A stretch of DNA of 64,000 bases from Sphingomonas faeni (lineage in GTDB: Bacteria; Pseudomonadota; Alphaproteobacteria; Sphingomonadales; Sphingomonadaceae): NCBI RefSeq assembly GCF_030817315.1, contig NZ_JAUSZF010000001.1:1844501-1908500 (forward strand), read 5' to 3'. Positions 1 to 64,000 of the stretch are shown piece by piece. Below the pieces are notes generated by a model. The model was not told the origin of the DNA. It ran no database searches and saw only the letters and a program-made list of their open reading frames with translations. Made by a program: the position numbers and the translations under genes. The first letter of the stretch is position 1. Every line of letters begins with the position of its first letter.

Positions 1-398
1 AGGAGGCGATGTGGCAGGGCATCCGGCAGGTGCGGCCGGGTGCGCATCTCGGCGACATCGGCTTTGCGATCGAGCGGCATGCGAAGAAGAACGGCTATGC
101 GGTGGTGCGCGATTATTGCGGCCACGGCATCGGCCGCGAGATGCACGAGGAACCGCAGGTGCTCAATTTCGGGCGCGCCGGGACCGGCATGACGTTGCGC
201 GAGGGGATGGTCTTCACGATCGAGCCGATGATCAACCAGGGAACGCGGAAAGTGTCGACCGAGGACGACGGCTGGACGGTGGTCACCGACGACGGAAAGC
301 TCTCGGCGCAGTTCGAGCATACGGTGGCGGTGACGGAGGACGGCGTCGAGGTGCTGACGTTGCGGGGTGACGAGCGTAAGTTAGGCGCTGGCGAGTAG
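1..398 (+). CDS. map: Methionine aminopeptidase type I, C-terminal part (truncated by window edge)
   Basis: The product removes the initiator methionine from nascent proteins in the cytoplasm and uses two metal ions. The reading frame is open from the first bases, so the gene begins left of the window; an ATG at position 9 is internal and should not be taken as the start. Visible family motifs are YCGHGIGR followed by HEEPQV (metal-binding His region), then FTIEPM with the metal-binding Glu, and QFEHTVAVTEDG near the C-terminus with the last Glu ligand. About 130 of roughly 260-275 residues are present. Its 3' end overlaps the convergent nagZ gene by 18 bases. Confidence 0.95.
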   Translation, partial: EAMWQGIRQVRPGAHLGDIGFAIERHAKKNGYAVVRDYCGHGIGREMHEEPQVLNFGRAGTGMTLREGMVFTIEPMINQGTRKVSTEDDGWTVVTDDGKLSAQFEHTVAVTEDGVEVLTLRGDERKLGAGE

Positions 399-1382
399 CG
401 CGTCGCGCGTTGCGATCAGTTCCGCGCAGTCGCCCTTGGCGGCTCCGACCGAGGCCATCGCCCGATCGAGTCTCGTGCGCGACGCTTCCGAGATTTCGCC
501 CAGGCGGCCGGCGATTTCGACCATCTCGTCCATGCGGGCCCAGCAGTCGAGTACGAGGTCGCAGCCTGCGGCAATCGCGCCGGCCGCCTTGTCGCCGGCG
601 GTGCCGGATAGGGCCTTCATGTCGATATCGTCGGTCATCAGGAGGCCGTCGAAGCCGATGCGCTGACGGATGATCTGGTCGATCACGATCGGGGAGAGCG
701 TCGCGGGGCGGTCGGTGTCCCAGGCTTCGAAGACGATGTGCGAGGTCATGCCCATCGGCGCCTGGTTGAGCGTGCGGAAGGGTTCGAGGTCGATCTCGAG
801 TTCTGCGTCGGTCGCGGTGACGGTCGGGAGGTGATGGTGGGTGTCCACGCGCGCTCGGCCGTGGCCGGGCATGTGCTTTACCACGCCGACCACGCCGCCC
901 TCGGCTAGTCCTTCCAGCGTCGCCCTGCCGAGCGCTGCGACGCGCATCGGGTCGGAGCCAAACGTGCGGCACGCCACCGCTTCCGTGGTGTCGGGCTGCG
1001 ACACGTCGAGCAGCGGGAGGCAGTCGACGGTGATACCGACCTCGCTGAGCATCACGCCGAGCGCCTGCGCGTTGGCGCGCGCGGCCTGGATCGCGGTCAT
1101 CGGTGCGCGTTCGTACGCTGCATCGAATACCGGGCCTGCCGGGAATGCCGGCCATTCCGGTGGGCCCATCCGGGCGACGCGACCGCCTTCCTGGTCGATC
1201 AGGATCGCGAGGTTATCGCGTCCGGCGAGTTCGCGAAGCGAGTCCGTCAGGGCTCGGACCTGAGCGCGGTCCACGATGTTGCGCTTGAACAGGATGTAGC
1301 CGGCAGGTTCGCATTCGGCGAAGAACGCGCGTTCGGCGGGGGTGAGGACGGGGCCGGACAGGCCGAAGATGACGGGCTTCAT
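381..1382 (-). CDS. nagZ: Beta-N-acetylhexosaminidase, NagZ family (GH3)
   Basis: This 333-residue glycoside hydrolase family 3 enzyme should remove N-acetylglucosamine from anhydromuropeptides during cytoplasmic peptidoglycan recycling. The diagnostic NagZ loop KHMPGHGRARVDTHHHLP lies at about residues 169-186 and carries the His/Asp acid-base pair; the nucleophile Asp is in MTDDIDM at about residues 249-255. IDQEGGRV near residue 62 is the usual substrate-binding segment. No signal peptide is visible, in keeping with cytoplasmic NagZ. The length is typical. The gene is downstream of tamB on the same strand, 38 bases away, so it may be the last gene of the tamA-tamB transcript. Confidence 0.93.
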   Translation of the reverse strand: MKPVIFGLSGPVLTPAERAFFAECEPAGYILFKRNIVDRAQVRALTDSLRELAGRDNLAILIDQEGGRVARMGPPEWPAFPAGPVFDAAYERAPMTAIQAARANAQALGVMLSEVGITVDCLPLLDVSQPDTTEAVACRTFGSDPMRVAALGRATLEGLAEGGVVGVVKHMPGHGRARVDTHHHLPTVTATDAELEIDLEPFRTLNQAPMGMTSHIVFEAWDTDRPATLSPIVIDQIIRQRIGFDGLLMTDDIDMKALSGTAGDKAAGAIAAGCDLVLDCWARMDEMVEIAGRLGEISEASRTRLDRAMASVGAAKGDCAELIATRDALLASA

Positions 1383-1420
1383 GCATACTTCCTAGCGAAA
1401 CCGGCGCGCGCGATCATCCG

Positions 1421-4400
1421 TCAATAATCCTTCGACACGCGGACGTTGGCGCTCTGGCGGCCGAGCGTCGAGATGCTCGATAGCAGCGACAGCCAGCGGG
1501 TGACCTGGAACTCGACCTGCGTCGCGGAATAGCCCTGACCGTCGGTCACGATCTCCGCATACAGGCGACGCGTGACGTATTTGCCCGCCGCGATCGAGGT
1601 GCCCTGCCCGGTCTGCGGATCGGCGGGGAGGATGCGGAGGCGGTCGAGCCCGGCGGCGCGACGCACCGCGTTGATCGGGTTGAGCCCGCTGCCGCCGCCC
1701 TGTAGCGCCGCCACCGCCGCCGCCAGTTGAAGGGCTTCGGGCGCGGACAGATTGGTGATCGAGGTGCCGAACAATAGCCGCGAGAGCAGCTCGTCCTCGG
1801 GCAGCGCGGGCGTGCTGGTGAAGCCGATCTCGGGTTTCAGCGCGTAGCCGGTGACGCGGATCGACGCGCTGAGCCCCGTCGAATCGGCGTTCGCCTCGAT
1901 ATCCAGCGCCGGGTTAGCGGGCACCCCGCCGTCGAATCGGATCACGCCCCGCGCCAGTTCGAACTGGCGGCCGGCGAACTCGTAATCGCCGCGGATCAGC
2001 GTCGCGCGGCCGGTGATCGCCGGGTTTGCGGGCTGGCCGGCGATCTGGAGGTTGGCTGACCATTCGCTGGTGAGGCCGAGGCCGCTGACCATGACCTGGT
2101 TCGGCGCGCGGGCCTTGATCGCGAGCGTCCAGGGCTTGGTCGGTGTCGCGACTTCCTCGCCGCCGTCGGGCAGGTTGATCTCGCGGATGTTGAGCTGCGG
2201 CACCGCGCTGGCGGCGGTCGCCTGGCCGAGACGGTAGCGGCTCTTGTCCAGAACCACGTCGCCGGCGATCGTCCCGCCCGAGCCGTTCGACTTGAACGTG
2301 AGCGGGCCGGTGACGGTGGCGCCGATGTCGTCGCGGGCGATCATCACCGCCTTGTCGGCCTGTAGATTGAGGTCGAGGCCGATGCCGGCGGCGGCGGCGA
2401 ATTCGAACTGGCCGGTGCCGGTGACGCGCCCGCCCTTGCCCGCGTCGGCGCCGAACCGGTCGATCACGAGTCGCGAACCGCCGAAACGCGCGGTCGCCTG
2501 GACGTTGGTGAGGACGGTGCCGGTGGTCGCGCTTTCGATCCGCGCGCCGTTCGCCTGGACGACGCCGCGCAAGGTCGGGTTGGCGAGCGTGCCGACGACG
2601 TCCGCGCCGATCGCGACGGGGCCGGACAGGTCGAACAGCTCGACCCCGGTAAGGCGCCAGAGCGTGTCCGCGGGGCCGCTGTAGCGGAGTTGCCCGAACA
2701 GGCGGGCGTTGCTGATGCGGGACGCCAAGTCCCCCTGCCCCAGCGGCGCGAGTTGTGCCTGGGCGCGCCCGATCGTCCTGCCGGCCGAGGCGATGACCGC
2801 GCGCAGGCCGAGTTTATCGGGGGACAGCACCGCCGCCACGCCGACGTCGATCGGGCGTGACGAGAGGACGAGGCCGGCGCGGCTAAGGCCGCGGATCGTG
2901 ACGTTCGCCTTCCCGGTAGGCGCGGCACCATTCGCGGTCGCGATCGTGAAGCTGCCCGACGCACTGCCGCTGAGGCCAAGGCCGGGATAGGCGATGTCGA
3001 GCAGGGCGAGCGGCATGCGTGTCAGGCTCGCGTCGATCGCAGTGCTGGCGGCGGTGAAGCGACCGCCGACCTGCGCTTCGCCGCCGCCGAAGCTGAGCTT
3101 GGTCGGCGCGAGGTGCCAGCCGTCTTCAGCCTGGGTCAGGACCGCGGGCGTGAGAAGTTTGAGCGGTCGCCTGTCGAGCGTGCCTTGGGCGGAGATGGCG
3201 TAGCTGTCGGCAGTGACCTGGGTGACGGTCTGAATGTCGAACGCGCGACCGCGAGAGCCGGCGATCGACGCCTTGATCGTGCCAACGCCACCGCGAAGCG
3301 ACGCGGAACCGTTGAACCGGGCGAGGCTGAGTGCGCCGCGACGCAGGCCGAGGCCGGTTGCGGTCGCCTCGATCGAGGTGCCAGCGGGATCGAGCAACGT
3401 GACGAAATCGAGCTTGCCCTGACGCAGCGCCACGGTGTCGAGCGTCGCGGCCCTGGCGGCAAGATGCCCTTCGATGCGCTGGATCTGGCCGACCGGGCGG
3501 AACAGGAGTTCGCCCGAAATACCGCCGCCCGCGACTGCAAGTGCGCCGGCGAAACCGCCATCGACGACTGCGATGTTGCCGGTCGCCTTGGTGCCTGCGA
3601 CGTTCAGCGCGGCGATGGCGAGCGTCGCATCCCTGCCCGGCGGCAACAGGATCGCGCCGTTGCTGGTGAACGGCCCCAGCCGCGATCCACCCGCCGCGGT
3701 AAACGCGAACCCCTGTGGCGTCGGGTCGAGATGCGCGCGGACGTTCGACAGGCCGAGCGTCGCATTGGGGCTGGCGAAGACGAGGTCGAGCGTCGGCTTC
3801 TCGATTTGACCGTCGAGGTTCAGCGTGACCGGACCATAGGTCTGCTGGCGCCCGCCGCCCTCGAAGTGGAAGGTGCCGTCGCGCCGGCGATAGCCGTTCC
3901 CGGTAAGCCGGATCTGCGGCGCGGTCAGCACGAGGTTGGTGAAGTGCAGCACGCCGTCGGTAGTGCGTTCGAGGTTGGTGGTGATGCGCGGCAACCCGCC
4001 CGCGAGGCTGCGGAAAAAGGCGTTGTCTAGCCGCACCATCTGGGCGCTGCCCTGGCCGATCACACGCGTGCCGTGGCGGTTCGGGCCGGGGACCACTCGC
4101 AGCGTGGACTTCACGTCGACGATGCCGAGGCCGGGAATGAGGTAACGGCCGAGGCCGCCGTTGATGCCGACTTCGAACTGGCCGTTGCGGAGGTCGACCG
4201 CCAGATTGATGCTGCCGGTGAGCTTGTCCGAGCGGAGCTTGAGCGCGTCGCCGGTGAGCAGCGTCGGGGTGACACGGAGCAGGCCGTCGACCGACAGATT
4301 GCGCAGGATGCCGCCGGCGACGGTGCCAACGCCGGTGACGCGCGCGGCGGTGAAGCGGATCGGCACGGTAACGGGCGCGGCGGACAGGCGGCCCTTGCCG

Positions 4401-5566
4401 GACGCGTGGGCGTTCTCGAACCCGGTCTGGTCGAACGCGAAGCGGCTGGCGTCGAGGCGGTAGTCGAACGCCGCGGTCGCGAACGGGCCATCGAGGATTG
4501 CACGAAGCTCGACCATGTTGCCGGTCATGTTGTCGAACAAAGCTGGCGGCCGCAGCAGTCGCGCCTTGATATGCACGTCGCGATAGGCATTGGCAGCGAG
4601 ATCGATGATGCCGGTCGTGTCGACCGCCAGCGCGGGCGTGCGCAGCGAGAGTTGCCCCTCCAACCGACGGTTGGCGAACCCGGCACTGCCGTTGACCAGG
4701 ATGCGCGGCGCGGTCAGCTTTTGCAGGCGGCCCTTCAGCAGCGACGAAGGCGCGAGCGTGCCCGACAGGGTGTAGCGGCCGGCAACCTGCGCGAGCGCGA
4801 GATCGACGACGCGCGTCGTGCCGATCATGCCGTTCGCGCGGCCGCTCCACGTCGCCCAGCTGCCGTCGCCGGTGACCGCCAGCGCGACCGGCCCCTTCGC
4901 CTGAACCATGCGTGCGAGTACGCCGCCTGCAGCCCCCTTTGCCGCGACGTCGATGTCGAAGCGGTCGCGCGCGGGCTCGGCGTCGATCCGGAGCTTCAGA
5001 TCGTCGCTACCGGCAACGCGCGCCTTCAGGTCGACCAGCGCCCTGCCCGACCGGATATCGGCGCGCCCTTCGAGGGTCCCGATCCGCTCGGTCCCAAGTA
5101 CGCGCTTCGCCAATGTCAGCCGACCGACCGACAGCTTGCCGATGTGGATGTCGAAGTCCGGCAGGATCGGGCCGCGTGTCTTCGAGGGCCGGGTGCGCGG
5201 GGTGTGCGTCAGGATCGCGCGATCGACGATCAGCCGGCGGATCTCGAGCCGGTTCGAGAACCAGTCGAACGGCGACCAGTCGAGCGTGACGTTAGGCGCC
5301 TGGAAGACCAGCCCTTCGAGATCGTACACGCGGAGATCGGTGATGCGGGTATCGCCGTATAGCGAGCCGTCGATCCGACCGACCGTGAAGCGCAGGCCGT
5401 TGGCGGTCTTGATCGCGGCGATCCGGTCGGCGACGAAGCGGTGGCCGATATCGGTGTCGACGATCAGCAGCGCCGCGCCGAGGATCGCGAGCAGGCCGGC
5501 AAGCGCGCCGACAATCCAGCGCCACCAGCGGATGCTACGCTTCGGGGCGGGCGTATCTTCGCTCAA
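1421..5566 (-). CDS. tamB: TamB-type translocation/assembly module inner-membrane protein
   Basis: TamB is a very long periplasm-spanning protein anchored in the inner membrane. It works with TamA in outer-membrane protein insertion and is thought to act in lipid transport between membranes. This copy has 1381 residues, with one N-terminal membrane segment at about residues 14-36 (starting WWRWIVGALAGLL). A long repetitive beta-rich body follows and ends in the DUF490/TamB domain, roughly the last 350 residues, which finishes with a beta-signal-like tail ending SANVRVSKDY. The start codon overlaps the tamA stop by four bases (ATGA), showing translational coupling. The length suits the family. 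Confidence 0.93.
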   Translation of the reverse strand: MSEDTPAPKRSIRWWRWIVGALAGLLAILGAALLIVDTDIGHRFVADRIAAIKTANGLRFTVGRIDGSLYGDTRITDLRVYDLEGLVFQAPNVTLDWSPFDWFSNRLEIRRLIVDRAILTHTPRTRPSKTRGPILPDFDIHIGKLSVGRLTLAKRVLGTERIGTLEGRADIRSGRALVDLKARVAGSDDLKLRIDAEPARDRFDIDVAAKGAAGGVLARMVQAKGPVALAVTGDGSWATWSGRANGMIGTTRVVDLALAQVAGRYTLSGTLAPSSLLKGRLQKLTAPRILVNGSAGFANRRLEGQLSLRTPALAVDTTGIIDLAANAYRDVHIKARLLRPPALFDNMTGNMVELRAILDGPFATAAFDYRLDASRFAFDQTGFENAHASGKGRLSAAPVTVPIRFTAARVTGVGTVAGGILRNLSVDGLLRVTPTLLTGDALKLRSDKLTGSINLAVDLRNGQFEVGINGGLGRYLIPGLGIVDVKSTLRVVPGPNRHGTRVIGQGSAQMVRLDNAFFRSLAGGLPRITTNLERTTDGVLHFTNLVLTAPQIRLTGNGYRRRDGTFHFEGGGRQQTYGPVTLNLDGQIEKPTLDLVFASPNATLGLSNVRAHLDPTPQGFAFTAAGGSRLGPFTSNGAILLPPGRDATLAIAALNVAGTKATGNIAVVDGGFAGALAVAGGGISGELLFRPVGQIQRIEGHLAARAATLDTVALRQGKLDFVTLLDPAGTSIEATATGLGLRRGALSLARFNGSASLRGGVGTIKASIAGSRGRAFDIQTVTQVTADSYAISAQGTLDRRPLKLLTPAVLTQAEDGWHLAPTKLSFGGGEAQVGGRFTAASTAIDASLTRMPLALLDIAYPGLGLSGSASGSFTIATANGAAPTGKANVTIRGLSRAGLVLSSRPIDVGVAAVLSPDKLGLRAVIASAGRTIGRAQAQLAPLGQGDLASRISNARLFGQLRYSGPADTLWRLTGVELFDLSGPVAIGADVVGTLANPTLRGVVQANGARIESATTGTVLTNVQATARFGGSRLVIDRFGADAGKGGRVTGTGQFEFAAAAGIGLDLNLQADKAVMIARDDIGATVTGPLTFKSNGSGGTIAGDVVLDKSRYRLGQATAASAVPQLNIREINLPDGGEEVATPTKPWTLAIKARAPNQVMVSGLGLTSEWSANLQIAGQPANPAITGRATLIRGDYEFAGRQFELARGVIRFDGGVPANPALDIEANADSTGLSASIRVTGYALKPEIGFTSTPALPEDELLSRLLFGTSITNLSAPEALQLAAAVAALQGGGSGLNPINAVRRAAGLDRLRILPADPQTGQGTSIAAGKYVTRRLYAEIVTDGQGYSATQVEFQVTRWLSLLSSISTLGRQSANVRVSKDY

Positions 5567-7557
5567 AACGCCTGCCCCAGCGAGACGTACACGGCGATGC
5601 GGCTGTCGCCGGGCTGCGGGTTGATCGGCGTGCCGACGTCGAGGCGGATCGGGCCGAAGTTCGAATAATAGCGCACGCCAATGCCCGTGCCGTATTGCAG
5701 TCCGGTGAACTTCGGCAGCGGCGACGTGTAGATGTTGCCCGCGTCGAGGAACGGCACGACCCCGAAATTGCCGAAGGCGCGCACGCGGGCCTCGATCGAG
5801 AATTCGGTGAGGCTGCGCCCGCCGATCGGGTCGTTGTTGGGATCGCGCGGGCCGATCGATTGGTAGCCATAGCCACGCACCGATGCGCCGCCGCCTGCAT
5901 AGAAGCGTCGTGACGGCGCGACCTGGTCGCGCGGTGCGCCGGCGATCGTGCCGAGCCGGGTGCGTGCGGCGAGAACCACCCGATCACCGAACGGTTGGTA
6001 GACGCTGCCGTCGAACTGGGTGCGCGCATAGCCGAACACGGAGCCCTGCAACGAGACTTCGGGGCTGAGCCGTCCGCCGAGGCGGAAGCCCTTGGTCGGG
6101 TTGAGCAGGTCGTCCGAGCCGTCGTAATTGAGGCTGGTCGGGATGGCGCCGATGAAGAAGGTGCGACGGCGCGGATCACCGGTCGAGAGGATCACGTCGC
6201 GCTCGTCCGACGCGGCGAGCTCGGCGCCGAGCGACCAGGTCCAGGTCTTCTGGAAGAAGATGTTGGTCTGGCGCTCCAGCGTGCCGGCCAGCGAGTAGGT
6301 CTTCGCGTCATAAGCGTTGCGGTTGGTATGCGCGGCGGACGCCTGGAGCGTCAGCACCCGGTCGCGCGCCTTGAAATTGTTGCGGCGGAAGACGACCGAG
6401 CCGAGCTGTTCCTGCGTACCGAGCACGCCGCGCAGCGTCAGCGCACCTTCGGGCGGGAACAGGTTGCGGTGCGTCCAGCTAAGTTCCGAGCGGGCGCCCT
6501 CGCCGGTGCCGTAGCCGAGTTCGCCGGCAATCGTGTGCGGCGGTGCGCGGTCGAGCTTTACCGCGATGTCGACGGTATCGGCCGCGGCGCCCTGTACGGG
6601 CTTGAGGTCGACGGAGGACACGAGGCTGGTCTGGATCAGTGCGCGGCGGAGGTCGTCGAGCTTTGCCGCGTCGTAGACGTCGCCGGGAGAAAAGCGCGCA
6701 ATCTCCGCGACATGGTCTGCGCCGAACACGCGGTTGCCGGGAAGTGCGACGACCTGGCCGAACTTGCGCGCACCGCCGGGTTGTACGGACAGGTCGAGCG
6801 TCGCGGTGCGGGTGGCGTGGTCGACGACGATCGCCGGGTCGCCCACCACGGCGAACGGAAAGCCCTCGCGGCCGATCCTGGTCGTGAGGTTCGCCTGCCC
6901 CGCGACGATCGCATCCGAGTTCACCGGGTCTTCTGGCTTCACGCCGAACGCAGTCGTCAGCTCCGGCGCCTTGTCCCCCGCCGCGGCGATGCCGTCGATC
7001 GTCACGCCCTTGAACGTATAGAGCGTGCCAGGAGTCGCCGAGAGCACGACCATCGGTTTCACGCCGGGCTCCACGCGGGTGACGACGTTGGCGTCGTAAT
7101 AGCCTTGCGCGCGGAGGAGGCTGTTGAGCAGGTCGGCGTCTTCGCGGGCGCGGCGATCGAGTTGCGCGGCGTTCGCGGGCTGGTGATCGTTCGCGTCGAG
7201 CGTCGAGAGTGCGGCGAATCGTTGGCGGAGTAGCGTCGTGTCGAGCGCGTCGATGCCGTCGATCCGCCAGGCGTAGCGGCTCTCGGTATTCGCATCGACC
7301 GCGGCGACGGTCGCCGCCGGGTCCATCGGCGAGGCCGCGAGGTCGGGCCAGCCGACTCCGATATCGGGGAGCGGGGCAAGGGGCGAATTCGGGTCGAGCG
7401 ATATCGGGGTGTCGGCGGTCGGGCTCGTCGGAGTTTGCGCGGGCACAGGCGCGGTTTGCGCGTTCGCGGCGGGTATGCCCGCACAGTGTACGGCACCCGC
7501 TGTCGTCAGAACGAAAAAGGCGGCGGCCGGCCCGGCTCGCCCGACGCGGAACACCAT
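5563..7557 (-). CDS. tamA: TamA/BamA-family outer-membrane assembly factor
   Basis: This 664-residue Omp85-superfamily protein should be the outer-membrane partner of TamB. It opens with a secretion signal (hydrophobic stretch at about residues 8-32, with alternative cleavage near AANA), then an acidic Pro-rich linker. POTRA-like domains cover about residues 100-330, and a 16-strand surface-antigen barrel fills the C-terminal half. Barrel hallmarks include GGGASVRGYGYQSIGPRD near residue 560 (the lid-lock VRGY motif of loop 6) and a C-terminal strand ending in Phe (AVYVSLGQAF). The gene overlaps tamB by four bases. The region between its start and the divergent small gene at 7690 should hold its promoter. 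Confidence 0.93.
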   Translation of the reverse strand: MVFRVGRAGPAAAFFVLTTAGAVHCAGIPAANAQTAPVPAQTPTSPTADTPISLDPNSPLAPLPDIGVGWPDLAASPMDPAATVAAVDANTESRYAWRIDGIDALDTTLLRQRFAALSTLDANDHQPANAAQLDRRAREDADLLNSLLRAQGYYDANVVTRVEPGVKPMVVLSATPGTLYTFKGVTIDGIAAAGDKAPELTTAFGVKPEDPVNSDAIVAGQANLTTRIGREGFPFAVVGDPAIVVDHATRTATLDLSVQPGGARKFGQVVALPGNRVFGADHVAEIARFSPGDVYDAAKLDDLRRALIQTSLVSSVDLKPVQGAAADTVDIAVKLDRAPPHTIAGELGYGTGEGARSELSWTHRNLFPPEGALTLRGVLGTQEQLGSVVFRRNNFKARDRVLTLQASAAHTNRNAYDAKTYSLAGTLERQTNIFFQKTWTWSLGAELAASDERDVILSTGDPRRRTFFIGAIPTSLNYDGSDDLLNPTKGFRLGGRLSPEVSLQGSVFGYARTQFDGSVYQPFGDRVVLAARTRLGTIAGAPRDQVAPSRRFYAGGGASVRGYGYQSIGPRDPNNDPIGGRSLTEFSIEARVRAFGNFGVVPFLDAGNIYTSPLPKFTGLQYGTGIGVRYYSNFGPIRLDVGTPINPQPGDSRIAVYVSLGQAF

Positions 7558-7689
7558 GTCCGGCTCCTAGCCGGGCTTGTCGTTGCGGAACAGTATCTAA
7601 CGCCGTATTTTCGCCACGTTTCGTCCGCGGGCGGGACCGGGCTTGGCGTGTGGGTGGCATCCGGCGGCGGCGCGTGGCAGGACAGGGCG

Positions 7690-7887
7690 ATGACCGATCC
7701 GACTTTCCGCGAACCCCTTCCCCCCCACAAGGACCCTAGCGCCGCGGGTGGGTTCCTCGTCGCGCTGGGCATGCTGGGCGGCGCGGGGGTCGGCTTTGCG
7801 ATCGGGCAGGCGACGCCGGGGTTTCTGGTCGGGACCGGGGTTGGCGTGCTGGCGGCGGTTCTGGTTTGGGTGCGGGACCGGCGGTAG
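7690..7887 (+). CDS. Small two-helix membrane protein, unknown function
   Basis: The predicted protein has 65 residues: a Pro-rich hydrophilic start (MTDPTFREPLPPHKDPSA), two glycine-rich hydrophobic helices at about residues 19-38 and 42-60, and a basic end (WVRDRR). A longer in-frame ORF extends upstream to 7435, but that part is antisense to tamA and of low quality. The ATG at 7690 gives a compact, membrane-like product, with only a weak purine-rich element ahead of it. The gene is divergent from tamA and followed by a hairpin that includes its stop codon. I do not recognise a named family. Confidence 0.7.
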   Translation: MTDPTFREPLPPHKDPSAAGGFLVALGMLGGAGVGFAIGQATPGFLVGTGVGVLAAVLVWVRDRR

Positions 7888-7908
7888 CTCCGACGTTCCC
7901 GGAGCTAC
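7884..7908 (+). terminator. Hairpin at the end of the small membrane-protein gene
   Basis: A nine-base stem (GTAGCTCCG pairing with CGGAGCTAC, loop ACGTTC) overlaps the TAG stop of the gene at 7690. No clear T-run follows, so it may be a weak or Rho-assisted terminator. Nothing else is visible up to the RNase gene end at 8002. Confidence 0.45.
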
Positions 7909-8001
7909 TCGGTCGCTACTCGGCACGAACGGGATTTGGGGTGGCGAGTCGTGTTGCGTTAGTACCGCACCTACTTCCTACCTATTACCGGCTCCCGCGC
8001 G

Positions 8002-8715
8002 TTATCGGCTCCCGCGCCAGATCTGGAGCGGCGCGCTTGGGTTCAGGCCGCCCTGGTGGACGGGGCAGCGGCGGTAGCGGAAGCGGCGGTCGAGGCAGAT
8101 CCAGACCTCGTCGAGCCAGCCTTGCCTGGTGGCGGTGACACGCATCATGTCTGGCTTCAGTCCGGGGTTCGCGCCCGCCATCGCCGCCGCGAACCGGCCC
8201 GCGGTCAACGGTGTCCGCGACAGTGCGTTCATGTCGGGATAGCGAAGCTTGCCGTACAGCCCGGCGGACTGGTTGAAATACTTGGCGGGACGGTAGCCGG
8301 GCATGCAGGTGCCGTGCTTGGCCCATTCGTGCTGGAGCAATTGCGCGGACGGCGTGGTGCATATGTGCGCGCGGATGACCGGCGGCGGAACGAAGCCCGC
8401 GGCGCGGCAATATTGCGGCCACTCCTTGCCAACGCCGTCGGGCCAGAGGCCGTGCAGCGTGAAGCCGAACCGGTTGCCCGAACCGCACTGAAAGGTCGAG
8501 CCGGTGCGGTCGCCATTCTCACGGCAATATTGCGGCGCCCAGGTGATCGCGAGCGTGTAGCTGCCGATCGGGATGTCGCGCTTCGGCTGGCTTGCCGACG
8601 GCAAATCCGGGCGGACACGCTCGACCGACGCGGGGGTCGAGCATTGATAGGCCTGCGCCTGCACGACACTCGGCAGGACCACCGCGACGGCGGCCAGGGT
8701 CAGTCTGGAGATCAT
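8002..8715 (-). CDS. Secreted ribonuclease T2 family protein
   Basis: RNase T2 enzymes cut single-stranded RNA without base specificity, usually in the periplasm or outside the cell. The 237-residue product begins with a Sec signal peptide (MISRLTLAAVAVVLPSVVQA, cleavage near residue 20). Both catalytic segments are intact: CAS I FTLHGLWP at about residues 85-92 and CAS II HEWAKHGTC at about 129-137, with the active-site histidines and Glu. Several paired cysteines fit an oxidised secreted enzyme. The open frame runs much further upstream, but the ATG at 8715 is chosen because it starts the signal peptide and overlaps the upstream gene by four bases (ATGA). Confidence 0.93.
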   Translation of the reverse strand: MISRLTLAAVAVVLPSVVQAQAYQCSTPASVERVRPDLPSASQPKRDIPIGSYTLAITWAPQYCRENGDRTGSTFQCGSGNRFGFTLHGLWPDGVGKEWPQYCRAAGFVPPPVIRAHICTTPSAQLLQHEWAKHGTCMPGYRPAKYFNQSAGLYGKLRYPDMNALSRTPLTAGRFAAAMAGANPGLKPDMMRVTATRQGWLDEVWICLDRRFRYRRCPVHQGGLNPSAPLQIWRGSR

Positions 8716-9170
8716 GCTAGGTTTCCCTGGTCGGTATCGGTGTCGAGATCGTCGTCGGAGTCCTGCCCGAACCAGGCTTTGCTGGCAGGCTGGAAAAGGT
8801 GGACGGCCGCCGTGACGTAGAGCGCGTTCGCGATCAGCGCGAGGACCGATGCGGTGCCGAGAGTGACGCCTCCGGTGGCGAGCGCACCCAGCGACTGGAC
8901 CGCGGCGAACGCGGACAAGGCGGCAAGGATGACGACCACCCACTTCGCGACAACGCTGGGCGCGCGGGCGGTGAAGTACCAGAGCAGCACCGTCACCGCG
9001 ATCCCGATGGCCTGGAACGTCGGCAATATCCACGTCGCCTTGGCGAGGATCGGATTGGCGGTGACGATCGCCTCGCGCTCCGTCCAGGTCATCGCGGTAA
9101 CGACCGAATCCAGGATGAACGCCGCCCAATAGAGCCGTTCGTAGCGAACGATGGCAACCGGCCTGATCAT
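8712..9170 (-). CDS. Four-helix integral membrane protein, unknown function
   Basis: This 152-residue protein has about four hydrophobic segments (near residues 12-28, 46-68, 76-97 and 103-125) and a short acidic tail rich in Asp (DSDDDLDTDTDQ). No enzyme motif is seen and I do not recognise the family. It is translationally coupled to the RNase T2 gene downstream through an ATGA overlap, so the two proteins are probably co-expressed. Whether the membrane protein has anything to do with the RNase is unknown. Confidence 0.75.
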   Translation of the reverse strand: MIRPVAIVRYERLYWAAFILDSVVTAMTWTEREAIVTANPILAKATWILPTFQAIGIAVTVLLWYFTARAPSVVAKWVVVILAALSAFAAVQSLGALATGGVTLGTASVLALIANALYVTAAVHLFQPASKAWFGQDSDDDLDTDTDQGNLA

Positions 9171-9222
9171 GGTCCTACTCCCTGACCTGGCCAGCCAAAG
9201 GCCCGCGCCGGATCTGGCGGAG

Positions 9223-10074
9223 CTATTCGGCGGTCGCGAAGTCCAACCCTATATCTGCTGCGGGCGCCGACTGCGTCAAGCGGCCGACCGACACATAGGT
9301 CACGCCGCTCTCTGCGATGGCGCGGATCGTGTCCAGGTTGACGCCGCCCGATGCTTCGGTCGGGACGCGGCCGGCGACGAGCGCCACAGCCTCGCGCAAC
9401 ATCGCCGGCGGCATGTTGTCGAGCAGCAGGTGCGTCGCGCCCGCCGCGAGCGCGGGCTCGATCTGATCGATGCGGTCGACCTCGACGATGATCTGCGCGA
9501 TCCCCGCGACCTTGGCACGACGGACCGCCTCGGCGACGCCACCGGCGACCGCGACGTGATTGTCCTTGATCATCGCCGCATCCCACAGCCCCATCCGGTG
9601 GTTCTGCGCGCCACCCATCCGGGTCGCGTATTTCTCCAGCACGCGGAGTCCGGGGATCGTCTTGCGCGTGTCGAGCAGGATCGCGCCGGTCCCGGCGATG
9701 GCATCGACATACGCGCGCGTCATCGTCGCGATGCCCGACAGGTGCTGGACGGTGTTGAGCGCGGACCGCTCGGCCGTCAGCATCGCGCGCCCTGCCCCTT
9801 CGAGCCGCATGAGTTCGGTGCCGGCCGTCACCTGCTGGCCGTCGAGGACAAGGCGTTCGATCCGCACGTCCGGGTCCAATGCGCGGAAGAACGCTTCGGC
9901 GAGATCGAGACCGGCAACGACGATCGGATCGCGGCTGTCCATCACGCCGGTGAACCGTGCGTCGGCGGGGATGACGGCGGCGGACGTGATGTCACCGATC
10001 GTGCCGAGATCCTCGGCAAGGATCGCCGCGACGAAGGCGTCGATATCGAACGACTCAGGCAATGCTGTCTTCAC
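9223..10074 (-). CDS. nadC: Nicotinate-nucleotide pyrophosphorylase (carboxylating)
   Basis: NadC converts quinolinate and PRPP to nicotinate mononucleotide, CO2 and pyrophosphate in de novo NAD synthesis. The 283-residue product has the family N-terminus (AEDLGTIGDITSAAVIP), the QHLSGIATMTRAYV segment, the phosphoribosyl site DTRKTIPGLRVLEKYA, then GGAQNHRMGLWDAAMIKDNH, and the C-terminal EASGGVNLDTI barrel strand. The length is normal. The next nad gene, nadA, lies only about 400 bases away on the same strand but is separated by a small gene on the opposite strand, so the two are not one simple operon. nadB is not in the window. Confidence 0.96.
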   Translation of the reverse strand: MKTALPESFDIDAFVAAILAEDLGTIGDITSAAVIPADARFTGVMDSRDPIVVAGLDLAEAFFRALDPDVRIERLVLDGQQVTAGTELMRLEGAGRAMLTAERSALNTVQHLSGIATMTRAYVDAIAGTGAILLDTRKTIPGLRVLEKYATRMGGAQNHRMGLWDAAMIKDNHVAVAGGVAEAVRRAKVAGIAQIIVEVDRIDQIEPALAAGATHLLLDNMPPAMLREAVALVAGRVPTEASGGVNLDTIRAIAESGVTYVSVGRLTQSAPAADIGLDFATAE

Positions 10075-10234
10075 CTGTATGCTCCGGATTGTTCGTCAAA
10101 CTATGCTCGGGGCGCGGTGCCAAAAAATCGGTGCGCGTAAAAGCGACTTCGCGAATCGTTCGGGCACGAATTTAATTTCGCGCCATTGGAACCACTCGGG
10201 GGTTCGTGGGTTGCCCGGAGACAAGGATATTCTG

Positions 10235-10387
10235 ATGACTACCACGACGATGGCCGATACCGCACGCCTGCATGCGCTGCTGGACGAGGCGTTGGTACTG
10301 GCCGACACGCTCCAGCTTCCGCTCGCCGCCATCCATATCGATCAGGCGCTTGCCCAGTTGAGCACGGCAGACGTCCCTGCCCTCTGA
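10235..10387 (+). CDS. Small protein of 50 residues, unknown function
   Basis: The ORF begins at ATG 10235 and encodes MTTTTMADTARLHALLDEAL followed by an amphipathic helical region ending in TADVPAL. The composition (Leu, Ala, acidic) suggests a soluble helical protein with no membrane segment. A purine-rich element (GGAGACAAGGA) lies ahead of the start, somewhat far from it, and a strong hairpin follows the stop. A start at the second Met (10250) cannot be excluded. It sits between nadC and nadA on the opposite strand. No family is recognised; the clean gene-terminator arrangement is the main support. Confidence 0.65.
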   Translation: MTTTTMADTARLHALLDEALVLADTLQLPLAAIHIDQALAQLSTADVPAL

Positions 10388-10408
10388 ACGCGTCGTAATA
10401 TGAACGTG

Positions 10409-10432
10409 TCGGGCTGAGATCCCTCAGCCCGA
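10409..10432. terminator. Bidirectional hairpin between the 50-residue gene and nadA
   Basis: A perfect ten-base stem, TCGGGCTGAG pairing with CTCAGCCCGA around the loop ATCC, lies in the 64-base gap between two convergent genes. It is well placed to end transcription from both sides, although no long T-run is present. Confidence 0.65.
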
Positions 10433-10451
10433 GCGACGATTAAGCGGGCCC

Positions 10452-11435
10452 TTACTTAGGCCCGAGATCACCCTTCCCAACGGTATTCGATGCCATCGAC
10501 AGCATACGGTCGAGGCTCTTCTTCGCCTGTAGCCGAAGCCCCTCCTCGATCTCGATCCGCGGCGCCAGATCGCGCAGTGCCACGTACAGCTTCTCCAGCG
10601 TGTTGAGCGCCATGTACGGGCATATGTTGCAGTTGCAGTTGCCGTCCGCCCCCGGCGCTCCAATAAAGCGCTTGTTCGGCAGAGCCTTTTCCATCTGGTG
10701 GATGATGTGCGGCTCGGTCGCGACGATCAGCGTGTCGCCCGGCATCGCAAGCGCGTAATCGAGGATCCCGCGTGTCGATCCGACATAATCCGCGTGATCG
10801 AGGATGATCGGCGGGCATTCGGGATGCGCGACGACGGGCGCACCGGGATGCTGCGCCTTCAGCTTCATCAGCTCGGTTTCGCTGAACGCCTCGTGGACGA
10901 TGCAGACACCCGGCCAGAGCAGCATGTCGCGACCGGTCTTCCGCGCGAGATAGCCGCCGAGGTTGCGGTCCGGGCCGAAGATGATTTTCTGGTCGAGCGG
11001 GATCTGCGCGAGGATCGTGTCCGCCGAGGACGACGTCACGATGATGTCGGACAGCGCCTTCACCTCGGTCGAGCAGTTGATGTAGGTCAGCGCGATGTGA
11101 TCGGGATGCTTTGCGCGGAAGGCGGCGAACTGCTCGGGTGGGCAGCTGTCCTCCAGGCTGCACCCGGCGTCCATGTCGGGCAGCACGACGATCTTGTCGG
11201 GCGACAGGATCTTGGCGGTCTCGGCCATGAACCGCACGCCGCAGAACGCGATGACATCGGCATCGGTCGCAGCCGCCTTGCGCGAGAGATCGAGGCTGTC
11301 GCCGACGAAATCCGCCAGATCCTGGAGCTCGGGCTTCTGGTAATAATGCGCGAGAATGACGGCATTCTTCTCCTTGCGGAGCCGCTCGATCTCGGCACGG
11401 ATGTCGATGCCGGCAAAGTTCTGGTTCAATTCCAT
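10452..11435 (-). CDS. nadA: Quinolinate synthase
   Basis: NadA condenses iminoaspartate with dihydroxyacetone phosphate to give quinolinate, using a 4Fe-4S cluster. The 327-residue product has the family start ([19 protein letters not shown]), the [12 protein letters not shown] and [14 protein letters not shown] segments, AHPECPP, and a C-terminal cysteine-bearing segment [15 protein letters not shown]. Cluster cysteines in FCGVRF, HPECPP and the NCNCNICP segment are all present. This is the common long NadA type. It lies about 15 bases downstream of the DUF4230 gene, so the two may be co-transcribed, with nadA distal. Confidence 0.95.
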
Positions 11436-11450
11436 GGTCGTATCCCGAGT

Positions 11451-12173
11451 TTAACGTGCATTCCCTAGCACGTCCTGCAGCGAGCGCGAGGTGTCCCAGC
11501 GTTCGGTATTTGCGACCGGCTCGTCGGCGAAACGCACCGCGACGCTCGCGTCGATCCCGGCGGCGCGCAGCGGCATCGCGAAACTGCGTTCGACTGCGCG
11601 GCGGGTGGCATCGCGCGCGAGCTTTATCATCGCCGGTTCGCGCGCCTGGCGGATCAGCTCGATCTGGCCGGCGCGGCGGTTGGCGGCGTCGAGGCGCTTC
11701 TCGGCGTCGGTGAACGTCGTCAGCACGCCGCCCGAGCCATATTCGCGGACCGCGTTGAGATCGACCTGCGGGCCATCGGCCTCGACTGCGGGAAGGCGCA
11801 CCGACAGCGTCTTCGAGTTGCCGTCCCACGCGACATCCGACTGGGTGAGCTTGCCCATGTCGACCTCGTACCGGACCATGCCGGGCATGATCAACGTCTT
11901 TTCGGTCGTGAAGCCGAGTTGCGACTGTTTCGAAGTTACGACGGCGACATAGCGCGCAGCGAAAGCCGACAGGCGATTCTGCTCGCGCAAACCTTCGAGG
12001 CTGGCGCTGGCGATCGTGGTCGGATCGGGCGTGAGCCGGTCGCTGACGTATCGCTGCACACCCCAGAGCACGAGCAGACCCGCGAGAACGAGGATCATGA
12101 CCACACCGACGGCCTGGGCCAGGAACGGGGCCACACCGCTCTTGCGGGCGGGTTCGTTCACGTCGTTCGCCAT
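11451..12173 (-). CDS. DUF4230 membrane-anchored protein
   Basis: The 240-residue product has one N-terminal membrane segment at about residues 17-41, with the remaining C-terminal domain outside the membrane. The DUF4230 pattern is seen as LSAFAARYVAVVTSKQSQ, then EKTLIMPGMVRYEVDMGKL and a long charged helix near residues 155-205. No catalytic function has been assigned to the family. The start overlaps the stop of the upstream metallo-hydrolase gene by 16 bases, and nadA follows closely, giving a probable three-gene operon. Confidence 0.8.
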   Translation of the reverse strand: MANDVNEPARKSGVAPFLAQAVGVVMILVLAGLLVLWGVQRYVSDRLTPDPTTIASASLEGLREQNRLSAFAARYVAVVTSKQSQLGFTTEKTLIMPGMVRYEVDMGKLTQSDVAWDGNSKTLSVRLPAVEADGPQVDLNAVREYGSGGVLTTFTDAEKRLDAANRRAGQIELIRQAREPAMIKLARDATRRAVERSFAMPLRAAGIDASVAVRFADEPVANTERWDTSRSLQDVLGNAR

Positions 12174-13012
12174 GTGTCGCCTTCCTCGGTTACCAGTCCG
12201 CGCGCTTTCAGATCGTAGAGATGCGCCAGCACCGAACGCTCGGCCGCCGGCACGAGCTGAGGGCCGAGACCGACATACATGCGTTCGACCATCGCCGGGA
12301 TCGGCTGCGCGCCTTCGCGAAGCAGGCGGAGGATTTGCCCCTCGCGCTGTTTGCGGTGCCCCAGCATGCCGCGGACGAGGCGTTGCGGCTTGTCGATCGC
12401 CTCGCCGTGGCCAGGGTAATAGACGCGGTCGTCGCGGCTCATCAGCTTTTCGAGGCTTGCCATGTACGCCGTCATGTTGCCGTCGGGCGGCGAGACGATC
12501 GTCGTCGACCAGCCCATCACGTGATCGCCGGAGAACAGCGCCTTCGTCTCGGGAAGCGCGAAGGCGAGATGGTTCGAGGTGTGGCCGGGGGTTGCGATCG
12601 CCTCCAGCGTCCAGCCCTCGCCCTGGACGGTATCGCCCTCAGCAAGAACGCGATCGGGCGCATAGGCGGCGTCGAACGACGCGTCTGCCCTGGCTCCGGT
12701 GTCTGTAAGGTCGAACGGCGCGGCACCGACGATCGGTGCGTGGGTGATCGCCTGGAGCGGGCGCGTTGCCGGACTGTGGTCCCGGTGATGATGCGTGATG
12801 ACGATCGCCGTCACTTTGCGACCGTCGATCGCACGCATTAGCGCGTCGATGTGGGCGGGATCATCCGGACCGGGATCGATGACGGCAAGATCGGTCGTGC
12901 CGACGATATGCGTCTGCGTACCCGTATAGGTGTAGGGAGAAGCGTTGGGCGCGAGCACGCGAACGACGAGCGGCTCGAGCTGGATCGGGATACCGGTCGG
13001 ATGCTCAGCCAT
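12158..13012 (-). CDS. Metallo-beta-lactamase-fold hydrolase (LACTB2-like)
   Basis: The 284-residue protein carries the metal-binding signature HHHRDH at about residues 74-79, a TPGHT motif near residue 154, a SGDH motif near 177 and the final PGHGE segment near residue 215. A C-terminal winged-helix-like tail of about 80 residues (AHLYDLKARGLV) is typical of the LACTB2/RNase-like subgroup. The exact substrate cannot be told. The frame is open to 13099, but the ATG at 13012 (MAEHPTGIP) matches the compact family start; the Shine-Dalgarno is weak there, so the start is moderately certain. It overlaps the DUF4230 gene by 16 bases. Confidence 0.88.
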   Translation of the reverse strand: MAEHPTGIPIQLEPLVVRVLAPNASPYTYTGTQTHIVGTTDLAVIDPGPDDPAHIDALMRAIDGRKVTAIVITHHHRDHSPATRPLQAITHAPIVGAAPFDLTDTGARADASFDAAYAPDRVLAEGDTVQGEGWTLEAIATPGHTSNHLAFALPETKALFSGDHVMGWSTTIVSPPDGNMTAYMASLEKLMSRDDRVYYPGHGEAIDKPQRLVRGMLGHRKQREGQILRLLREGAQPIPAMVERMYVGLGPQLVPAAERSVLAHLYDLKARGLVTEEGDTWRTT

Positions 13013-13207
13013 GGATGCGAAATGGCGGCTAGGCGCGGCGATGGCAAGACCTCGTTGGTCGCGGAGGCTGTCGACGTACTTTACAGGTCGGGGCCGCATC
13101 GAAGCCGCGTTAACCTTCGAGCGTCATGCAAATCCGCATCGGTCCACCCTCCCCGGTGCCGATCCAAAGCGGCGAAACAACCGTTCTGTCGCGATTACAA
13201 TCATGCT

Positions 13208-13281
13208 GTCGAAAGCCAGGATCCAGGGTAACCCAAGACGGTGGTGCTCGGCTCTGGATCCTGACTTTCGTCAGGATGACG
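13208..13281. repeat. Palindromic repeat, family A
   Basis: Inverted arms (AAAGCCAGGATCCAGGGT and the near-complement ending TCAGGATGACGG) surround a short spacer. It is the first of five family A copies in this window. The gap 13013-13331 holds nothing else recognisable. Confidence 0.8.
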
Positions 13282-13331
13282 GAGGAGGCGTCTGGGACGC
13301 TCGACTTTGGTCGAACGCCTCTACGCGAGCC

Positions 13332-13655
13332 TCAGTTGGCCTTCTGCGTCTCGAACAATTGTGCCAGTTCGCCGCTCTCGTACATTTCCATCATGATATC
13401 CGAACCGCCGACGAATTCGCCCCCGACATAGAGCTGCGGGATGGTCGGCCAGTCCGAATAGGCCTTGATGCCTTGGCGGATGCCCTGATCCTGCAACACG
13501 TCGACGCTCTCGAACTCGACCTCGAGATGGTTGAGGATCGCGATCGCGCGGCTGGAGAAGCCGCATTGCGGGAACAGCGGGCTGCCCTTCATGAACAGGA
13601 CTACCGGGCTGGCTTTGACCACGGCGTCGATGCGGGCGTTGGTATCGTCGGTCAT
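13332..13655 (-). CDS. grxD: Monothiol glutaredoxin, Grx4/GrxD type
   Basis: GrxD binds a 2Fe-2S cluster with glutathione and takes part in iron-sulfur cluster delivery, often in a complex with BolA. The 107-residue product contains the monothiol active site CGFS at residues 31-34, the KGSPLFPQ segment before it, WPTIPQLYVGGEFVGGSDI with the cis-Pro and GSH-binding residues, and no second cysteine in the motif. It is directly downstream of bolA and the DUF1476 gene on the same strand (11-base gap), which fits a GrxD-BolA pair. Confidence 0.95.
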   Translation of the reverse strand: MTDDTNARIDAVVKASPVVLFMKGSPLFPQCGFSSRAIAILNHLEVEFESVDVLQDQGIRQGIKAYSDWPTIPQLYVGGEFVGGSDIMMEMYESGELAQLFETQKAN

Positions 13656-13666
13656 GTATTCGGTCC

Positions 13667-13897
13667 TCAGGAAATTGCGGTCGTAAGCTGTAATGCGTGC
13701 AGGACGCCGCCCATGCGGCCACCAAGCGCGGCGTAGACGGCCTGGTGCTGCTTCACCCGGCTCATCCCGGCAAAGCTGGCGGCGGTGACCTTGGCCGCAT
13801 AATGATCGCCGTCGCCCGCGAGATCGGTGATCTCGACCTGGGCATCGGGGATCGCGTCCTTGATCATGGTGGCGATATCGTCGGCAGCCATCGGCAT
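13667..13897 (-). CDS. bolA: BolA family protein
   Basis: BolA-like proteins form cluster-bridged heterodimers with monothiol glutaredoxins. This 76-residue protein has the class II KH-like fold pattern: a helix with DIATMIKDAIPDAQVEI, then DGDHYAAKVTAASFAG, and the helix-turn segment KQHQAVYAALGGRMGGVLHAL with the conserved His. The start may be the first or the third codon (MPM). It lies one base downstream of the DUF1476 gene and 11 bases upstream of grxD. Confidence 0.92.
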   Translation of the reverse strand: MPMAADDIATMIKDAIPDAQVEITDLAGDGDHYAAKVTAASFAGMSRVKQHQAVYAALGGRMGGVLHALQLTTAIS

Positions 13898-13898
13898 A

Positions 13899-14222
13899 TC
13901 AATGCGACTCCAGCAATTGGCGACGCGCTTCGATCATCTGCTGCGCGAGCGCGCGGCGGACCGTGGCTTCGTCGTGATCCAGACCGGCGGCGGTCAGGTC
14001 GCCGACCAGTTTGCGGACGACGTCGTCGTCGCCGCCGCCTTCCATGTCGGCATGCACCAGCGCCGTCGCATAGGCATCCGTCTCTTCCGGTGTCAGCTGC
14101 ATTTCGTGCGCTGCCCAACCACCGAGGAGGCGATTGCGGCGCGCCGTTATCCGGAACGCCAACTCCTCCTCACGCGCGAAATGCGCCTCGCTGGCGCGTT
14201 CGCGGTCGTCGAAAGTGGTCAT
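13899..14222 (-). CDS. DUF1476 protein, F1-ATPase inhibitor zeta-subunit family
   Basis: The 107-residue sequence MTTFDDRERASEAHFAREEE, with the following ARRNRLLGGWAA segment, is diagnostic of DUF1476. In Paracoccus the member of this family is the zeta subunit that blocks ATP hydrolysis by the F1F0-ATPase, using its N-terminal helix; that role is inferred here by family. A four-helix bundle follows the N-terminal helix. It heads the DUF1476-bolA-grxD group, an arrangement common in alphaproteobacteria, and is divergent from a 47-residue membrane-protein gene. Confidence 0.92.
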   Translation of the reverse strand: MTTFDDRERASEAHFAREEELAFRITARRNRLLGGWAAHEMQLTPEETDAYATALVHADMEGGGDDDVVRKLVGDLTAAGLDHDEATVRRALAQQMIEARRQLLESH

Positions 14223-14383
14223 TGCGCGGGTCCCCGTTCAGTCTCGTCTTCGGCCCCGAGATAGGTCGCACAGGGCCCCCGCGCAACAATCGACGAAAAC
14301 GTACAAAAACCACTGGAACTCTGGTGCGGTTGTAACGATATATAAGTCGATCACGTGACACAGCGCACGGATAGGAGAGTGAT

Positions 14384-14527
14384 ATGTCGACGCTATCCCA
14401 GCGACCATCGGTTTCCCTGGCCAAAACGCGCGCAATGCCGCCGGTCATGCACGGCCTGGCCTACGGAATCTTCGCGTCGATGGCGATGTGGGGCGCGATC
14501 GCTGCCATCGCGTATAAAATGATCTGA
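14384..14527 (+). CDS. Small single-pass membrane protein (47 residues)
   Basis: The ORF reads MSTLSQRPSVSLAKTRAMPP, then a hydrophobic segment of about 20 residues (LAYGIFASMAMWGAIAAIAY) and ends KMI. A Shine-Dalgarno AGGAGAG lies six bases ahead of the ATG. A GGAAC-N16-CGAT pair at 14315-14339, about 45 bases upstream, resembles the EcfG stress promoter (GGAAC-N16/17-CGTT) with one mismatch; this is tentative. A hairpin follows the stop. No family is recognised. Confidence 0.7.
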   Translation: MSTLSQRPSVSLAKTRAMPPVMHGLAYGIFASMAMWGAIAAIAYKMI

Positions 14528-14535
14528 GCCCCTGG

Positions 14536-14566
14536 GTAGAGGTGGCTGCGATCAGCCCACCTCTAC
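14536..14566. terminator. Hairpin between convergent genes
   Basis: The stem GTAGAGGTGG pairs with CCACCTCTAC around a loop of about 11 bases. It overlaps the stop codon region of the quinone oxidoreductase gene and follows the 47-residue gene, so it can serve both strands. No T-run is seen. Confidence 0.5.
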
Positions 14567-15550
14567 GACGAGTTTGCCGATAGCGCCGCGTGCCGCCATT
14601 TTCGCGATGGCTTTGCCGCCGTCCTCGAACGCGAATGTTTCCGTGACCCGCGGCGCGATCTTGCCCGCTTCCCACAGCTCGAACAGCGTTTCGATGTGCG
14701 CCTGGTTCGCCTTCGGATTGCGTGCCGCGAACGCGCCCCAGAATACGCCGCAAACGTCGCAGCTCTTGAGCAGCGTCAGGTTGAGCGGGAGTTTGGGGAT
14801 GCCGGCGGGGAAGCCGACGACGAGATACTTGCCCTCCCACGCGATCGATCGCAGCGCCGGCTCGGCATAGTCGCCGCCGACCGGATCGTAGATCACGTGC
14901 GCGCCGTCGCGACCGACTGCCGCCTTGAATTGCTCGGCAAGCGCCTTCGACTGGTCCTTGTCGAACGGGGCGCGGGCGTAGATCAGCGTTTCGTCGGCGC
15001 CAGCCGATTTTGCTGCGGCAGCTTTTTCCTCGGACGACACGGCTGCGACGACCTTCGCGCCGAACGCCTTGCCCAGTTCGACCGCAGCCAGCCCTACCCC
15101 GCCGGCCGCACCGAGCACGAGCAGCGTCTGCCCCGCCTTGATGTGGCCGCGGTCGAGCAGGGCGTGAATCGTCGTGCCGTAGGTGAGGATCAGTGATGCG
15201 CCCTCCGCGAAGCTGCGACCTTCGGGGAGGCGGTACAGCTTCGCGGGGTCGGCGATCACCTTCTCGCACAGGCCGCCGTGGCCAAGCATCGCGATGACGC
15301 GGTCGCCTACATTCCAGCCGGTGACGCCCTCGCCGATCGAGTCGATCGTGCCGGCGATCTCACCGCCCGGTGCGAACGGGCGCTGCGGCTTGAACTGGTA
15401 TTTGTCCTCGATGATCAGGACGTCGGGGAAGTTGATCGCGCAGGCCTTGACCGCAACGACGACCTGTCCGGGGCCGGCTGCCAGATCAGGCAGCTCGACC
15501 ATTTCCAGAGTTTCAGGTCCGCCGATCGCCTTCGACACCAATGCTCGCAT
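14552..15550 (-). CDS. NADPH:quinone oxidoreductase family (zinc-free MDR)
   Basis: The 332-residue medium-chain dehydrogenase/reductase has the quinone-oxidoreductase N-terminal domain ([34 protein letters not shown]) and the nucleotide-binding motif [20 protein letters not shown] at about residues 144-163. Catalytic zinc ligands of alcohol dehydrogenases are absent. The family reduces quinones or acts on enoyl compounds; the substrate cannot be told. Its start lies inside the 3' end of leuD (38-base overlap, different frame), so it is probably the last gene of the leuC-leuD transcript. Confidence 0.9.
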
Positions 15551-16142
15551 ACCCGCTCTCCACCGTCATCCAGGGGCGATTCGATGCGACCGCCTCCTCG
15601 AAATTTGAAATCTGGGTATCTCTTGCCAGCGTCAGGCCGACTTCGTCCAGCCCTTCCATCAGGCATTGGCGGCGGAATGCGTCGAGTTCGAAGGTGAAGC
15701 GATCCTGGAACGGGGTGGTGACGGTCATCGTCTCGAGATCGACGGTCACGACCTGATCCTTGGCGACCTCGATCAGGCGGTCGATCGCCTCTTGCGGGAG
15801 GACGACGGGGACGATGCCATTCTTGAACGCGTTCCCTGAGAAGATGTCGGAGAAGCTCGGCGCGATGACCGCGGTGATGCCCATGTCGGCGAGCGCCCAG
15901 GCGGCATGCTCGCGACTGGAGCCGCAGCCGAAATTATCGCCCGCGATCAGGATCGGCGAGCCAGCGTAGCGTGGGTCGTCGAAAATGTTGCCGGGCTGCG
16001 CGCGGACCGTCTCGAAGGCGCCGCGGCCGAGACCGGTGCGCGTGATCGTCTTCAGCCAGTGTGCCGGTATGATGACGTCGGTGTCGACGTTCTTCGCGCC
16101 CCACGGATAGGCGCGGCCCGAGACGGTCGTGACGGGGTTCAT
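15513..16142 (-). CDS. leuD: 3-isopropylmalate dehydratase small subunit
   Basis: LeuD pairs with LeuC to isomerise 2- and 3-isopropylmalate in leucine synthesis. The 209-residue protein has [16 protein letters not shown] near the start, [18 protein letters not shown] at about residues 67-84 and the [10 protein letters not shown] segment. The usual family end is near NRPWM; here about 17 extra residues (starting [10 protein letters not shown]) follow and overlap the next gene by 38 bases, possibly after loss of an earlier stop. The start codon overlaps the stop of a 34-residue ORF by four bases (ATGA). Confidence 0.95.
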
Positions 16143-16243
16143 CGCTGTTCCGTGCGCTCCGGAACCACACGCGCAGAAGCGACATAGGCCGCGACGCCGC
16201 TGAGCATTGCACCAGCCGCCAGCAATACGAAAACCTTCTTCAT
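16139..16243 (-). CDS. 34-residue hydrophobic micro-protein between leuC and leuD
   Basis: Reading the minus strand from ATG 16243 gives [20 protein letters not shown], then [14 protein letters not shown] and TGA. It looks like a signal-anchor: two N-terminal lysines, about 18 hydrophobic residues and a charged tail. The ATG overlaps the leuC stop by four bases (ATGA) and its TGA overlaps the leuD ATG in the same way, so ribosomes can pass through all three genes. A Shine-Dalgarno GGGGGAAAGAGC lies just ahead of the start inside leuC. I do not recognise a function. Confidence 0.75.
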
Positions 16244-17676
16244 GCTCTTTCCCCCATCAACTCTCGGACGTCGCTCAGCTTGCCGGTCACCGCCGCCGCC
16301 GCCGCCATCGCAGGTGATACCAGATGCGTGCGCGCACCGGGACCCTGTCTGCCGACGAAATTACGGTTCGACGTGGAAGCGCAACGCTCCCCCGCAGGGA
16401 CTTTGTCCGGGTTCATCGCAAGACACATCGAACAGCCCGGTTCGCGCCATTCGAAACCGGCGGTGATGAAGATTCGATCGAGCCCTTCCGCTTCCGCCTG
16501 CCGCTTGACGAGGCCCGAACCGGGGACGACGAGTGCGCGGACACCGGTCGCGACATGGCGACCATCGGCGATCGCCGCGGCGGCGCGGAGATCTTCGATA
16601 CGGCTGTTAGTGCAACTGCCGATGAAGACGTGCTGGATCGGCACGTCGCGCATCGCGGTGCCGGCGGTAAGGCCCATGTAGTCGAGCGACTTTTGCGCGG
16701 CCGCCTGCTTGGCGGGATCGGCGAAGCTTGACGGTTCGGGGACGACGCCGGTGATCGGGACGACGTCTTCGGGGCTGGTGCCCCAGGTGAGACCGGGGGC
16801 GATGTCGGCGGCGTCGAGCACGACAGACTTGTCGTAGCGCGCGCCGGGATCGGTCGCGAGACTGCGCCACCACATAACCGCGCGATCCCAATGCTCGCCG
16901 GTCGGCGCCATCGGGCGACCTTTCAGATAGGCGAAGGTCGTGTCGTCGGGTGCGATCAGGCCGGCGCGCGCGCCCGCCTCGATCGACATGTTGGCGATCG
17001 TCAGGCGGCCTTCGATCGACATGTTGCGGATGACGCTGCCGGTGAATTCGATGACGTGGCCGGTCCCGCCCGCCGCACCGATCTTGCCGATGATCGCGAG
17101 GATGACGTCCTTTGGACTGACGCCGAAGCCAAGTTCGCCCTCGACGCGGACTTCCATCGTCTTCGCCTGCGACAGCAGCAACGTCTGCGTGGCGAGGACG
17201 TGCTCGACCTCGCTGGTGCCGATGCCGAACGCGAGCGCGCCGAGCGCACCGTGCGCGGACGTGTGGCTGTCGCCGCAGACGAGCGTCGTGCCGGGCAGCG
17301 TGAAGCCCTGTTCGGGGCCGACGACATGGACGATGCCCTGCTCGACGGCGGTCGCGTCGATATAGTCGATGCCGAACTCGGACGTGTTGCGGCGGAGTGC
17401 GTCGAGCTGCTGCGCGCTTTCGGGGTCGGCGATCGGCAGGACGCGGCCGGCGGCGTCCTTGCGAGCGGTCGTCGGCAGGTTGTGATCGGGCACGGCGAGC
17501 GTCAAATCGGGACGGCGGACCTTACGCCCTGCGACGCGGAGACCTTCGAACGCCTGCGGGCTGGTGACTTCGTGGACGAGGTGGCGATCGATATAGATCA
17601 GGCAGGTGCCGTCGTCACGGCGTTCGACGACGTGCGCCGCCCAGATCTTTTCGTACAGCGTTTGCGGATTAGCCAT
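16240..17676 (-). CDS. leuC: 3-isopropylmalate dehydratase large subunit
   Basis: LeuC is the aconitase-like catalytic subunit of isopropylmalate isomerase and binds a 4Fe-4S cluster. The 478-residue product shows [12 protein letters not shown] at the N-terminus, [20 protein letters not shown] at about residues 133-152, and the cluster cysteines in [14 protein letters not shown] and [14 protein letters not shown]. The length is typical. It is the first gene of leuC-microORF-leuD-quinone oxidoreductase; the 92 bases upstream, before the inclusion-body-like pseudogene, should hold the promoter, although no leader peptide or attenuator is evident. Confidence 0.96.
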
Positions 17677-17768
17677 GATGGGCGCGCGTTAACCGAAAGC
17701 TGCGCCGGAGCAAAGCCCCGACGCAACTATCTGTCTGTTTCGCACCTAAAACGACGGTCGATCAGCCA

Positions 17769-18262
17769 TTACTTTGCAGTGATGAACGGATCCCAGTTCA
17801 CGTAATAGGACACTGGCCGCAGCGTCCCGACGGTCACCATGATCTGGATCTGATAGGTCTGGTGGCCGGCATTCATCGCCTGACCGATCCAATAGGATCC
17901 TGTCGGCTGGGTACCGATCGACGGCTGCTGTTGCGGATAGCCCGCACCACCGAATACCGACCCTTGCGAGACGGTGAAACCGGTGATGATCACCTGATCG
18001 CCGCTGGAGGGATTGATCGGCTGTTGAAGCCGATCAACGATCCGACCGGGACGACGGTCGAGAGTTCGAGCTGCCCCTCCCCCGAACTGCCGTTGCTCAG
18101 CTCGTTGTCCATCATGTAGACCCCGGTGCCGATATTCTGGCCCTGCTGCGAGGCGACATACGCGGTATCCACCGCGATCGTGATGAACGCCTGGGGGATG
18201 ATGACGGACTGGTACGCGACGACCAGCATTGATTCTTGCATTCTCATGACGACGATTTCCAA
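17769..18262 (-). pseudogene. AidA/PixA inclusion-body-like protein, frameshifted
   Basis: Two adjacent frames together resemble one protein of the AidA/PixA type. The first (18262 to 17990) has AFITIAVDTAYVASQQG and TGVYMMDNELSNGSSGEGQL, then runs out at GFNSRSIPPAAIR. The second frame (17993 down to 17769) continues with INPSSGDQ and IITGFTVSQGSVFGG and ends YYVNWDPFITAK. One missing base in the codons after GFNS would restore one frame. The neighbour at 18315 gives the aligning intact pattern (TGVYMVDNRVANGS, ending NPSITAK). The proper start is probably an ATG at 18247 or 18241. It may be a true pseudogene or a one-base sequence error. Confidence 0.7.
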
Positions 18263-18314
18263 ATCGAAGGCCGGTTGCGGCTCCGCCGTTGGCGCGAGCC
18301 CGGCAGGACCAGTG

Positions 18315-18716
18315 CTATTTTGCGGTGATACTCGGGTTCAGATTGATCGTGATCCCGGCGCTGCCGACCTGCTTCTGGACGTTGATGTTGATGGCGTAGT
18401 TTGCGCCGCCGGTGACCTGCGCCTGACCAACGAACACGCCGCTGCCGACCGTCTCCGGTTGGCCACCAGCACCCCACACATTGCAATTGCCGATGTCAGC
18501 GATCGACAGCACTGCCGCGCTGTTCGCGTCGATGTTGTAGATGTTCCACTGGATCGTCGAGCCGTTGGTAACCTGTGTCGACAACCCTGCCGACCCCTCG
18601 TTCTGGCTGCCGTTGGCGACGCGATTGTCGACCATGTAGACGCCTGTGGTCGACCCGTTTTGAACGGCGTTGATGTCCACCCATATCTGAATGAAGACGG
18701 TCGGTGTACCTGCCAT
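18315..18716 (-). CDS. AidA/PixA-like inclusion body family protein
   Basis: The 133-residue product begins MAGTPTVFIQIWVDINAVQN and holds TGVYMVDNRVANGSQNEG, followed by beta-rich Asn/Thr/Gly-containing sequence ending NLNPSITAK. This resembles the AidA/PixA family, cytoplasmic proteins reported to form crystalline inclusions in Xenorhabdus and to be growth-phase regulated in some proteobacteria; the assignment rests on pattern, not an alignment. The start at 18716 is supported by an excellent Shine-Dalgarno (GGAGGG, four bases before ATG). The frameshifted paralogue lies directly downstream on the same strand. Confidence 0.7.
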   Translation of the reverse strand: MAGTPTVFIQIWVDINAVQNGSTTGVYMVDNRVANGSQNEGSAGLSTQVTNGSTIQWNIYNIDANSAAVLSIADIGNCNVWGAGGQPETVGSGVFVGQAQVTGGANYAININVQKQVGSAGITINLNPSITAK

Positions 18717-18996
18717 GCTACCCTCCTGCACATCGCCGCAAATGGTCCGCTCTGGTGTTCCAGTGTCTGCGGAAGCGTCAGGACTACGGCCCCCGGTCGC
18801 CTGATGATCCAATACATCAGCGCGAAGCCATAAGTTCAGGAAAGCTGCTCGGTTATAGTTCTACTGTTGATCAGTAATAGTTTCGGATAGACTTGCTTGG
18901 TTTGGTTTTCCGGGCATTCCAGCGCTATAGTTCCCAGTCCATCCCTGATTCATATTGATACTCATCGAACTGATCCGAACTGAACGTAGTCGAGAC
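18717..18996. other. Relatively AT-rich gene-free region, probable promoter of the AidA-like pair
   Basis: The 280 bases between the AidA-like gene and the alpha/beta hydrolase end hold no credible ORF. Base composition is clearly lower in GC than the surroundings (for example around 18850-18960). I see no repeat of the five families here and cannot assign an exact promoter. Confidence 0.4.
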
Positions 18997-19881
18997 TCAA
19001 TCCGACTTCGGCATCGCGCGATCAATGAATGCCACGCTGTCGGCCACCACCGGCGCCTTGCCGCGGAACGGCTTCGATAGCGCCATCGCGACGTTCTCGT
19101 GGCTGAGGCCTGGATAGTCGATGTGCGTCACCGGTGCGCCGAGCGCCTTCAACCGCGCGGTTAGGTTGATCGCGTTGTGCGGCTTTACCTGCGTGTCGTC
19201 GCCAGCGGTTATCAGCAGCATCGGCGGCGCGTCAGCCCGCGCGAAGTGGATCGGCTGGGTCATCACGGGGTCGGCCGCACCCTGCATCGCGTCGATCGCG
19301 CGCTTGGCGGTAAAGGGATAGAAGTCATAGGGGCCGCACAAGCCGACCGCGGCCTTGATGATGTGCGGGTCGACGCCTTCCGCTTTCAGCCAGCGTTGGT
19401 CGAGCGTCAGCATCGCTACGGTGTAGGCGCCCGCGGAATGGCCGGCGACGGCGATCCGGTCGGGGTCGCCGCCCGACTGTGCGATGTGGTCGCGGGTCCA
19501 TTTCACCGCTTCGGCGCCGTCTTGCAGGAAGGCAGGGAAGCGGACGTCGGGGACTTTGCGGTAGTCGGGCATCACGACGACGTAACCCGCCTTCGCATAC
19601 GCGCGCGCCGCGAACGCATAGGCGCTGCGCGAACCGTGGACCCAGCCGCCGCCGTACCAGAAGATCAGCACCGGCAGGCCGGTCTTCACGCCGCCGGATG
19701 GGCGCCAGACGTCGAGCTTCTGGCCGTGCGTGCCGAACGGGACGCCTTCGCGGACGCGGGCGGTGCCACGACCGCCGCCCATGATGCCGTCGAGGACGCT
19801 CAGTGTGCCCGGGCCGGCGGTGAACGCCGTGCCTGCGATCAGGATGACGATCAGCGCTATGACGATCGCGGCGCGGCGCAT
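18997..19881 (-). CDS. Alpha/beta hydrolase (esterase/carboxylesterase-like)
   Basis: The 294-residue product begins with a hydrophobic N-terminal segment (residues 4-22), either a signal peptide or a membrane anchor. The oxyanion-hole segment FWYGGGWVHG is at about residues 74-83 and the nucleophile elbow GHSAG at about 147-151. The catalytic Asp is likely in TAGDDTQVKP and the His in GLSHENVAM. This is the hormone-sensitive-lipase-like (BD-FAE) esterase pattern; the substrate is unknown. It is the last gene of a six-gene operon; its ATG shares one base with the stop of the GST gene. Confidence 0.88.
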   Translation of the reverse strand: MRRAAIVIALIVILIAGTAFTAGPGTLSVLDGIMGGGRGTARVREGVPFGTHGQKLDVWRPSGGVKTGLPVLIFWYGGGWVHGSRSAYAFAARAYAKAGYVVVMPDYRKVPDVRFPAFLQDGAEAVKWTRDHIAQSGGDPDRIAVAGHSAGAYTVAMLTLDQRWLKAEGVDPHIIKAAVGLCGPYDFYPFTAKRAIDAMQGAADPVMTQPIHFARADAPPMLLITAGDDTQVKPHNAINLTARLKALGAPVTHIDYPGLSHENVAMALSKPFRGKAPVVADSVAFIDRAMPKSD

Positions 19882-20564
19882 CAGTGGCGGAAATCAGCTG
19901 TGATCGACCCGCACGCGTTTAGCTCAGCCTCGTGGCTCTCCTCGCGCCATGTTTCGGCGAGCGCAGTCGCTTCCCATTCGCGCATTGCCGGATGCGCGAT
20001 GATCCGCTCGACCCAAGCGAGCCCGGCCGGACCGACGTCTATCCCGTAGGTCCGCACGCGAAACGCGACCGGAGCGTAGAAGGCATCGACCGCAGTGAAG
20101 GCGGCACCGGCGAGCCAAGGTCCGCCGAACCGGTCGAGGCCTTCGCTCCACAGTTCGGTAATGCGCGCGACGTCGCGGCCGAGCGCGGCGCTGCCAGAGG
20201 TGGCATCGACGCGGACACCGACGTTCATCGTCCGCTCGTTGCGCAGCGCGGAGAACCCGCCGTGCATCTCTGCCGTCGCGCAGATCGCCCATGCCCGCGC
20301 CTCTTCGTCGGTCGGCCAGACGCCGTCGTGGCGCTCGGCGAGGTAGAGGACGATACCGAGCGAGTCCCACACCGTCCGCGCGCCATCGATCAACACCGGC
20401 ACTTGTCCTGTCGGCGAGAACGCGCGGAACGCTTCGTAATTGACGGGCGCCAGGAACGGCTCAACCCGGTCTTCGAACGCGATGCCGAGCGCCTTCATCA
20501 AGACCCACGGACGCAGCGACCAGCTCGAGTAATTGCGATTTGCGGTGACGAGGGTGTAGCCCAT
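19881..20564 (-). CDS. Glutathione S-transferase family protein
   Basis: The 227-residue protein has the N-terminal thioredoxin-like domain beginning TLVTANRNYSSWSLRPWVLM, with a cis-Pro segment GQVPVLIDG and the GSH-binding pair in VWDSLGIVLYLAE. A helical C-terminal domain follows with FTAVDAFYAPVAFRVRTYGI. No specific subclass activity can be read. Its ATG shares one base with the stop of scoB and its stop shares one base with the ATG of the hydrolase gene (TGATG), showing strict translational coupling. Confidence 0.9.
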   Translation of the reverse strand: MGYTLVTANRNYSSWSLRPWVLMKALGIAFEDRVEPFLAPVNYEAFRAFSPTGQVPVLIDGARTVWDSLGIVLYLAERHDGVWPTDEEARAWAICATAEMHGGFSALRNERTMNVGVRVDATSGSAALGRDVARITELWSEGLDRFGGPWLAGAAFTAVDAFYAPVAFRVRTYGIDVGPAGLAWVERIIAHPAMREWEATALAETWREESHEAELNACGSITADFRH

Positions 20565-21199
20565 CAGGCGGTGTAGCGCGCCGTGGTCTTCGCGGCGATC
20601 TCATCCGCAGTCACGCCCGGTGCCATCTCGACCAGCTTGAACGGGCTGTCGTGATCGGCGCGCTGGAACACCGCCAGATCGGTGACGATCATGTCGACGA
20701 CGTTCTTGCCGGTCAGCGGCAGCGTGCAGGACGGGATGAACTTCGGCGTGCCGTCCTTGGCGGTGTGATCCATCACGACAATGATCTGCTTGACGCCCGC
20801 GACGAGGTCCATCGCACCGCCCATGCCCTTGATCATCTTGCCGGGGATCATCCAGTTGGCGATGTCGCCGCCTTCGCTAACCTCCATCGCGCCCAATACC
20901 GTGAGGTCGATATGCCCGCCGCGGATCATCGCGAAACTGTCCGATGAGCTGAAATAGGCCGACGATGGGAGCTCGCTGATCGTCTGCTTGCCGGCGTTGA
21001 TCAGGTCGGCGTCCTCCTCGCCCGCGTACGGGAACGGGCCGATTCCTAGCATGCCGTTCTCGGACTGGAGCGTGACCGTCATGCCCTCGGGGATGTTGTT
21101 CGCGACCAGCGTCGGGATGCCGATGCCGAGATTGACGTAGTATCCGTCCTTGAGTTCCTGCGCTGCACGCGCGGCCATCTGATTACGGTCCCAGGGCAT
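20564..21199 (-). CDS. scoB: 3-oxoacid CoA-transferase subunit B
   Basis: Subunit B of a succinyl-CoA:3-ketoacid CoA-transferase moves CoA between succinyl-CoA and acetoacetate or similar acids. The 211-residue product has [19 protein letters not shown], the active-site Glu in [11 protein letters not shown] (residue 47), [14 protein letters not shown] and the IVTDLAVF region. The length is typical of split enzymes. Its partner scoA is not adjacent: a phosphatase gene and a DUF5076-like gene lie between them in the same operon. The ATG overlaps the preceding stop (TGATG). Confidence 0.94.
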
Positions 21200-21510
21200 C
21201 AGTTGATCGTTCCTTCCTGGATGGTGGTGATGGTCGTGAACTGTTCGCGGAGTTCGGTGCCGACGCCGTCGACGATCGCCTGCAACGCGGTGTCTTCGTC
21301 GATGCCCCAGGTGCCCGCATAGGCGCGCGCGGCGTGGCGGATCGTGTCGGCGATGAGGTAGCCGAACACGGTCGGGTCCTCGAGTATGCCCGCGTCGATC
21401 AGGACGTTGCTGCCGGCGCCGTTGGTGATCCAGATGCGGGCGACCTCGACCGATTCGCTCGTTAGTTTCGCGCCTTTGTCGAGCGCGATCGAATTAGGGT
21501 GATCGGCCAT
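21199..21510 (-). CDS. Small DUF5076-like protein
   Basis: The ORF from ATG 21510 encodes 103 residues beginning [20 protein letters not shown]. It contains [19 protein letters not shown] and [13 protein letters not shown], then [20 protein letters not shown]. This agrees with my recollection of DUF5076 proteins of proteobacteria, which have no assigned function; the family call is by memory and not verified. The ATG shares a base with the stop of the phosphatase gene and its stop overlaps the scoB ATG. Confidence 0.75.
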
Positions 21511-22469
21511 TAGCGTACGCCTCCTGTCGGGGCCCAGCGGACTGCTGGCGGGAATACCTCGTCGCGATTGCCTTTGAGCGCGGTGCCGTAGACGGGGTTG
21601 GGTAGCACGAACCACCCTGCCCCCCATTTCGCCGCGATCGCTGGCGACTGGACCGTGGCGCGCCGCGTGGCGGGGGTTTGGCCGGCGTTGAAGAGGTCGC
21701 TGAAGTCGCCGAGCTGGTCGCCGCCCATCGCGACGACGCAGTATTTCGCGGCGATCGTCGCGCGGCGGCCGTCCTTCTTCGAGCCCATCGCGTCGTCGCC
21801 AGCGAGGAACAGCGTATTGCCGTGGCGGGCTGGGCCAAGGCCTGCGGCTTCGATCGCCGCCTGGGTTTGTGCGGCGTTGGCAGCGGAGCGGTTGCTGTTA
21901 AAGATTACCGTGACACCCATCGCGCGGAGAGCGGTTAGTGCGGCAAGGGCACCGGGAACGGGGGCGACCTGCTTGACGCCGGTGCGCTCCCAATCCTGCC
22001 AGCGGGGGTCGGACCAGGGTTGGCCGGAGGACGCGTCGTATTCGAAGCCGAGGTTGAGCAGGACGGTCTCGTCGACGTCGAATATGGCGGCTTTGGGTTT
22101 GGTGCCGCAGGTGGTGAAGGCCGGGGCCGCCAGCGTGGTGCCTTGCGCTAGGACGACGGAAGTTGGTGTGCGTTGCGCGCCGACATAGCCGACGAGCGCG
22201 TTCCAGGCCTGGATGCTGACCGCTGCGGCTTCGCCCGAGGCGTAGAGATACTGCATGCCCGCGGGGACGCCGTCGACGGTGACGGGGGTGGCGATGCTTG
22301 GCGAGGACGCGATCGAGGTCGGCGCGGAGACGCTGACGCAGCCTTGGAGCACCAGTGCCCCTGCAAACGCAGGGGTCCAGGTTACCATCTGCAAGGCCCG
22401 TGACCCTGGGCTCCTGCGTGCGCAGGAGAACGGGCTGTGCTTGCGATACACCGGTGCGCTTGGCATCAT
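21510..22469 (-). CDS. e(P4)-like HAD acid phosphatase lipoprotein with repeat-derived signal peptide
   Basis: The protein is a class B/C acid phosphatase related to lipoprotein e(P4). Motif I is [13 protein letters not shown] with the catalytic Asp pair at residues 131 and 133, motif II is [10 protein letters not shown], and the metal-binding motif is in [15 protein letters not shown] lipobox LQGC places the lipidated Cys at residue 44. Everything before it (about residues 12-38) is encoded by a palindromic repeat copy, including TPAFAGA in the signal-peptide core. The start may be ATG 22469, which overlaps the scoA stop (ATGA), or ATG 22388 inside the repeat, giving a short lipoprotein signal [17 protein letters not shown]. 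Confidence 0.85.
22357..22434. repeat. Palindromic repeat, family D, inside the phosphatase gene
   Basis: Arms CCCCTGCAAACGCAGGGG and CTCCTGCGTGCGCAGGAG flank a core containing CCAGG and CCTGG. The same architecture is found intergenically at 49753-49832. The copy is read through in the phosphatase frame without a stop codon. Confidence 0.8.
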
Positions 22470-23176
22470 GCCGTTGCGCGCTCGCGGACGGTGCGGAATT
22501 CGATCTGCTTGTCGTAGGGCGCGCCCACGATCATCCGCTTCACGTAGATCCCCGGCAGGTGGATCGTGTCGGGGTCGAGGCTCCCCACGGGGACGATCTC
22601 CTCCACCTCGGCGACGCAGATCTTCCCCGCGGTCGCCATCGGCTGGTTGAAGTTACGCGCGGTCTTGCGGAAGATGAGGTTGCCGCTTTCGTCCGCCTTC
22701 CAGCCCTTGATGATCGCGAGGTCGGCGCGGATGCCGCGTTCGAGGATATACTCCTGGCCGTCGAAGACCTTCGTTTCCTTGCCCTCGGCGACCTGCGTCC
22801 CAACGCCGGTCTTGGTGTAGAAGCCGGGGATGCCTGCCCCCCCTGCCCGGCAGCGTTCGGCTAGCGTGCCCTGCGGACAGAATTCCACCTCCAACTCACC
22901 GCTCAGATACTGCCGCTCGAATTCCTTGTTTTCGCCGACATAGGACGAGATCATTTTCCTGACCTGGCGCGAGCGGAGCAGCTTGCCGAGCCCCTGCCCG
23001 TCGATTCCGGCGTTGTTGCTGGCGATCGTCAAGTCCTTCACGCCCGATGCCTCGATCGCGTCGATCAGCCGTTCGGGGATGCCGCACAGCCCGAATCCGC
23101 CCGCGCAGATCGTCATGCCGTCGAACAGCACGCCTTCGAGTGCCGTCGCCGCATCGGTGTAGCGCTTGTTCGCCAT
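22466..23176 (-). CDS. scoA: 3-oxoacid CoA-transferase subunit A
   Basis: The 236-residue subunit A carries the CoA-transferase 1 signature near its N-terminus ([20 protein letters not shown]), the [15 protein letters not shown] segment, [14 protein letters not shown], and the [20 protein letters not shown] region. It pairs with ScoB encoded two genes later. It is the first gene of a run of six overlapping genes (scoA, phosphatase, DUF5076-like, scoB, GST, hydrolase). A repeat region upstream (23259-23355) separates it from the SMP-30 gene. Confidence 0.94.
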
Positions 23177-23258
23177 GCATCCTCCTCTGGTCTTTCGCCT
23201 CGCATAAGGCGCTGGCGGTCGGTCGGCAACGTACGTCGAGTGATACGCCGCATCTCTC

Positions 23259-23355
23259 CGTCATCCCCGCGAAGGCGGGGATCCATATCCTCAAGGGCTC
23301 GCGGTCATAAGGCGAAGTCAGCCAGTATGGGTTCCCGCCTCCGCGGGAATGACGG
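23259..23355. repeat. Palindromic repeat, family C (long spacer)
   Basis: The copy begins CGTCATCCCCGCGAAGGCGG and ends with GTTCCCGCCTCCGCGGGAAT followed by GACGG, so the outer arms are complementary. It sits in the gap between scoA and the SMP-30 gene, which holds nothing else. Confidence 0.75.
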
Positions 23356-23409
23356 TTAGGGTTGGAATGACGGCCGGGGCGAAAGTACCGGGCCCTTTTC
23401 CCGACGCCT

Positions 23410-24309
23410 TCAAAACGCCAGCTTCAGGCCGGGGCGCTTCCACCGGGTCTTCACCAGGCGACCGCTGCCCGAGCAGGTGATGTAGGCGTCCATGCCGTCC
23501 GCACCGCCCCAGCAGATGTTGGTGGTGAACACGTCGTCCGTCGCGACGAACTCGACCAGCTCCCCGGCGGGCGAGATCACGCTGATCCCGCATTCGCCGA
23601 TCGTCGCGACGCAGATGTTGCCGCACGCCTCGACACCGAGAGAATCGAAGAACTTGTAGCCGGCGGGGCGGTAGAGCGGCGTGCCCGAAGCGCTGCCGAC
23701 CTTGCCGGGCGCGACGATGTCGAACGCCATCAGGCGGCACGTGAACGTCTCCGCCGCGTAGAGTCGCTTGCCATCGGGGGATAGGCCGATGCCGTTGGGG
23801 TTTTCGCTAGGGAAGATCACTTCTTCGAGATGGCTGCCGTCGGCTTTTGCGTAGAAGATGCCGGTGATGTCGCGTTCGCGGTCGCGCGACTTGCCGTGAT
23901 CGGTGAACCAGAAGCCGCCGTGCGAATCGAAGACGATGTCGTTGGGTCCTCGCAGCGAGCAGCCGAAATCGCCGTCCTTGTAGAGGATCTCGACCGTGCC
24001 CGTGGCGATGTCGATCCGCTCGATGCGGCCGCCGGAATAGTCGTGCGGCTGGCCATGCGGGGTGAGGAAGCCGTTGGTCTCGCGCCATGCGAAGCCGCCA
24101 TTGTTGCAGCAATAGAGCTTGCCGTCGGGGCCGAGCGCAAGGCCGTTAGGGCCGCCGCCGGGTTCGGCGACCGTCGACTTGATACCGTCGGGCGCGATGC
24201 GGGTGATGCGGCCGGCTTCGATTTCGACGAGGATGACGCTGCCGTCGGGCATCGCGACCGGGCCCTCGGGGAAGCGCAAGCCACTGGCGACGGTGGTGAA
24301 TTCGGTCAT
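23410..24309 (-). CDS. SMP-30/gluconolactonase-like protein
   Basis: The predicted 299-residue six-bladed beta-propeller has the SMP-30 start GLRFPEGPVAMPDGSVILVE with the first metal-binding Glu, then GGGPNGLALGPDGKLYCCNN, the LRGPNDIVFDSHGGFWFTDH segment and SENPNGIGLSPDGKRLYAAE. These hold the usual Asn and Asp metal ligands. The family hydrolyses sugar lactones; the substrate is not known here. The frame is open far upstream, but ATG 24309 begins the conserved sequence and is preceded by a purine-rich GGAGAGG. The gene is divergent from the thiamine-diphosphate enzyme. Confidence 0.88.
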   Translation of the reverse strand: MTEFTTVASGLRFPEGPVAMPDGSVILVEIEAGRITRIAPDGIKSTVAEPGGGPNGLALGPDGKLYCCNNGGFAWRETNGFLTPHGQPHDYSGGRIERIDIATGTVEILYKDGDFGCSLRGPNDIVFDSHGGFWFTDHGKSRDRERDITGIFYAKADGSHLEEVIFPSENPNGIGLSPDGKRLYAAETFTCRLMAFDIVAPGKVGSASGTPLYRPAGYKFFDSLGVEACGNICVATIGECGISVISPAGELVEFVATDDVFTTNICWGGADGMDAYITCSGSGRLVKTRWKRPGLKLAF

Positions 24310-24400
24310 GAACCTCTCCGGGCGAGTCGGGTTGGCGCCGGCTTCGACGCCAGCGTAACCGTTTCTCGACTTCGCGCACAACGAACGGCAGGATGCTGCC

Positions 24401-26044
24401 ATGATCACACCACGCACCGGCGGCCGTATCCTGGTCGACCAACTCGTCGCACAGGGCTGCGACCGGATTTTCACCGTGCCGGGGGAGAGCTTCCTCGCGG
24501 CTCTCGACGCGCTGCACGACACGCCGGCGATCGACCTCGTCGTGTGTCGGCAGGAGGGCGGCGTGGGGTTCATGGCGTGCGCGGACGGGACGCTGACGCA
24601 CCGGCCGGGGGTGGCGTTCGTCACGCGAGGGCCGGGAGCGACCAACGCGTCGATCGGGGTCCACGTCGCGATGCAGGATTCGCAGCCGATGATCCTGTTC
24701 GTGGGCGATATCGACCGCGGCACGCGCGACCGCGAGGCGTTCCAGGAGATCGATTTCCAGGCGATGTTCGCGCCCATCGCCAAGTGGGCGGCGCGGATCG
24801 ACGATGCGCGGCGGATCCCGGAATATGTCGCGCGGGCCTATGCAACCGCGATGTCGGGGCGGCCGGGGCCGGTGGTGCTGGCGTTACCCGAGGACATGCT
24901 CCTGGACGTAGTTGACGCGGTCGATCGGCCGCGGGTCGAGCGGGTGGCTCAGGGATGCGACGCCGATACGATGGATTTGCTCGCCGATCTGCTGACGACC
25001 GCGGAGCGGCCGGTGGCGATTGTTGGCGGTGCGGGCTGGGATGTCGCCGCGTCGGGGGCGTTCTCGACCTGGGCGGATCGTAACGGGATTCCGGTCGCGG
25101 CGGCGTTTCGGCGGCAGGATGCTATTCCGAACGACTGTCCGGTGTGGGCTGGGAACCTTGGGTATGGGCCCAATCCGAAGCTGGTCGAGCGGGTGAAGGC
25201 GGCGGATCTGCTGCTGGTCGTCGGGCCTCGGCTGGGGGAGGCGACGACCGATGGCTATGCGCTGGTAACGCCCGATCATCCGGGGCAGCGGCTGATCCAT
25301 GTGCATCCCGATCCGAATGAGCTGCACCGGGCGTACCGCGCGGATGTGGCGGTGTGTGCGGGGATGGAGGAGTTTGCCGAGGCGTTACTGGCGGTCGACC
25401 TGCCGCCGCGGTCGGCTGGGGCGGAGGCGCATGCGGAGTGGCTGGATTGGTCTATGCCGGCGCCGCGGGATCTCGTGATGGACCTCGGGCCTTGCGTGGC
25501 GGCAATGCGCGAGCGGCTGCCGGCGGATGCGATCCTCTGCAACGGCGCGGGGAATTATTCGGGGTGGTGGCATCGGTACTGGGCGTATGCCGGGCCGGGC
25601 ACGCAGCTTGCGCCGACTGCCGGGGCTATGGGGTACGGCGTGCCGGCGGCCGTTGCCGCGTCTTTGCGCCATCCGGAGCGGACTGTCGTGGCGCTCGCAG
25701 GGGACGGGTGTTTCCTGATGAACGGACAGGAACTTGCGACCGCGGTTGCGCACGGGGCGGACATGCTGGTGCTGGTCGTCGATAATAGCGGGTACGGGAC
25801 TATCCGCATGCACCAGGAGCGAGAGTATCCTGGGCGGATTTCGGGGACCGGGTTGCGAAACCCGGACTTTGCGGCGCTTGGGCGGGCTTATGGGTGTTGG
25901 GCCGAGACTGTTGCGCAGACCGAGGATTTCGCGGGAGCGTTGGACCGGGCGATGTCTCGGTCCGGCGTGCGGTTGCTGCATTTGGTGACGGATATCGAGG
26001 CGATTACTGCTGGGACTATGTTGGCGAAGGTGCGTGGGGGCTGA
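24401..26044 (+). CDS. Thiamine-diphosphate-dependent enzyme, acetolactate-synthase-like
   Basis: The 547-residue protein has the three-domain POX/AHAS-family layout. The cofactor-activating Glu is in FTVPGESFLAALDAL (residue 29); RGPGATNASIGVHVAMQDSQ follows. A central domain spans about residues 190-330, and the TPP/Mg motif GDGCFLMNGQELATAV with a later VVDNSGYGTIRMHQ lies around residues 434-470. It is not obviously one of the named biosynthetic acetolactate synthases, and no small subunit follows. Substrate is undetermined. It lies head-to-head with the SMP-30 gene, sharing a 91-base gap. Confidence 0.88.
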   Translation: MITPRTGGRILVDQLVAQGCDRIFTVPGESFLAALDALHDTPAIDLVVCRQEGGVGFMACADGTLTHRPGVAFVTRGPGATNASIGVHVAMQDSQPMILFVGDIDRGTRDREAFQEIDFQAMFAPIAKWAARIDDARRIPEYVARAYATAMSGRPGPVVLALPEDMLLDVVDAVDRPRVERVAQGCDADTMDLLADLLTTAERPVAIVGGAGWDVAASGAFSTWADRNGIPVAAAFRRQDAIPNDCPVWAGNLGYGPNPKLVERVKAADLLLVVGPRLGEATTDGYALVTPDHPGQRLIHVHPDPNELHRAYRADVAVCAGMEEFAEALLAVDLPPRSAGAEAHAEWLDWSMPAPRDLVMDLGPCVAAMRERLPADAILCNGAGNYSGWWHRYWAYAGPGTQLAPTAGAMGYGVPAAVAASLRHPERTVVALAGDGCFLMNGQELATAVAHGADMLVLVVDNSGYGTIRMHQEREYPGRISGTGLRNPDFAALGRAYGCWAETVAQTEDFAGALDRAMSRSGVRLLHLVTDIEAITAGTMLAKVRGG

Positions 26045-26080
26045 CTGGCTTTCTGAAATGAAGCTCAGCGCTCCATATAA

Positions 26081-26189
26081 GCACCACCCCGGCGGAGGCC
26101 GGGGCCCAATTGGGGGACGGCGATAACGAGGGACGAGCCTTCAGTACATCGGCCTTGCCAATTGGACCCCGGCCCCCGCCGGGGTGGAA
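26081..26189. repeat. Palindromic repeat, family B
   Basis: Arms CACCCCGGCGGAGGCCGGGG and the complement ending CCCCGCCGGGGTGG enclose a spacer containing GGCGATAACGAGG. The repeat lies between the end of the TPP enzyme gene and alaS. Confidence 0.85.
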
Positions 26190-26225
26190 GTAGTTGTTGG
26201 GGGTGATTTCATCAGCGCAGCCACT

Positions 26226-26303
26226 GTTCCCCCGCGAAAGCGGGGGTCCAGGAGCCAAAGCATTCAGCGGTACTTAGCTGGGCCCCCGCGTCCGCGGGGG
26301 AGC
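26226..26303. repeat. Palindromic repeat, family C
   Basis: Arms CCCCCGCGAAAGCGGGGG and CCCCCGCGTCCGCGGGGG flank a spacer with CCAGGAGCCAAAG and TTAGCTGGG. Together with the family B copy it nearly fills the 292-base gap before the alaS stop. Confidence 0.85.
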
Positions 26304-26336
26304 ACTACTTGGGGTTAGCGTACGACGGCGGCGAGT

Positions 26337-28988
26337 TCAGCCGCCTGCCGCCTCGAGCTTTGCCCGCACCGCCGCCACCGCTTCCGCAGCCTTGTCGCCA
26401 TCAGGACCACCGCCCTGCGCCATGTCGGGACGGCCGCCGCCGCCCTGCCCGCCCAGCGTCGCCACCGCGATCTTGAGCAGATCGACCGCGTTGTGGCTCG
26501 CGACCAGATCTGCCGTCACGCCGACCGCGACCGACGCGCGACCGTCGTTGATGGCTACCATCACGGCGATGCCCGAGCCAAGGCGTTGCTTGGCTTCGTC
26601 GACAGCGCCTCGAAGGCCCTTCGCTTCGAAGTCGTTGAGGACCTGGCCGATGAACGCCACGCCGCCGACCTGTTCGGGCCCGGCCGCTTCGCCCGAACCA
26701 CCGCCGCCTAAGGCCAGCGCCTTCTTCGCATCGGCGAGTTCGCGTTCGAGGCGGCGGCGGTCTTCGAGCAGGGACGCGACGCGCGCCGGGACCTCATCGG
26801 GCGTCGACTTCAACACAGCCGCCGTTTCGCGGAGGCGATCGTCGCGGCTGGTCAGATATGCGCGGGCCGCTTCGCCGGTGAGGGCTTCGACACGGCGGAT
26901 GCCGCTCGAGACCGCGCCTTCGCCGACGACCTTGAACAGGCCGATGTCGCCGAGCGCGTTGACGTGCGTGCCGCCACACAGCTCGATCGAGTAGGTCCCG
27001 TCCTCGGTTGAGCCCATCGATACGACGCGCACCTCATCGCCGTATTTCTCGCCGAACAGCGCCATCGCGCCCATCGCGATCGCATCGTCTGGGGTCATCA
27101 GCAGCGTCGTGACCGCGCCGTTGCCGCGGACCTGCGCGTTCACGTCGGACTCGACCTGCGCGATGTCGGCGGGGGTCATCGCGACCGGCTGCGAGAAGTC
27201 GAAGCGCAGGCGGTCTGGCGCGACGAGGCTGCCCTTCTGCGCGACGTGCGTGCCGAGACGCTCGCGCAGAGCCTCGTGCAGCAGGTGCGTCGCCGAGTGG
27301 TTGGCGCGGATCTGGGCGCGACGCGCGACGTCGATCTGGAGCTTGACCGGGTCGCCGACCTTGATCTCGCCGGAATCGACGATCGCATGATGGACGAACA
27401 CGCGGCCGAGCTGCTTCGACGTCTCGGTGACGTTCGCGCGGAGGCCGGTGTCGTTCGAGATGTGACCGGCGTCACCGACCTGTCCGCCGCTCTCGCCATA
27501 GAAGGGCGTCTGGTTGACGACGATCGCGACCGTATCGCCGGTGGTGGCGTGGTCGACGCGCGCGCCGTCCTTGACCAGTGCGACGACTTCACCCTCGCCG
27601 GTATCCGACGCGTAGCCGAGAAACTCCGTGCCGCCGGTCTGCTCGACGATATCGAACCAGATGTCATCGGAGGCCTTCGCGCCCGAGCCCTTCCAGGCGG
27701 CGCGGGCGGCGCGCTTCTGCTCGGCCATCGCGGTGTCGAAGCCGGCGCGGTCGACCGCGATGTTGCGTTCGCGCAGCGCGTCCTCGGTCAGGTCGTACGG
27801 GAAGCCGTAGGTGTCGTAGAGCTTGAACGCGACCTCGCCGGCCAGCGTGCCGTCGGTCATGTCCGCGGTCGCCTCGTCGAGCAGCTTCAGCCCCTTGTCG
27901 AGCGTCTGGCGGAAGCGCGTTTCCTCCTGCTGCAACGTCGCCTCGATCAGCGGACGGGCGCGCGACAGTTCGGGGTACGCCGCGCCCATCTCGGTGACGA
28001 GCGCGGGGACGAGCCGGTGCATCAGCGGCTGCTTGGCGCCGAGGATATGCGCATGGCGCATCGCGCGGCGCATGATCCGGCGCAGGACGTAGCCGCGACC
28101 CTCGCTCGCGGGCAGCACACCGTCGGCGATCAGGAAGCCGGCGGTGCGCAGGTGGTCGGCGATCACGCGGTGGCTCGCCGTGTTGGCGCCGTCGGTCGCG
28201 GTGTGCGTCAGCGCGCCCGAGGCCGCGATCAGCGCTTTGAACGTGTCGGTGTCGTAATTGTCGGTGACGCCCTGCATCACCGCGGCGATGCGCTCGAGCC
28301 CCATGCCGGTGTCGATCGAGGGTTTCGGCAGGTTACCGACGATCTCGGCATTCTCCTGCTCATACTGCATGAACACGAGGTTCCAGATCTCGACGAAACG
28401 ATCGCCGTCCTCGTCGGGGCTGCCGGGAGGGCCGCCGGGGATGTGGTCGCCGTGGTCGTAGAAGATTTCCGAGCACGGCCCGCACGGCCCGTTGTCGCCC
28501 ATCGACCAGAAATTGTCCTTGGTCGGGATGCGAATGATGCGGTGATCGGGGAGGCCGGCGACCTTCTTCCAGAGATCGAACGCCTCGTCGTCGGTGTGGT
28601 AGACGGTGGCGGTCAATTTGTCCGGCGACAGGCCCCACTCGCGCGTGAGCAGCGTCCAGGCGTGGACGATCGCCTGCTCCTTGAAATAATCGCCGAACGA
28701 GAAATTGCCGAGCATTTCGAAGAACGTATGGTGCCGCGCGGTGTAGCCGACATTGTCGAGATCGTTGTGCTTGCCGCCTGCGCGGACACATTTCTGCGAC
28801 GAGGTCGCGGTCGTGTAGGGGCGCGATTCGAGGCCGGTAAAGACGTTCTTGAACGGCACCATGCCGGCATTGACGAACATCAGCGTCGGGTCGTTCTGCG
28901 GCACGAGCGGCGCGCTGGGCACGATCTGGTGCCCCTGCGATCCGAAATAGTCGAGGAAGCCGCGGCGGATGTCGTTCGTCGATGTCAT
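26337..28988 (-). CDS. alaS: Alanyl-tRNA synthetase
   Basis: AlaRS charges tRNA-Ala and edits Ser and Gly. The 883-residue product has the class II core ([20 protein letters not shown] near the start, motif 2 with [19 protein letters not shown]), the tRNA-recognition helical region, and the editing-domain zinc motifs [17 protein letters not shown] and [15 protein letters not shown]. The C-terminal C-Ala domain, with Gly-rich [14 protein letters not shown], is complete. The frame is open to 29120, but ATG 28988 ([12 protein letters not shown]) matches the family start; the upstream part is repeat-derived. Confidence 0.97.
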
Positions 28989-29124
28989 GCGCGGGGACTT
29001 AGGCGAGCGGGACGGTTCGCTCAAGTGGAGGTGTGTGAGGGTGAGCCGGGTTCCGAGCGCCGCGTTGCGATGGGTATCGGCCTGAGCGCTCGTCGAAGGT
29101 ATCCAATTGAAACGAAGCAAGCTT

Positions 29125-29177
29125 GTTTCCCCGCTAAGGCGGGGATCCAGTCTGGGCTCCCGCCTTCGCGGGAAAAC
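29125..29177. repeat. Palindromic repeat, family C (short form)
   Basis: TTTCCCCGCTAAGGCGGGGA and the complement CTCCCGCCTTCGCGGGAAAA are joined by CCAGTCTGGG. It lies upstream of alaS in a 382-base gene-free gap (28989-29370), which otherwise holds only a family B copy and the alaS promoter region. Confidence 0.8.
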
Positions 29178-29224
29178 GAGGTTGGTAAGCGCTGCCGCTC
29201 GTTAAGAGTGACCACCGCGCACCG

Positions 29225-29332
29225 CCACCACCCCGGCGAAGGCCGGGGCCCAATTGGGGGACGGCGATAACGAAGCGCTAAGCTCCATTATTTCTGCCTT
29301 TCCAATTGGGCCCCGGCCTTCGCCGGGGTGGT
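29225..29332. repeat. Palindromic repeat, family B
   Basis: Near-perfect arms (CCACCCCGGCGAAGGCCGGG, extended by GCCCAATTGG, and the inverted copy ending CCGGGGTGGTGG) are about 30 bases each. The spacer has GGCGATAACGAAGC. It sits between alaS and the M24 peptidase end. Confidence 0.9.
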
Positions 29333-29370
29333 GGCGTTGGTGGGGGGTGGTGGCGTTCCTTAGGCGTCCA

Positions 29371-30651
29371 CTACCCCAACGGCGCATCGAGCGACTTGGG
29401 CGGTTCGCTGAACCATTTCGGCCCGGCGGCGGTCATGTGGAAGCAATCCTCGATCCGCACGCCGTACCTGCCTGGAATGTAGATGCCTGGTTCGTCGGAG
29501 AAGCACATGCCCGCCGCCAGCCTCGTGGCTTCTCCCCGAACGAGGTTGACGGGTTCGTGGCCATCCATGCCGATCCCGTGCCCGGTACGATGCGACAGGC
29601 CGGGGAGCTTGTAGCCGGGGCCGTAGCCGAGCGTTTCGTACTGCCGCCGGACAGCGTCATCGACGCTACCCGCCGTCGCGCCGATTTTCGCCGCGGCGAA
29701 CGCGATCTGCTGGCCTCGGGCGACTTGGTCCCAGGTCTTGCGTTGGTCGGCAGTCGCGGCGCCGTGCACCCAGGTGCGAGAGATGTCGGACTGATAGCCC
29801 TGCACGGTACACCCGCAGTCCATCAGCACGACCTGCCCCTCGCCGACGCGGTGGATCTCGCGGCTGCCGTGCGGATAGGCAGACGCTTCGCCGATCAGGG
29901 CGAGCGCGAACTCGGGTGCGCCGCCAAGCTTGCGGGTCGCGGCGTTCATCAGCGCGCCGATCTCCGGGCCGGTCATGCCCTTCTCTACCCGCGCATAGGT
30001 CCAGCGATAGGCGGCGAGCGTGACCTCGGTCGCCGCCTGCATCAGTGCGATCTCGGCGGGAGTCTTGATCATCCGGCAGGCGCGGACGACCGGGTCGGCG
30101 GACACGATCTTCGCCTCGGGCAGCACGCGCTGGACGCCGGCATAGGCGAAGTAGCGCACCTCCGCCTCCAGCCCGATCGGCCGCGTGGCCAGTTTCCGGT
30201 CGCGCAGGAACCCGGCGACGATCGCGAGCGGGTTCTCGTCCTCCTGCCAGACGCGCACCTCGGCGGGGACGGCGAGCGTCTCGCGGACCGACGGTTCCTC
30301 GAAGAACGGCGTGACGATGCAGGGTTCGCCCTCGACCGGCAGGATCGCCAGCGTCAGCCGCTCGCTCGTGTGCCAGCGGACGCCGGTGAAGTAGATCATC
30401 GACGATCCCGGCTCGATCAGCACCGCACCGATGCCCGCCGCCTTCATCAGCGACTGCGCGCGCACCAGCCTCGCGGCGCGTTCGGCGGCATCGATCGGCT
30501 TGGTCGCGCCGGTGATGTCGGACAGCGCGGAAAGATCGGGTTCGGCCGCGCGGAGGATAGCGGTGGTCGACAGCAGCGGGGCCGCGATCGCGAGGCTCAG
30601 CAGGTCCCGACGCGAGGGGCTGAAGGCGGATTTACGGGGTGTGGTCGACAT
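29371..30651 (-). CDS. M24-family metallopeptidase (Xaa-Pro aminopeptidase-like), exported
   Basis: The 426-residue product starts with a twin-arginine-like signal, SPSRRDLLSLAIAAPLLS, predicting export. A creatinase-like N-terminal domain is followed by the pita-bread domain from about residue 170. Metal ligands are visible in LMDCGCTVQGYQSDISRTW (two Asp), SHRTGHGIGMDGHEPVNL (His), DEPGIYIPGRYGVRIEDCF (two Glu). The substrate is presumably X-Pro peptides, by family only. The ATG at 30651 is chosen because it starts the signal peptide; it is divergent from the symporter gene. Confidence 0.9.
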   Translation of the reverse strand: MSTTPRKSAFSPSRRDLLSLAIAAPLLSTTAILRAAEPDLSALSDITGATKPIDAAERAARLVRAQSLMKAAGIGAVLIEPGSSMIYFTGVRWHTSERLTLAILPVEGEPCIVTPFFEEPSVRETLAVPAEVRVWQEDENPLAIVAGFLRDRKLATRPIGLEAEVRYFAYAGVQRVLPEAKIVSADPVVRACRMIKTPAEIALMQAATEVTLAAYRWTYARVEKGMTGPEIGALMNAATRKLGGAPEFALALIGEASAYPHGSREIHRVGEGQVVLMDCGCTVQGYQSDISRTWVHGAATADQRKTWDQVARGQQIAFAAAKIGATAGSVDDAVRRQYETLGYGPGYKLPGLSHRTGHGIGMDGHEPVNLVRGEATRLAAGMCFSDEPGIYIPGRYGVRIEDCFHMTAAGPKWFSEPPKSLDAPLG

Positions 30652-30722
30652 CGCCGGACGATAGGGTCCTTGACCCGGGCGCCGCAATCCCCTTCCCTAT
30701 CCGCACTTCTCGGGAGCGATTA

Positions 30723-32060
30723 ATGGCCAAGCGGCTAACCTATTACATCTTGTTCGGCCTCGTCGCGGGGATGGTCGTCGGCTGGGTTCTGAACGCGACG
30801 ATCGACAACGGCACGCCCGAGTCCGCCGCGCGGCTGAAGGACATCGCCGGCTATTTCTCGATCGTGACGTCTCTGTTCCTGCGGCTGATCAAGATGATCA
30901 TCGCGCCGCTGGTCTTCTCGACGCTGGTCGTCGGGATCGCGCATATGGGCGACACCGGCGCGCTGGGTCGGGTCGGACTGCGCAGCCTGGGGTGGTTCAT
31001 CTGCGCGAGCCTGTTGTCACTCACTCTGGGCATGATCCTGGTCAACGTATTGCAGCCGGGCGTCGGGCTCGAACTCGCGATCCCGCCCGCGACCGCGTCG
31101 AGCGGGGTGGATGCCGCAGCGTTCGACCTCGCCAAGTTCATCTCGCATATCGTGCCCGATTCGATGATCGCGGCGATGGCGAGCAACGAGATCCTCCAGA
31201 TCGTCGTGTTCTCGGTTTTCGTCGGGGTCGCGATCACCGCGGTCGGCGAGAAGGCCGCGCCGCTGGTCAAGGCGATCGAGGCGCTGGTCGCGGTCATGCT
31301 GCAGATCACCAATTACGTGATGCGGTTCGCGCCGTTCGCGGTGTTCGCGGCGGTGACAGCGACGCTCGCCGAGCGGGGGCCGACCATCCTCGGCCAGCTC
31401 GGCTATTTCATGCTGACCTTCTATATCGGCCTTGCGCTGCTGTGGGCGATGCTGATCGGGATCGCGTTCGTGCTGATCGGGCCGCGGACGCGGCTGCTCG
31501 TGCGGTATATCCGCGATCCGCTCATTCTCGCCTTCTCGGCAGCGTCGTCGGAGGCGGCGTACCCGCGGACGCTGGAGGCGCTCGACCGGTTCGGCGTGCC
31601 ACCGCGGATCGCGAGCTTCGTGCTGCCGCTGGGCTATTCGTTCAATCTCGACGGGTCGATGATGTACATGACGTTCGCGTCGCTGTTCATCGCCCAGGCC
31701 TACGGCATCGACATGCCGATCGGGCAGCAGATCGCGATGCTGCTGGTGCTGATGGTGACGTCGAAGGGGATTGCGGGCGTTCCGCGGGCTTCGCTGGTCG
31801 TGATCGCGGGGACGCTGTCGATGTTCAAGATCCCGGAGGCGGGGATTTTGCTGATCCTGGCGGTGGATCATTTCCTGGACATGGGGCGGTCGGCGACGAA
31901 CGTCATCGGCAATGCGGTGGCGGCGACCGTGGTGGCGAAATGGGAGGGCGGGCTCGACGAGCGCGAGCCGGCCGACCGTGATCCGCCGGTGGCACCGACC
32001 GGGCATGGGCCGAAGGTGAATGTGGACAGCTACGAGAAGATCGGGCCGGGGCAGGTTTGA
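30723..32060 (+). CDS. Dicarboxylate/amino acid:cation symporter (DAACS family)
   Basis: The 445-residue protein resembles GltP/DctA and should import glutamate or C4-dicarboxylates with protons or sodium. Eight membrane helices are expected. Key motifs are AAASSEAAYPRTLEALDRFG-like (here AASSEAAYPRTL, the first re-entrant loop), FNLDGSMMYMTFASLFIAQA with the NxDG motif, and MVTSKGIAGVPRASLVVIAG of the second loop. The hydrophilic tail (residues 420-445) is rich in Asp, Glu and Pro. The start is ATG 30723 with a GGAG about eight bases before it. Confidence 0.92.
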   Translation: MAKRLTYYILFGLVAGMVVGWVLNATIDNGTPESAARLKDIAGYFSIVTSLFLRLIKMIIAPLVFSTLVVGIAHMGDTGALGRVGLRSLGWFICASLLSLTLGMILVNVLQPGVGLELAIPPATASSGVDAAAFDLAKFISHIVPDSMIAAMASNEILQIVVFSVFVGVAITAVGEKAAPLVKAIEALVAVMLQITNYVMRFAPFAVFAAVTATLAERGPTILGQLGYFMLTFYIGLALLWAMLIGIAFVLIGPRTRLLVRYIRDPLILAFSAASSEAAYPRTLEALDRFGVPPRIASFVLPLGYSFNLDGSMMYMTFASLFIAQAYGIDMPIGQQIAMLLVLMVTSKGIAGVPRASLVVIAGTLSMFKIPEAGILLILAVDHFLDMGRSATNVIGNAVAATVVAKWEGGLDEREPADRDPPVAPTGHGPKVNVDSYEKIGPGQV

Positions 32061-32088
32061 CCAGAAGGGCAATCTCGCCCGTCATCCC

Positions 32089-32163
32089 AGCGGACGCTGG
32101 GATCCAGAGCCACGAGCGGTTGCGTCTGCGGCTCTGGATCCTGGGTCGAGCCCAGGATGACGG
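32089..32163. repeat. Palindromic repeat, family A (variant)
   Basis: CCGTCATCCCAGCGGACGCT and the complement CCCAGGATGACGG frame a core with CCAGAGCCACGAG and CGGCTCTGGATCC. It lies in the gap between the convergent symporter and GST genes and could act as a terminator for both. Confidence 0.8.
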
Positions 32164-32211
32164 AGTGATTGGGAGATCATGAAGAGTGATCACGTCTCCC
32201 CATCGAGCCCC

Positions 32212-32847
32212 TCACGCGTAGGCGTATGGCCCACCCTTCTTGAGTCCAGCCTGATACGCCGGCCGCGCGTGGACCTTGGCCAGCCAGGCGATCGTTGCGG
32301 GGCGGGACTCGTTCAGGCCGCCGCGGCTGCGGGCGGCTTCGAGGGGGAAGCTCATCATGATGTCGGCGGCGGTCATCTCCGCGCCGGCAAACCAGGGGCG
32401 TTGCGACAGTTCCGATTCGACATAGTCGAGGTGGACGTCGATCATCGGCTGGATCTTTCTGACCGCGACCTTGCCCATAATCGGGATGCGCGCGAGGACG
32501 AGCTTCAGAAGCAGCGGTGGCATCATCGAGCCTTCCGCATAATGGAGCCAGAAGCGGTAGCGTAGCGCGTCGGCACGTTTGGCGGGGGCGCCTAGTCTGC
32601 CGTCCGCCTTGTCTACGAGATATTCGACGATCGCGCCGGTTTCGGCGACGACTTGGCCACCTTGAACATCGGCATCCTCGATCACCGGCGACTTGCCTAG
32701 CGGGTGGATTTTCTTGAGCTCTGGCGGGGCGAGCATGGTCTGCTTGTTCCGCTCGTAGCGCTTGATCTCGTAGGGGAGGCCGAGTTCCTCGAGCATCCAC
32801 AGGATACGCTGCGATCGCGAGTTTTCGAGGTGGTGGACGGTTATCAT
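32212..32847 (-). CDS. Glutathione S-transferase family protein
   Basis: The 211-residue GST has the thioredoxin-like start MITVHHLENSRSQRILWMLE with the catalytic Ser in SRSQRI, the cis-Pro LGKSPVIED, and AETGAIVEYLV. The C-terminal helices contain GAEMTAADIMMSFPLEAA, the N-capping box of GSTs. It differs clearly from the GST at 19881-20564. It follows the methyltransferase gene by 17 bases, so the two form a probable operon. Confidence 0.92.
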   Translation of the reverse strand: MITVHHLENSRSQRILWMLEELGLPYEIKRYERNKQTMLAPPELKKIHPLGKSPVIEDADVQGGQVVAETGAIVEYLVDKADGRLGAPAKRADALRYRFWLHYAEGSMMPPLLLKLVLARIPIMGKVAVRKIQPMIDVHLDYVESELSQRPWFAGAEMTAADIMMSFPLEAARSRGGLNESRPATIAWLAKVHARPAYQAGLKKGGPYAYA

Positions 32848-32864
32848 GCTGGCTCCCCTGTCGA

Positions 32865-33701
32865 TTATTCGGCCGATTTGCGCGCAGTCCAGATCCAGGC
32901 GGCGGCGGGGAATTCCACCGTGGTGCCGTTGCCGTGACGTTCGCAGACCTGGGTGAGACGCGCGATGTGGCGCTCGCGTTCCTCTGGGGCGGCGTCGCGA
33001 ATGGCCGAGGCGGCGGGGCCGATGCGGCGGAAATAATCGACGGCGTCGGCTACGGGGTCGATGCCCTCACCTGCCCGGTAGGCGAAGTCGATACGCTTGG
33101 GCGGGGCGGCCTGCCAGCCCGCGTTTTCGAGGATCGTCGCGACATGGGTTGGATCGGCGGACGCGAAGGGACCTGGTGCGGTGCTTGCCCGGGGGCCCGC
33201 ATCGCCGCCGGTTGCGGTGATGGTTTCGGTGGCCCAGCGGTTGGCGGTGCGTTCGGCGAAACAGGAAAAGACCAGCGTTGCGCCGGGTGCGGCGGCTTCG
33301 ACGAGCGTGGTAAAGGCTGCGACGGGGTCTGCGAAGAACATGACGCCGTGGCGCGAGACGTAGAGATCTGTCGGGGCGTGGTTCGGGGCCGCGATAGTGA
33401 TGTCGGCGCATTCGAAGCTGGCATTCGCTTGGGTTGCGGCGCGGTATCTGGCGATCTCAATCAGGTTTGGCGAGAGATCTATGCCGGTTACGGTCGCGTT
33501 CGGGAGGCCTTGCGCGGTGGCTAAGGTGGTTGCTCCGGCGCCGCAGCCTATGTCGATGATCTTGCGGGTTCGGGGAGTGGCAGCGGCGAGGATCGCTGCG
33601 TTCAAATGCGGGGTCAGGTTGGTGAAACTGCGGTCGGTTCGGCGCCATTCTTCGGCCCAGACGTCGCCTATTCTGCCGGTCCAGTCATAGGCTGTGGTCA
33701 T
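32865..33701 (-). CDS. Class I SAM-dependent methyltransferase
   Basis: The 278-residue protein has motif I as KIIDIGCGAGATTLATAQ at about residues 47-64, the acidic loop VTGIDLSPNLIEIAR and SFECADI, and a post-motif region DLYVSRHGVMFFADPVAAF. The C-terminal part around AVDYFRRIGPAASA is typical of the UbiE/COQ5-like group with unknown acceptor. No substrate can be named. It lies just upstream of the GST gene on the same strand; the region upstream is repeat-rich. Confidence 0.88.
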   Translation of the reverse strand: MTTAYDWTGRIGDVWAEEWRRTDRSFTNLTPHLNAAILAAATPRTRKIIDIGCGAGATTLATAQGLPNATVTGIDLSPNLIEIARYRAATQANASFECADITIAAPNHAPTDLYVSRHGVMFFADPVAAFTTLVEAAAPGATLVFSCFAERTANRWATETITATGGDAGPRASTAPGPFASADPTHVATILENAGWQAAPPKRIDFAYRAGEGIDPVADAVDYFRRIGPAASAIRDAAPEERERHIARLTQVCERHGNGTTVEFPAAAWIWTARKSAE

Positions 33702-33849
33702 GGGTTGGGGTGCTTTACGGATGCGGTTTGGGGGCAGTGGTTTGGAGTGAAGTATAGGAAGTATAGACGCTGGCGTGGGTTTGGTGTCGGGTGATTTTGC
33801 GACGTCGCGGGGCCTGTTGTGTTGCTTTCGCGGTTGTCTTCGCTTCGTT

Positions 33850-33903
33850 GTTTTTCCGCGAAGGCGGGGATCCAGACTGGGCTCCCGCCTTCGCGGGAGA
33901 ACA
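33850..33903. repeat. Palindromic repeat, family C (short form)
   Basis: TTCCGCGAAGGCGGGGATCC and the complement GGCTCCCGCCTTCGCGGGAG are joined by AGACT. It is the first of three repeats in the 527-base gene-free gap 33702-34228, upstream of the methyltransferase. The first 150 bases of the gap (33702-33849) hold no recognisable feature beyond a likely promoter for that gene. Confidence 0.8.
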
Positions 33904-33935
33904 AGGGGGACAGGTGCCGCATTCGGTAGGAACCG

Positions 33936-34039
33936 CTGCCCCGGCGCAGGCCGGGGCCCAGTTGGGAGCCGATTGTAACGAAAGATCGCGCTTCGTTATT
34001 GCCGCCTTTCCGACTGGGCCCCGGCCTTCGCCGGGGTGG
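33936..34039. repeat. Palindromic repeat, family B
   Basis: Arms TGCCCCGGCGCAGGCCGGGG and GGGCCCCGGCCTTCGCCGGG flank a spacer with an inner inverted pair: GTAACGAAAG and CTTCGTTAT. This copy shows best that family B has a nested double hairpin. Confidence 0.85.
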
Positions 34040-34163
34040 AGTACTGGGGGGGCGGCGGTGCAGTGCGGTACCTACGAAGTAAATCTGACGCCGGCGCAAA
34101 GTCGAGGATGAGGCCGATGCAAGCCCGATGCCACCACGCCGCCTGCACGATCAACCGCGTGCC

Positions 34164-34226
34164 CTCACCCTCCCATTGCGAGGGCAATGGGCCCCTCCCT
34201 CTCCCCTTAGGGAGAGGGGTTTAGGG
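34164..34226. repeat. Palindromic repeat, family E-like, downstream of recA
   Basis: Two hairpins (around CCCATTGCGAGGGCAATGGG and CCCCTCTCCC in inverted orientation) lie directly after the recA stop. They could act as the recA terminator. The sequence resembles, but does not match closely, the family E copies. Confidence 0.55.
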
Positions 34227-34228
34227 GA

Positions 34229-35302
34229 TTATACGTCGTCTTCGGCGTCGGGGCCGGCCATCATTTCTTCGGCGACCTTGTCGGTGCGCGCGCGGATCTG
34301 CTTTTCGAGGCGGTCGGCGGTTTCGGGGTTGTCCTTGAGGAACGTCTTCGAGTTCTCACGGCCCTGACCGAGGCGGACGCTGTCGTAGCTGAACCAGGCG
34401 CCGGACTTCTCGACGAGGCCGGCCTTCACGCCGAGATCGAGGATCTCGCCGAGCTTCGAGACGCCCTGCCCGTACATGATGTCGAACTCGACCTGCTTGA
34501 ACGGCGGAGCGACCTTGTTCTTGACGACCTTCACGCGCGTCTGGTTGCCGGTGACCTCTTCGCCGGCCTTGATCGCACCGATGCGGCGGATGTCGAGGCG
34601 GACCGAGGCGTAGAACTTCAGCGCGTTGCCGCCCGTCGTCGTCTCGGGGTTGCCGTACATGACGCCGATCTTCATGCGGAGCTGGTTGATGAAGATCACC
34701 ATGCAGCGTGAGCGGCTGATCGAGCCGGTGAGTTTCCGCAAGCTCTGCGACATAAGACGCGCCTGGAGGCCGACATGGCTGTCGCCCATCTCGCCTTCGA
34801 TTTCGGCGCGCGGCACGAGGGCTGCGACCGAGTCGACCACGAGCACGTCGATCGCGTTCGAGCGGACAAGCGTGTCGACGATCTCGAGCGCCTGCTCGCC
34901 GGTGTCGGGCTGCGACACGATCAGCTCGTCGATGTTGACGCCGAGCTTCTTGGCGTAGACCGGGTCGAGCGCATGCTCGGCGTCGACGAACGCAGCGGTG
35001 CCGCCGCCCTTCTGAGCTTCGGCGATCACGTGGAGCGCGAGCGTGGTCTTGCCCGAGCTTTCCGGACCGTAGATCTCGATCACGCGGCCGCGCGGCAGGC
35101 CGCCGACGCCGAGTGCGATGTCGAGCCCGAGCGAGCCGGTCGAGATGACCTCGACCTGCATGGTTTCCTTCGAGCCCAGGCGCATCGCCGAGCCCTTGCC
35201 GAATGCGCGGTCGATCTGCGCGAGCGCGGCGTCGAGCGCCTTCTGGCGGTCGTTGGTTGCGGTTGCCATGCCGGTGTCGATCACTTTCAGATTAGCGGCC
35301 AT
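34229..35302 (-). CDS. recA: Recombinase RecA
   Basis: RecA is the ATP-dependent strand-exchange and LexA-coprotease protein. The 357-residue product has Walker A GPESSGKT at residues 79-86, the [17 protein letters not shown] segment, Walker [10 protein letters not shown], and [20 protein letters not shown] for DNA-binding loop L2. The acidic C-terminal tail ends AGPDAEDDV. The start at 35302 (MAANLKVID) is chosen because a GGGAG lies seven bases upstream; a second in-frame ATG at 35269 has less support. An SOS box is located 77 bases upstream of the start. Confidence 0.98.
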
Positions 35303-35379
35303 TGATAAGCTCCCATCGCTAAAGCAAGCGCGCGTGCCATTCAACGCGTCAAACACCATGTATTCTATTTGTTCTTATG

Positions 35380-35394
35380 GAACAAGTAGGGAAC
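35380..35394 (-). promoter_or_regulatory. LexA (SOS) box of recA
   Basis: The plus strand reads GAACAAGTAGGGAAC, which on the coding strand is GTTCCCTACTTGTTC: an exact GTTC-N7-GTTC, the alphaproteobacterial LexA site. A further GTTC/GAAC inverted pair overlaps it (GTTCTTATGGAAC at 35371-35383). The gap from here to ispE (35395-35883) otherwise holds only two half repeats. Confidence 0.85.
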
Positions 35395-35529
35395 GTGGGT
35401 TTGGAGGGAATTTTGCGGTGGCTGGGTTTCGCGCGTGTTCGTGGGGCAATGGCTTGCGGCGAGTTGGTGGCTCTCTGAATTGGACAGGTCCCCCACCGGC
35501 GGTGCGGGGGTCTCGGCGGACAGGTTGGC

Positions 35530-35593
35530 GTAACGAAGTGCGGCGGTTGTCAGCGACGTTTCCCGATTGGGCCCCCGCCTTCGCCGGGGTGGT
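35530..35593. repeat. Palindromic repeat, family B, one half plus spacer
   Basis: The sequence contains the spacer motif TAACGAAG and one complete arm GATTGGGCCCCCGCCTTCGC ending CCGGGGTGGTG; the other arm is degenerate or missing. It lies in the recA-ispE gap. Confidence 0.65.
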
Positions 35594-35751
35594 GCCTGTG
35601 GGTGGGTCGCGTACCGACAATGCGCGGGGTTACGGGCCAGCGCGTTGCGCGGTTAGGTCGAGATCGGTTCGGGTTGTTTGGGCGTGGGCTCGTGCTGGTC
35701 GATTCGTCGGCGGTTTCGATACGGGTCCTGGCTGGCGGTTTGATTTGTGGC

Positions 35752-35781
35752 TTTGGATCCTGACTTTCGTCAGGATGACGG
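35752..35781. repeat. Palindromic repeat, family A, half copy
   Basis: TTTGGATCCTGACTTTCGTC followed by AGGATGACGG is one arm of family A, with no second arm nearby. It lies in the recA-ispE gap. Confidence 0.7.
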
Positions 35782-35883
35782 AAATGGGGTGGTGGTGTGG
35801 CCGCGCCATCGCGCAGTCGCCGCATCGCGGGCCGCGGGGTCGCGGGGTCCCGGGGTGGGCGACTATTGTTTGTGCCGTTTCGT

Positions 35884-36810
35884 TCAGGCCAAAGTCGTTG
35901 CGAGGGTCCACCAGCCGTGAGCGCGAGCGGCGATTGTGGCGGTGTCTCGGGCGTCGGGGGTTTGGAACAGGGCGAAACAGGTAGCGCCGGAGCCGGACAT
36001 TCTGGACAGGAGGACGCTTTGGGCTGCGTCCAGGAGGGCTCGGACCTGGGCGATTTCGGGGGCTAGCACCAGCGCGGGGGGTTCCAGGTCGTTGCGGCCG
36101 GCTTTTGCGCGGTCGAGGAGGTCGCCTTCGGGGATCGGGCCTCGGTCCTGGGCGTCCCAGGTCTTGAAGACTGCCGCGGTCGAAACGGCGACGCCCGGGT
36201 TCACGAGCAGGAGCGGCGTGCCGGACAGGCCTTCGAGGTTCGTGAGGGTGTCGCCTTTGCCGGTGCCGAGCGTGGTGCGGTTGGCGAGGCAGGCGGGGAC
36301 GTCTGCGCCGAGCTTTGCGGCGATTTCGTGGAGGCGGGGGTCGGTCGTCGGTATCCCGTGGAGGCGGGCCAGCGCTCGGAGGGTGGCGGCGGCGTCGGCC
36401 GAGCCCCCGCCTATGCCCGAGGCGATGGGGAGGTGTTTTTCGAGGGTTAGCGCGTGGTGGGCGTCGGGGGCGAAGGCGGTGGTGAAGGCGTCGGCGGCGG
36501 CGGTTACCAAATTGCCTTGCCAGGGGGCGGCGCCTGGGGGGGCGTTGGGCGCGTGGGGTGCGTTTTCACGGTCCTCTCCCGATTGGGCCCCGGCCTTCGC
36601 CGGGGGGGTGTTGGGGGGTGAGAGGAGTGCTGCGGCGAAGGGGCCGGTTATGGTGAAACTGTTGGTTTGGGCGGGTTCCACCGTGATCATGTCACCGTCC
36701 GTGGCGAAGGCGAATAGGGTTTCCAGATCGTGATAGCCGTCGGGGCGGCGGCGGCGGACGTGGAGGGCCAGGTTGACCTTTGCGGGGGCGGGTTCGGTGA
36801 TGGCGGGCAT
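35884..36810 (-). CDS. ispE: 4-diphosphocytidyl-2-C-methyl-D-erythritol kinase with inserted repeat segment
   Basis: IspE is a GHMP kinase that phosphorylates CDP-methylerythritol in the MEP isoprenoid pathway. The 308-residue protein has APAKVNLALHVRRRRPDGYH at the start, the phosphate-binding loop LPIASGIGGGSADAAATLRA near residues 127-146 and the C-terminal RMSGSGATCFALF motif. Between FAAALL (about residue 63) and GNLVTAAA (99) there is an extra segment of about 30 residues, not usual for the family. Its first third (TPPAKAGAQSG) is encoded by a half family B repeat. The surrounding core is intact, so the enzyme may still work. Confidence 0.95.
   Translation of the reverse strand: MPAITEPAPAKVNLALHVRRRRPDGYHDLETLFAFATDGDMITVEPAQTNSFTITGPFAAALLSPPNTPPAKAGAQSGEDRENAPHAPNAPPGAAPWQGNLVTAAADAFTTAFAPDAHHALTLEKHLPIASGIGGGSADAAATLRALARLHGIPTTDPRLHEIAAKLGADVPACLANRTTLGTGKGDTLTNLEGLSGTPLLLVNPGVAVSTAAVFKTWDAQDRGPIPEGDLLDRAKAGRNDLEPPALVLAPEIAQVRALLDAAQSVLLSRMSGSGATCFALFQTPDARDTATIAARAHGWWTLATTLA
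36579..36608. repeat. Family B half repeat inside ispE
   Basis: The sequence CCGATTGGGCCCCGGCCTTC followed by GCCGGGG matches one arm of the intergenic family B repeats, read in frame on the minus strand as TPPAKAGAQSG. Confidence 0.8.
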
Positions 36811-36895
36811 TTTGGGTCTCGAGGTTCAGCGGATTTTGGCTTGGCTTAGCTGACGGCGGGGCGCTGGCAACTTTGGAGGTGTATTCTCCTGCGTT

Positions 36896-36978
36896 CGTCA
36901 TCCTGACGAAAGTCAGGATCCAGGGTAACGATCGTGCCGTCCTTGGCTCTGGGTCCTGACTTTCGTCAGGATGACGGC
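36896..36978. repeat. Palindromic repeat, family A
   Basis: TCGTCATCCTGACGAAAGTC and its inverted copy GACTTTCGTCAGGATGACGG form 25-base arms, with CCAGGGTAACG and GGCTCTGGGTCC inside. It lies in the 311-base gap between ispE and the TPR gene, which contains nothing else that I recognise. Confidence 0.88.
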
Positions 36979-37121
36979 GGGGGACCGGACGCCTTTCTTA
37001 TTGAAACGCCAATATCCGCGGTTGAAACTGGTCGGTCTTAGAGGGCCATCGGTTCGCAACGGCCTCACCCTCACCCCGTGTGCGGTGCGGGTCCCTTTCC
37101 TCTTCCCGGTTGATGAGGGGA

Positions 37122-38540
37122 CTAGCGGCGAGCTTTTGGCGGGAGGCCGTTGGCGATCTTGGCGGTTATGCGGGCGATTTCGGTTGGTTCGGCGGTGAGG
37201 AGCGCGGCCCGCCAGGCGTAGCGGGCTTCGTAGTTTCGGCCGATGCTCCAATAGGCGTCGCCGAGATGGTCGCCGATCTCGGTGTTGGCCGGTTCGCCCT
37301 GCGCGGCGCGTTCGAGCAGGGGAAGCGCGCGGGCCGTGTCGCCGGAGAGGTGGTAGGCCCAGCCCAGCGAGTCGGTGATCGAGGGGTTGGTCGGGTCGAG
37401 GCGGCTGGCGCGTTCGAGCAGGCGGATCGAGGCGGGAATGTCGTCGCCGTGCTCGACTTGCGCGAAGCCGAGGTAATTGAGCGCGAGCGGTTGGGCCGGG
37501 CCGCGGGCGACGGCTTTTTCGAGCGCGTCGCGCGCTTCGGGCCAGCGACCGGCTTGGTCGAGCGCGCCGCCATATTGCAGCCAATTGCCCCAATTGCCGC
37601 CCTTTGCATCGTCCGCGGCGATGATGCGCTGATACCAGGTTGCGGCTTCGGCGGGGTTGCCGGTGGTCAGCAGCAGGTCGGCATAGCGTTGCCAGTCGGC
37701 GGGCCCGGCGTCCCTCTGGTCGACGCGGTTCTTGGCGGCGGCGAGCGCTTCGCCGTCGCGGTCGGCGTTCGACAGGATGTCGATGCGTTCGGCGGCGGCA
37801 GCCGATGCGGACGGGCTTTTCGGGTCGATCTCGTCGAGAACGGCGAGCGCGCGGTCGACGATCGTGTTGCGGGCGAGCGCGTCGGCAAGGAGGACACGGG
37901 CGGCGTCAAAACTCGGGTCGGCGCGCAGGGCGGCCTGGGTCAGCGCGATCGATAGCGGCGAGGGTTCGCCCGCGCTGAGGTCGCCCGCGAGGCGGGCGAG
38001 CAGGCGCGAGACACCGATCGCGAGCGGTTGCTTGCGCGGTGTGGCGGCGATCAACGTCCGCGTTTCGGTGGCGAAGCGGTTTGCGACGGGGTCCCTCGCG
38101 GCGGTGGCGAGCGAGGGTTCGGGATCGCGGCCCTCGGCGTGCGCGACCCAGGCGTAGAGCGAGGGGGCGAGGACCACGAGCGGCCCGGTCGAGAGCGTCG
38201 CGATCGCGGCGCTGGCAGCCTTCGCGTCGTTCCGTCGTGCGGCATCGGCGAGCGGCAGAAGCGCGGCATCGGCCGGGGCTACGCCGGCCCTGTTCAATAT
38301 GGCGGCGGCGCGGGTGGCTAGCGGCATGTCGCCGGCCTCCAGCGCCTTGCGGTAGGCGCGGATCGCGACGACGGGGTCGGCGTGCGATGCCGCCAGCACC
38401 TTGGCATAGCTGGCGGCGGCAACGTCCGTCTCGCCGGCGGCGTCGGCGGCGCGGGCCTTCAGATAAGCGGAGAGATCACCGGTCTCGGCCGTGGCAGGCG
38501 CTGCTAGGACGAGACCGAGTGCGAAGAATGCGAGCTTACA
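37122..38540 (-). CDS. TPR-repeat periplasmic protein; start codon unclear
   Basis: The product is a tetratricopeptide-repeat protein of roughly 470 residues with a Sec-type signal (KLAFFALGLVLAAPATAETG). Helical repeats run throughout; the best are near the C-terminus, for example LNYLGFAQVEHGDDIPASIR and DHLGDAYWSIGRNYEARYAW. It probably acts as a scaffold; no partner is known. No in-frame ATG, GTG or TTG precedes the signal peptide after the ETF-QO stop. The only nearby ATG (38541) is one base out of frame and is part of ATGTAA. An ATT at 38552 or a small indel may explain this. The extent given begins at the first codon after that ATG frame. Confidence 0.75.
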   Translation of the reverse strand, partial: CKLAFFALGLVLAAPATAETGDLSAYLKARAADAAGETDVAAASYAKVLAASHADPVVAIRAYRKALEAGDMPLATRAAAILNRAGVAPADAALLPLADAARRNDAKAASAAIATLSTGPLVVLAPSLYAWVAHAEGRDPEPSLATAARDPVANRFATETRTLIAATPRKQPLAIGVSRLLARLAGDLSAGEPSPLSIALTQAALRADPSFDAARVLLADALARNTIVDRALAVLDEIDPKSPSASAAAAERIDILSNADRDGEALAAAKNRVDQRDAGPADWQRYADLLLTTGNPAEAATWYQRIIAADDAKGGNWGNWLQYGGALDQAGRWPEARDALEKAVARGPAQPLALNYLGFAQVEHGDDIPASIRLLERASRLDPTNPSITDSLGWAYHLSGDTARALPLLERAAQGEPANTEIGDHLGDAYWSIGRNYEARYAWRAALLTAEPTEIARITAKIANGLPPKARR

Positions 38541-40197
38541 TGTTGGGATAATTGGGGCCTCCGCCGCCCTCGGGTACGACCCAGTTGATGTTCTGGGTGG
38601 GGTCCTTGATGTCGCAGGTCTTGCAGTGGACGCAGTTCTGCGCGTTGATGACGAACTTCGGGTCGCCGGTTTCCTCGCCAACCACCTCGTAAACGCCGGC
38701 CGGGCAATAGCGTTGCGCGGGCTCGTCGTACATCGGCAGGTTGTAGGCGATCGGCACCGCCGGGTCCTTGAGCGTCAGGTGGACCGGCTGATCCTCCTCG
38801 TGGTTGGTGTTCGAGATGAACACCGACGAGAGGCGATCGAACGTCAGGACGCCGTCGGCCTTGGGATAGGCGATCGGCTTGACGAGGTCCTTGCGCCACA
38901 GGCTCTCATGGTCCGGATGGTGGTGCATCGTGAAGGGGACCTTGATCCCCAGATGCTCGAGCCACATCGTGATGCCGGCGAGCCCCGAACCGACCAGATC
39001 GCCGAACTTCTTGACCAGCGGCACGACGTTGCGGACGACCGACAGCTCCTTCTTCACCCACGACTTCTCGAACGCCTCGGGATAAGCGGCGAGCTCGTCG
39101 TGACCGCGCTGCGAGACGATCGCCTCGACCGCGGCCTCGGCGGCCATCATGCCGGACTTCATCGCGGTATGCGTGCCCTTGATCCGCGGCACGTTGAGGA
39201 AACCGGCGCTGTCGCCGATCAGCGCGGCGCCGGGCATGACGAGCTTGGGGATCGACTGCAGCCCGCCGTCGCTGATCGCGCGCGCGCCGTAGCTGACGCG
39301 CTTGGCGCCCTTGAGCAGCGCGGCGATCTCGGGGTGGGTCTTCCAGCGCTGCATCTCGTGGAACGGCGAGAGATGCGGGTTGGTGTAGTTCAGCCACGTG
39401 ACGAAGCCGATCGAGACCTGGCCGTTCGCCTGGTGATAGATCCAGCCGCCGCCGTTCGAACCTTCGGTTTCGGACAATGGCCAGCCCTGCGTGTGGATGA
39501 CGCGGCCGGGGACGTGAAGCTCGGGATCGATGTCCCACAGTTCCTTGATACCGAGGCCGTAGACCTGCGGATCGCTGTCCTTGTCGAGCGCGAACTTGGC
39601 GATCAGCTGCTTGGTCAGGTGCCCGCGGCAACCTTCGGAGAAGAAGGTGTATTTCGCGTGGAGCTCGAGGCCGGGGGTGTAGTCGCCCTTGTGCGTGCCG
39701 TCGCGCGCGACGCCCATGTCACCGGTGGCGACGCCCTTCACCGAGCCGTCGTCGTTGAACAGGATCTCCGCCGCGGCGAAGCCGGGGAAGATCTCGACGC
39801 CGAGTTCTTCCGCCTTGCCTGCGAGCCAGCGGCAGAGGTTGCCGAGCGAGCCGGTGTAGGTGCCCTTGTTGTGCATGAACGAGGGCGTGACGAAGTGCGG
39901 CATCTCGCTCTTCTTCGTCTTGCTCAGGATCCAGTGATGGTTCTCGGTGACCGGCACCTCGGCGAGCGGGCAGCCGTCCTCGCGCCAGTTCGGCAGGAGC
40001 TCGTCCAAGCTCTTCGGATCGATGACCGCGCCGGAAAGGATGTGCGCGCCGACTTCGGAGCCCTTTTCGAGCACGCAGACGCTGATCTCGGCGTCCTTCT
40101 CGGCCGCGAGCTGTTTCAGGCGGATCGCTGCCGAGAGACCGGCCGGGCCTGCGCCGACGATCACCACGTCGTACGGCATCGATTCACGTGTCGTCAT
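38536..40197 (-). CDS. Electron transfer flavoprotein-ubiquinone oxidoreductase
   Basis: ETF-QO passes electrons from acyl-CoA and related dehydrogenases, via ETF, to ubiquinone at the inner membrane. The 553-residue protein begins with the FAD site DVVIVGAGPAGLSAAIRLKQ, has GCRGHLTKQL and GDSAGFLNVPRIKGTHTAMK for FAD binding, and ends with a ferredoxin-like 4Fe-4S motif, NAQNCVHCKTCDIKDPTQN. ATG 40197 is favoured (GGGAG six to seven bases ahead), but ATG 40200 is next to it. It is upstream of the TPR gene on the same strand and divergent from the uracil-glycosylase-like gene. Confidence 0.96.
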   Translation of the reverse strand: MTTRESMPYDVVIVGAGPAGLSAAIRLKQLAAEKDAEISVCVLEKGSEVGAHILSGAVIDPKSLDELLPNWREDGCPLAEVPVTENHHWILSKTKKSEMPHFVTPSFMHNKGTYTGSLGNLCRWLAGKAEELGVEIFPGFAAAEILFNDDGSVKGVATGDMGVARDGTHKGDYTPGLELHAKYTFFSEGCRGHLTKQLIAKFALDKDSDPQVYGLGIKELWDIDPELHVPGRVIHTQGWPLSETEGSNGGGWIYHQANGQVSIGFVTWLNYTNPHLSPFHEMQRWKTHPEIAALLKGAKRVSYGARAISDGGLQSIPKLVMPGAALIGDSAGFLNVPRIKGTHTAMKSGMMAAEAAVEAIVSQRGHDELAAYPEAFEKSWVKKELSVVRNVVPLVKKFGDLVGSGLAGITMWLEHLGIKVPFTMHHHPDHESLWRKDLVKPIAYPKADGVLTFDRLSSVFISNTNHEEDQPVHLTLKDPAVPIAYNLPMYDEPAQRYCPAGVYEVVGEETGDPKFVINAQNCVHCKTCDIKDPTQNINWVVPEGGGGPNYPNM

Positions 40198-40336
40198 CAT
40201 CGTCTCCCGGGGGATGTCCCCTATTGCCTCAGCTTCATGCCCCACCCTTCGTTCGGGCTCGGGCCGGCACCATCTTGTCCAATATGGCGATTGCCCGAGT
40301 TGACCGCCACGTCAACCGTGCAGCATAGGTTGCTTC

Positions 40337-41119
40337 GTGGGGGCGGACCAAACCATCGATTGGCGAAATGCCGCCGCGAACGCGCTCGATTGGTGGCACG
40401 AGGCTGGCGTAGACACGCTGGTCGACGACGTCCCGCGCGACTGGTTCGCGGCGCCTGAACCACTCGTCGTGCCCGCCGCCGCACCTGCCGTGCCGCCTGC
40501 CATGCCGGTCGCCACACCGTCCGCGATGCCACTTTCGCTGGCTGATTTTCTCAACTGGCGGAGCGGTGCGGAGGTTCCCGAGGCGGACTGGAGCGGCATT
40601 TCGCTGGCCGCGATCGGCCCGGCTGACGCTACGGTCATGGTGCTTGTCGATTGCCCCGACCGGGATGACGGAGATGCGGGCGCTTTGCTGAGCGGGGCGT
40701 CGGGGCGATTGCTCGACAAGATGCTCGCGGCGATCGGGCTGACGCGCGACGAGGTGCACCTCGCCGCGGTATGCGCGAAGCGGCCGACGGCGGGACGGAT
40801 CCAGAGCGAGGTCGAGGACCGGCTCGCGGAAATTGCCAAGCATCACATCGGGTTGGTCGCGCCGAAGCGGTTGCTGTTGCTCGGCAATGCGGCAAGCCGT
40901 GCCATTCTCGGGATGGAATTACAGGCGGCGCGTGGGCGGTTACACGAATTTAACCATAAGATCGCACAAACGAAGGCCGGTGACGCGTCGGATATGACGA
41001 GCGTGGTCGCGAGCTTTCACCCGCGGTTTCTCATCGAGAAGCCCGCGGCCAAGGCCGAGGCCTGGAAGGATTTGCAGATGCTGATGCGCGGACAGTCTTC
41101 GCAAGAGGGTGGACAATGA
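40337..41119 (+). CDS. Uracil-DNA glycosylase superfamily protein, divergent
   Basis: The 260-residue product starts at GTG 40337. It has a Pro-rich linker (residues 40-65) and a C-terminal domain resembling family 4 uracil-DNA glycosylases: SGASGRLLDKMLAAIGLTRD, VCAKRPTAGRI, LLLLGNAASRAILG and VVASFHPRFLIEKP with the conserved His. The expected catalytic GEAPG-type motif is replaced by VDCPDRDD, and the four cluster cysteines of the family are not seen. It may be an inactive or re-purposed member. It overlaps the lytic transglycosylase gene by four bases (ATGA). Confidence 0.75.
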   Translation: MGADQTIDWRNAAANALDWWHEAGVDTLVDDVPRDWFAAPEPLVVPAAAPAVPPAMPVATPSAMPLSLADFLNWRSGAEVPEADWSGISLAAIGPADATVMVLVDCPDRDDGDAGALLSGASGRLLDKMLAAIGLTRDEVHLAAVCAKRPTAGRIQSEVEDRLAEIAKHHIGLVAPKRLLLLGNAASRAILGMELQAARGRLHEFNHKIAQTKAGDASDMTSVVASFHPRFLIEKPAAKAEAWKDLQMLMRGQSSQEGGQ

Positions 41120-43002
41120 TTCGAATTCGATCGGTCTCGTTAGGGGCTATCGCGTTGGGTTTGGGTGCCCTCCCCCTCCCGGCGCTCGCAGCGACCGTCG
41201 CTGGTGAGCCGAGCGGCGATGCGCGGCTCGGCAAGACGCAGTTGATCGGCGCACCGACGTTGGAACAGATCCCGGATCAGCTCGATGCCGACCAGCGCGA
41301 GGCCTACAAGACGGTGTTCGCGGCGATCCGGGACGGCAAGTGGACCGACGCGCAGATCGGGCTCGACACGATGAAGCCCGGTCCGCTGCACGCGATCGCG
41401 CGCGCGGAGATGTACACGGCGAAGGGTTCGCCCAAGGTCGAGATGGAGCCGCTGGTCGCTCTGCTCAACGAAGCGCCGGAACTGCCTGAAGCGGCGCAGA
41501 TCTCGCGGTTGGCAACGGTACGCGGTGCGGTCGACCTGCCCCCCCTGCCCACGGCGCAGCGCCTGATCTGGCAGGACGGCGCGCCGCGTCGCGTCCGCGC
41601 CAAGAGCTTGCAGGGCGACATGATCGCCGCCGATCTGGCCTTGAAGATGCAGCCGTACGTCAAGGCGGACATGGGCCGCGAGGCGCAGTCGCTGCTCGAC
41701 AGCACGCCGGGGCTTACACCCGAAGCGCTGACCGAGTGGCAGCAGAAGATTGCGTGGATCTATTTCCTGCAGGGCGACGACGTGAACGCGCGCGTGATGG
41801 CGGCGAAGGCGCAGGACGGCGTCGGCGACTGGGCCGTGCAGGGTCGCTGGGTCGGCGCGCTGGCGGCGTGGCGACAGAATGATTGCGCGAATGCGGAGAC
41901 CGGGTTCGAGGGCGTTGCGGCGCGCGCGGGCGATGTCGATCTTCGCGCGGCGGCTTTGTATTGGGCGTCGCGCGCGGACATGGTGTGCTCGCGCCCCGAC
42001 AAGATCGAGGGCCGGCTGAAGGCGGCGGCGCAGTTCGGCGAGAGCTTCTACGGCCAGCTTGCACGCCAGCAACTGGCGATGAAGGACAAGGGCACGTCGG
42101 TCGGCGGGCTGGTCGCGAGCGACTGGAAGGTGGTCGGCAAGCGTCCGAACGTCCGCGTTGCCGCGGCATTGGTCGAAGTCGGCGAGACCGACCTGGCCGA
42201 TACCGTCATCCGCCAGCAGGCGAAGATCGGCGACCCGCGCGAGTTCGGCAATCTGGTCCGTGTTGCCGAGGCGCTGAGCCTGCCGGCGACGACGGTGTGG
42301 CTCGCACATAATTGCCCGCAGGGGATCACCTCGACTGCGGAAGCGCGCTATCCGACGCCGAACTGGACGCCGGACAGTGGCTGGCACATCGACAAGGCGC
42401 TGGTCTACGCGCACACGCTCGAGGAATCGCGGTTCCGCAATACCGTGAAGAGCCCGGCCGGCGCATATGGCCTCATGCAGATCATGCCTGCCGCCGCGAC
42501 CGACTTCGCGCGCGAGCGCGGCACGTCGATCGACGTCAAGGCGCTGACTAAGCCGAGCACCAACATGGATGTCGGCCAGCGTCATCTGGAGCGGCTGCGC
42601 GACATGGCGGGCGTCACCGGCGGGCTGCTGCCAAAGGTGATCGCGGCGTATAATGCAGGGCCGCGTCCGGTCGGCGACTGGAACGCGATCGTCCGCGATA
42701 ACGGCGATCCGCTGCTGTATATCGAGAGCATTCCGTATTGGGAGACGCGTGGCTATGTGACCACCGTGCTGCGCAATTACTGGATGTACGAGGCGCAGGG
42801 CGGCAAGAAGGCTTCGGTCAGCCGCAACGCACTCGCGCAGGGCATGTGGCCGCGCTTCCCGGGGCTGCCCGGCGCGAGCGCAGTGCGGATGGCTGCCAAG
42901 CCCTATACGCAATACCGTGCCAGCACGGCGCCCTCGAACGCTACCGTCGCGGTCAACGCCAGCGTCGGACCGCAGTCCACCACCATCACGCGCGCGGACT
43001 GA
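41116..43002 (+). CDS. Soluble lytic murein transglycosylase (SLT family)
   Basis: The 628-residue periplasmic enzyme cleaves peptidoglycan to anhydromuropeptides. It has a Sec signal ([20 protein letters not shown]), a long helical superhelix of about 400 residues, and the catalytic SLT domain. The active-site Glu is in [20 protein letters not shown] (residue 437), with [24 protein letters not shown] and [14 protein letters not shown] motifs following. A Pro/Ser-rich tail ends the protein. Its ATG overlaps the stop of the UDG-like gene. NagZ at 381 acts on products of such enzymes, but the genes are 40 kb apart. Confidence 0.93.
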
Positions 43003-43007
43003 GTTTC

Positions 43008-43535
43008 ATGCCGATCGACGAAAGCCGGACGTTCCTGCCGGTGCGGATTGCCGTTCTGACCGTGTCGGACACGCGTGGTCTCGCCGAGGATCGCTCGGGC
43101 GATACTTTGGTCGCGCGGTTGACCGAGGCGGGGCACGTCCTCGCCGATCGCCGGATCGAGAAGGACGACGTCGAGACGATCGTCTCGCGGCTGCACGCCT
43201 GGATCGGCGATCCCGAGGTGGATTGCATCATCACCACCGGCGGCACCGGCGTGACCGGGCGCGACGTGACCCCCGAGGCAATCGAGCAGGTCGCCGAGAA
43301 GATGATCCCCGGTTTCGGCGAACTCTTCCGCATGCTGAGCTACCAGACGATCGGCACGTCGACCGTCCAGTCGCGGGCGTGCGCCTGCGTATCGAAGGGC
43401 ACGTATATCTTCGCGTTGCCCGGCTCGACGGGGGCGGTGAAGGACGGTTGGGACGGCATCTTGCGCGACCAGCTCGATAGCCGCCACCGGCCCTGCAACT
43501 TCGTCGAGCTGATGCCGCGGCTGCTGGAGCGCTGA
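43008..43535 (+). CDS. moaB: Molybdenum cofactor biosynthesis protein MoaB/MogA family
   Basis: The 175-residue protein belongs to the MPT adenylyltransferase-like family, which adenylates molybdopterin before metal insertion. Motifs are [20 protein letters not shown], the [20 protein letters not shown] segment at about residues 77-96 and [17 protein letters not shown] near residues 145-161. The ATG at 43008 lies five bases after the transglycosylase stop, and the weak GAGTTTC ahead suggests coupled translation. The frame extends upstream, but that part is antisense to nothing useful and belongs to the transglycosylase gene. Confidence 0.93.
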
Positions 43536-43755
43536 TTTTCAGCGCCGGCGTTGATGGCGTTATGGGTTAGGACGGAATACCCCCCTGCCCGCTCCAGTAA
43601 GAGGGTAAGGCGACCCGCGCTTCCCAACCTTATGCGGTTATCACCAGATAATGGTGTGATGCGCGACATTCAAAATTAGGCCTTGCGGAATTCTGTGGGC
43701 GGAAAGTCGTTCGATCTGAACACCTTCTTGCCAGTGTGGCACTGTATTACACAAC

Positions 43756-43771
43756 TGGCACGCACGATGCA
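43756..43771 (+). promoter_or_regulatory. Possible sigma-54 -24/-12 promoter
   Basis: TGGCACGCACGATGCA matches TGGCAC-N5-TTGCA with one mismatch, and the GG and GC dinucleotides have the required spacing. It lies about 54 bases upstream of the small exported protein gene at 43825. The rest of the gap 43536-43824 holds no other assignable feature. Presence of RpoN in this organism is not shown here. Confidence 0.4.
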
Positions 43772-43824
43772 TTGGTCTGGGTACCGCCCATCCGGGCGCG
43801 CCTACACCAGTGAAGGACGCCACA

Positions 43825-44073
43825 ATGACCTCGATCATCCTGAAGAGCTTCGCGCTTGCTACCGTTCTCGTCGCCAGTGCGCCTGCGTTTGCGGGACCGA
43901 TTACTTCGCCGCAGACGACGGTGCTGAAATACGATGCGAAGACGCAGAAATATTGCCTGACCGACGCCGCCGTGACCGGAAGCCATATCGGCCGGACGAC
44001 GTGCCAGACGGCGAAGCAATGGGCCGCCCTGGGACTTAACATGCCGAAGGCGACTTTGCTCGCGCAGAAGTGA
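43825..44073 (+). CDS. Small exported protein (82 residues), unknown function
   Basis: From ATG 43825 the protein begins MTSIILKSFALATVLVASAP with cleavage after AFA, leaving a mature part of about 58 residues with two cysteines (KYCLTDAAV and TTCQTAKQW). These could form one disulfide. A GAAGGA Shine-Dalgarno lies seven bases before this ATG; an in-frame ATG at 43810 is less likely. A sigma-54-like element lies upstream. I do not recognise a named family. Confidence 0.75.
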   Translation: MTSIILKSFALATVLVASAPAFAGPITSPQTTVLKYDAKTQKYCLTDAAVTGSHIGRTTCQTAKQWAALGLNMPKATLLAQK

Positions 44074-44131
44074 CCGGCGTTGCGCGGCTCGCCGTGGTGG
44101 CGGGCCGCGTCGCGGCGTAGCAGCGTGCCGG

Positions 44132-44314
44132 TCAGCCCTTGGCCGCGTGGATCAGGTCGACGAGCTGCTTGTTGATCGATGCGCCGTGCAGATGGAGATG
44201 CACCGCATCATATCCCTCGCGTCGCAACCGCTGGCGCAGGTCGTTGACCGAGCTGCAGGCGCCGGATCGCGCCAGTTCGAAGGCGCGTTCCACGGTGGTA
44301 AGCTGTTCCGTCAT
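44132..44314 (-). CDS. Small conserved-looking protein (60 residues)
   Basis: The product begins MTEQLTTVERAFELARSGAC, with a helical segment VNDLRQRLRREGYDAVHLHL and a short end ASINKQLVDLIHAAKG. Its charge pattern and clear reading frame suggest a real small soluble protein. It has no membrane segment or known motif that I can name. It lies between the exported protein gene (convergent) and the radical-SAM gene (divergent). Confidence 0.7.
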   Translation of the reverse strand: MTEQLTTVERAFELARSGACSSVNDLRQRLRREGYDAVHLHLHGASINKQLVDLIHAAKG

Positions 44315-44497
44315 CGTTTCGCCCTAGGCGCTATCCCGAGGCGCGGCGAGCGATCATTCGCACCCGTCGCGATCGTCCCATAACCGGACGTAATTCGGGC
44401 GTTTCAACTCGGTAGATGGGACCGGAATCGCAGCGCACCGCGACGGTCCTCGATCGGGCGCGGAGCGGTTACGATCGGTCATTACCGAGCTGATTTC

Positions 44498-44512
44498 GTT
44501 CTTGCTATGTTC
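44498..44512 (+). promoter_or_regulatory. LexA (SOS) box ahead of the radical-SAM gene
   Basis: The plus strand reads GTTCTTGCTATGTTC, an exact GTTC-N7-GTTC site. It lies 24 bases upstream of the ATG at 44537, a position where bound LexA would block transcription. The spacer TTGCTAT differs from that at recA, but both sites keep the invariant halves. Confidence 0.8.
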
Positions 44513-44536
44513 TCAGCCAGCATCTAGTTTTAGTCG

Positions 44537-45607
44537 ATGAAACAGGCCCGTCCGGTTCGTGGTGCGACGCTCAACGGCGAGAGCCGACGGTTTAACCTGC
44601 CGCAGACCGAGGCGGATGGCGACTGGCTCGACATGCGCGAGGGGATCGACGGGATCGCGCCGAAACTGCGGACGACGGTGACGGTCGAGACTCCGCGGAC
44701 GATCATCAGCCGCAACGCGTCGCCCGACGTGCCGTTCGAACGCTCGATCAATCCGTACCGGGGATGCGAGCATGGCTGCATCTATTGCTTCGCGCGGCCG
44801 AGCCATGCGTTTCACGACCTGTCGCCGGGGCTGGATTTCGAGAGCAAGCTGTTCGCAAAGCCCTCCGCCGCGGCGCTGTTGCGCGCCGAACTGTCGAAGC
44901 CGGGCTATGCGGTCGCGCCGATGGCACTGGGGACGAACACCGATCCGTATCAGCCGATCGAGAGCGACTGGCGGATCACGCGCGGGATCATCGAGGTGCT
45001 CAGCGAGACGGATCATCCGCTGACGATCACGACCAAGTCGGACCGGGTGGTGCGCGATCTCGACCTGCTGGCGCCGATGGCGGCAAAGGGACTGGCGGCG
45101 GTGGCGATGTCGATCACGTCGCTCGATCCCAAGGTCGCATCGACAGTCGAGCCGCGCGCGCCGCATCCCGAGCGGCGGCTGGCGGCGGTGCGGAAGCTCG
45201 CCGATGCGGGGGTGCCGGTGTACGTGTCGATTGCGCCGGTGATCCCGGCGATCACCGACCACGAGATCGAACATCTGATCGCGCGCGCGGCGGAGGCTGG
45301 GGCGACGCGGGCGTTCTTTATCCCGGTCAGGTTGCCGCACGAGGTGGCGCCGCTGTTCCGCGCCTGGCTCGACGAGCATTTTCCGGACCGCGCGGGGAAG
45401 GTGATGGCGACGATCGCTTCGCTGCGCGGGGGCAAGGATAACGATCCGAACTTCTTCACGCGGATGCAGGGGCAAGGGCCTTGGGCGGACTTGCTGGGGA
45501 CGCGGTTTCGGATTGCGTGCGCGAAGCATGGGTTGAACCGCGAGCGGGTCGCGTTGCGGAGCGACCTGTTCCGGGCGCCGAGGGGACCTCAGGGGGAGTT
45601 GTTTTAA
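44537..45607 (+). CDS. Radical-SAM protein, PA0069/spore-photoproduct-lyase-like family
   Basis: The 356-residue protein has the radical-SAM cysteines in GCEHGCIYCFARP (Cys 77, 81 and 84), preceded by SINPYRGC, and followed by YQPIESDWRITRGIIEVLSE and TKSDRVVRDLDLL. This layout is typical of PA0069-type proteins that resemble spore photoproduct lyase SplB; the true substrate is not known. An exact LexA box directly before the gene suggests DNA-damage induction, which fits a repair-type role by inference. It ends at 45607 ahead of a repeat region. Confidence 0.9.
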   Translation: MKQARPVRGATLNGESRRFNLPQTEADGDWLDMREGIDGIAPKLRTTVTVETPRTIISRNASPDVPFERSINPYRGCEHGCIYCFARPSHAFHDLSPGLDFESKLFAKPSAAALLRAELSKPGYAVAPMALGTNTDPYQPIESDWRITRGIIEVLSETDHPLTITTKSDRVVRDLDLLAPMAAKGLAAVAMSITSLDPKVASTVEPRAPHPERRLAAVRKLADAGVPVYVSIAPVIPAITDHEIEHLIARAAEAGATRAFFIPVRLPHEVAPLFRAWLDEHFPDRAGKVMATIASLRGGKDNDPNFFTRMQGQGPWADLLGTRFRIACAKHGLNRERVALRSDLFRAPRGPQGELF

Positions 45608-45703
45608 GGGGCGTGCCGGGTGGCGCGTGGCACGTGGCGCGGCGGATGGCGCGGCCGGCGACCCCCTTGGAACCTGCTGATACGGATCAGACCCGCCGTT
45701 CTG

Positions 45704-45822
45704 CTCCCCTCCCTGGAAGGGAGGGGTTGGGGGTGGGTCGGCTTCCGCGCATCCGAACCGTCGTGGCTCAATCAGGCCAACCCACCCCCTGCCCCTCCCT
45801 TCCAGGGAGGGGTGAAGTTCTG
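45704..45822. repeat. Palindromic repeat, family E
   Basis: Arms CCCCTCCCTGGAAGGGAGGG and CCCCTCCCTTCCAGGGAGGG are flanked by TTGGGGGTGGG and its complement. It lies between the radical-SAM gene and the convergent VOC pseudogene; the remaining gap (45608-45703) holds nothing I recognise. Confidence 0.85.
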
Positions 45823-45898
45823 CCGTCGGGAGTGGCGAGACTCCGGACACCCTTCCACGCACCGCCGCTGCTCATTGGACCAAATTAAGTCCGCGTCG

Positions 45899-46245
45899 TC
45901 ACGAAACATCCTTGGACTGCCAGAGCTCGATCGGGCTGCCTTCCGGATGTTGGATGCGCGCAAAGCGGCCGAAACCGGGCATGTCCCTTTCGGGATCGGT
46001 GATCACCACGATGCCGGCCGCGCGGAGCGTCGCGATCAGGCCATCGAGGTCGTCGACACGCAGATTGAGCATCCACGCCCGATCCGCGGGAAAATAATCG
46101 GCATCGACCGCGAACGGCGCGAAGACGCTCGGTCCGGCCTGCGTCTCCCACGATCCATAGGGCATCGAGCCGACGCCGAGATGCTCGACATACCAGGCGC
46201 GTATCACCTCCGGGTCAAGAGGCCGCCGACTCCGGTCACGCCCAT
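45899..46245 (-). pseudogene. VOC-family (glyoxalase/bleomycin-resistance fold) gene, frameshifted near its start
   Basis: The ATG at 46245 starts MGVTGVGGL, the usual VOC start, but this frame soon stops (TRR then TGA). The rest of the protein is open in another frame: DPEVIRAWYVEHLGVGSMPY, ending RIQHPEGSPIELWQSKDVS with the metal-binding Glu. A deletion of several bases (3n+1) in the first 30 bases, where related proteins have residues such as FFRA, would explain it. A GTG in EVIRAWY (about 46195) could start a shorter protein. This may be a real pseudogene. Confidence 0.7.
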
Positions 46246-46411
46246 GCCTGCCTCCAACGTCGCTTAGCTCAAGCCGATGCGACGATACCAGACCAGCACT
46301 GCAACGTGGCCGACAGACCGGACCGTTTCGGCTGCTTCTTGGCGGCGGGCTTCGGACGCTTCCGCCCCCCGCGCGGCCGCCAAAGCCGCCGGCCACAGCC
46401 GACCGGCGCGC

Positions 46412-47947
46412 CTAGTAGGCGCGGCCGATCAGGATGCGTTCGACCGCGGGTTCGCCCGTGAAGACGCACGCGCCGTCATCACACCCGGTCTGGCCCATCG
46501 GCGCATTGCGGATGGTGAGTTTCAGCGCCTTCAACCGCTCCACGACCTTGTCGAGCGCAGGCCCGGTAGGCTTCGACCAGCGCACGTCGACCCAGCCGGG
46601 GTTCTTCACGCCGTCCGCGAAATGCGCTTCGACCGCGGCGAAGTCGCTGGCGGGGACGATGTTGCCCTTCACCCGGTTCATCGATTCGACGTGGAGCGTC
46701 GCCTGCACGTCGTGCAGCATGCCCGAGACCTCCTCGACGAACGTGTCGCGCGCGACGGCGTTGCTGTCGAGCTTGCCGTCCTCGCGGTAGAGACGGTCGC
46801 GGCGGATGACCGTGACGTTGCCGCCGGCCACGTCGCGGCCGCCGACCTCGATCACGATCGGGGCGCCCTTCTTGACCCAGCCCCAGCGCTTGGTCGCGGC
46901 CTTGGCGGGCTTGAGATCGAGCAGCGCGCGGACCGGTTCGCCGAGCGCGGACTGCTTGGCGAGCTCGGCCTGGAGCGACTTGCAATAGTCAACGATCGCC
47001 GCGTCCTCGGGGACGTCGCGCAGCATGGGGACGATCACGACCTGCCACGGTGCGATCATCGGCGGCACGCGCAGCCCGTCGTCGTCGCCGTGGACCATGA
47101 TGACCGCGCCGATCATCCGCGTCGACACGCCCCAGCTGGTGGTGTTGCACAGCTCGAACTCGCCGCCCGCATTCTGGAAGCGGATGTTCTGCGCGGACGC
47201 GAAGTTGGTGCCGAGGAAGTGCGAGGTGCCGGCCTGGAGCGCCTTGCCGTCCTGCATCATCGCCTCGATCGAATAGGTCGCGACGGCGCCGGGGAAGCGC
47301 TCGTTCTCGGGCTTCTCACCGGCGATGACGTGGACACCGAGGCATTCCTCCGCGAAGTCGCGATAGACTTCGAGCATCTTGAGCGTCTCGTCGCGCGCCT
47401 CGTCCGCGGTGGCGTGCGCGGTGTGGCCTTCCTGCCAGAGGAACTCGCTGGTGCGCAGGAACATGCGGGTGCGCATTTCCCAGCGGACGACGTTCGCCCA
47501 TTGGTTGATGAGCACGGGCAGGTCGCGCCACGACTGGACCCAGCGCGCGAACGCCGCGCCGATGACCATCTCGGAGGTCGGGCGGACGACGAGGGGCTCC
47601 TCGAGCTTGGCCTCGGGATCGGGGATCAGCCGGCCGTACCCGTCGGCCTTAAGCCGGTGGTGCGTGACCACGGCCATTTCCTTGGCGAACCCGTCGACGT
47701 GCTCGGCCTCCTTCTCGAAGTAGGAGAGCGGGATGAAGAGCGGGAAATAGCAGTTCTCGTGGCCGGTCGCCTTGATCCGGTCGTCGAGCAGGCGCTGGAT
47801 GCGCTCCCAGATGCCATAGCCCCAGGGGCGGATGACCATGCAGCCGCGGACGCCGGATTCCTCGGCGAGATCGGCTTCCGAGATGACGGCCTGGTACCAG
47901 GCGGAGAAATCCGCCTCGCGGGTGACGGGGAGTGCGCGCTTTATCAT
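46412..47947 (-). CDS. proS: Prolyl-tRNA synthetase, archaeal/eukaryotic type (ProS type 3)
   Basis: The 511-residue class II synthetase charges tRNA-Pro. It lacks the large editing insert of the ordinary bacterial enzyme. Its motif 2 reads EMRTRMFLRTSEFLWQEGHT, and it has a C-terminal zinc-domain-like region ending CDDGACVFTGEPAVERILIG and RAY, a tail found in type 3 ProRS enzymes. Motif 1 is in GYGIWERIQRLLDDRI and motif 3 in WGVSTRMIGAVIM. The gene stands alone; the downstream gap to the VOC pseudogene (46246-46411) has no clear gene. Confidence 0.95.
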   Translation of the reverse strand: MIKRALPVTREADFSAWYQAVISEADLAEESGVRGCMVIRPWGYGIWERIQRLLDDRIKATGHENCYFPLFIPLSYFEKEAEHVDGFAKEMAVVTHHRLKADGYGRLIPDPEAKLEEPLVVRPTSEMVIGAAFARWVQSWRDLPVLINQWANVVRWEMRTRMFLRTSEFLWQEGHTAHATADEARDETLKMLEVYRDFAEECLGVHVIAGEKPENERFPGAVATYSIEAMMQDGKALQAGTSHFLGTNFASAQNIRFQNAGGEFELCNTTSWGVSTRMIGAVIMVHGDDDGLRVPPMIAPWQVVIVPMLRDVPEDAAIVDYCKSLQAELAKQSALGEPVRALLDLKPAKAATKRWGWVKKGAPIVIEVGGRDVAGGNVTVIRRDRLYREDGKLDSNAVARDTFVEEVSGMLHDVQATLHVESMNRVKGNIVPASDFAAVEAHFADGVKNPGWVDVRWSKPTGPALDKVVERLKALKLTIRNAPMGQTGCDDGACVFTGEPAVERILIGRAY

Positions 47948-47989
47948 GGGGTGCGGATAGCGGGTGCGCGGGGGTTCGTCATCTCCTTC

Positions 47990-48071
47990 CCGTCATCCTG
48001 ACGAAAGTCAGGACCCAGAGCCACGGGCGGTGTGGGTGGTATCCTGGGTCCTGACTTTCGTCAGGATGACG
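47990..48071. repeat. Palindromic repeat, family A
   Basis: Arms CGTCATCCTGACGAAAGTCA and its complement, with CCACGGGCGGTGTGG in the centre. It lies between the divergent proS and EamA genes. Confidence 0.88.
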
Positions 48072-48150
48072 GGAGGTTTGTGACTGGATGACGGGGGTTT
48101 CGCGGACGTTTGGGGTGGGATGCCCGCCCTCCCCTCGCTAGGGACTAGGC

Positions 48151-49047
48151 ATGCCAACCGACCGCATCCTTCCCGCCATCGGCATGCGGCTGCTGTCGGT
48201 CGTGATCTTCGCGCTGATGAACACCGCGATCAAGCTGGCCGAGCGGTACGGCGCGAGCGTGTCGGAGATCCTGTTCTTTCGGCAGTTCGGCGCATGTTTG
48301 CTGGTGTCGGGGGTGATCGCCGCCGGTCCGGGCCTGCCTTCTGTGGCGACCAAGCGGTTGCCGGCGCATGTCGTGCGCGCGGTGGTCGGGCTGTCAGCGA
48401 TGGCGTTCACGTTCAACGGTATCGTTGCTTTGCCGCTGGCCGAGGCGACGACCATCGGGTTCACGGTGCCGATCTTCGCGACCATTCTCGGCGCGCTGGT
48501 ATTGCGCGAGCCGACCGGGTGGCACCGCTGGGGTGCAGTCGCAGCCGGGTTCGCGGGTGTGCTGATCGTGGCGCAACCGGGGAGCGGCGATCACTTTCCG
48601 TTATGGGGTGCGGGGTGTGCGCTGGCGGGGGCGTTCGGGACGGCGAGCGTGTCGATCCTGTTGCGGCAGATCGGCAAGACCGAGAGCGCCCTGACCACGG
48701 TGTTCTGGTTCTCGGCGCTGTCGTTGATCCCGTTGTCGCTGTTCTATGCGCAGGCGGCGCAGTCGCATGATCTGGTCGCGTGGGTGTGTCTGGCGAGCGT
48801 CGGGATATTCGGTGGGCTGGCGCAGATCGCGATGACGACGTCGTTGCGGCTCGGGCCCGTGTCGGTGGTGGTGCCGATGGATTATTCGAGTTTGCTCTGG
48901 GCGACGTTGCTGGGGTGGCTGGTGTTCGACACGTTGCCGGCGGAGGCGACGTGGTTCGGGGCGCCGGTTATCGTCGCGAGCGGGTTGTATATCGTCTGGC
49001 GCGAGCATGTCCGGCGGCGGGAAGAGACTGAGCAGGCGATTGCTTGA
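48151..49047 (+). CDS. EamA/DMT-family permease
   Basis: The 298-residue protein has about ten hydrophobic helices in two EamA halves (the second begins near residue 150) and short basic loops. Segments such as AMAFTFNGIVALPLAEATTI and SLRLGPVSVVVPMDYSSLLW are characteristic of drug/metabolite transporters. The substrate is unknown. The start at 48151 is chosen by hydropathy; its Shine-Dalgarno is weak (CTAGGGACTAGGC). A family C repeat follows the stop. Confidence 0.9.
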   Translation: MPTDRILPAIGMRLLSVVIFALMNTAIKLAERYGASVSEILFFRQFGACLLVSGVIAAGPGLPSVATKRLPAHVVRAVVGLSAMAFTFNGIVALPLAEATTIGFTVPIFATILGALVLREPTGWHRWGAVAAGFAGVLIVAQPGSGDHFPLWGAGCALAGAFGTASVSILLRQIGKTESALTTVFWFSALSLIPLSLFYAQAAQSHDLVAWVCLASVGIFGGLAQIAMTTSLRLGPVSVVVPMDYSSLLWATLLGWLVFDTLPAEATWFGAPVIVASGLYIVWREHVRRREETEQAIA

Positions 49048-49074
49048 GGCCGTAAAGGGAACGTCGACAACCGC

Positions 49075-49172
49075 CGTCATTCCCGCGGAGGCGGGAACCC
49101 AGACTGGCCGCCCTCTCGTCTGGATTACCGACGGTTGCCAGTATGGGTCCCCGCCTTCGCGGGGATGACGGT
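49075..49172. repeat. Palindromic repeat, family C
   Basis: CGTCATTCCCGCGGAGGCGG and the complement ending GCGGGGATGACGG frame a core with CCAGACTGG. It lies between the convergent EamA and CcdC-like genes. Confidence 0.8.
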
Positions 49173-49177
49173 TCGGG

Positions 49178-49690
49178 TTAGCGGACTCGTGCCGTCTCCA
49201 GCATCCGCTTCGCACGAAGGTACATTTCGATGCGTTGGGTGGTGAACAGGCCTAGCGCCAGCGCGATCAGCATGTCGGTGATCGCGAACGCATCGAGGTT
49301 TAGCGTGTGGCCGTCGCCGATGACCGCGCGGGCGCCTGTGCGGAACGCGACGATCGCGACGATGAAGAGGACCGCGGCGGGCGACGAGGTCGTGTTGAGC
49401 GCATGGGTGTCGGGGTCGATCGTGATCCGCATCATCTTGCCGCGCTGCCAGCCAAGCGCCGCGCCCATGACGAGTGCGATCGCGCAGAATAGCCAGGCGA
49501 AGCCGTGCGGCGGGTACATCGTGAACATGTACAGCGCGACGGCGGCGTAGAGCGCGGGGAAGACCCAGAGGCGTTCGAGCTTGAGCGGTTTTACCACGCT
49601 CATCCGGCGCCAGCGGACTGCGAAGACGATGCCGATGATGACGGCGGTGACCGCGTAGCTGATCCAGCCTTGTGCGTCTTGCGCCTGCAT
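49178..49690 (-). CDS. CcdC-like membrane protein (DUF1453)
   Basis: The 170-residue protein has about five membrane segments and the basic loop WRRMSVVKPLKLERLWVFPA characteristic of CcdC/DUF1453 proteins. CcdC was named after Bacillus cytochrome-c maturation genes, but no biochemical role has been shown. A purine-rich ATCAATGCAG precedes the start at 49690. It lies downstream of a repeat (49753-49832) and follows the end of the gcv operon on the same strand, probably as a separate unit. Confidence 0.82.
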   Translation of the reverse strand: MQAQDAQGWISYAVTAVIIGIVFAVRWRRMSVVKPLKLERLWVFPALYAAVALYMFTMYPPHGFAWLFCAIALVMGAALGWQRGKMMRITIDPDTHALNTTSSPAAVLFIVAIVAFRTGARAVIGDGHTLNLDAFAITDMLIALALGLFTTQRIEMYLRAKRMLETARVR

Positions 49691-49752
49691 TGATCTTGGC
49701 CCCCACCCCGTTGGGGCGGAGGCTAGATCGGTTGCGGTGCCCTGGGCAATCC

Positions 49753-49832
49753 GTTTTCCTGCGGACGCAGGAATCCAGGGCTACGGGCGGCGGCATTCGT
49801 AACCCTGGGCTCCTGCGTTCGCAGGAGAACGG
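49753..49832. repeat. Palindromic repeat, family D
   Basis: Arms TTTTCCTGCGGACGCAGGAA and GGCTCCTGCGTTCGCAGGAG enclose CCAGGGCTACGGGCGGC and AACCCTGG. It follows the gcvPB stop and may work as a terminator of the gcv operon. Confidence 0.85.
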
Positions 49833-49841
49833 AGCCGCGAT

Positions 49842-51503
49842 TTACTCCGCCGCCTGCGCCAGCGGAGACGGCTCCTTCCAGACCAGCACCGGCTTCCGCG
49901 CCGCGAGCGTCTCGTCGAGGCGCGCGCGGGGGGCGAAGTGGGGGGCGGTCTTGAGGCTGGGGTCACCGGCTTTCGCGCGTTCGGCGACCGAGCGGAGCGC
50001 GGCGATGAACTGGTCGAGCGCTGCCTTCGATTCGGTCTCGGTCGGTTCGACCAGCATCGCGCCGTGGACGACGAGCGGGAAATACATCGTCATCGGGTGG
50101 AAACCCTCGTCGATCAGGCCCTTGGCGATGTCGATCGTCGAGAAGCCGGCGGCGAGGCCCGAATCCGAGAACAACGCCTCGTGCATGCACGGACCCGATG
50201 GCCCGAACGGTGCGTCGAGCGTGTCGTCGAGGCTGCGCAGGATGTAGTTCGCGTTGAGCACCGCGTCCTCGGACACCTGGCGCAGGCCGTCGGCGCCATG
50301 GCTCAGGATGTAGGTCAGCGCGCGCGTGAACATCCCCATCTGGCCGTGGAACGCGACCATACGCCCGAAGCTGCCTGCGTGGTGTTCGTCGGCATTTTCC
50401 TCTTCGACGAGGACGAATTGGTCGCCCTGCTTCTCGACGAACGGGAGCGGTGCGTAGGGAGTCAAAGCCTCCGAGAACACCACCGGGCCCGAGCCCGGAC
50501 CACCGCCGCCGTGGGGCGTCGAGAAGGTCTTGTGGAGGTTGATGTGCATCGCGTCGATGCCGAGATCGCCCGGCCGGACGCGGCCGACGATCGCGTTGAA
50601 GTTCGCGCCGTCGCAATAGACGAAGCCGCCCGCCGCGTGCACCGCGTCGGAGATCTCGCGCATGTCGCGCTCGAACAGGCCGCAGGTGTTGGGGTTGGTG
50701 ATCATCACGCCGGCGACGTCGGGGCCGAGCCGGGCCTTCAGCGCGGCGGTGTCGACGCGGCCTTCGGCGGTGGCGGGGATGTCCTCGACGCTATAACCCG
50801 CGAACGCGGCGGTGGCGGGGTTGGTGCCGTGGGCGCTCTCAGGGACGAGGATGATCTTCCGCGCGCCCTCGCCCTTGGCTTCGAGTGCCGCGCGGATCGC
50901 GAGGATGCCGCAGAGTTCGCCGTGCGCGCCCGCCTTGGGGCTCATCGCGACCGAGGTCATGCCGGTGAGCGTGACGAGCCAATGCGCGAGTTGGTGGATG
51001 ACTTCCAATGCGCCCTGGACGGTGTCGACCGGCTGGAGCGGGTGGACGTCGGAGAAACCGGGCAGCCGCGCCATCTTCTCGTTGAGGCGCGGGTTGTGCT
51101 TCATGGTGCACGAGCCGAGCGGGAAGAAGCCGAGGTCGATGCCGTAGTTCTGGCGCGAGAGGCGGGTGTAGTGGCGGACTGTTTCTGGTTCGGAGAGACC
51201 TGGGAGGCCGATTGGGTTGTTGCGGGCGAGACCGGCCAAGCGGCTTAACCCTCTCCCCTCCGGGGAGAGGGTTGGGTGAGGGGCTGTTCCGGGCGCAGCA
51301 TTGCTGGGCTGCCCCTCACCCCGACCCTCTCCCCGGAGGGGAGAGGGAGACGCAAAATCGACGCCGGTGGTGTGGTTGTCGCCGATCTCGAAGATCAGCG
51401 CCTCTTCCAGCATCAGCGCCTTGTTGCCGGTTACCGATGCTGGGACGTTACCCGCGTTCGCCTCGGGCGAGGTCGGGCGCCAGCCGCTCTGGTTGATGCT
51501 CAT
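49842..51503 (-). CDS. gcvPB: Glycine dehydrogenase (decarboxylating) subunit 2, with in-frame repeat insertion
   Basis: GcvPB is the PLP-binding half of the split P-protein; it decarboxylates glycine in the glycine-cleavage system. The 553-residue product has the PLP lysine in [16 protein letters not shown] at residue 325, and [20 protein letters not shown] in the N-terminal half. Residues 52-85 ([13 protein letters not shown] to TLSPEGRG) are encoded by a family E repeat copy, an insertion not present in ordinary GcvPB, where the chain goes directly from the GVD segment to GLAR. The flanking family residues are intact. Its ATG overlaps the gcvPA stop by four bases. Confidence 0.95.
51246..51349. 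repeat. Family E palindrome inside gcvPB
   Basis: Arms ACCCTCTCCCCTCCGGGGAG and the complement ending GGAGGGGAGAGGG flank a spacer of about 45 bases. It contains no stop in the gcvPB frame and adds about 34 residues (52-85). Confidence 0.85.
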
Positions 51504-52858
51504 GCCAGTATCTCCTGGAGTGCGGACGCAAGCGTTTCGACGTCCTCCGCGGTAGTCGTTTCCGTCACGGCGACGACGAGGCCGTTCGCGAGCGCGTCTT
51601 CGCCGGGGTAAAGCCGCCCGAGCGACACGCCGGCTAGGATACCGCGGTCGGCGAGCGTGCGGACGACGGGGCGGGCCTCGGTCGGGAGCTTCAGCGTGAA
51701 CTCGTTAAAGAAGCTGTCGTTGACGAGCTCGACGCCGGGGATCTGCGACAGGCGTTCGGCAGCAGAAACCGCCCCCGCGTGGTTGATCTCCGCCAACTGG
51801 CGCAGGCCGGCTTCGCCGAGCAGCGTCATGTGGATCGAGAAGGCCAGCGCGCAGAGGCCGGAGTTGGTGCAGATGTTCGACGTCGCCTTTTCGCGGCGGA
51901 TGTGCTGCTCGCGGGTCGACAGCGTCAGCACGAAGCCGCGGCGGCCGTCCGCGTCGACGGTCTCGCCACACAGGCGACCGGGCATCTGGCGGACGTATTT
52001 GTCCTTGCAACCAAAGAGCCCGACATAAGGTCCGCCGAACTGGAGGCCGACGCCGAGCGACTGGCCTTCGCCGACGACGATGTCCGCGTCCATCTCGCCG
52101 GGCGAGGTGATCGCGCCCAAGGCAACCGGCTCGGTGACGACCGCGATCAGCAGCGCCTTCTTCGCGTGGCACGCGTCCGCGAGCGGGCGCAGGTCGGCGA
52201 TGCGGCCGAGGATGTCGGGGTACTGGACGACGACGCACGACGTATCGTCGTCGATCTTGGCGATCAACTGGTCGAGGTCCATGTCCGCCGCCAGCTCGGG
52301 CGCGGCGGTGTCGAGCACGTCGCCGGTGAACTTGGCCATCGTCTTCGAGACCGAGACGTAATGCGGGTGGAGGCCCGAGGACAGGATCGCCTTGCCACGC
52401 TTGGTGATGCGCCGCGCCATCACGATCGCTTCCCAGCACGCGGTCGAGCCGTCGTACATCGAGGCATTGGCGACGTCGGTGCCGAGCAGCCGCGCGACCT
52501 GCGTCTGGAACTCGAACAGCATCTGCAGCGTGCCCTGCGCGATTTCCGGCTGGTACGGCGTGTAGGCGGTGAGGAACTCGCCGCGCTGGATCAGGTGATC
52601 GACGCTGGCAGGAACGTGATGCTTGTACGCGCCGCAGCCGAGGAAGAACGGCGCTTCGCCGGCGGTAAGGTTCTTTTTCGCGAGCGCCGACATGTGGCGT
52701 TCGACCGCCATTTCGGAGGCGTGCATCGGCAGGTCGCGGACCGGGCCGTCGAGACGGGCGGCTTCGGGGACGTCGACGAAGAGGTCGTCGATCGTCGCGG
52801 CGCCGATGACGGCGAGCATCGCCTCGCGGTCGGGCTGGGTCAGGGGAAGGTAGCGCAT
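51500..52858 (-). CDS. gcvPA: Glycine dehydrogenase (decarboxylating) subunit 1
   Basis: GcvPA is the N-terminal half of the split P-protein and pairs with GcvPB. The 452-residue protein begins [20 protein letters not shown] and has [40 protein letters not shown] and ALTLGEAG-like [18 protein letters not shown] regions of the family. The start is ATG 52858 or the close ATG 52864; a family E repeat ends just before it, so its last bases (GGGGGGAGTCG) also make the Shine-Dalgarno. The frame continues upstream only through the repeat. Its stop overlaps the gcvPB ATG. Confidence 0.95.
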
Positions 52859-52868
52859 CGGCATCGAC

Positions 52869-52983
52869 TCCCCCCTCCCGCATGCGGGAGGGGTCGGGGG
52901 TGGGCGCCCGGCTTCAAACGGGCGGAACGCTGGAGGAGAGCGCGCGCCCACCCCCTGCCCCCTCCCGCTAGCGGGAGGGGGTT
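52869..52983. repeat. Palindromic repeat, family E, between gcvH and gcvPA
   Basis: Arms CCCCTCCCGCATGCGGGAGG and the complement ending CTAGCGGGAGGGG lie about 60 bases apart. It is part of the gcv mRNA and would form a hairpin between gcvH and gcvPA, touching the gcvPA ribosome-binding site. Confidence 0.85.
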
Positions 52984-52993
52984 AGCAGTTAGC

Positions 52994-53365
52994 TCAGAGC
53001 CCTTCGACGAATGTCGCGTAGGCGGCTTCGTCCATCAGGCTGTCGAGTTCGCTCGGGTCGCTGAGCGTGAGTTTGAAGAACCAGCCGGCCGCTTCGGCGT
53101 CCGAGTTCACCAGGCTCGAGTCGTCGGTCAAAGCCGCATTGCCCTCGGTGACGGTGCCCGAGACCGGCGAATAGACGTCCGACGCGGCCTTGACCGACTC
53201 GACGACCGCTGCTTCGTCGCCCTTGCTCAGCGTCTTCCCGGCTTCGGGTACGTCGACGAACACGACGTCGCCAAGCTGGCTCTGCGCGTATTCCGAAATA
53301 CCGACCGTGCCGATATCACCGTCGACATCGACCCATTCGTGATCTTTCGTGAAGAAACGGCTCAT
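52994..53365 (-). CDS. gcvH: Glycine cleavage system H protein
   Basis: GcvH carries the lipoyl arm that shuttles the aminomethyl group between P and T proteins. The 123-residue product has [20 protein letters not shown], the lipoylated lysine in [17 protein letters not shown] (Lys 59), and the C-terminal [18 protein letters not shown]. The start at 53365 ([11 protein letters not shown]) has a good AGGAG eight to nine bases ahead. The frame is open far upstream, but that part overlaps gcvT in another frame. It lies one base after gcvT and is followed by a repeat before gcvPA. Confidence 0.97.
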
Positions 53366-53366
53366 A

Positions 53367-54614
53367 TCACTTGGCTCCTGCGCGGACGTAGCGGTGGGGA
53401 ATGAAGGGCATCGCGGTGACGGTGGCGGTGTGGACCTTACCGCGTTGCGCGATTTCGATGCGGGTGCCGGGTGCGGCGAGCGCGAGCGGCACATAGGCCA
53501 TCGCGATCGGCTTCCCGAGGGTGGGTGCGAAGCCGCCGCTGGTGAGGCGGCCGATCGTCGCGCCGGTGTCGTCGATCACTTCGGCACCTTCGCGGGCGGG
53601 CTGGCGGCCCTCGACGATCAGGCCGACGCGCTTGGTGGCGGGACCGTGCTCGCGCTCGGTGAGGATCCGCTCGGCACCGGGGAAGTCGGCGGCTTCGCGG
53701 CGGCGCTTCGAGAGCGCGAAGCCGAGATCGGCCATGACCGGCGTGATCTCGGGATCGAGGTCGTGGCCGTAGAGCGGAAGGCCGGCTTCGAGACGCAGCG
53801 AATCGCGCGCGCCGAGGCCGATCGGCTTGATCTCGGGAAGCGCCAGCAGCGCGTCGGCGAACGCGACGGCATGTTCGGCGGGGAGCGAGATCTCGACGCC
53901 GTCCTCGCCGGTATAGCCTGAGCGGCTGATCCACAGCGGCACGTCGTTCCAGTGGAACGCGCCGGCGGTCATGAACACGAGGCCGTCGATACCGGGGACG
54001 ATCCGCGCAACCGCTTCGACCGCCTTGGGCCCCTGCACCGCGAGCAATGCCTGGTCTTCGAGGATGTTGATCGTGACGTCGTCGGGCAGGTGCTCGATCA
54101 GGTAGCTGACGTCGTCGTACTTGGTCGCGCCGTTGACGACGACGTAGAAGCTGCCGCTGGCGGTCGGCGACGGGTGAAGCGGGTCGTACGCTTCAGGCTC
54201 GACGTCCTGCGCCGAGAAGGGCGACGGCTGATCGTCGGGGAGGCGCGTGGCCATCAAATCGTCGAGGATGCCGCCATCCTGCGCGAGTAGCAGCGAATAG
54301 CGCATCTTGCCCTCGCCGAGCCCTGCGATGTCGCCCGGCAGGACGGTTTCGAGCGCGTGCGCGACGCCTTCGCCGGAGAAGACGAGCTGGCCCATGTGGC
54401 TGACGTCGAACAAGCCCGCCGAGTCGCGCGTCCAGGCGTGTTCGGCCATGATGCCTTCATACTGGATCGGCATCTCGTAACCGGCGAACTCGATCATCCG
54501 CGCGCCCTGCGCCCGGTGCCACGCGTCGAGCGGCAGTGGCAGGATCTCGGGCTCGACGTAATCGTCGGCCTGATCGATGATGCTGGCGTAATCGCGCAAA
54601 GTGGGATCGCTCAT
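53367..54614 (-). CDS. gcvT: Aminomethyltransferase (glycine cleavage T protein)
   Basis: GcvT releases ammonia and gives methylene-tetrahydrofolate from the aminomethyl-lipoyl carrier. The 415-residue product has the family segments [51 protein letters not shown] and [14 protein letters not shown]. It is longer than usual: about 28 residues precede the first conserved segment ([16 protein letters not shown]), and a further 25-30 residues ([13 protein letters not shown] and following) interrupt the region before [16 protein letters not shown] 54614 has GGAG seven bases upstream. The tandem glycine riboswitch lies 50 bases before it. Confidence 0.95.
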
Positions 54615-54663
54615 GCTCGTCTCCGTCGAAGGGGCGCGCGGCACCCGGTGGTGCTGCGATCCG

Positions 54664-54868
54664 AACCCCCTCTGTCACGGGACCTGAGAGCTTTCGCGCG
54701 AACAAAGTCCAGCGCTTACCCCTTCGGTGGCCCTCGGCGCGAACGCCAGGACGCTTTCCAGAGTGTCGATCAGCCTCGCGCGGTCTCTGGTGCCTGAGAG
54801 ATTCCGGGGTGGTTGCTCCTTCGGCGGTTCCATCGGACCTCAAAGGACCAGGAAACGCTCTCCCGCGC
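54664..54868 (-). ncRNA. Tandem glycine riboswitch upstream of gcvT
   Basis: On the minus strand two successive aptamers can be seen. The first starts GCGGGAGAGCG, with CGCCGAAGGAGCAACC and AATCTCTCAGGCACC; the second has CACCGAAGGGGTAAGC, GCGAAAGCTCTCAGGTCCC and a closing stem ending GACAGAGGGGG. These are the conserved glycine-aptamer cores, each with the CCGAAGG and CUCAGG elements. It lies 50 bases upstream of gcvT and is expected to switch the gcv operon on in glycine excess. Confidence 0.92.
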
Positions 54869-54981
54869 GGTACCATGCCGGTTGCCCGACATCGACGTCG
54901 CGAGTTGTGACGCGGCGCATAATCTTAGTCAATCGAGGGTTTGGGCGCGCGGAAAGAAATCCGTGGATACCTCGCCATTAG

Positions 54982-55090
54982 AACCACCCCGGCGAAGGCC
55001 GGGGCCCAATTGGAAAGGTCGTCGTAACGGAGGACTGCGCCTAAGTTACCTCCGTCCCCCAATTGGGCCCCGGCCTTCGCCGGGGTGGTG
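54982..55090. repeat. Palindromic repeat, family B
   Basis: Arms CCACCCCGGCGAAGGCCGGG and the complement CCCCGGCCTTCGCCGGGGTG enclose GTCGTAACGGAGG and CCTAAGTTACCTCCG, so an inner hairpin is also possible. It lies between the gcv promoter region and the glmS stop. Confidence 0.88.
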
Positions 55091-55113
55091 CAATGGGTAG
55101 AGGTACGGGCGCG

Positions 55114-56937
55114 TTATTCGACCGTCACGCTCTTCGCGAGGTTACGCGGCTGGTCGACATCCGTGCCCTTCAGCACCGCCACATGATACGCCAGCAACTG
55201 CACCGGCACCGCATACACCAACGGCGCGATCAGCGGATGCACCTTCGGCATGGTGATCGTCGCCATGCAGCCCTCGCCCGCCGCCTGGATGCCGTCGTAA
55301 TCCGAGATCAGCACGACCTTGCCGCCGCGTGCCATGACTTCCTGCATGTTGCTCACGGTCTTGTCGAACAGCGGGCCCGACGGCGCAATGACGATGACGG
55401 GGACATGCTCGTCGATCAGCGCGATCGGGCCGTGCTTCATCTCGCCGGCGGCATAGCCCTCTGCGTGGATGTAGCTGATTTCCTTCAGCTTCAGCGCGCC
55501 TTCGAGCGCGAGCGGGTAATCCGTCCCGCGACCCAAATACAGCACGTCGCGCGCGCCGGCGATGTTGTGCGCCATCGCCTCGATCGCCTCGTCATACGCA
55601 AGCGCGCCGTTGAGCGCGGCGGGGGCTTCGGCGAGGTGGCGGACGATCTCGCGCTCCTCATCACGCGTCAGCAAGCCCTTCGCGCGCGCGAGGTTTGCGG
55701 CGAGTGCGGCGAGCACGGCGAGCTGGCAGGTGAATGCCTTGGTCGAGGCTACGCCGATCTCGGGACCGGCATGCGTTGGCAGCAGCAGGTCCGCCTCGCG
55801 CGCCATCGAACTGGTCGGGACGTTGACCACAACCGCGATCTTCTGCCCCTCGGCCTTGGCGTGCCGCAGCGCCGCCAGCGTGTCCGCGGTCTCGCCCGAC
55901 TGCGAGATGAACAGCGCGAGGCCGCCATCTTCCATCACCGGCGCGCGGTAGCGGAACTCGGACGCGACATCGAGGTCGACCGGCACGCGCGCGAACTGTT
56001 CGAACCAGTATTTGGCGACCATGCCCGCATAGAAGCTCGTCCCGCACGCGACGATCGTCACACGCTTGATCGTGGACAAGTCGAACTCGGGGATCGGCAG
56101 CGAGACCTCGCCTTCCATCCGCTTGAGGTACGAGCGGAGGGTCTGCGCGACGACGATCGGCTGCTCGTAGATCTCCTTGAGCATGTAATGCTTGTGGTTG
56201 CCCTTCGAGATCACCTCGCCGGTGATCCCCGACAGCGTGATCGCACGCTCGACGGGATTGTTCTCGCGATCGTAGACCTGCGCACCATCGCGAGTGAGCA
56301 CGACCCAGTCGCCCTCGTCGAGATACGCGATCCGCTGCGTCAGCGGCGCGAGCGCTAGCGCGTCGGAGCCCAGATACATCTCGCCCTCGCCGTGCCCTAC
56401 GACCAGCGGCGAGCCAAGCCGCGCACCGATCAGCAGATCGGGATGCTGGCGGAACAGGATCGCGAGCGCGAACGCACCGTGCAGCCGCGGCAGCACGTCG
56501 CGGACGGCGGAGACCGGGTCCATCCCCGCCTCGATCTTCTCGCTGACCAGATGCGCGACGACTTCGGTATCGGTCTCGCTGGTGAACGTCCGGCCACGCG
56601 CGATCAGCTCGTCGCGTAGCGGCTTGAAGTTCTCGATGATGCCGTTGTGGACCACCGCGACTTCGCCGGTCGCGTGCGGATGCGCGTTGTTGGTGGTCGG
56701 CCCGCCGTGGGTCGCCCAACGGGTATGCGCGATGCCGGTCTTGCCGGGCAGCGGGTGCGCGGCGAGTTCGTTAGCGAGGTTGACGAGCTTGCCCGACGCC
56801 CGACGCCGCTCGATCGCGTCGTCATGGTCGGTGGCGATCCCCGCCGAATCATACCCGCGATATTCGAGCCTCTTCAGCCCGTCGAGCAAACGGCCGGCAA
56901 CGTCTTCGCCGCTCAAAATTCCAACGATGCCGCACAT
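55114..56937 (-). CDS. glmS: Glutamine-fructose-6-phosphate aminotransferase (isomerizing)
   Basis: GlmS makes glucosamine-6-phosphate for peptidoglycan and lipid A. The 607-residue protein has the N-terminal nucleophile Cys right after Met (MCGIVGILSG), glutamine-site residues in RWATHGGPTTNNAHPH and the SIS domains starting near residue 280 with SGETADTLAALRHAK, and ends NLAKSVTVE. The length is standard. It follows glmU by 22 bases, giving a glmU-glmS operon. A family B repeat lies after it. Confidence 0.97.
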   Translation of the reverse strand: MCGIVGILSGEDVAGRLLDGLKRLEYRGYDSAGIATDHDDAIERRRASGKLVNLANELAAHPLPGKTGIAHTRWATHGGPTTNNAHPHATGEVAVVHNGIIENFKPLRDELIARGRTFTSETDTEVVAHLVSEKIEAGMDPVSAVRDVLPRLHGAFALAILFRQHPDLLIGARLGSPLVVGHGEGEMYLGSDALALAPLTQRIAYLDEGDWVVLTRDGAQVYDRENNPVERAITLSGITGEVISKGNHKHYMLKEIYEQPIVVAQTLRSYLKRMEGEVSLPIPEFDLSTIKRVTIVACGTSFYAGMVAKYWFEQFARVPVDLDVASEFRYRAPVMEDGGLALFISQSGETADTLAALRHAKAEGQKIAVVVNVPTSSMAREADLLLPTHAGPEIGVASTKAFTCQLAVLAALAANLARAKGLLTRDEEREIVRHLAEAPAALNGALAYDEAIEAMAHNIAGARDVLYLGRGTDYPLALEGALKLKEISYIHAEGYAAGEMKHGPIALIDEHVPVIVIAPSGPLFDKTVSNMQEVMARGGKVVLISDYDGIQAAGEGCMATITMPKVHPLIAPLVYAVPVQLLAYHVAVLKGTDVDQPRNLAKSVTVE

Positions 56938-56959
56938 TTAGATCTTACTCCGTGGAAAC

Positions 56960-58342
56960 TTACTTGGTCGCCTTACGCGCCAACATCTTTTCGCGAAAGC
57001 GCGCGGCCCAGCCGAGCCGCGCAATTTGCGGTGGACGGACCAGCGCCAGCGCGTCGGCCTCGACATCCTGCGTCACGACCGATCCCGCGGCGACGATCGC
57101 ACCTGCGCCGATCGTGACGGGTGCGACCAAGGCCGAGTTCGAGCCGATGAACGCACCTTCGCCGACGACGGTGCGGTATTTGAAATAGCCATCATAATTG
57201 CAGGTGATCGTGCCGGCGCCTATGTTCGCGCCTGCGCCGATGTCCGCGTCGCCGATATAGGTGAGGTGGCTGACCTTCGCGCCTTCGCCGATGATCGCCT
57301 TCTTGATCTCGACGAAATTGCCGACCTTGGCGTCCGCGCGCAGGTCCGCGCCGGGGCGAAGGCGGGCGAACGGGCCGACGTTCGCACCCCTGCCGACCGA
57401 CGCACCCTCAATGTGGCTGAACGCGTGGATCGTCGCGCCATCCTCGATGCGGGCGCCGGGGCCGAAGACGACATTGGGCTCGATCACGACGTCACGGCCG
57501 AGCTGCGTATCGTGCGCGAACCAGACCGTGTCGGGGGCGATCAACGTGACGCCGTCGGCCATCGCCTGCGCGCGGCGGGTAGCCTGCCATGCACGCTCGA
57601 CGCCGGCGAGTTCGCCGCGACTGTTGACGCCGGCGACTTCGTCCGCGCCGGTTTCGATGACGGCGGACGAGCGGCCGGCGGCAGCCGCAAGCTCGACGAT
57701 ATCGGTCAGGTAATATTCGCCTGCCGCATTGTCGTTGCCGAGCCGGTCGAGCAGCGCGAACAGATCAGTCGAGCGTACCGCCATCAGCCCGGAATTGCAC
57801 AGCGTCACCGCGCGTTCCGCCTCCGAAGCGTCCTTATACTCGACGATCCGGTCCATCCGGCCCGCGGCGTCCGCAATGACGCGACCATAGGCGCCGGGAT
57901 CTGCGGGACGAAAGCCGAGCACGACGACGGCCGGCGTGTCGTCGCCGTGCAACCGGTCGATCATCCGCTGCATCGTCGTCGCCGTGACCAGAGGCACGTC
58001 GCCATACAGGATCAGGACGTCGCCCTCGAAACCCGACAGCGCCGCGCGCGCCTGTGCGACGGCATGGCCGGTGCCGAGTTGCTCCGCCTGGAGCGCGGTG
58101 GCGATGCCGAGCGGCGCGACCGCGGCCTCGACCTGCTCACGCCCTGCCCCCGTCACGACGACGGTCTTTGCCGGGTGCAACGCCGCTGCACTCGCCACGA
58201 GGTGGAGCAGCATGGGTCGTCCGGCAATCGGGTGGAGCACTTTGTGCAGGTCCGACTTCATCCGCGTACCCTTGCCGGCGGCGAGGATCACGACTGCGAT
58301 GGGGTGGATCGGAATCGGTTGGTCGATGGAAAGCGTCGTCAT
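56960..58342 (-). CDS. glmU: Bifunctional UDP-GlcNAc pyrophosphorylase / GlcN-1-P N-acetyltransferase
   Basis: GlmU makes UDP-N-acetylglucosamine. The 460-residue product has the uridylyltransferase signature VVILAAGKGTRMKSDLHKVL and GDVPLVTATTMQRM; the left-handed beta-helix acetyltransferase half begins near residue 225, with hexapeptide repeats and HLTYIGDADIGAGANIGAGT, CNYDGYFKYRTVVGEGAFIG. The frame is open to 58420, but ATG 58342 is preferred because it starts the conserved sequence. It is divergent from gph and upstream of glmS. Confidence 0.97.
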   Translation of the reverse strand: MTTLSIDQPIPIHPIAVVILAAGKGTRMKSDLHKVLHPIAGRPMLLHLVASAAALHPAKTVVVTGAGREQVEAAVAPLGIATALQAEQLGTGHAVAQARAALSGFEGDVLILYGDVPLVTATTMQRMIDRLHGDDTPAVVVLGFRPADPGAYGRVIADAAGRMDRIVEYKDASEAERAVTLCNSGLMAVRSTDLFALLDRLGNDNAAGEYYLTDIVELAAAAGRSSAVIETGADEVAGVNSRGELAGVERAWQATRRAQAMADGVTLIAPDTVWFAHDTQLGRDVVIEPNVVFGPGARIEDGATIHAFSHIEGASVGRGANVGPFARLRPGADLRADAKVGNFVEIKKAIIGEGAKVSHLTYIGDADIGAGANIGAGTITCNYDGYFKYRTVVGEGAFIGSNSALVAPVTIGAGAIVAAGSVVTQDVEADALALVRPPQIARLGWAARFREKMLARKATK

Positions 58343-58404
58343 GGAAGGGTCGCTGCCACGAAAGCCTTGCCAATTCCATAGCGCCACTGGCAGGCACCGG
58401 TGCA

Positions 58405-59088
58405 ATGACGCAATTTTCATTCAATATCGTCGGGTTCGACCTCGACGGCACCTTGCTCGACACTAGCGGCGACCTCGCGGCCGCGGTCAACCACGCGCTG
58501 GCGTCGGTCGATCGCCCACCCCTTACCGTCGAGCAGGTCAAGCCGATGATCGGCGGCGGCGCACGACACATGCTCAAGCAGGGCCTGACCGCGACCGGCG
58601 GCTATGACGAGGCGATGCTCGACACGCTCCATGCGGACCTGCTCGCCTATTACGAGGCGAATATCTGCGTGCTGACCAAGCCTTACCCCGGAGTGATAGA
58701 CGCGCTGGACGCGCTGACGGCAAAGGGGGTCACGCTCGGCATCGTCACCAACAAGATCGAACGGTTCGCGCGAACCGTGCTCGGCGAGTTGGGGCTGGCC
58801 GACCGGTTCGCCTGCATTCTCGGCGGCGATACCATGGCAGAGTCGAAGCCCTCGCCGATGCCGATCCACGAAATGGTCCGGCTATGTCGAAAATCCGGGG
58901 GCGGAGAAGGACGCGCGGCGTTCGTAGGCGACTCGATCTTCGATATCCAGGCGGGGCAAGCGGCGGGCTTGCCGACGATCGCGTGCAGCTTCGGCTTCCT
59001 GATGCAGCCGGTCGAGGAACTCGGCGCCGACGCCGTCATCGACGGTTTCGATGAACTGATCCCGACGCTGGAAAGGCTCGGCGCATGA
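58405..59088 (+). CDS. gph: Phosphoglycolate phosphatase-like HAD hydrolase
   Basis: The 227-residue HAD phosphatase should hydrolyse 2-phosphoglycolate. Motif I is VGFDLDGTLLDTSGDLA with the catalytic Asp pair, motif II is in GIVTNK, and motif III with the Lys is in MAESKPSPMPIHEM. Motif IV is AAFVGDSIFDIQAGQAAG. The length and N-terminal AAAVNHAL cap are typical of Gph. The ATG at 58405 follows a GGCACCGGTGCA region. It overlaps the VanZ-like gene by four bases (ATGA). Confidence 0.92.
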   Translation: MTQFSFNIVGFDLDGTLLDTSGDLAAAVNHALASVDRPPLTVEQVKPMIGGGARHMLKQGLTATGGYDEAMLDTLHADLLAYYEANICVLTKPYPGVIDALDALTAKGVTLGIVTNKIERFARTVLGELGLADRFACILGGDTMAESKPSPMPIHEMVRLCRKSGGGEGRAAFVGDSIFDIQAGQAAGLPTIACSFGFLMQPVEELGADAVIDGFDELIPTLERLGA

Positions 59089-59444
59089 GCCGGACGATGC
59101 TCACGCGCGTCGCGCTGATCGTGGCCATCATGTTCGCGGTGACGATGGCGCTGCTGCCCAAGCCGCCGCACATGCCGATCGACCAGTTCGGCGACAAGGC
59201 CGGGCACATGCTTGCCTTCGCGACGATCGCGCTGCTGGCGGCGCTGTCCTTCCCGACCGCAAAACTGTTTCGGATCGGCGAGCGGCTGTCGTTCCTCGGC
59301 GCGATGATCGAGGTGCTGCAATCGATCCCGTCGCTCCACCGCGATTGCGACATCCACGACTGGATCGCCGATACGCTGGCGATCACGGTCGTGCTGCTGG
59401 TGGTGTGGTTTGCGCGGCGGGGACGCGGCGCTCGGCTCAACTAG
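59085..59444 (+). CDS. VanZ-like membrane protein
   Basis: The 119-residue protein has about four hydrophobic helices and a conserved acidic/His pattern: DQFGDKAGHMLAFATIALLA, EVLQSIPSLHRDCDIHDWIA and DTLAITVVLL. This is the VanZ-like fold pattern, a family of unknown biochemical role, often small in alphaproteobacteria. It is translationally coupled to gph. The next gene to the right, on the other strand, is a decayed nucleotidyltransferase. Confidence 0.85.
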   Translation: MSRTMLTRVALIVAIMFAVTMALLPKPPHMPIDQFGDKAGHMLAFATIALLAALSFPTAKLFRIGERLSFLGAMIEVLQSIPSLHRDCDIHDWIADTLAITVVLLVVWFARRGRGARLN

Positions 59445-59937
59445 GCCTTGCGCCACTTCGTCCAGAGGTGCCGGGCGAGCATCGCCGGCGGCATGCGGAG
59501 CCAGTGGGAACGGACGTAGAAGACTAACCGGGTGACCGGTCGGCTCGGCCTGCCCCAGCCGTCGCGGGCGGTGACGCGGCGGAAATAGAGGCGATCGGTG
59601 CTGCTCACCTTGCCGTCAAACCGGCCGCTACGAACGCCGTACCCTTGAGCAGCACGATCGGACAATCGACCGAGGCCAGCGCGCGCCGCGCCATCTCCGC
59701 CTCCCATAAAGCGGCACGGCGGCCGTGCTCGGCGGCCGCGCGTGCATCGACGAGGATCGCCTTCACCGCAGGCGGCATCGGCAAGCCGTCGACCCGCATC
59801 GCCAGCGTGCCGATCAACTGCTCCGCGCGCGCCATCGCCATTAGCGCGGTCCAGCCATCCGCATCGAGCCCGACGACGCTGGCCGGATCGGCGAGCGCAT
59901 GTGCAAGACGGCGGGCATCGTTCACAGCGACGAGCAT
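59441..59937 (-). pseudogene. Decayed nucleotidyltransferase-like gene (PF14907-type), internal deletion
   Basis: The 5' part (59937 to 59605) encodes an N-terminal domain of about 110 residues with VDCPIVLLKGTAFVAAGLTA and then stops, where intact proteins of the family go on with a DLD-type metal-binding motif. The 3' part is in another frame and ends TRLVFYVRSHWLRMPPAML and ARHLWTKWRKA, the typical C-terminus. About 200 residues of the middle seem to be lost, together with a frameshift near 59615-59625. The gene overlaps the HprK-like remnant upstream by 16 bases, as in an operon. No function is expected. Confidence 0.7.
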
Positions 59938-60170
59938 AGGGCCTCGACCTGCTCGATCGCGCTCGCCCCGTCCGGGTAATCGATCGCGACCGAAGGAACG
60001 TCCGCGATCAAGCCCGTCAGTGCCCGAAAGCCGCCCTCGCCGAGCGCGGCGTAGTTGGCCGAGGCCTGCGTCATCCGCACGAACGCCTCGGCGGGCGGTA
60101 CGGGTCGTGTCTCCGCCTCGAACCCGAACCGGGGGAACAGCAACGCCGCAGGCGTGGCGGGCATATCCAT
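59922..60170 (-). pseudogene. HprK-related kinase A remnant (C-terminal part only)
   Basis: The frame encodes MDMPATPAALLFPRFGFEAE and ends with about 60 residues including RALTGLIADVPSVAIDYPDG. This matches the C-terminal end of HprK-related kinase A proteins, which are usually about 300 residues and sit next to the PF14907-type gene. The Walker A part and most of the catalytic domain are missing; similar sequence can be followed up to about 60270 (GRPADRAARRVPDARAIAAM). The phoR gene lies head to head from 60370. Confidence 0.6.
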
Positions 60171-60369
60171 CGCCGCGATCGCTCGTGCGTCGGGGACCCG
60201 TCGAGCGGCGCGATCAGCGGGGCGCCCAAGGGCGGTGCGCGAAAGATCGGTTCGGGCACGGCTCGATACTGCCGTCGCTCACGTCGGCGGGCCAACGGAC
60301 GATACCGGTTTGCGCGCCACCGCTGTATGGCGCGGTGCGTGGACGTCGATTCCGTCCCAGGAGACCGCA

Positions 60370-61596
60370 ATGCTTTCCGGATTTGGCCTGCGTACGTTTT
60401 GGGCGATCATCGTCGTCGTCGTCGCTGCGATCGCGGTGTTCGCGATCACGCGCGACGTGCAGGGCGCGATCGTCGCGCTGGTCGGCGGGATCGCCGCGGC
60501 GCTGGTCGCGGCGGGTACCGGGGACGAGGCGCCGGCCCCCGACGACGCGACCGGCGTGTCGCCGTCGGTGCTCGACGACGTCCTCGATGCGATCGTCGCG
60601 CCGGTGATGCTGGTGGAGGACGGCCGCGTGGTGGTCGCCAATCGTGCCGCCCGGACGTTGCTCGGCACGCATATCCTCGGCGAGGACGCGCGCGTCGCGA
60701 TCCGCCATCCCGCCGCCGCCGAGCGGCTGGGGACGCCGGGACCGATCGATGGCGAGCGGCCGATCGAACTGGTCGGGCTCGGCACCCGCGACCAGCGTTG
60801 GGAGATGCTGCTGAGCGAGACTTCGGAGGGTCAGCGGATCGTCCACCTCGTCGACCAGACCGGCAACTACGCCGCCGAGCGGATGCGGATCGATTTCGTC
60901 GCCAATGCCAGCCACGAACTGCGCACGCCGCTGGCGTCGATCCTGGGCTTCATCGAGACGTTGCGCGAAGAGGCTGGCGAGGATGCCGAGGTCCGCGCGC
61001 GCTTCCTGAAGGTGATGGACGACGAGGCGCGGCGGATGCAGCGGCTGGTCGAGGATCTGATCTCGTTGTCGCGGATCGAGGCGGAGAAGTTTCGACTGCC
61101 CGACCAGGCGGTCGATTTCGCGCAGCTGGTCGAGGACACGCGCGAGGAACTGGCCGATGCCGCGGGCGATCGTGGGCATGATCTCGTCGCGACGATCGAT
61201 CCGAACCTGTCCTCGGTGTCGGGTGACCGGGTGCAGCTGTCTCAGATGCTCCACAACCTCATCGGCAACGCGATGAAATACGGGCGCGCAGGGACGCCGG
61301 TGACGATCGAATTGAAGCGTGACGATGCCGGGATGATCCGCCTGTCGATCCGCGACGAGGGCGACGGGATCGCGGCGGTCCACATCCCGCGGCTGACCGA
61401 GCGCTTCTATCGTGCGGACGCCGGACGCAGCCGGTCGCTGGGCGGTACGGGTCTTGGGCTCGCGATCGTCAAGCACATCGTCGAGCGGCATCGCGGGCGG
61501 CTCGATATCGCGAGCCAGGTCGGCGTCGGGACCGTCGTTTCGGTCATCCTGCCCCCGAACGGTGCGACGGCCAAAGGCGGTGTCATAAAAGGGTAA
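60370..61596 (+). CDS. phoR: Phosphate-regulon sensor kinase PhoR
   Basis: The 408-residue histidine kinase has one or two N-terminal membrane segments (residues 8-48), a PAS-like domain (about 65-165), the DHp helix with His 182 in ANASHELRTPLASILGFIET, and the CA domain with NAMKYG, DEGDGIA and GGTGLGLAIVKHIVERHRGR. It should phosphorylate PhoB in response to low phosphate. A GGAG precedes the start at 60370. pstS and pstC follow; phoB is not next to it in this window. The stop lies inside the PHO-box-like region. Confidence 0.92.
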   Translation: MLSGFGLRTFWAIIVVVVAAIAVFAITRDVQGAIVALVGGIAAALVAAGTGDEAPAPDDATGVSPSVLDDVLDAIVAPVMLVEDGRVVVANRAARTLLGTHILGEDARVAIRHPAAAERLGTPGPIDGERPIELVGLGTRDQRWEMLLSETSEGQRIVHLVDQTGNYAAERMRIDFVANASHELRTPLASILGFIETLREEAGEDAEVRARFLKVMDDEARRMQRLVEDLISLSRIEAEKFRLPDQAVDFAQLVEDTREELADAAGDRGHDLVATIDPNLSSVSGDRVQLSQMLHNLIGNAMKYGRAGTPVTIELKRDDAGMIRLSIRDEGDGIAAVHIPRLTERFYRADAGRSRSLGGTGLGLAIVKHIVERHRGRLDIASQVGVGTVVSVILPPNGATAKGGVIKG

Positions 61597-61613
61597 CTCA
61601 ACTGTCACACAGG
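61581..61613 (+). promoter_or_regulatory. PHO-box-like site ahead of pstS
   Basis: TGTCATAAAAG, GGTAACTCAAC and TGTCACACAGG are three consecutive 11-base units, of which the first and third carry the TGTCA core of PhoB sites at a 22-base spacing. The site overlaps the 3' end of phoR and lies 30 bases upstream of the pstS ATG. Confidence 0.55.
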
Positions 61614-61642
61614 ATCGCCTTAAGTACCGCTAAGGCCGGTGC

Positions 61643-62701
61643 ATGACGGGAATTCTGGTGCAGCGGTTCGTTCTTCTTGGAGTGTTGGGGGCTCTGGCCG
61701 CGTGCGTCGATCAGGCGAACGGCGGCGGCGCAGGCTCGCGTGACCAGATCACCGCGGTCGGATCGTCGACGGTCTATCCGTTCACGACGATGATCGCCGA
61801 ACAGTTGGTGGCGAACGATCCCGACGCGAAGGCGCCGGTGATCGAATCGACCGGCACGGGCGCGGGCATGAAGCTGTTCTGCGCAGGGATCGGCGCGGCG
61901 CATCCCGATATCGAGGACGCCTCGCGCCGGATGAAGGCGAGCGAATATGCGGCCTGCGCGAAGAACGGCGTGCACGACGTGATCGAGATCCAGGTCGGGA
62001 TCGACGGCATCGCCTTTGCCGAGGCGAAGAACGGCCCGAAGATGCAGCTGACGCCGACCGATCTCTACAAGGCACTGGCCGCCAATCCGGGGGGCAAGGT
62101 GAACACGGCGCGGGTGTGGCGCGACGTGAACCCCGCGCTGCCCGCGGTGCCGATCCAGGTTTACGGCCCGCCGGCCACTAGTGGCACGCGCGATGCGCTG
62201 GCCGAACTGATCCTGACCAAGGGGTGCGAGGACAGCGATCCGACTGCCAAGGCGCTCGCGAAGTCCGATGCGGAGGCGCACAAGGCGCTGTGCACGCGGG
62301 TGCGCGAGGACGGCGTGTATGTGGACGCGGGTGAGAACGACAACCTGATCGTCCAGAAACTTCAGTCGAACCCGAATGCGATCGGCGTGTTCGGCTACAG
62401 CTATCTCGAAGAGAACAAGGACGACGTGAACGGGGTGTCCATCTCGGGCGTCGCGCCGACCTATGCGACGATCGCGGACAATGCGTATCCGGGGTCCCGG
62501 CCGCTGTATATCTATGTGAAGAAGGCGCATCTGACCGCGATCCCGGGGCTGCGGAATCTGCTGAAGCTGTATGCGGCGAACTGGGGTGCGACGGGGCCGC
62601 TGGTGAAGCGGGGGCTGATTGCGTCTCCGGCGGAGATTCAGGCGCGGTCGGCAGCGATTATCGCGAACGAGACTGTGTTGGATCCGGCGGTGTTGTCGTG
62701 A
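61643..62701 (+). CDS. pstS: Phosphate-binding protein PstS, lipoprotein type
   Basis: The 352-residue periplasmic protein captures phosphate for the PstCAB transporter. A lipoprotein signal ends at the lipobox LAAC (Cys 21). It has AVGSSTVYPFTTMIAEQLV, ESTGTGAGMKLFC, DIEDASRRMKASE and ATSGTRDALAELIL, all typical phosphate-contact regions. A PHO-box-like site precedes the gene and pstC follows after a repeat region of 307 bases, so a read-through is likely. Confidence 0.94.
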   Translation: MTGILVQRFVLLGVLGALAACVDQANGGGAGSRDQITAVGSSTVYPFTTMIAEQLVANDPDAKAPVIESTGTGAGMKLFCAGIGAAHPDIEDASRRMKASEYAACAKNGVHDVIEIQVGIDGIAFAEAKNGPKMQLTPTDLYKALAANPGGKVNTARVWRDVNPALPAVPIQVYGPPATSGTRDALAELILTKGCEDSDPTAKALAKSDAEAHKALCTRVREDGVYVDAGENDNLIVQKLQSNPNAIGVFGYSYLEENKDDVNGVSISGVAPTYATIADNAYPGSRPLYIYVKKAHLTAIPGLRNLLKLYAANWGATGPLVKRGLIASPAEIQARSAAIIANETVLDPAVLS

Positions 62702-62734
62702 TGTGTTTCTTGTCCAGCCGCACCCCCTCCCTAG

Positions 62735-62812
62735 TTCCCCCGCGAACGCGGGGGCCCAGGAGCCAAGCGCGCTGTCTTGGCTTAGCTGGGCCCCCGCGTC
62801 CGCGGGGGAACG
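62735..62812. repeat. Palindromic repeat, family C
   Basis: Arms TTCCCCCGCGAACGCGGGGG and CCCCCGCGTCCGCGGGGGAA enclose CCAGGAGCCAAGCG and TTAGCTGGG. It is the first of two repeats in the pstS-pstC gap. Confidence 0.85.
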
Positions 62813-62866
62813 GGGGTTTGGCGGTGTTAGCATCGCAGCAGAACGCAACCACGGTAGCGCGAGCCG

Positions 62867-62970
62867 ACACCCCGGCGAAGGCCGGGGCCCAGTTGGGCAC
62901 CGTCGCATTGGTTGACGCTGCGCATCGTTACCTCGACCTTTCCAACTGGGCCCCGGCCTCCGCCGGGGTG
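62867..62970. repeat. Palindromic repeat, family B
   Basis: Arms CACCCCGGCGAAGGCCGGGG and the complement ending CTCCGCCGGGGTGG flank a spacer of about 45 bases. With the family C copy it makes up most of the 307-base gap 62702-63008; it should form a strong mRNA hairpin between pstS and pstC. Confidence 0.88.
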
Positions 62971-63008
62971 GCGGCTAGTGGGATCGTGCATCAGGGAGGG
63001 CGCACCTG

Positions 63009-64000
63009 ATGTCCGCCATCGCCCTCCTCTTCCTCGTCCTCGGCCTGGGCCTCATAGGCTGGCTCACCGCACGAGTCCGCGCCACGCGGTTCCGCGCTGG
63101 CAGCACCGTGCGGTTCAGCTCGCTCCCCGGACACCATGGCTGGTTCGTCGCGTTATGGACCGCGATCCCGCCGCTCATATTCCTCGTGGTGTGGTCGATG
63201 ACCGCGCCCGCACTCGTCACGGACACCGTGCTCGCGACGCCCGCCGCGATGCAGCTTCCCCCGCCCGGCTTCGATCGCGCATCGATCCTGTCCGAAGCAC
63301 GGAGCCTCGCCGAGGGGCGCAGCTTCGGCGCGTTCCACGGGCTCGCTCGCACACTGGCGCCGTCCTATGCCGCCGCGCAGACGCGCTACGACTGGATCGC
63401 GACCGCGCTGGCACTGCTGCTCGCCTTCGCCGGCGGTGCGTTCGCGTTCACCCGCGTGAAGCCCGGGTTCGGCGCGCGGACTCAGGTCGAGCGAGTGGTG
63501 ATGCTGATGTTGCTCGGCGCATCCTTGATCGCGATCCTGACCACGGTCGGCATCGTCGCCTCGCTGCTGTACGAGTCCGCACGGTTCTTCTCGGTCGTGC
63601 CGATCACCGATTTCCTGTTCGGGACGCATTGGAGCCCGCAGGTGATCGACGGCCGCGATCCCGGCGCGTCGCTCGGCGCGGTGCCGTTGTTCTGGGGAAC
63701 GTTCTTCATCGGCGCGGTGATCGCGATGATCGTCGCGATCCCGTTCGGCCTGATGAGCGCGATCTACCTCACGCAATATGCCGCGCCGACCACGCGCAAA
63801 TGGATGAAGCCGATCCTCGAGATGCTCGCGGGCGTGCCGACCGTCGTCTACGGCTATTTCGCCGCGCTGACCGTTGCGCCGGCGGTGCGCGACTTCGCCG
63901 TCTCGATCGGGATCAGTTGGGCGTCGTCCGAGAGCGCGCTCGCCGCGGGCCTCGTGATGGGCATCATGATCATCCCGTTCGTGTCGTCGATGGCGGACGA
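63009..64000 (+). CDS. pstC: Phosphate ABC transporter permease PstC (cut by window edge)
   Basis: The frame from ATG 63009 stays open to the right edge (330 codons seen). A long N-terminal extension with two membrane segments, near residues 3-20 and 42-60, and a periplasmic loop of about 75 residues precedes the permease domain, which starts near residue 150. SLGAVPLFWGTFFIGAVIAM, VAIPFGLMSAIYLTQYA and MLAGVPTVVYGYFAAL are typical PstC. The N-terminal extension is known in PstC of related bacteria. The start is preceded by GGGAGGGCGCACCTG, with GGAGG about 11 bases ahead. Confidence 0.93.
   Translation, partial: MSAIALLFLVLGLGLIGWLTARVRATRFRAGSTVRFSSLPGHHGWFVALWTAIPPLIFLVVWSMTAPALVTDTVLATPAAMQLPPPGFDRASILSEARSLAEGRSFGAFHGLARTLAPSYAAAQTRYDWIATALALLLAFAGGAFAFTRVKPGFGARTQVERVVMLMLLGASLIAILTTVGIVASLLYESARFFSVVPITDFLFGTHWSPQVIDGRDPGASLGAVPLFWGTFFIGAVIAMIVAIPFGLMSAIYLTQYAAPTTRKWMKPILEMLAGVPTVVYGYFAALTVAPAVRDFAVSIGISWASSESALAAGLVMGIMIIPFVSSMAD

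What the first reader, a model, noticed from the sequence alone, without database searches (positions are those of the whole stretch)
51246..51349. Palindromic repeat read in frame inside gcvPB
A family E palindrome of about 104 bases, of the same type as intergenic copies at 45704 and 52869, lies within gcvPB and adds about 34 residues (52-85, [12 protein letters not shown] to PTLSPEGRG) without a stop codon or frame loss. The conserved residues on both sides are present, so the operon seems to tolerate a repeat-made peptide, as described for the palindromic elements that enter genes in Rickettsia.
Basis: partly seen in the sequence, partly recalled or inferred. Interest (0 to 1): 0.8.

Follow-up and report, generated by a model that had tools for sequence, protein, structure and literature searches.

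The report
Palindromic DNA repeats inside housekeeping enzymes
A small mobile-looking palindromic DNA repeat sits in frame inside an enzyme gene of a Sphingomonas bacterium, and the same loop of that enzyme holds other, partly unrelated palindromic repeats in related species, so repeat DNA seems to keep landing in, and becoming part of, the same protein loops.

Summary
A 104-nt palindrome (fold z -10.4) lies in frame in gcvPB and encodes residues 52-85. Residues 1-41 are under purifying selection in seven insert-bearing orthologues (dN/dS 0.11), so the gene starts upstream and, by inference, the repeat is translated. Correction: the copies at 45701 and 52871 share only the layout.

The wider pattern is stronger. 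The same GcvPB linker holds a palindrome in 27 of 160 Sphingomonas genomes, of four peptide families (A-D) that form at least three groups without DNA similarity. A tree of the flanks needs 17 presence/absence changes, 13 forced. Of 38 N-free inserted linkers 36 keep the frame; G249 and G287 do not. In ValS one loop shows several such peptides among close relatives, and the family-A peptide also sits in GlyS, MurD, IleS, MetH, MurB and HrpB.

Best reading: REP/RPE-like selfish palindromes that survive in tolerant loops as loosely constrained passengers. In-frame coding palindromes are known (Rickettsia RPEs, intragenic REPs); a landing site filled repeatedly by several families is the new variant.

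The parts
51246..51349 (-). Family-A palindromic element inside gcvPB; codes residues 52-85 (S52 to G85)
51249..51276 (.). First inverted arm, itself a hairpin (CCCTCTCCCC-TCC-GGGGAGAGGG plus G-rich tail)
   Evidence: I8
51320..51347 (.). Second inverted arm
   Evidence: I8
49842..51503 (-). gcvPB, glycine dehydrogenase subunit GcvPB (553 aa) carrying the insert
51500..52951 (-). gcvPA ORF upstream in the operon, overlapping the gcvPB start by 4 nt; the GcvPA match begins at ORF residue 32, so the real start is probably near 52858
52871..52981 (.). Palindrome between gcvH and gcvPA; same layout as 51246-51349 but no BLAST match with it or with family C
   Evidence: (I10)
45701..45817 (.).
   Evidence: (I3)
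49753..49832 (.). Family-B palindrome directly downstream of gcvPB; 90% identical to the family-B insert inside gcvPB of relative G023
   Evidence: G000:C1:1894253-1894332

Best explanation
The insert is one copy of a REP/RPE-like palindromic repeat (two hairpins in inverted order) that entered gcvPB in frame and is read as a 34-residue passenger in a tolerant N-terminal linker. Such repeats of several families scatter through Sphingomonas genomes; copies that land in genes survive mainly where the frame is kept and the protein loop tolerates them, so the same loops of core enzymes are found occupied again and again by different families. After landing, the peptide evolves under weak constraint and the palindrome decays or is trimmed. 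Shown: the in-frame insert, uninserted relatives, several families at one site, frame conservation in nearly all, selection on both flanks, a relaxed insert, no compensatory pairing changes. Inferred: that the peptide is translated, that the copies move as elements, and that tolerance rather than target choice makes the site recur. The mover is unknown.
For: Element in frame, no stop. Multi-copy: family A in the own genome; B in 4 of 5 genomes searched, C in 5 of 5, D in 7 of 7. Short linker in 75 of 116 genomes of the site table. Inserts in 27 of 160 census genomes: A 10, B 7, C 4, D 6 (families assigned by me from peptides; 23 linkers read in full, G066 not read, G109 cut by a contig end, G161 and G183 with N runs). 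Tree of flanks, 112 rows: 17 presence/absence changes, 13 forced by well-supported branches; the 7 D rows in 7 separate places. Of 38 N-free inserted linkers 36 keep the frame. dN/dS 0.11 upstream, 0.64 insert, 0.03 downstream (family A, 7 genomes); 0.18, 0.59, 0.04 (family B, 7 genomes). Of 246 pair cells 224 unchanged, 3 one-sided, 0 compensatory, 19 broken. D-bearing genomes are no more alike beside the site than they are to uninserted ones (0.82 and 0.81 in the first 60 nt downstream). Four further own-genome copies in frame in murD, the PDH E2 gene, valS and glyS. Family-A peptide in 64 proteins: GlyS 32, ValS 8, MetH 8, MurD 7, IleS 3, MurB 3, GcvPB 2, HrpB 1.
Against: No protein-level evidence. 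Two inserted genes are off frame: G249 (80% complete, a shift inside its family-A copy) and G287 (99% complete, one contig, a shift at a family-C remnant; sequencing error or a really broken N-terminus). No target duplication seen by eye in 22 aligned copies, so transposition is not shown. No Y1 (RAYT-type) transposase, PF01797, in the own genome; 3 of 37 genus genomes and 7 of 24 others in the order have one. A, B, D and none interleave in one tight clade, so exchange of linkers may inflate the event count. A and C are distantly related (73% over 116 nt), so the four families are not four independent sequence origins. Tolerance alone may not explain so many hits at one loop.
Confidence: 0.78

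Rival explanations
1. True insertion hotspot: the mobilising machinery prefers the DNA of these linkers, or existing palindromes there attract others, so target choice rather than protein tolerance makes the sites recur.
For: Several families at one linker, a nested second palindrome in G142, and a family-B copy directly 3' of gcvPB in the window genome and near its 3' end in G095 and G195, whose in-gene inserts are also family B.
Against: Entry points differ by several codons within the linker (by eye); no shared target motif noticed; ValS, with a different sequence, shows a similar pattern at peptide level.
Confidence: 0.25
2. The insert is functional: a hairpin in the mRNA or the Pro/Gly-rich peptide is selected for, for example tuning GcvPA/GcvPB translation.
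For: The inserted linkers folded all form strong hairpins (-55 to -145 kcal/mol); the site is ~150 nt after the start codon.
Against: 133 of 160 census genomes show no such insert (five of them have linkers 4-7 codons longer than usual that I did not read); no compensatory changes; insert dN/dS about 0.6.
Confidence: 0.1
3. Few old insertions, spread by recombination of gcvPB alleles between species, rather than many separate landings.
For: A, B, D and none interleave within one tight clade.
Against: D-D identity beside the site is not above D-none identity; A-A, B-B and A-B identity are 0.94, 0.93 and 0.93 in the first 100 nt downstream.
Confidence: 0.2
4. Artefact: the real gene starts downstream, or the gene is broken.
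For: The insert is near the N-terminus; G249 and G287 show frame breaks.
Against: dN/dS 0.11 on residues 1-41 and 0.03 downstream in seven orthologues including the window; frame kept in 36 of 38 N-free inserted linkers.
Confidence: 0.03

Closest known systems
Rickettsia palindromic elements (RPE)
   Same: Palindromic repeats of ~150 bp, several families, read in frame inside genes of core function; taken from passages of the review PMC10969869. The original Ogata papers were not read: one was looked up and is not held.
   Different: Sphingomonas instead of Rickettsia; no sequence comparison with RPEs was made; here one protein loop holds different families in different species.
Intragenic GTAG/CGTC REPs (PMC3733652; section 15 and passages read)
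   Same: REPs read in frame within known genes of many bacteria, including tRNA synthetases of S. alaskensis and E. litoralis; suggested there to be neutral in flexible loops; recB of two Xanthomonas species holds different REPs at about the same site; CGTC REPs lack a dedicated transposase.
   Different: The family-A consensus shows no CGTC or GTAG end tag (by eye). That paper found other genes of one category hit at different sites, whereas the gcvPB linker is hit by several families over many species. Its Additional file 3 could not be read, so gcvPB may be listed there.
REPINs with RAYT transposases (PMC3116915 and PMC2817692, search listing only; the two-hairpin layout is recalled)
   Same: Two inverted hairpins separated by a short spacer.
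   Different: No RAYT-type gene (PF01797) found in the own genome.

Membership tests
RPE-like coding palindromes (as a kind) | Palindromic repeat in multiple genomic copies | tested here: met
RPE-like coding palindromes (as a kind) | In-frame location inside conserved genes, absent from orthologues | tested here: met
   gcvPB; in-frame copies in four more genes: (absence from orthologues there seen for ValS only)
RPE-like coding palindromes (as a kind) | Translated in the mature protein | not testable with these tools
   indirect only: frame and selection on both flanks
Rickettsia RPE (sequence family) | Sequence homology with RPE families | not tested
   no RPE sequence was compared
CGTC-tagged REP | CGTC tetranucleotide at one end of each hairpin | tested here: not met
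   family-A consensus ends CTCCCTC/GAGGGAG; by eye, family A only
REPIN mobilised by RAYT | RAYT (Y1 transposase, PF01797) in the genome | tested here: not met
   0 matches in the own genome; control rings in 5 of 14 genomes
REPIN mobilised by RAYT | Two inverted hairpins | tested here: met
MITE | Target-site duplication | tested here: inconclusive
   none seen by eye in 22 aligned copies; no statistical test

The most novel reading that the evidence does not exclude
Certain loops of core enzymes (GcvPB, ValS, and perhaps GlyS, MurD, IleS and MetH) are standing docking sites for palindromic repeats in Sphingomonas: different repeat families repeatedly enter, replace one another, nest and are trimmed at the same loop, so that repeat DNA is a steady source of new protein segments in these bacteria.
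Probability: 0.38. Interest if true: 0.78.

Novelty: new variant of a known kind. Interest (0 to 1): 0.65.

Why it matters
With one or a few insertions per gene, chance, tolerance and target choice cannot be told apart. Here one linker offers at least 13 forced gain/loss changes, several families, uninserted relatives and shortened remnants, in a metabolic enzyme of a genus with many genomes. That makes the question of how repeat DNA becomes protein directly testable. It also warns annotators: peptides such as [12 protein letters not shown] or PTLSPEGRG in these proteins come from repeats, can be real in-frame inserts, and are not evidence of shared domains.

Tried and rejected
Rfam: nearly all matches on the palindrome were microRNA-hairpin models, all below their gathering scores, so no RNA family. 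AlphaFold on a 51-row sphingomonad alignment gave a weak model (mean pLDDT 64.9, residues 45-84 under 50); I draw no conclusion from it and ran no fold search. By sequence the best solved relative (1wyt chain B) aligns only from query residue 94 on, so the insert lies N-terminal of the aligned part. RAYT as mover: not supported. Target duplications: none seen by eye. Conserved RNA structure: rejected for the family-A orthologues. Literature searches listed no paper on coding palindromes at a shared site in Sphingomonas; several matched many more papers than the 15-20 listed, most subscription papers are not held, and no supplementary file could be read.

Errors found on re-check: the first tree (116 rows: 20 changes, 15 forced) contained G109 with a wrongly cut upstream flank and three doubtful rows (G161, G249, G287); these four were dropped and the tree rebuilt (112 rows: 17 changes, 13 forced), and only that is used for counts. 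G287 was first taken as a remnant; it is off frame. I had called the families unrelated; A and C are distantly related, and the two B representatives compared (G023, G113) do not match each other. In one search the windows more than 100 nt upstream were compared without alignment and are not used. In one search not all of the 80 named loci gave a readable linker; I made no count there.

Full report
What is there. The window belongs to a Sphingomonas genome (G000; the genus by the names on its nearest proteins). On the minus strand lie gcvT, gcvH, gcvPA and then gcvPB, ORF 49842-51503, 553 aa, which passes the NCBIfam GcvPB cut-off with 681.5 bits. Inside it, 51246-51349 is a palindrome of two hairpins in inverted order; as RNA it folds at -90.6 kcal/mol, z -10.4, with 0 of 200 shuffles as stable. 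It is read in frame as residues 52-85. Family A, as I call it, has 23 full copies among the 30 own-genome stretches that I looked at, with consensus ends CTCCCTC/GAGGGAG (22 copies aligned).

It is an insert. In my site table of 116 genomes, which is enriched for inserts, 75 have a short segment (28, 30 or 31 residues) between the conserved EIG and GLPG motifs. The window and six close relatives carry family A there (57 residues). The net gain is 29 codons although the element spans 34, so the original linker was not kept whole.

It is most likely translated. In seven family-A orthologues dN/dS is 0.11 for residues 1-41, 0.64 for the insert and 0.03 for the 300 codons after the linker; in seven family-B orthologues 0.18, 0.59 and 0.04 (Nei-Gojobori counts summed over pairs). 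Selection on both flanks means that translation starts upstream and goes through. A frame-blind measurement on DNA found 37 of 39 long linkers to be a multiple of three (114 of 116 rows measured). In that measurement one short row was off frame. On re-check G287, a family-C remnant, has a frame shift in a 99%-complete single-contig genome and is probably that row. Leaving out G161 and G183, which have N runs, 36 of 38 inserted linkers keep the frame; the exceptions are G249 (80% complete) and G287.

The same linker holds other palindromes. Among 160 genus genomes taken in list order (80, 80, of 294 besides the window's), 27 have an inserted linker: family A 10, B 7, C 4, D 6. Families were assigned by me from peptide patterns (G109, G161 and G249 by hand; G066 from its match). 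Of the 27, 23 linkers were read in full; G066 was not read, G109 is cut by a contig end, G161 and G183 have N runs. Five more genomes have linkers 4-7 codons longer than usual and were not read. B reads SPANAGAQ...PGFLRSQEN and kin, C APPLQGRGWGGAV...PSPEGEG, D ILPGTGRGT...PPPRAGED. By BLAST of eight representatives, A and C are distantly related (73% over 116 nt), while B and D match neither of these nor each other beyond one 16-nt hit; the two B representatives (G023, G113) do not match each other. So there are at least three groups without detectable DNA similarity. Of 37 inserted linkers, 33 show inverted arms of 17 nt or more by a simple measure; G087, G093, G162 and G204 gave 11-13. The families are multi-copy where tested: D in 7 of 7 genomes, C in 5 of 5, B in 4 of 5, none in G113 for that query. 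G142 carries a second palindrome nested in its family-A copy, also in frame. Shortened forms (G087, G162, and the proteins P0044 and P0100) look like in-frame trimming.

How many landings. A tree of the flanks without the linker (112 rows, quick IQ-TREE) needs 17 presence/absence changes, 13 of them forced by well-supported branches; A needs 9 (5 forced), B 9 (4), C 3 (2), and the seven D rows lie in seven separate places (7 forced). The changes may be gains, losses or exchanges. In one tight clade A, B, D and none interleave, which could be allele exchange; but identity beside the site is not higher within families (A-A 0.94, B-B 0.93, A-B 0.93 in the first 100 nt downstream), and D-D identity is not clearly above D-none identity (0.82 and 0.81 in the first 60 nt downstream, 0.80 and 0.84 in the 60 nt upstream).

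It is not only gcvPB. In the own genome four more family-A copies lie in frame within recognised genes: murD, the PDH E2 gene, valS and glyS. The left arm is read in the same frame in all five (PSPLRGEG); the right arm reads PTLSPEGRG in gcvPB and murD and in another frame in the other three. I tested 13 frames from 10 copies besides the window's; a further one, in serA, lies before the domain and is probably outside the gene, and the other frames had no domain. The remaining 12 of the 23 copies were not tested. A database search with residues 51-92 found 64 proteins, sorted by me from Pfam domains and loops as GlyS 32 (at two different sites), ValS 8, MetH 8, MurD 7, IleS 3, MurB 3 (as a C-terminal tail), GcvPB 2, HrpB 1. 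For ValS the best 120 of 7863 hits were listed, which favours close relatives; 114 of them were read at the loop between GW and YPNDVL: 25 uninserted, 44 family A, 24, 10 and 9 of three other peptide types, and 2 other A-like. So a second essential enzyme shows one loop filled by several peptide types; there I saw peptides only, not the DNA.

How it most likely works. These look like REP/RPE-like selfish repeats. Most copies that hit genes should be lost; those that land in frame in a tolerant loop stay as passengers. The insert evolves fast, and its pairing is not maintained (0 compensatory, 19 broken of 246 cells), which argues against a selected RNA hairpin. What moves them is unknown: the own genome has no Y1 transposase. 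A family-B copy directly 3' of gcvPB in the window, and copies near the 3' end of the gene in G095 and G195, which have family B inside it, hint at short-range copying; this is a lead only.

Known and new. In-frame coding palindromes are known from Rickettsia (review PMC10969869, passages read), and intragenic REPs from many bacteria including sphingomonads (PMC3733652, section 15 and passages read), where neutral insertion in loops was suggested and one case of different REPs at about the same site (recB of two Xanthomonas species) was noted. New here is the scale: one linker with several families and at least 13 forced changes, and a second enzyme that looks like it. I found no report of this in the searches listed under Tried and rejected; the supplementary gene list of PMC3733652 could not be read.

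Noticed in passing
L002:288-2729 (own genome, around C1:255672): mraY runs without a stop into murD in the same frame (MraY match at aa 37-353, MurD match from aa 446), with a family-A palindrome at aa 404-438; a real fusion, a recent indel or a sequencing error.
   Followed up: partly
window 49753-49832: A family-B palindrome sits directly downstream of gcvPB and is 90% identical to the family-B insert inside gcvPB of relative G023; G095 and G195 have family B inside the gene and another copy about 1.5 kb further on.
   Followed up: partly
L090 (G142): A second palindrome is nested inside the family-A copy in gcvPB, again in frame (82-residue linker).
   Followed up: partly
L097 (G287): gcvPB has a frame shift at a family-C remnant in a 99%-complete single-contig genome; the downstream frame stays open far upstream, so a new start or a sequencing error is possible.
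   Followed up: partly
P0121-P0183: GlyS beta subunits carry the family-A peptide at two separate sites (near residue 377 and at 639 or beyond); three MurB proteins end with it as a C-terminal tail.
   Followed up: no
P0186-P0299: The ValS loop between GW and YPNDVL holds at least four different repeat-like peptides in different Sphingomonas.
   Followed up: partly
L105:348-2279(-): A family-A palindrome lies in the open frame upstream of the serA domain, probably in its leader.
   Followed up: no
L232, L237, L244: Other Sphingomonadaceae have long GcvPB linkers of other make-up (L232 58 residues and repeat-like; the two Qipengyuania rows 43 residues, palindrome not tested).
   Followed up: no
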